Source: Phycisphaerae bacterium (GTDB lineage: Bacteria > Planctomycetota > Phycisphaerae > UBA1845 > UTPLA1). From it: a stretch of 14,830 nucleotides of DNA. Positions within the stretch are counted from its first letter, which is position 1, and the number at the start of each line of letters is the position of its first letter. The position numbers and the translations under genes were made by a program. The stretch spans positions 1 through 14,830 of the forward strand of contig JAFGQA010000161.1 in NCBI GenBank assembly GCA_016935885.1. Direction: 5' to 3'. The notes under the pieces were generated by a model. It was not told where the DNA came from. It saw only the letters and a program-made list of their open reading frames with translations, and did not search any database. Shown in pieces: positions 1 through 14,830 of the stretch.

Positions 1-37
1 AATAACATGATCGATTGCGCCGCTTGGCCGGCCTGCC

Positions 38-92
38 GGCTTGCCGTTTGGCGGATCAACCGCTTAAGTTGTTTCTGCGCGGCTCCTTAGCC
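38..92. repeat. Dispersed intergenic repeat, copy A
   Basis: This stretch shares an identical 18-base block (GGCTTGCCGTTTGGCGGA) with positions 10638-10655. After a gap it shares a second block around GTTGTTTCTGCG (59-91 here, 10675-10707 there; 27 of 33 bases match by eye). The second copy carries about 18 extra bases between the two blocks. Copy A overlaps the last bases and the stop codon of the FemAB-like gene, so the element abuts or slightly enters that reading frame. The rest of positions 1-86 holds no gene that I can support; a GC-rich partial palindrome (GGCCGGCCTGCCGGC) lies just before the repeat. No function is known to me. Confidence 0.7.
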
Positions 93-1136
93 TGGTATCG
101 ACTTCGCCAGCCACGCCCCCAGTGGGCGTGTGATCGGCAGCGGCAATGTCTTCCAGACGCGGCGCGCCGCCGCCCAGCGCGGCGAGCCCGCCGACAGATC
201 CGGCGCCGCACGCCCCGGCATCACGTGCGTCTGGAATTCCAAAGGCCGTGGCTCAAACCCGCAAAACCGCTTGAAGTTGTAGCTTCCTGTGTTACCAATC
301 CGCGTGCGTCCAAAGTCGTACTGGGCAAAGCCGTGCTCCGCTCCCCATCGCATCGACTCGGCGTACAGGAAATTGTTCAACCCATAGATCGACTCCCGCT
401 CGTCTATACCCGCAAAGTACGGCATCACCGTGTCGCGGTGCAGAAACGTCAGCAACCCCGCCACCGGCCGCCCCTGGCATCGCACCAGGTGAACCACGTT
501 CGCCGTCCCCGTTGCGGCGACCAGCTCCTCGAAAAAACGATACGGGTAGTTCGGCGACCCCAGCCGGCGCATGGACCTCGAATACAGCCGCCACACGATC
601 GGCAACAGCCCCCGATCGAACGCGACGCTCAACTCATACCGCTCGGCCGCGCGTCGTGCCGCGGCCCGCGCCTTACGCGGCATCCCCGCCAAGACATCCT
701 CGCCCCGAGGTGGCAGCGGCTTGCGGAACGTCGCGTGGCTTCTGCTCACCGTCAGACCCGGAACCGATGCCCTGATCGATCGCAACTCGATCGATCGAAC
801 TCCACCCTGTCTGGCGATCACCGTGGCGTTGTCGAACAGGGCGGAGGCGACCTCTTCATCGTCTGCCAGGATGCCACCGTACGTCGCATACGGCACGCTG
901 ACGAGCAAGCGCCCCGCCAATACACTGTGGACCTCGAACAGGGGAAAGACACCAACGACATGCTTTCCGCGACGGGCCACGATGTATCGAGGACGATGGC
1001 CGAATGCACGCTCAACGGCGCGTTTCCATGCCAATCCGTGGAACAGCGTCCCTTCGGGATGGCTCTCGGCGTAGGCTTGCCAGTGGGCCGATTGGCTCGC
1101 CTCGAATAGTTGGATTCGAACGAGTCCCTCCGACAT
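87..1136 (-). CDS. FemAB/GNAT-type acyltransferase, exopolysaccharide (PEP-CTERM/XrtA) locus type
   Basis: This 349-residue protein resembles the FemAB-related acyltransferases that accompany exosortase A/PEP-CTERM exopolysaccharide loci. Family hallmarks are visible in the N-terminal half: FHGLAWKRAVERAFGH, then a GVFPLFEV strand, then SVPYATYGG. In the C-terminal half are the YSRSMRRLGSPNYP segment, the strand pair VAGLLTFLH / VMPYFAGI, and YNFKRFCGFEP near the end, typical of the second GNAT-like fold. Such proteins are thought to transfer an acyl or aminoacyl group in the cytoplasm; the substrate here is unknown. It is the last gene of a four-gene minus-strand cluster, 51 bases after the kinase gene. 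The frame can be opened at GTG 1142, but I prefer ATG at 1136, which has AGGAAAA upstream. The stop TAA lies inside a dispersed repeat. Family assignment is confident; the biochemical role is inferred. Confidence 0.85.
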   Translation of the reverse strand: MSEGLVRIQLFEASQSAHWQAYAESHPEGTLFHGLAWKRAVERAFGHRPRYIVARRGKHVVGVFPLFEVHSVLAGRLLVSVPYATYGGILADDEEVASALFDNATVIARQGGVRSIELRSIRASVPGLTVSRSHATFRKPLPPRGEDVLAGMPRKARAAARRAAERYELSVAFDRGLLPIVWRLYSRSMRRLGSPNYPYRFFEELVAATGTANVVHLVRCQGRPVAGLLTFLHRDTVMPYFAGIDERESIYGLNNFLYAESMRWGAEHGFAQYDFGRTRIGNTGSYNFKRFCGFEPRPLEFQTHVMPGRAAPDLSAGSPRWAAARRVWKTLPLPITRPLGAWLAKSIPG

Positions 1137-1187
1137 CAACACGTTTTCCTGATCGTCCCGCTGGCCACAAAGTCTTGGGATGAACTC

Positions 1188-2186
1188 CTACCCATCCTTG
1201 TCGGGCTCGCGGTACACCGACCGGGCAGCATTCAAGCTGCAGCACGCCGCGATGCAGCCCATCACGTTCAGGTTGTTCGACTGTAGCCAGTTCACCGATT
1301 GTCGCACTAGGTTGGCGGGCGTTTGGTTCATGCGCACAACCATCACGATCCCGGTGCACAACGCACCGATCACCCCGGTGTCCGACAGCCGCTGCACAGG
1401 AGGTGTATCGACCAGCACGAAGTGGTACCTCTCGCGGATTTCCTCAAATACACGGCCCGCCGCCGTCGAGTTGATCAGTTCGGCGGGATTGAGGCCATGC
1501 GAGGCCCCCGCCGGCAGGACGAACAGGTTACCCAGGGGCGTCTTGGCGATGCACTCGTCCAGTGTTGCCCGCCCGGCCACCGCGTCTGCCAGCCCCGGCG
1601 TGTTCGGTAGCCTGAGCAACCTCGAAAGGCTACCCTTCCGGAAATCCGCGTCCACCGCCAGCACATTCAGATGACGCACCTCGGCCATGACCGCCGCGAG
1701 ATTCGCCACGGTGACGCTCTTGCCCTCCCGTGCCACGCTGCTCGTGACGGCGATACAACTGTGCTCGGCGGTGTTGCTTCGGCTTAATAGCCACGTCCGT
1801 ACCGCGCGGTATTGCTCGGTGATCGATGAATTCCGATCGCGTATGGCTACGACCGTCTGATCAACGTCCCAGGGGGGCAGTGGCCCCATGGGCGATGCCG
1901 CGTGCGGCGACGGAGGTCCACGGAAGCCGATCCGGGCCTTGGAAGACGACCACCCACGAGGTAGCGGATCGGTCCGCCTGTCTGTCTCGATGCCCTTCCC
2001 GGACGTGACGCGATCCCGCGTGCCGTCACGCCGTGTGCCTTCCTGGACGGCTTGATGGCGATCGACTACGGCGGAGGCGACGGAGGCGTCTCGCTCCCGC
2101 AGCGTGGAGGCCTCACCGAGGCCGAGCCGCAGCTTCTCCGACCGTTCTTGCTGCGCCTTCTTCAGGGCTTTTGCGATTCGACCCAT
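1188..2186 (-). CDS. CpsD/Wzc-type tyrosine autokinase of exopolysaccharide locus
   Basis: This 332-residue P-loop protein belongs to the bacterial tyrosine (BY) kinases, which autophosphorylate and control polysaccharide chain length with a Wzz-type membrane partner. It opens with MGRIAKALKKAQQER, the usual N-terminus of the PEP-CTERM-locus kinases, followed by a ~90-residue low-complexity linker. An EX2RX2R oligomerisation motif sits at residues 124-130 (EQYRAVR). The modified Walker A is AREGKS (152-157), Walker A' is VDADFRKG (188-195) and Walker B is FVLVDTPP (256-263). The usual C-terminal tyrosine cluster is reduced to one tyrosine, Y325. A TTG at 2234 would add 16 residues overlapping the previous gene; ATG 2186 fits the family N-terminus better, though its ribosome site is weak. 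It lies 28 bases after the chain-length gene, its expected activator. Confidence 0.9.
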   Translation of the reverse strand: MGRIAKALKKAQQERSEKLRLGLGEASTLRERDASVASAVVDRHQAVQEGTRRDGTRDRVTSGKGIETDRRTDPLPRGWSSSKARIGFRGPPSPHAASPMGPLPPWDVDQTVVAIRDRNSSITEQYRAVRTWLLSRSNTAEHSCIAVTSSVAREGKSVTVANLAAVMAEVRHLNVLAVDADFRKGSLSRLLRLPNTPGLADAVAGRATLDECIAKTPLGNLFVLPAGASHGLNPAELINSTAAGRVFEEIRERYHFVLVDTPPVQRLSDTGVIGALCTGIVMVVRMNQTPANLVRQSVNWLQSNNLNVMGCIAACCSLNAARSVYREPDKDG

Positions 2187-2214
2187 GTTATTCCGCCCGT
2201 CTCGACGTTTCGAG

Positions 2215-3927
2215 TCAACCCTGTCCCAAGACAAACTGACACGCCCGCATCGGAGCAGACTTCAACAGCTCATATTCGCCCGGATTCTCGATGCTGAGGT
2301 ATGCCATCAAACCCGCAATTGCCATGGCGCCGATGCAGATCGATGCGGCCCCGGGCACGAGGATGAGACTCCGAGCCAGTCGTCTTCTGCGCCCGGCCTC
2401 TGTCATGATCTCGTCGATGCTCTCTATCACCGAAATGCCGAGTGAGCTCTTCAGTTGCTTGATCGTGCGGAAGGAGCGGTCCATCAACTCGGTGAGCAAC
2501 ACCCACAGAGCGCCGACCGCTCCGCCGATGGCAAGACAGATCAGCGTTACGACGCCCGCATCAGGCGAGCTCGGCCTGGCGATCGGTTGCACGTCCTTGA
2601 CAGTCGCGAAATGAAGCGTCCGATCACGATCCTCGACGAGGAAGATGTGCTGAATCGGGCTGAGGTTCTGCTGCCAGGAGATCAACTCGTCGGCAGTGCG
2701 CTGTGCTTGTTCCTTCAGCCTCGAGTAATCCTGCCGGTGATCGATGGCCAGCGCGCGTCCTCGCTCGACCTTTGAGATTTGTTCGTCAAGCGTAGCCAAC
2801 CGTGCTGTGTGCGCGTCTATTTTCGCATCCACGTCCGCCAGTTCCTGCGTTAGCCGCTGTGTCGCCAACATCTCCGTCTGCCCGGAATCATCCTCGGCCG
2901 ATCGTGAGAGGGAAGTCTCCTGCCTAGGCGTGCGGGCAAGCTCCTCCCGCCGTGCCTCCATCCTGATGCGCAGTTGCTGTATGACCGGATGCTGCTCCGT
3001 CATTCCCTGTAACGCCTTGCGATCCGCTATATCCCTCAGCAGCTTGTTCACCTCTTGCACTAATTCCATGTATCGTTCATTCGGCCTGGCGACCACCAGC
3101 GCATCGTCCGTGGCTTCGTTGTCCTGTGCGGCATCCGCTCCCCTTGCGAGCCTTCCCACGAGCCGTACACGCTGCGACTTCAATTCAGCCAGCTTCCGCT
3201 CCAGGCTCAAACGTTCAACCGTCAACGTCGTCCGTTCGGTTCCGCCGGCATCAGGATGGCTCGGATCAATCCCGGGGTATTTCAACTCGTACTCGACCAG
3301 CTCCCGTTGCAGCTCCCTCAGTTCGCCGCGGCACCGCTCTGATTCCGTTTCGAAAAACTGCTTTACATCTTGCAGTAGCTCGATGGTTCTCTTCTTTGCG
3401 CTGGTGATATACTTGTCTCGAATCAGACCCAGGATTTCCGGCATGTACTCCGGCTTGAACATCCTCAGCGTGATACACACCACGTCGCCGGTACCCGACG
3501 ATTCCAGCGACTCCGTTGACAGCCCCTTCGAGACTGCCTTCACTCGTGCGTCTTTCACGGCGAGGCTTTCCGGCGTCAGTTCACCGTCCTCGAATCGCTC
3601 CAAGCCATCCAGCAAGCCCAATTCGTCGAGGATTCCCTCAATCACCTCCTCGTCCCGAAGATCGGCAAGCATGCGCTCGCGGATCTCAGCGTAGGGATGT
3701 GTCCATTTCAAGCCCATCATGTTCGCGAAGACGGGGTCCTGCTCACGCTTGATGACGGTCCGCGTCGTGTACTTTCGCGGCACCCAAAGCGAGCACAACA
3801 GTGCAAGGGTCGTTGCAATGCAGAATGGAAAGATAAAACACCAGCGTCGGAAACAGACAACTCGCCACGCCTCCTGCAGCGCGTGCCGAACGTCCGTCAC
3901 CGAGAATTCGTCGAGATGATGCTGCAT
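2215..3927 (-). CDS. Wzz/GumC-type polysaccharide chain-length determinant (polysaccharide co-polymerase)
   Basis: This 570-residue inner-membrane protein has the layout of a polysaccharide co-polymerase, the partner of a BY-kinase in setting polymer length. A first membrane helix spans about residues 28-49, followed by the Wzz-like KYTTRTVIKREQDP segment. A long periplasmic region with coiled-coil stretches (about 165-260 and 285-430) follows. A proline motif (IARPSSPDAG, 449-458) precedes a second membrane helix at about 457-479. Then comes a cytoplasmic-type stretch (DRSFRTIKQLKSSLGISVIESI) of the sort seen between Wzz and kinase modules. Unusually, a third hydrophobic segment follows at about 518-545, after an RRRR patch, leaving a ~25-residue tail. 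The kinase is a separate gene. The start ATG 3927 has only a weak ribosome site (AGGTA, 8 bases away). The family is clear; the third helix is my reading of hydrophobicity. Confidence 0.88.
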   Translation of the reverse strand: MQHHLDEFSVTDVRHALQEAWRVVCFRRWCFIFPFCIATTLALLCSLWVPRKYTTRTVIKREQDPVFANMMGLKWTHPYAEIRERMLADLRDEEVIEGILDELGLLDGLERFEDGELTPESLAVKDARVKAVSKGLSTESLESSGTGDVVCITLRMFKPEYMPEILGLIRDKYITSAKKRTIELLQDVKQFFETESERCRGELRELQRELVEYELKYPGIDPSHPDAGGTERTTLTVERLSLERKLAELKSQRVRLVGRLARGADAAQDNEATDDALVVARPNERYMELVQEVNKLLRDIADRKALQGMTEQHPVIQQLRIRMEARREELARTPRQETSLSRSAEDDSGQTEMLATQRLTQELADVDAKIDAHTARLATLDEQISKVERGRALAIDHRQDYSRLKEQAQRTADELISWQQNLSPIQHIFLVEDRDRTLHFATVKDVQPIARPSSPDAGVVTLICLAIGGAVGALWVLLTELMDRSFRTIKQLKSSLGISVIESIDEIMTEAGRRRRLARSLILVPGAASICIGAMAIAGLMAYLSIENPGEYELLKSAPMRACQFVLGQG

Positions 3928-3998
3928 GGTTCGCTACCTACACACGCCGCCGGATAACACGCTCGGGCGCATTTAAACAAGGCACCTCGTCTCGCCTT

Positions 3999-4841
3999 CT
4001 ACTTCCTGCCCGCAAAGTAATTCGCCGTTGATTCCACCGACGTCCCTGCCTCCTGGGGTCCCTCGATTTCCTCCGCTGCGGACGTGAACGGCCACATAAT
4101 CTCACGCAGTCGCAGCGCCACCCAGGCCAACGGCGAGGGCGGCACGTAGATAATGTCGCCTTCCTCCAGCAGGACGTTCTGATCAAGCTTCCCTTCTGTC
4201 ATAATCCTGTCTGCGTCGATCGTGAGTACGCGACGCTCGCCCTCTTCGTGACTCGGATGGATGACCTTAATCTGACTCTTCCAGGCGACGAAGGTCGGCT
4301 GGGCCGTTGCCAGGACGCCCAACAGTGTGTCACGACCCGTGTATGGAAACGCGCCGGACTGACTCACGTGACCGAATACGTAAAACCGCTTGCTGCCTCG
4401 CCCCGCTGCCCGCACGCTTACGTGCGGATCCAGATAGTACTTGCGCAGCAGCGCCTCGAGCTTCCGTCCAATCTCGACCGGGGTCATCCCGGTAACCTTG
4501 ACCTCTCCGACCAAGTTGAGCGAGATCTTGCCGTCCTGTCGGATCACCTGCGACTGACCGTCCAACTCCGGCGCCGTCGGTGAGCTGATCACAAGCTCGT
4601 CCGGCGGCTGCATGCGATAGTCCGGCGACGAGACCGACGCCTCCCACGCGTGGATAAACGAGTTGATCTCCTGGTCACTCGGCGTGCAGCCTGTTGCGGC
4701 CATTCCAACGACCGCGCCCACGGCGCACAATGCTCGAGTACCCAACACGCCGGACCACATGGACCGCCGGACCACAAACTCAGAAGACCGGAGGGTCCGC
4801 ATCCACTTCGTATCCAACGCCGACTTCTCCTTGCCTGTCAT
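3999..4841 (-). CDS. Wza-type polysaccharide export lipoprotein (Poly_export/SLBB)
   Basis: This periplasmic/outer-membrane protein belongs to the Wza-like exporters that form the outer-membrane exit channel for exopolysaccharide. From ATG 4841 it has 280 residues. A hydrophobic stretch (ALCAVGAVVGMAATGC) ends in a lipobox-like MAATGC, making Cys52 the likely lipidated residue. The polysaccharide-export domain starts at about residue 75 (YRMQPPDELVISSP) and includes DGKISLNLVGEVKVTGMT. A soluble ligand-binding-type beta-grasp follows (FYVFGHVSQSGAFPYTGRDT). Near the end, DIIYVPP leads into a helix-like PLAWVALRLREIMWPF, which matches the position of the membrane-crossing helix of Wza. Other starts are ATG at 4898, 4802 and 4760; 4841 has the best spacing from GGAG (9 bases), but a start closer to the lipobox is possible. 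It is the first gene of the minus-strand cluster. Confidence 0.88.
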   Translation of the reverse strand: MTGKEKSALDTKWMRTLRSSEFVVRRSMWSGVLGTRALCAVGAVVGMAATGCTPSDQEINSFIHAWEASVSSPDYRMQPPDELVISSPTAPELDGQSQVIRQDGKISLNLVGEVKVTGMTPVEIGRKLEALLRKYYLDPHVSVRAAGRGSKRFYVFGHVSQSGAFPYTGRDTLLGVLATAQPTFVAWKSQIKVIHPSHEEGERRVLTIDADRIMTEGKLDQNVLLEEGDIIYVPPSPLAWVALRLREIMWPFTSAAEEIEGPQEAGTSVESTANYFAGRK

Positions 4842-5278
4842 GCCGGTAATCTCCAACCGCTCCGCCAGGAGACCCCAGGCCGCAGCGGGGCGGGCCATTC
4901 AGATGGCCCCACCGCGCCGTTTATCGGGTGGTTCGGCAGGCAACTGAACATACGCTATGAAACGATCAATCGGTTGATGCTGCTGATCGTGCCGATCGTG
5001 CCGACTTAGACCCCATCACAAGACTGCGCGACCAGCACCATGGCCTGTAGCGGTCTCGCCGGGACGACGAGTGCATCAGGTTGAGCGTACAGAGGTGCCG
5101 TGGGTCACACGCCGGCTGCCAGCCGTGGAAGCCCCGCTTTTTTCGGAGCGAGACCGTGGAGCACGCGGCCTCGTCGATATCGGACGCCCTTCGCGTCAAG
5201 ACACCGTCCTGACACTTCCGATAACGGAGAGACGGGCGAGACCGAAACCCGTGCACCCGGTGGTAGCCCGTGCGCCCT

Positions 5279-5309
5279 CGACGCGACGATCGGCCCCCGC
5301 TTCGCGTCG
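5279..5309. promoter_or_regulatory. Perfect 8-base inverted repeat upstream of the ATPase gene
   Basis: CGACGCGA at 5279-5286 is the reverse complement of TCGCGTCG at 5302-5309, separated by 15 bases. The repeat ends 56 bases before the ATPase start codon. It could be an operator half-site pair or a hairpin in the mRNA leader. In GC-rich DNA an 8-base match can also arise by chance, so the role is open. Confidence 0.35.
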
Positions 5310-5354
5310 CCAGGCACTCACGTGTCGGCCAGCATGTGAACAGGTCACTGCGGC

Positions 5355-5359
5355 AGGAG
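5355..5359 (+). promoter_or_regulatory. Ribosome binding site that sets the ATPase start
   Basis: AGGAG lies six bases before ATG 5366, a near-ideal Shine-Dalgarno arrangement. The open frame extends upstream to a GTG at 5270, but the added 32 residues are Arg-rich and unlike the family. The protein read from 5366 begins MYCEFFGLTALPFNNTPDP, the normal N-terminus of these ATPases. Confidence 0.85.
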
Positions 5360-5365
5360 CAAGGC

Positions 5366-8300
5366 ATGTACTGCGAATTCTTCGGACTAACGGCCCTACC
5401 GTTCAATAACACGCCCGATCCGCGCTTCTTCTTCGAGACGCCAGACCACGAAGAAGCCCTCGCCTCTCTGTTCTACGCCGCCGAGGAACGAAAAGGATTC
5501 GTCCTTGTCACTGGCGAGGTGGGGTCGGGGAAGACCCTCTTGAGTCGGCTTCTGCTCAACAGGCTTGGCAGCGCCGCGCGCACCGCCGTCATCAGCAACA
5601 CCCGCCTATCCGGACAGGCGTTGTTGATGGCCATCTGTCGGGAGTTCGACATCGACGTCCAGGATGGCGAGACCACGTCAGACCTGTCACACCTGCTGGA
5701 GCAGTACCTCCTTGACCAGTACAGTCGCGATCGGCTCGCCGTCGTCATCCTCGACGAAGCGCAAAACCTGCCGATGCAGACCTTCGAGGAGCTCAGGATG
5801 CTCGGCAACCTCGAGGCCGACGACGCCAAGCTCTTGCAGGTCCTGATGCTTGGCCAACCCGAGCTTCAGGACGCCTTCCGGACCCCCTCCATGCGCCAAC
5901 TACACCAGCGCATCTTTCGCACCTTCCACCTCCGAGCACTGACGAAGGACCTCACTGCCGGTTACGTCCAACACCGCCTCCAAGTCGCCGGCCTGCCCGA
6001 TGACGAGGAGATCTTCGACGCCGACGCCCTCGACGCCGTCTACCATCACTCCGAGGGCATCCCCAGGCTGATTAACCAGATCTGCGACAACGCCATGCTC
6101 GCCGCCTACACCGAGTCCACTCGGCAGGTCTCCGCCAAGCTCGTCAACGAAGTCGTCGAGCAGATGATGGCCTTGACCGTAACGACGCAGAATCCCCCGC
6201 CGCGCCGTGCCGTTGCCCGTCAACTGCTTAACGCCCCCGAACATACAGGATTCCAATCCTCCCCCAATGCCGCGTCGACGGTATCGCCTGATTCCGACAC
6301 CGCCGCGTACGAGACCTCTCCAGACCAGCCTCAGCACGCTGGCCCCCTCATGCACCGGATGATGCAGCGCCTTGAGGCCATGGAAGGTGTCCTCACCGAA
6401 ATCCAGGGCGGCCGGCGGTCCTCCGGAGATTCAGCCCGGGAGGCCGCCTTCCAATCGCAAGCCGTCCACGAGATGCGGCAACACGTCTCTGACTTGCTCA
6501 GACAAGCCGCCGCCAATACCCGTGAGGCAGAAGAACGCATCCGCAACATGTACGAGGAAGCCCATCGTTCCTCCGACCGGCTCACGAAGCAGACCGCAGA
6601 TATCCTGAATGAGGCCAAGTCCGACACTCAGAAGACCAACGAACACATGCGCGAGTTGCTCGCAGAAGCGCAGCGATCCTCCGAACGCATGAGGAAAGAG
6701 GCCAACGACGAGCTCCGCGAAGCCCGGGAACAGAACGTCAAGCTCCAGGAGCAATTCAAACAGCTCATTGAAGAGGCGCACGCCCATGCCGAAACGCGGC
6801 AGCACCAAGCCTCCCAGTCCGCCACCCAGGAGCAAGCGGAACTGGAGGCGACCCGACAGATGCGCCGACAGGCCGCGGAGATGCTCGAGCAGGTCACGGC
6901 AACCAGCAAGGAAGCCAAGCAACAGATGCACGACCTGCTCAACAGGGCCAACGCCACTACCCAACGCCTCGAAGGTACTGCCAAGGAGACGCTGGGTGAG
7001 GCGGAGAAGCAGAACGCCGTCCTTCAGGCCCAGGCGAAGCACCTCCTCAAGGAAGTGCACGCGTACGCCAACGGCCAGCAGGAACGCATCTCCGAGCTTC
7101 TCTCACAGGAGCGGGCGGAGTTCGACGCCGCCCAGCAGATGCGTCGTCAGGCCGCCGAGATGCTCAAGCAGGTCGAAGCCACCACACAGAACGCCAACGA
7201 GCGTCTCGTCAGAATCCTCGATGAAGCCGGCAGCGCATCCGACCACGTCGAAAGGCAGGCGGCCGAGACCCTGGGAGAAACCGAAAGGCAAAACGCCGCA
7301 CTCCGCGACCAAGTGGACAAACTTCTTGACGAGGTTCGCGCCCAGGCCGAATCACACGGTGCACGCGTTGCCGAGACCATCGAGCAAGAGCAAGCCCAAT
7401 TCCAGGCCGCGCGCGACCAGGTCGGCGAGTTGACGGACCGGATGAAGAAACGTGCAGAGGAGACGGACCGCCAATGCGGCGAGATGCTTGGCTATGTCAA
7501 GACGCAGACCGAGAAGATGGGCGCGCGGCTCGACGGCCTCAGTGACCTCGCCAGGACCCGTGCCGACGAACTGAACACCTCCATGGATGCATTCATGCGG
7601 CAGATGCGGCAGCGCGTTGAGGAATCGAACGAACGACTTCTAGAGACCGCATCCACCACGCAGGCCGAAGTGCAGGCCACGCGCCAGGCCCTCGACATTG
7701 CCAAAGAACAGACCCTCGCCGAGGCCCAGGCCGCCCGCTCCAAGGCCGATCACATCCTCGAGCAGACAAACGACCTGCTGCTCAAGACCCGCGAGAAGAC
7801 CACCTCGTTGCTCACCGGCCTGGAAACCCAGATCACCGAGCAGACGGACAAGGCCGCGAAGGCATGGCAAACCGCCATTGCGGAGGGATCGCAGACCCTC
7901 ACCGACCTGCGCGCCAAACTCGACGAGACCCGACTCTTGACAGACCGCTCCCGCGCCGAACTCGAGTCCCTCGTACACAAGGCCGCCAAGGAACTGGCCG
8001 CCTCGCGCGAGGCGTTCGAGGGCGGAATCACCGCCCACAGGACCGCGATCGCCGCTCTCTCCACCAGCGCCGACAACGTCAGACAAGACACCGCAAGACG
8101 CTTCGACGAAGCACGCAAGGAGCTCGACGCTACCACCGAGAAACACCGCCAGGCCCTCCGCCAACGAGTCATCAAGTTCGTCGGCAACACTGACGGACAC
8201 GTGTCCTCTGCTGAGGCCAGGGTCGCCAAAACCATCGAGTCACTGGAGAACGAGTTGAAGGTCGCCTCCGAGACCGCCGACCGCATCTACACAGAACTCC

Positions 8301-10432
8301 AACAGTCGGTCGGCACGCTTCAGGAGAGGGCCGAGGATTACCAGGATCAGTACCATGCCGAGGCTGGGCGCATCCAGGAGGAGCTGACCCAGCTTGCCGA
8401 TCGCAATCGTGCCCTGCTCGAGGAGGCGCAGGCGCGCGTGGATGGCATGTCCGGGCAAGCAGAGCAAGCCGCACGGCAGCTCTCAGACAGAATCGATGAG
8501 CTTCGGCAGTCGGCGAAGATCGGCGTCACGAACGTAAGTCAGGAACTCGCGGCTTGTCTCAAGGACGCGCTGGAGAAGACTGAGAGGATCCGCAACGATT
8601 CCAATGCTGTTTCCTCGGTCCTCGAGAAGCGCATGAGCCAAACTCAAACGCAGGCCGAGACCGCCATTGGCAGTGCTGAGAAGGCAGTAGCCGCCATTCG
8701 CGAGCAAAGCAAATCGTCGCTGGCCGAGGTCCGAGCGGGCCTCACGCAAATGAACAAGCGGTCTGAACTCCTGCGGCGAGACCTTGTCGGGCTCGGCGAC
8801 GAAGTCAGCGAGGCGGCGGCGAACTCAATGCAGGAACTCGAGCGGACGGCGGCCGGCGCGATCGAGCGAATCCAGACCCTGCAGGAGGCCGCGCGGCAGG
8901 ACGCAGAAGGCAGCCACGAGCGGCTGGTGGAACTCCACCGGCGGGTCGAACAAGGAGCCGAGCAGATCCGGCAGAACGCCACAAAGCTCCTTGACCAGGT
9001 CCAGGAGGGTGCAACCTCGCTACGGCAGCACACGCACGAGCTGCTCGCCCAAGCCCAAAGTGGCTCAGACAAGATCGGCGAACAGGCCGCCAACCTCCTC
9101 ATGCAGGCCCATTCCTCCGCGGAGAGCTTCCGCGACCAGGCCGAGACACTCCTTCGACGCGCGGAGGCCAGCGCCGACGCCATCCGCACAGACGTCCAAG
9201 CCTTCCGCTCCGAGGTCCTCAAGGAATCCGAACAGGTCCGAGACGGAATCACGATCGCCAAGCAGGACATAGCCAAGGCTCAGGAGGAATCCGCACAGGC
9301 CATCAACCAAGCGAAGGAGACACAAAAGGAGATCCGGCAGGAGGCCCGAACGGAAGCGGAAGACCTGTACAAACGCGCCGATCACGTCGCCTCTCAGGCC
9401 CGCGAGCAAGCCACCCAGGCCGTCGATTACGCAAGGGCGATCCAGGAAGAGACCCAGAAGGAAGCGGCGAACATCCTTAACCGTGTCAACGAGCTCTCCG
9501 AGCGTGCCAGCGAAATCCTCAACATGCCCCAGGCATTGGTTGAGGAAGCCAACCGTCGCGCTACAGCACTGTCGGACCTGTCCAAACAGGTCTCCTCCAC
9601 CGTCAGGCAGCTCGCCGCGGCAAACACCGATGCCCAACAGAACAGGGCGGAACTGGACCAGGTCAACGAATCCGCCGACGAGAAGCTCGGGCTCCTCAAG
9701 CATCACACGGCAAGAGTGGGCCAGCTCGTTGGCATCATCCGCCAACTCTACGGCACGATGGACGCCAGGATTGAGCGCCTCCGAAGCCGCCTCAGCCAAG
9801 CCGACGACCTTTTTCAGAGCGTGCCCGCGGAAATTGACCATCTGCGTAAGGCTCTTGCCGACGAGGCGGACGATGTGCTCGCCGCAGCACGCAAGCCCTT
9901 GACAAGGCCAGCCCCTGTCAAGGGCGAGCAGGCGACAGCAAAAGAAGCACTCCTGGCAAACCAGCCACAGCGGCAGGGCCAGGCCTCGCCGGCAACGCAC
10001 ACACAGAAGCGAGCGCCCGCCCCGCGACCGGCGGCTCCCGCCCCCCGGCAGGCAGCGCCCGCTCCAGCAGCAGGGCCACCGGCTCCAGTACACGCGTCCA
10101 TCCGCGACGCCAAGGCACCAAACCAGCGAGCCACGAGTGACAACCCATCTCCAAGCCCCGGTGCTGGCGTCCCGCCGGTTCCACATCGTGGGACAGACGC
10201 CGGCGCCACAACGAGCCGCGGGGCAGGCTCCAAGGCCGCAGCCACGGTTCCGATCGGCCAAGGTTCGCTCGGTGAGCTTGTCCAACGCAATCAGAAGCTC
10301 AACGAATGGCTGCGTGACGTCCTGGGCGAGGAGCACATCAGGACCGCGGAATCGAGCCGCGCCACATCCGCTCGAAAACCGCAAGACCACTCAAAAGGCG
10401 GCTCCCCCTCTGAAACGGTGTTCAAGAAGTGA
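5366..10432 (+). CDS. ExeA-like AAA+ ATPase (PEP-CTERM locus type) fused to a giant coiled-coil rod
   Basis: This protein has 1688 residues; family members I know are usually only a few hundred. Residues 1-270 are a complete ATPase: MYCEFFGLTALPFNNTPDP, Walker A GEVGSGKT (50-57), Walker B VVILDEAQ (126-133), a sensor-1-like MLGQPEL (161-167), arginine candidates in QRIFRTF (181-187), and a sensor-2-like GIPRLINQICDNAML (231-245). A ~100-residue linker follows. Residues 370-1510 are almost uninterrupted Ala/Glu/Gln/Arg-rich helix with an 18-residue period and two adjacent 93-residue repeats (499-591, 592-684). Residues ~1512-1629 are Pro/Ala-rich, and 1630-1660 contain a probable helix (SLGELVQRNQKLNEWL). 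No signal peptide or membrane helix is visible, so it is probably cytoplasmic. Related ATPases sit in exopolysaccharide loci, where a role in secretion is presumed. Here I infer a motor with a long scaffold or tether. The frame is continuous with no sign of a frameshift join. Confidence 0.9.
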   Translation: MYCEFFGLTALPFNNTPDPRFFFETPDHEEALASLFYAAEERKGFVLVTGEVGSGKTLLSRLLLNRLGSAARTAVISNTRLSGQALLMAICREFDIDVQDGETTSDLSHLLEQYLLDQYSRDRLAVVILDEAQNLPMQTFEELRMLGNLEADDAKLLQVLMLGQPELQDAFRTPSMRQLHQRIFRTFHLRALTKDLTAGYVQHRLQVAGLPDDEEIFDADALDAVYHHSEGIPRLINQICDNAMLAAYTESTRQVSAKLVNEVVEQMMALTVTTQNPPPRRAVARQLLNAPEHTGFQSSPNAASTVSPDSDTAAYETSPDQPQHAGPLMHRMMQRLEAMEGVLTEIQGGRRSSGDSAREAAFQSQAVHEMRQHVSDLLRQAAANTREAEERIRNMYEEAHRSSDRLTKQTADILNEAKSDTQKTNEHMRELLAEAQRSSERMRKEANDELREAREQNVKLQEQFKQLIEEAHAHAETRQHQASQSATQEQAELEATRQMRRQAAEMLEQVTATSKEAKQQMHDLLNRANATTQRLEGTAKETLGEAEKQNAVLQAQAKHLLKEVHAYANGQQERISELLSQERAEFDAAQQMRRQAAEMLKQVEATTQNANERLVRILDEAGSASDHVERQAAETLGETERQNAALRDQVDKLLDEVRAQAESHGARVAETIEQEQAQFQAARDQVGELTDRMKKRAEETDRQCGEMLGYVKTQTEKMGARLDGLSDLARTRADELNTSMDAFMRQMRQRVEESNERLLETASTTQAEVQATRQALDIAKEQTLAEAQAARSKADHILEQTNDLLLKTREKTTSLLTGLETQITEQTDKAAKAWQTAIAEGSQTLTDLRAKLDETRLLTDRSRAELESLVHKAAKELAASREAFEGGITAHRTAIAALSTSADNVRQDTARRFDEARKELDATTEKHRQALRQRVIKFVGNTDGHVSSAEARVAKTIESLENELKVASETADRIYTELQQSVGTLQERAEDYQDQYHAEAGRIQEELTQLADRNRALLEEAQARVDGMSGQAEQAARQLSDRIDELRQSAKIGVTNVSQELAACLKDALEKTERIRNDSNAVSSVLEKRMSQTQTQAETAIGSAEKAVAAIREQSKSSLAEVRAGLTQMNKRSELLRRDLVGLGDEVSEAAANSMQELERTAAGAIERIQTLQEAARQDAEGSHERLVELHRRVEQGAEQIRQNATKLLDQVQEGATSLRQHTHELLAQAQSGSDKIGEQAANLLMQAHSSAESFRDQAETLLRRAEASADAIRTDVQAFRSEVLKESEQVRDGITIAKQDIAKAQEESAQAINQAKETQKEIRQEARTEAEDLYKRADHVASQAREQATQAVDYARAIQEETQKEAANILNRVNELSERASEILNMPQALVEEANRRATALSDLSKQVSSTVRQLAAANTDAQQNRAELDQVNESADEKLGLLKHHTARVGQLVGIIRQLYGTMDARIERLRSRLSQADDLFQSVPAEIDHLRKALADEADDVLAAARKPLTRPAPVKGEQATAKEALLANQPQRQGQASPATHTQKRAPAPRPAAPAPRQAAPAPAAGPPAPVHASIRDAKAPNQRATSDNPSPSPGAGVPPVPHRGTDAGATTSRGAGSKAAATVPIGQGSLGELVQRNQKLNEWLRDVLGEEHIRTAESSRATSARKPQDHSKGGSPSETVFKK
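6473..9277 (+). repeat. In-gene 18-residue (54-base) helical repeat region
   Basis: The rod domain can be cut into consecutive 18-residue units. From 6473 the units run MRQHVSDLLRQAAANTRE, then AEERIRNMYEEAHRSSDR, then LTKQTADILNEAKSDTQK, then TNEHMRELLAEAQRSSER, all in register. Six more register units run from 8954 to 9277, for example GAEQIRQNATKLLDQVQE and GATSLRQHTHELLAQAQS. Between these ends the pattern is weaker but the composition is the same. Eighteen residues equal five helical turns at 3.6 residues per turn, a period known from straight or slightly right-handed coiled coils rather than the heptad left-handed type. The repeats are diverged in DNA, so this is protein-level repetition and not a simple DNA repeat. 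Confidence 0.85.
6860..7417 (+). repeat. Two tandem 279-base (93-residue) units in the ATPase rod
   Basis: Units at 6860-7138 and 7139-7417 both begin MRRQAAEML(E/K)QV and contain AAETLGETERQN or its close variant AKETLGEAEKQN at the same offset. Both end in an ERAEFDAAQQ / EQAQFQAARD type segment. Each unit is 93 residues, which is five 18-residue repeats plus three residues. The preceding 129 residues (6473-6859) equal seven repeats plus three and end with the related AELEATRQ, so they look like an extended older copy. Confidence 0.85.
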
Positions 10433-10443
10433 TGTCTCAACTT

Positions 10444-10604
10444 GCATCTCGGGTGTCCCGCCCGCGTGTCGCACAGACCACTGTGCCACGCGTGCCACCG
10501 GCAGCTTGCCTGCCTGTGCGTGTCCGGAGCAGTTCACGCTTGCCCGCGACTGTGGCACGGGCGCCAAAGCCCGTGAACCCACCGCCTTTGGCGGCGGTGC
10601 CACA
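10444..10604. repeat. GTGGCAC-family inverted repeats, spacer copy downstream of the ATPase gene
   Basis: The right part forms a perfect stem, CACGGGC (10556-10562) with GCCCGTG (10569-10575), loop GCCAAA. An outer pair, TGTGGCAC (10551-10558) with GTGCCACA (10597-10604), encloses a second hairpin (ACCGCC/GGCGGT), so the whole could fold as a branched structure or cruciform; the two stems that use CAC are alternatives. The left part (10480-10505, CACTGTGCCACGCGTGCC then GGCAGC) closely matches 14230-14252 in the other spacer. This is REP-like intergenic DNA. Confidence 0.65.
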
Positions 10605-10637
10605 GGTGCATCCAACCGTGAAGTGCTTTAACGCCGT

Positions 10638-10707
10638 GGCTTGCCGTTTGGCGGACCTGCCCGCAGGCAGACGTGTTAACCGTTTACGTTGTTTCTGCGA
10701 GGCTTCC
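10638..10707. repeat. Dispersed intergenic repeat, copy B
   Basis: This is the partner of the copy at 38-92, in the same orientation. The shared left block is 18 identical bases. An extra GC-rich segment (10656-10673) then interrupts it, and the right block around GTTGTTTCTGCG matches at 27 of 33 bases by eye. Both copies lie just beyond the 3' end of a minus-strand gene or between convergent genes, a usual place for such elements. Confidence 0.7.
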
Positions 10708-10751
10708 TGCACGTTCTGGCAGTCCGGCGTCTTCAACGCTTCGGCTTTGTG

Positions 10752-10773
10752 AAGTCTCGACGTGTCGAGCTTT
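10752..10773. terminator. Possible bidirectional terminator hairpin between ATPase gene and topA
   Basis: CTCGAC (10756-10761) and GTCGAG (10764-10769) are perfectly complementary, and AAG/CTT extends the stem after one unpaired base. It lies 24 bases past the topA stop on the minus strand. The loop is very tight and the T-run is only three bases, so a strong rho-independent terminator is doubtful. Confidence 0.3.
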
Positions 10774-10796
10774 CGGTGTCGCGCTTCAACGCGCCC

Positions 10797-13700
10797 CTAC
10801 GGCGTCGCCGCCTCCGCCACCTCACGCAACAGCCCCGGCGGGGCCTCCATCGTTGCCTTGCAGCTTGGGTAGGCCGAGCAGCCCAAAAACCGGCCCGTTC
10901 GCCCCATCCGCAGCAGCATCTTCGAACCGCACTCGGGGCACGAGACATCCGTCTCGATCGGCTTCGCCCTCTCCGGAGCGGGCATCTCCTCCGCCCCCCG
11001 CTTCTTGGCCTCACCCCTCAGGTTTGCCGTCGCCTTGCAGTGGACGCAACTGAAGAACGGACCGAACCGGCCGGTCCGGATCGTCATCTCCCCGCCGCAG
11101 TCAAAACAGGTCAACGGACCCTCCGGCCACGTTTCTACCACCGGGCGCCCCGTCCGTGTCCAAGCGAACCCGGGCGGCGGCGGCCCCAACGCCGCGATCT
11201 CCTCCGCTGTCAGGCGTTCCGCCTTGCCACGGGGCCTGCCGTTACCGTTGCTAAGCCCGTTGCCGTTTCTCGGGCCGCGGCCGTTCGGTGTCTCCGGCGG
11301 CACATCCGGAATCTCGCCCGCTGCCTCCAGTTTCTTCAGGTGCTCGAGCTTGTCCATCGGCATCGCATTGCGGCACTTCGGGAATCCCGAGCAGCTCAGG
11401 AACGGCCCACGACGACTGGCGCGAATCACCATCGGTCGGCCGCACTTGTCGCAACGCGCACCCGCCATCTTGGGCTTTGGCTTCTCCACGTAGACGCCCT
11501 CTGGCAAAGGACACGTGGCCTTGCACTTCGGGTACTTGCTGCATCCCAGAAACGACCGGCCTCGCGAGAACTTCACTTGCATCGGAGCGCCGCACTCGTG
11601 GCACGCCTGCGTGATCTCTTCAGGCTTGACCTTCTTCAGCGGCACGCCACCCTCCGTGCAGGGCTTCGTGCCGGTGCATTCCGGATAACCCGAGCAGCCC
11701 AAGAACGGCCCAAGCCGGCTGCGACGCAGGACCATCCGCTTGCCACACACGTCGCAGGGCTCCGTGATCTCGATAGGCTCGATGATCTTCCCGTCTTGGT
11801 CCACGTTCCTGGCGACCTGGCATTCCGGATACCCCGTACACGACAGGAAGCGACCGTTCCTCCCAAACCGATATACCATCGGCCTGCCACACGTCTCGCA
11901 GGTGTAGTCGCTGGGCTCCGCCCGGACCCCTTCCATCTCCTGGTGAGCCCTTGCCAGCGCCACCTTAAACGGGTCATAGAACTCGTGGAGGACCTCGTGC
12001 CAATCCAGATGCCGCTCCGCGATCTTGTCCAGTTCGTCCTCTATATGGTTGGTAAACCGAACGTCCATGACCCTGGGAAAGTGCGCCACCAGCTTCTGGG
12101 TCACGATCTGGCCCCGCGCCGTCGGGTGGAAACGCCGCTCCGCCTGCTCCACGTAGCCCCGGTCCTGGATGGTCTTGATAATCGCCGCGTACGTGCTCGG
12201 TCGCCCAATCCCCTCGGCCTCCATCGCCTTGACCAACGACGCCTCGGTGTACCGCGGGGGCGGCGAAGTAAACCGCTGTTTCGGCTCGATGGCCACGGGC
12301 GCGACGCGCTGCCCCACTTCCAACGCTGGCAACATCGGCTTGTCGCCGTTCGCCGGCACGCCCAAGACCTTGTAGAATCCGTCGAACACCAGCACTCGAC
12401 CCATCGCCTTGAACACGACCTCGCCAGTTGAAAACGAGGAACCGCGGGTTTCAGCCCGCGCGGCCCCTCCAGGGGCAGACGGGTCAGCTTGTTGATCCGT
12501 GGCACAGGCGTCGCACTTGTGTTGGATCTCGGCCGAAATCAAGACCGTCGTCGCATCCCACTCTGCCGGCGACATCTGGCACGCCACAAAGCGGTTCCAA
12601 ACCAGCGTGTACAGCTTGTGCTGGTCCGGTGTCATGTGCCCCTTTATCGCCGTCGGCGTCCGCCTCACGTCCGTCGGCCGGATTGCCTCGTGCGCTTCCT
12701 GGGCCTTCTTCGCACTCCCATACCGATTGGGCTTCGGGGGCAGGTAACGATCGCCGCAAGTCTCCCGGATCAGGTCGCGCACCGCATCGATCGATTCCGC
12801 CGACAAGTTTGTCGAATCCGTCCGCATGTACGTGATCAGGCCGACGTTGCCTTCGCCGGTCTGGATGTCGATCCCCTCGTAGAGCGACTGGGCGATCTTC
12901 ATCGTCTTCGACGTCCCGAACCGGAGCTGATTCGCTGCCGCCTGCTGCAAGGTGGCCGTCGTAAACGGCGCCGAGGGCCTGCTGATCGACCGCTTCGTGT
13001 CGATCGACTTGATCCGGAATTCTGGCGCCTGCGAGACCGACGTCTCGCCCACCAGTTCGATCTGCTTCAGCCCGAGATGTGCATACTGCTCCCAATCGCG
13101 GCTGACGACCTTCGTGACGCGGAAGCCCATCGACTCGACTACCGGCCGCACGGCATCAACGGCGCTGAAGAAGCTGGCCACGGCCCCGGCATCCTGACCC
13201 TCCGGCGCTCCAGGCGTGTCGGTGCCCTGATTCCCCGATATTCTCCTCGCGCTCTGAGGTCCCGACGTGCCCGACTGGCCTTCAGGCTTGAAGGGCCGCC
13301 CCGATACTTGAACCAACGACGCCTCGATACAGCCCGACTTCTCCACCCACGCCGCACGGTCCTTCGCTGATTGCTGATGGCTGATTGTCGACAGCGCCTT
13401 CGCAAGCTCGGCGGCCTGCTCGGCCGACGGCGTGAACACGCCTTCTACCGCCCAGCTCTCCTGCGGCTCAAACGCCCGGATCTCATCCTCTCTCCCAACG
13501 ATCATCCGGACCGCGACCGACTGCACGCGGCCTGCCGACAGACCCTTGGCCACCTTCTTCCACAGTAGCGGCGAAAGCTCGTACCCCACCACCCGATCGA
13601 GAATGCGGCGGGCTTGCTGCGCGTCCACCTTGGCCGTGTCAATCTCACGCGGGTGCGCGAACGCCTCCGCGACCGCGGACCTTGTAATCTCGTTGAACAC

Positions 13701-14111
13701 CACCCGCCTGATCTTCTCCGGCGGCAGTGAAAGTGCGTATGTCAGATGCCACGCAATCGCCTCGCCCTCGCGGTCAAGGTCGGTCGCCAGGTATATGAGC
13801 GGGGCCTTCGCGGCGGCCTTCTTCAGTTCCTCGACGACCTTCTCGCGGCCCGACAGGATCTCGTAGGTCGGCTCGAAGTTGCGGCCGGGATCGATGCCAT
13901 ACCGCCTCGGCGGCAGGTCGCGCACGTGCCCCTTGCACGCCTTCACGACGTAGCCACGCCCCAGGTACTTGTTGATCGTCTTGGCCTTCGCCGGCGACTC
14001 AACGATCACGAGCGCCTTGGCCCCGTCGCCGCCCGATCCGGCCGAACCGCTCGTGTCCGACCGTGACGCTGCCTTCCTCGTCTGTGAAGCCCCCTTGGTC
14101 ATAGCTCCCAT
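10797..14111 (-). CDS. topA: DNA topoisomerase I (type IA) with six C-terminal zinc fingers
   Basis: This 1104-residue enzyme relaxes negatively supercoiled DNA by a transient 5'-phosphotyrosine link. The Toprim domain carries LVIVESPAKA (E38) and ATDLDREGEAIAWHL (D111, D113, E115), the metal-binding acidic residues. The active-site tyrosine is Y428 in GLITYMRTDST, and EAEGIGRPSTYAAII (631-645) is the conserved Topo I core. Six C4 zinc modules fill the C-terminus, at about 738-764, 786-812, 837-863, 887-913, 1002-1025 and 1058-1084, with an Asn/Gly-rich linker at 945-963. Y428 lies about 110 residues later than the equivalent E. coli tyrosine because of an N-terminal extension and insertions at about 225-260 and 275-312. 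A third insertion lies at 529-563. ATG 14111 has AGGA four bases away; ATG 14102 is an alternative start. The catalytic residues are intact, so I expect an active housekeeping enzyme. Confidence 0.97.
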   Translation of the reverse strand: MGAMTKGASQTRKAASRSDTSGSAGSGGDGAKALVIVESPAKAKTINKYLGRGYVVKACKGHVRDLPPRRYGIDPGRNFEPTYEILSGREKVVEELKKAAAKAPLIYLATDLDREGEAIAWHLTYALSLPPEKIRRVVFNEITRSAVAEAFAHPREIDTAKVDAQQARRILDRVVGYELSPLLWKKVAKGLSAGRVQSVAVRMIVGREDEIRAFEPQESWAVEGVFTPSAEQAAELAKALSTISHQQSAKDRAAWVEKSGCIEASLVQVSGRPFKPEGQSGTSGPQSARRISGNQGTDTPGAPEGQDAGAVASFFSAVDAVRPVVESMGFRVTKVVSRDWEQYAHLGLKQIELVGETSVSQAPEFRIKSIDTKRSISRPSAPFTTATLQQAAANQLRFGTSKTMKIAQSLYEGIDIQTGEGNVGLITYMRTDSTNLSAESIDAVRDLIRETCGDRYLPPKPNRYGSAKKAQEAHEAIRPTDVRRTPTAIKGHMTPDQHKLYTLVWNRFVACQMSPAEWDATTVLISAEIQHKCDACATDQQADPSAPGGAARAETRGSSFSTGEVVFKAMGRVLVFDGFYKVLGVPANGDKPMLPALEVGQRVAPVAIEPKQRFTSPPPRYTEASLVKAMEAEGIGRPSTYAAIIKTIQDRGYVEQAERRFHPTARGQIVTQKLVAHFPRVMDVRFTNHIEDELDKIAERHLDWHEVLHEFYDPFKVALARAHQEMEGVRAEPSDYTCETCGRPMVYRFGRNGRFLSCTGYPECQVARNVDQDGKIIEPIEITEPCDVCGKRMVLRRSRLGPFLGCSGYPECTGTKPCTEGGVPLKKVKPEEITQACHECGAPMQVKFSRGRSFLGCSKYPKCKATCPLPEGVYVEKPKPKMAGARCDKCGRPMVIRASRRGPFLSCSGFPKCRNAMPMDKLEHLKKLEAAGEIPDVPPETPNGRGPRNGNGLSNGNGRPRGKAERLTAEEIAALGPPPPGFAWTRTGRPVVETWPEGPLTCFDCGGEMTIRTGRFGPFFSCVHCKATANLRGEAKKRGAEEMPAPERAKPIETDVSCPECGSKMLLRMGRTGRFLGCSAYPSCKATMEAPPGLLREVAEAATP
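10860..11900 (-). other. Six zinc-finger modules of topoisomerase I
   Basis: Five modules keep the family pattern CX2CG(R/K/A/S)xM, then a Cys in FL(S/G)C, then CX5C ending in YPEC, YPKC, FPKC or YPSC. Module five (C1002, C1005, C1022, C1025) differs, with CFDC and CVHC, that is CX2C at both ends, and is shorter. These modules usually bind single-stranded DNA and may contact RNA polymerase. E. coli TopA has three zinc-ribbon motifs plus degenerate ribbons, so six intact sites is a generous set. Confidence 0.9.
12423..12527 (-). repeat. In-frame segment of topA derived from intergenic repeat DNA
   Basis: About 35 codons (residues 529-563) sit where typical topoisomerases I have only a few residues, between TTVLISAE and VVFKAMGRVLVFDG. 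The DNA carries hairpins typical of spacer repeats: CGCGGG/CCCGCG (12443-12460, loop TTTCAG) and CCCCT/AGGGG (12464-12475). Positions 12500-12529 also match spacer positions 14200-14229 at 26 of 30 bases. The match begins with TGGCACAGGCGTC and ends with TGTTGGATC. In the topA copy the CACAGGC/GCCTGTG stem is decayed. The encoded peptide (IQHKCDACATDQQ and so on) has no resemblance to topoisomerase sequence that I know. Confidence 0.75.
13366..13387 (-). repeat. GCTGATT-type low-complexity tract inside topA
   Basis: On the plus strand the segment reads as three imperfect copies of a GCTGATTG/GCTGATGG unit of 7-8 bases. It encodes TISHQQSAK (residues 242-250) in an extra segment before the predicted domain II region. 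Tracts of this type, whose reverse reads ATCAGCAATCAGC, are familiar intergenic filler in some planctomycete genomes. An origin by insertion is therefore plausible but less certain than for the segment at 12423-12527. Confidence 0.5.
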
Positions 14112-14131
14112 AACTTCCTGTCAGAAAGTAC

Positions 14132-14140
14132 ATTACAGCA
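14132..14140 (-). promoter_or_regulatory. Possible extended -10 promoter element of topA
   Basis: On the minus strand the bases read TGCTGTAAT, which fits an extended -10 (TGN followed by TATAAT with one mismatch). It lies 21 bases before the ATG at 14111. The -35 position at 17-base spacing (CGATTC) is poor, which extended -10 promoters tolerate. The call rests on a short motif only. Confidence 0.35.
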
Positions 14141-14198
14141 GACACCCGCACCGAGAATCGCATGGCACGGTAGCCCGCAGCCAACGCCCGAGGCCAAC

Positions 14199-14252
14199 TG
14201 TGGCACAGGCGTCTCGCCTGTGTTGGATCACTGTGCCGCGTGCCGCGGCAGC
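14199..14252. repeat. GTGGCAC-family inverted repeat, spacer copy upstream of topA
   Basis: CACAGGC (14204-14210) and GCCTGTG (14216-14222) form a perfect 7-base stem with the loop GTCTC. The following block, CACTGTGCCGCGTGCCGC then GGCAGC (14230-14252), matches 10480-10505 apart from small gaps. The hairpin part also matches 12500-12529 inside topA. So three related copies exist in this window, two in spacers and one in coding DNA. Confidence 0.7.
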
Positions 14253-14349
14253 ATCGCCGAGCGTATATCGGCCTCGGCCTTACAATCCTGAACGACTAAT
14301 CGCTCACGGTCCTGGGAAGCAGGCGGGGGACCCTAGCACCTCGCCGGAC

Positions 14350-14442
14350 CCCTGTCAATCTACAATTCACAATCAACGATCCGAAGTCCGAAATCCGGAC
14401 GCCAAGACCGCAATCCAGGAACCGCGACCCAAAACCACAATG
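14350..14442. repeat. TCCGAA/CAATC-type low-complexity spacer tract
   Basis: Short imperfect units recur here (ACAATTCACAATCAACGATC, then CCGAAGTCCGAAATCCGG, then GCAATCC). Read on the minus strand it gives the pattern RISDFGSLIVNC. I recognise that as the common spurious translation of intergenic filler repeats rather than a real protein. No function is known to me. Confidence 0.55.
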
Positions 14443-14646
14443 TCTTAGCCGGACTTCCTCCTCTACGGGACCGATACAAACCGCGAAAGCATGGCACGGT
14501 GTATTCCGTTTGAAACTTGGGGAGGCGAGGGGTGCTGAGTGGGGAAACCATCCCGACAACCCGCCCGTACCAAGAATGGCGGAGGGCTCCCTGGAGGCCC
14601 AAATGAAACGAACCGTCCTCGCACGTTGAGGCGGTCGAATATCGGA

Positions 14647-14663
14647 ATCCCACCACGTGGGAT
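14647..14663. promoter_or_regulatory. Hairpin upstream of the secreted-protein gene
   Basis: ATCCCAC and GTGGGAT form a perfect 7-base stem around a CAC loop, 71 bases before the next start codon. It could be the terminator of an upstream unit or part of the leader of the secreted-protein gene. No U-run follows, so a simple terminator is unlikely. Confidence 0.35.
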
Positions 14664-14734
14664 CGAGCCAGTGTACAGGTGCACATCGTGAGCCTTGTGC
14701 ATCACTAATCTCATGCATCAGTAAGGAGTCATCA

Positions 14735-14830
14735 ATGCGACTGAAAACTGTCTGGACGCCCACAATCGCCCCCATCCTGGCCGCCGCCACCCTGGTGGCG
14801 ATCTGCTTCTCCACAGTGCTTGCCGAGCCC
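14735..14830 (+). CDS. 5' end of a secreted protein gene (partial, runs off the window)
   Basis: Thirty-two codons are visible from ATG 14735. AAGGAG at 14723-14728 lies six bases upstream, an excellent ribosome site that fixes the start. The peptide begins MRLKTVWTPTIAP with a basic N-terminus, then has a hydrophobic core (ILAAATLVAICFS) and ends TVLAEP, a textbook signal peptide with likely cleavage after VLA. The mature protein begins at the window edge, so its function cannot be judged. Its orientation is away from topA, and it shares the 623-base spacer with it. Confidence 0.8.
   Translation, partial: MRLKTVWTPTIAPILAAATLVAICFSTVLAEP

What the first reader, a model, noticed from the sequence alone, without database searches (positions are those of the whole stretch)
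5366..10432. AAA+ ATPase of the exopolysaccharide-locus type fused to a ~1140-residue rod
The first ~270 residues are a complete ExeA-like ATPase with Walker A, Walker B and sensor motifs. Relatives beside Wza/Wzz/kinase genes are usually stand-alone and several times shorter. Here the same frame continues into a giant helical domain, a Pro/Ala tether and a helical tail, with a strong ribosome site and no frameshift. This would be a motor attached to a rod tens of nanometres long or more, which suggests a scaffold, spacer or cytoskeleton-like role in organising polysaccharide secretion. The sequence shows the fusion; the mechanical role is inference.
Basis: partly seen in the sequence, partly recalled or inferred. 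Interest (0 to 1): 0.8.

Follow-up and report, generated by a model that had tools for sequence, protein, structure and literature searches.

The report
Polysaccharide-export ATPase with straight rod
A bacterial gene beside polysaccharide-export genes makes an ATPase joined to an unusually long, nearly straight helical rod that ends in a conserved docking peptide; it belongs to an apparently unstudied family in planctomycete bacteria and may act as a long tether for the export machinery.

Summary
The fusion is real: one 1688-residue frame, 5366-10432. It is a family, not a join: 164 proteins of fused length carry this ATPase (120 listed); those with an organism name are Planctomycetota, mostly Phycisphaerae. 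(1) The rod (361-1381) is no heptad coiled coil: its hydrophobic period is 3.60 residues (18/5). All 75 proteins with a strong C-terminal R module, window included, peak at 3.56-3.62; 40 of the other 46 peak at 3.48-3.54. This implies a nearly straight rod of about 150 nm. (2) After it come a conserved heptad segment (R), a Pro/Ala linker and a conserved tail helix (T), present in 76 of 121. (3) In 9 of 12 sampled long-form loci the gene diverges from Wza-Wzz-BY-kinase-FemAB genes; 15 of 16 stand-alone relatives near such genes run with them. (4) Two relatives fuse the ATPase to the BY-kinase. Best reading: a cytoplasmic export ATPase held or arrayed by a long straight rod with a docking tail. 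The anatomy is shown or modelled; tethering and T's partner are inferred.

The parts
5355..5359 (+). Shine-Dalgarno-like AGGAG, 6 bases before the ATG
   Evidence: sequence
5366..6175 (+). AAA+ ATPase domain, residues 1-270 (TIGR03015/AAA_22; Orc/TnsC/MuB-type fold in the model of the relative P0053)
6176..6445 (+). Low-order linker, residues 271-360 (10% P, 12% A)
   Evidence: the corresponding stretch of the relative P0053 has pLDDT below 50
6446..9508 (+). Straight rod, residues 361-1381: 18-residue repeats, hydrophobic period 3.60, no proline, about 150 nm if one continuous helix; phase shifts near residues 451-487 and 829-920; a 93-residue internal repeat within about 440-690
9509..9877 (+). 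R module, residues 1382-1504: conserved heptad-period helix ('HTARVGQLVGIIRQLYGTMDARI')
9878..10255 (+). Pro/Ala-rich linker, residues 1505-1630, mostly without predicted structure
10256..10360 (+). T module, residues 1631-1665: conserved amphipathic helix ('GSLGELVQRNQKLNEWLRDVLGEE'), putative docking peptide
10361..10432 (+). Short variable C-terminal end and stop codon
4899..5365 (.). 467-base intergenic region between the divergent Wza-like gene and the ATPase-rod gene
3999..4898 (-). Wza-like outer-membrane polysaccharide export protein (PF02563, SLBB)
2215..3927 (-). Wzz-like chain-length determinant (TIGR03007, below cut-off)
1188..2234 (-). CpsD/Wzc-type tyrosine autokinase (BY-kinase; TIGR01007 above cut-off)
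87..1142 (-). FemAB/GNAT protein, XrtA-associated type (TIGR03019 above cut-off)

Best explanation
The gene encodes a cytoplasmic AAA+ ATPase of a polysaccharide-export system, carried on a built-in tether. SHOWN from sequence or models: an ExeA-like ATPase head; a rod of about 1020 residues in 18-residue repeats whose hydrophobic stripe has nearly the pitch of an undistorted alpha-helix; a conserved heptad segment (R); a linker without predicted structure; a conserved tail helix (T); and a conserved divergent cassette with Wza, Wzz, BY-kinase and FemAB genes. INFERRED: the head acts on or with the BY-kinase/Wzz inner-membrane complex (natural ATPase-kinase fusions exist). Two or more rods pair along a straight, alanine-rich seam clamped by the R segment. 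The flexible tail helix docks on a fixed partner. ATP-dependent assembly of heads at one end and docking at the other would hold export complexes together, or at a chosen cell site, over 100 nm or more. Rod length varies widely and grows by internal duplication while both ends stay conserved, which fits a spacer or tether better than a catalytic domain or a precise ruler.
For: Family, not accident: 164 fused proteins; 12 of 61 matches in 150 class genomes have frames of 800 aa or more. Straight rod: period 3.60, mean local power 11.6 against at most 2.4 in 200 permutations; 75 of 75 rods with R above 100 bits, window included, peak at 3.56-3.62; identity autocorrelation is highest at lags 18 and 36. 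Selective conservation: median identity to the window is ATPase 0.70, rod 0.28, R core 0.61, linker 0.30, T 0.50 (74 proteins). T travels with R: 76 of 76 T carriers among the 121 fused proteins have R. An independent whole-genome check: in 15 genomes all 8 strong T hits lie in frames whose place and length match the ATPase-rod genes. Cytoplasmic: no span after residue 270. Cassette: 9 of 12 long-form loci carry all four partners, divergent. ATPase-BY-kinase fusions L088 and L089. Length growth: internal repeats up to 93% identical; 12 of 75 rods have one at 50% or more. Charge: the rod's net -40 is unfavourable for lying on an anionic membrane.
Against: No partner of T is known and no oligomeric state could be predicted (single-chain folding only). 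AlphaFold confidence over the rod of the relative P0053 is moderate (block means about 59-79, 47-53 at breaks near 497-504 and 636-648). The alternative of a mere oligomerisation domain fits most facts. Three of 12 long loci show none of the cassette in the fetched flanks (L042, L044, L046), though these have no T and at best a weak R. L043 has the cassette but no R or T and a 3.5 period, so the cassette does not require a straight rod. Four long forms (L042, L044, L046, P0082) fall outside the main long clade of the tree, so long tails arose more than once or moved. Comparing ATPase residues of T-bearing and T-less proteins gave no clear docking patch.
Confidence: 0.5

Rival explanations
1. 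Oligomerisation device only: the rod gathers ATPase heads into rings or bundles to raise local ATPase activity, as ExeA is multimerised through other domains. Length and the tail have no positional role.
For: A coiled-coil rod with a conserved heptad end (R) is a typical oligomeriser. The literature says ExeA and ExeB multimerise on peptidoglycan into large complexes needed for secretin assembly (PMC4098917, passages). Rod length is very variable (about 417-1495 residues in 76 proteins).
Against: A rod of 400-1500 residues is far longer than oligomerisation needs. It does not explain the conserved T helix after a disordered linker.
Confidence: 0.27
2. Self-assembling filament: T docks on the AAA+ heads of other molecules, giving head-to-tail polymers or a meshwork, a small cytoskeleton.
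For: The head's nearest folds include TnsC and MuB, of which filament structures are listed. [quoted passage not shown] T has no other carrier at E < 0.1 in the 15 genomes searched.
Against: No docking signal: T is predicted helical without the head (block means 76, 91 and 70) as with it (81 and 68 in a relative), and no co-varying patch on the head was found. Relatives of the ATPase without T occur in similar loci.
Confidence: 0.15
3. DNA- or nucleoid-linked rod, SMC-like: the ORC/TnsC-like head binds DNA and the rod bridges the chromosome to the envelope.
For: The nearest folds, Orc1/Cdc6, TnsC and MuB, bind DNA. Weak SMC profile matches, far below cut-off.
Against: The head is acidic (net -17 over 270 residues). 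SMC matches (22.9 bits against a cut-off of 567) look like coiled-coil noise. The ATPase sits in export loci and in kinase fusions.
Confidence: 0.05
4. Surface-lying amphipathic helix: the rod coats the inner membrane, as apolipoprotein-like Pfam matches might suggest.
For: Apolipoprotein profile match below gathering score (35.4 against 90). A straight stripe with period 3.6 would suit a flat surface.
Against: Net -40, and a stripe of about 120 degrees, alanine-rich with few large hydrophobics, which is like a helix-packing seam. Liposome binding was not testable.
Confidence: 0.05

Closest known systems
XrtA/PEP-CTERM-associated ATPase (TIGR03015), stand-alone
   Same: Head domain over its full length (264.2 bits); Wza/Wzz/BY-kinase neighbourhood
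   Different: Score below the curated cut-off of 324.5. Stand-alone forms in the class sample are about 270-330 aa and, where such genes are near, mostly co-directional (15 of 16); here there is a 1400-residue extension and divergent orientation, and no exosortase lies in the relatives' cassette loci
ExeA/GspA (type II secretion)
   Same: N-terminal cytoplasmic AAA+ domain; works with an envelope export machine
   Different: ExeA has a single transmembrane segment and a periplasmic peptidoglycan-binding domain (PMC4098917, passages); neither is found here
FilP/Scy coiled-coil proteins of Streptomyces
   Same: Long non-heptad rod with alanine in its core; Scy exceeds 1000 rod residues (PMC9858780, passages)
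   Different: Scy is described as almost entirely hendecads (11/3) with a DivIVA-like N-terminus; here 18/5 with an AAA+ head. No sequence relation was shown
TnsC/MuB with TnsB-type C-terminal hook
   Different: Hook and AAA+ head are on different proteins there; here on one chain. No transposition gene among the 7 window frames scanned and no sequence similarity shown
SMC/Rad50 proteins
   Same: ATPase plus long coiled coil
   Different: SMC has an ABC ATPase split over both ends (recalled); here a single N-terminal AAA+ head; profile matches far below cut-off

Membership tests
XrtA-associated ATPase equivalog TIGR03015 | Score above the curated cut-off (324.5 bits) | tested here: not met
   264.2 bits; family resemblance clear, equivalog claim not made
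XrtA-associated ATPase equivalog TIGR03015 | Polysaccharide export neighbourhood | tested here: met
XrtA-associated ATPase equivalog TIGR03015 | Exosortase in the same locus | tested here: inconclusive
   No exosortase match inside the fetched loci of the 9 cassette genomes, though all 9 have one elsewhere; for the window itself none of 7 frames matches one, but it is only 14.8 kb and ends inside the operon
ExeA/GspA | Cytoplasmic AAA+ domain at the N-terminus | tested here: met
ExeA/GspA | Single transmembrane segment | tested here: not met
   maximum 19-residue hydropathy 0.55 after residue 270
ExeA/GspA | Peptidoglycan-binding domain | tested here: not met
   no such Pfam match at E <= 0.01
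SMC/Rad50 | ABC-type ATPase halves at both termini | tested here: not met
   AAA+ at the N-terminus only; C-terminus is helix, linker and helix
FilP/Scy (DivIVA-like) | DivIVA-like N-terminal motif | tested here: not met
   no DivIVA match in Pfam or NCBIfam at E <= 0.01; the N-terminus is the ATPase
FilP/Scy (DivIVA-like) | Forms filaments in vitro | not testable with these tools
   needs purified protein
TnsC/MuB regulators | Head fold of the ORC/TnsC/MuB type | tested here: met
TnsC/MuB regulators | ATP-dependent filament on DNA | not testable with these tools
   acidic head makes DNA binding doubtful
TnsC/MuB regulators | Transposition genes beside it | tested here: not met
   named neighbours are export genes and topA

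The most novel reading that the evidence does not exclude
An AAA+ switch that builds its own long-range scaffold: straight octadecad rods about 150 nm long whose C-terminal hook (T) docks on AAA+ heads of neighbouring molecules. This would give an ATP-controlled cytoplasmic meshwork that clusters BY-kinase/Wzz polysaccharide-export complexes in Phycisphaerae, a polysaccharide-dedicated bacterial cytoskeleton.
Probability: 0.15. Interest if true: 0.85.

Novelty: new variant of a known kind. Interest (0 to 1): 0.6.

Why it matters
How bacteria place and cluster polysaccharide-export machines is largely open, and planctomycete cell biology has few known structural proteins (general knowledge). 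This is a large, coherent, apparently undescribed family with a clear three-part design, ATPase head, straight 18/5 rod and conserved tail, next to a conserved export cassette. The R and T modules and the natural ATPase-kinase fusions turn a vague 'scaffold' idea into specific binding tests. The 18/5 rods, found in all 75 R-bearing proteins measured and contrasted with mostly heptad rods in the other fused proteins, would also be a good natural set for studying nearly unsupercoiled coiled coils.

Tried and rejected
Assembly join or frameshift: rejected, single frame with even GC3 and many relatives of the same build. SMC or apolipoprotein identity: below cut-offs, probably coiled-coil noise. 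Sequence match to solved structures: none at E <= 0.01. Viral origin: no confirmed relative in viral contigs by the pattern scan. Plasmid relatives: 80 records, all below 60% identity; the 5 rows listed are outside Planctomycetota. Docking patch on the head from T-bearing against T-less proteins: 7 clade-specific positions, uninformative. T docked on the head in the model: coordinates are not given, so not readable; T is predicted helical with or without the head. Rod length as a ruler matched to Wzz: not pursued, since Wzz frames are nearly constant (570-596 aa in 9 loci) while the ATPase-rod frames vary (1038-1543 aa). R carriers without ATPase: 2 of 29 (P0122, P0123), both labelled partial by their sources. 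Literature: nine searches (listings only) show no title or abstract on this fused family, and the founding PEP-CTERM paper has no occurrence of ATPase, AAA or ExeA in its held text (PMC1569441, term search). That covers only the open-licence library.

Results and limits against my reading: L043 has the cassette with a heptad rod and no R/T; L042, L044 and L046 are long without the cassette; 6 of 46 fused proteins without a strong R also peak at 3.60-3.64. The R and T models were seeded by motif patterns that I chose from these same proteins (the T seed pattern, met by 32, demands the W and part of the motif), so part of their conservation is by construction; the rest were found by the profile. 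The wheel is aligned on its own hydrophobic phase, so only the width and make-up of the stripe inform. Genome searches scored at most 15, 9 or 12 candidates per genome, so counts are lower bounds. The orientation-length association (Fisher p about 2e-6) ignores shared ancestry: long and short forms are mostly separate clades, so it may reflect one or two events.

Full report
OBSERVATION. The frame 5366-10432 is open over 1688 codons with an AGGAG six bases before the ATG. Residues 1-267 match TIGR03015, the XrtA/PEP-CTERM-associated ATPase, with 264.2 bits (cut-off 324.5), and AAA_22 over its cut-off. Walker A, DEAQ and the later motifs are at residues 50, 130, 163, 181 and 232 (motif roles recalled). 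The neighbours on the minus strand are FemAB (TIGR03019 above cut-off), BY-kinase, Wzz-like and Wza-like genes; the gene on the other side is a convergent topA. The genome of the window is not held.

THE FUSION IS A FAMILY. A search with residues 1-270, limited by the tool to proteins of 928-2954 aa, found 164 at E <= 1e-10 (120 listed); the listed names that give an organism are Planctomycetota, mostly Phycisphaerae. A pattern scan of genome contigs confirmed two loci, the nearer in a Phycisphaerales MAG (L001, 73% identity; class Phycisphaerae). In 150 genomes of that class, 42 have TIGR03015 matches at E <= 1e-30, 61 matches in all; 12 of 61, in 11 genomes, have frames of 800 aa or more. 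In 246 genomes of the phylum, 4 listed frames exceed 800 aa. As a contrast, in 185 genomes of the class of G002 (a gammaproteobacterial record) the listed frames run from 224 to 1032 aa; that list is cut off. At most 15, 9 and 12 candidates per genome were scored in these three searches.

THE ROD. Hydropathy periodicity over residues 361-1380 peaks at 3.60 residues, mean local power 11.6; the heptad value 3.5 gives 1.6. 200 permutations reach at most 2.4. The stretch 1361-1480 of the same protein, mostly R, peaks at 3.50, an internal control. Identity autocorrelation is highest at lags 18 and 36, then 93 (an internal repeat), 54 and 72 in this protein; 18, 36 and 54 lead in the mean of 79 rods. 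Of 121 fused proteins, all 75 with R above 100 bits (window included) peak at 3.56-3.62; of the other 46, 40 peak at 3.48-3.54 and 6 at 3.60-3.64. A published account gives 3.63 residues per turn for the straight helix and names 18 residues over 5 turns among coiled-coil periodicities (PMC4786415, passages). By that arithmetic an 18/5 rod has a supercoil pitch of about 65 nm against 14.5 nm for heptads, and residues 361-1381 span about 152 nm if fully helical. The stripe is about 120 degrees wide, alanine-rich at its centre with leucine towards the edges, and the rod carries net -40. Alanine-rich cores in dimeric non-heptad rods are described for FilP and Scy (PMC9858780, passages). The phase is steady within about 10-15 degrees from about 955 to 1240 and shifts near 451-487 and 829-920.

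R AND T. Profiles seeded by motif patterns of my own and widened once find R (about 130 aa) above 25 bits in 81 of 121 fused proteins and T (about 36 aa) in 76 of 121, every T with R. The R-to-T linker is 16-135 residues, on average 16% proline. In the T alignment W and L stand in 76 of 76 and N, K, L, N are nearly invariant; 32 of these met the seed pattern, which demands the W. Median identities to the window over 74 proteins: ATPase 0.70, rod 0.28, R core 0.61, linker 0.30, T 0.50. In 15 whole genomes T's 8 strong hits (E <= 3e-9) lie in frames whose place and length match the ATPase-rod genes; the other 4 hits have E 0.12-0.63 and cover a third of the model. Among frames of 90 aa or more in 60 loci and 40 aa or more in the window, no other holds T at E < 0.5.

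CONTEXT AND EVOLUTION. 60 of the 61 class matches were fetched with flanks of up to about 10 kb. Long forms (750 aa or more): 9 of 12 next to all four cassette genes, all divergent; 3 with none found. Middle forms (360-749): 7 of 11 divergent, 2 co-directional, 2 without. Short forms: 15 of 37 co-directional, 1 divergent, 21 without neighbours found (some on very short contigs; two are contig-cut fragments). Eight of the 9 cassette long forms have R and T. The two co-directional middle forms, L088 and L089, are single frames with TIGR03015 at the N-terminus and a BY-kinase at the C-terminus, a natural fusion suggesting that ATPase and kinase work together. A tree of 77 heads (58 locus rows, the window, 18 relatives that I chose of 120) puts the window in a starred set of 21 long forms (99/92), inside an unstarred set of 27 long forms (91/94), apart from a starred clade of 37 that holds all 35 short forms plus L088 and L089 (100/97); four long forms (L042, L044, L046, P0082) lie outside the 27, and some of the outer branches are long. 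Beyond FemAB a further gene is shared by 9 of 9 cassette loci, and two more by 7 of 9 (some loci end before them). In L038, the one looked up for all three, they match a TIGR03087 glycosyltransferase (272.7 bits, cut-off 316.65) and, weakly, a glycosyltransferase and a polysaccharide deacetylase model. All 9 cassette genomes have an exosortase match, none within the fetched loci. Rods lengthen by internal duplication: 12 of 75 hold a 60-residue stretch repeated at 50% identity or more, up to 93% at lag 98; the window has a 93-residue repeat at 46-53%.

MECHANISM. Steps shown: domain order, periodicity, conservation pattern, gene context, ATPase-kinase fusion. Steps inferred: cytoplasmic location from the absence of spans; rod pairing along the straight seam with R as clamp; head acting at the BY-kinase/Wzz complex; T docking on an anchor. 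ExeA is a cytoplasmic-domain AAA ATPase needed with ExeB to assemble an outer-membrane secretin (PMC4098917, passages), so an assembly role at an envelope export machine has precedent. [quoted passage not shown] These are analogies, not membership.

VERDICT. Real, conserved and apparently undescribed as a family in the papers searched. It is a new variant of a known kind (ExeA-like export ATPase) with an unusual straight rod and a conserved tail. Function as tether or scaffold: about 0.5; self-assembling meshwork: about 0.15.

Noticed in passing
L088:2650-4317 and L089:9695-11338: Natural fusions of a TIGR03015 ATPase with a BY-kinase in one frame, suggesting the two proteins work together.
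   Followed up: partly
10797-14111 (-): TopA of 1104 aa with six Zn-ribbon stretches beside the gene; not found by tblastn in the 21 loci searched (two of them overlap), so this side of the locus seems not conserved.
   Followed up: no
L044:7911-14723: An even longer ATPase-rod form (about 2270 aa) with period 3.54, without R, T or cassette, a second copy in genome G014.
   Followed up: no
genome G235, contig C1: Nine matches with identical score and length (276 aa frames) to TIGR03015 at scattered sites, perhaps the ATPase of a mobile element (guess).
   Followed up: no
1188-2234 (-): The BY-kinase has only one tyrosine near its C-terminus (sequence) instead of the tyrosine cluster usual in such kinases (recalled).
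   Followed up: no
P0003, P0036, P0039 rods: 98-residue internal duplications at 80-93% identity over 60 residues: rods lengthen by recent duplication.
   Followed up: partly
14296-14829 (-): Open frame running off the window with no family match in Pfam or NCBIfam; its end looks repeat-like by eye (sequence), so it may not be a gene.
   Followed up: no
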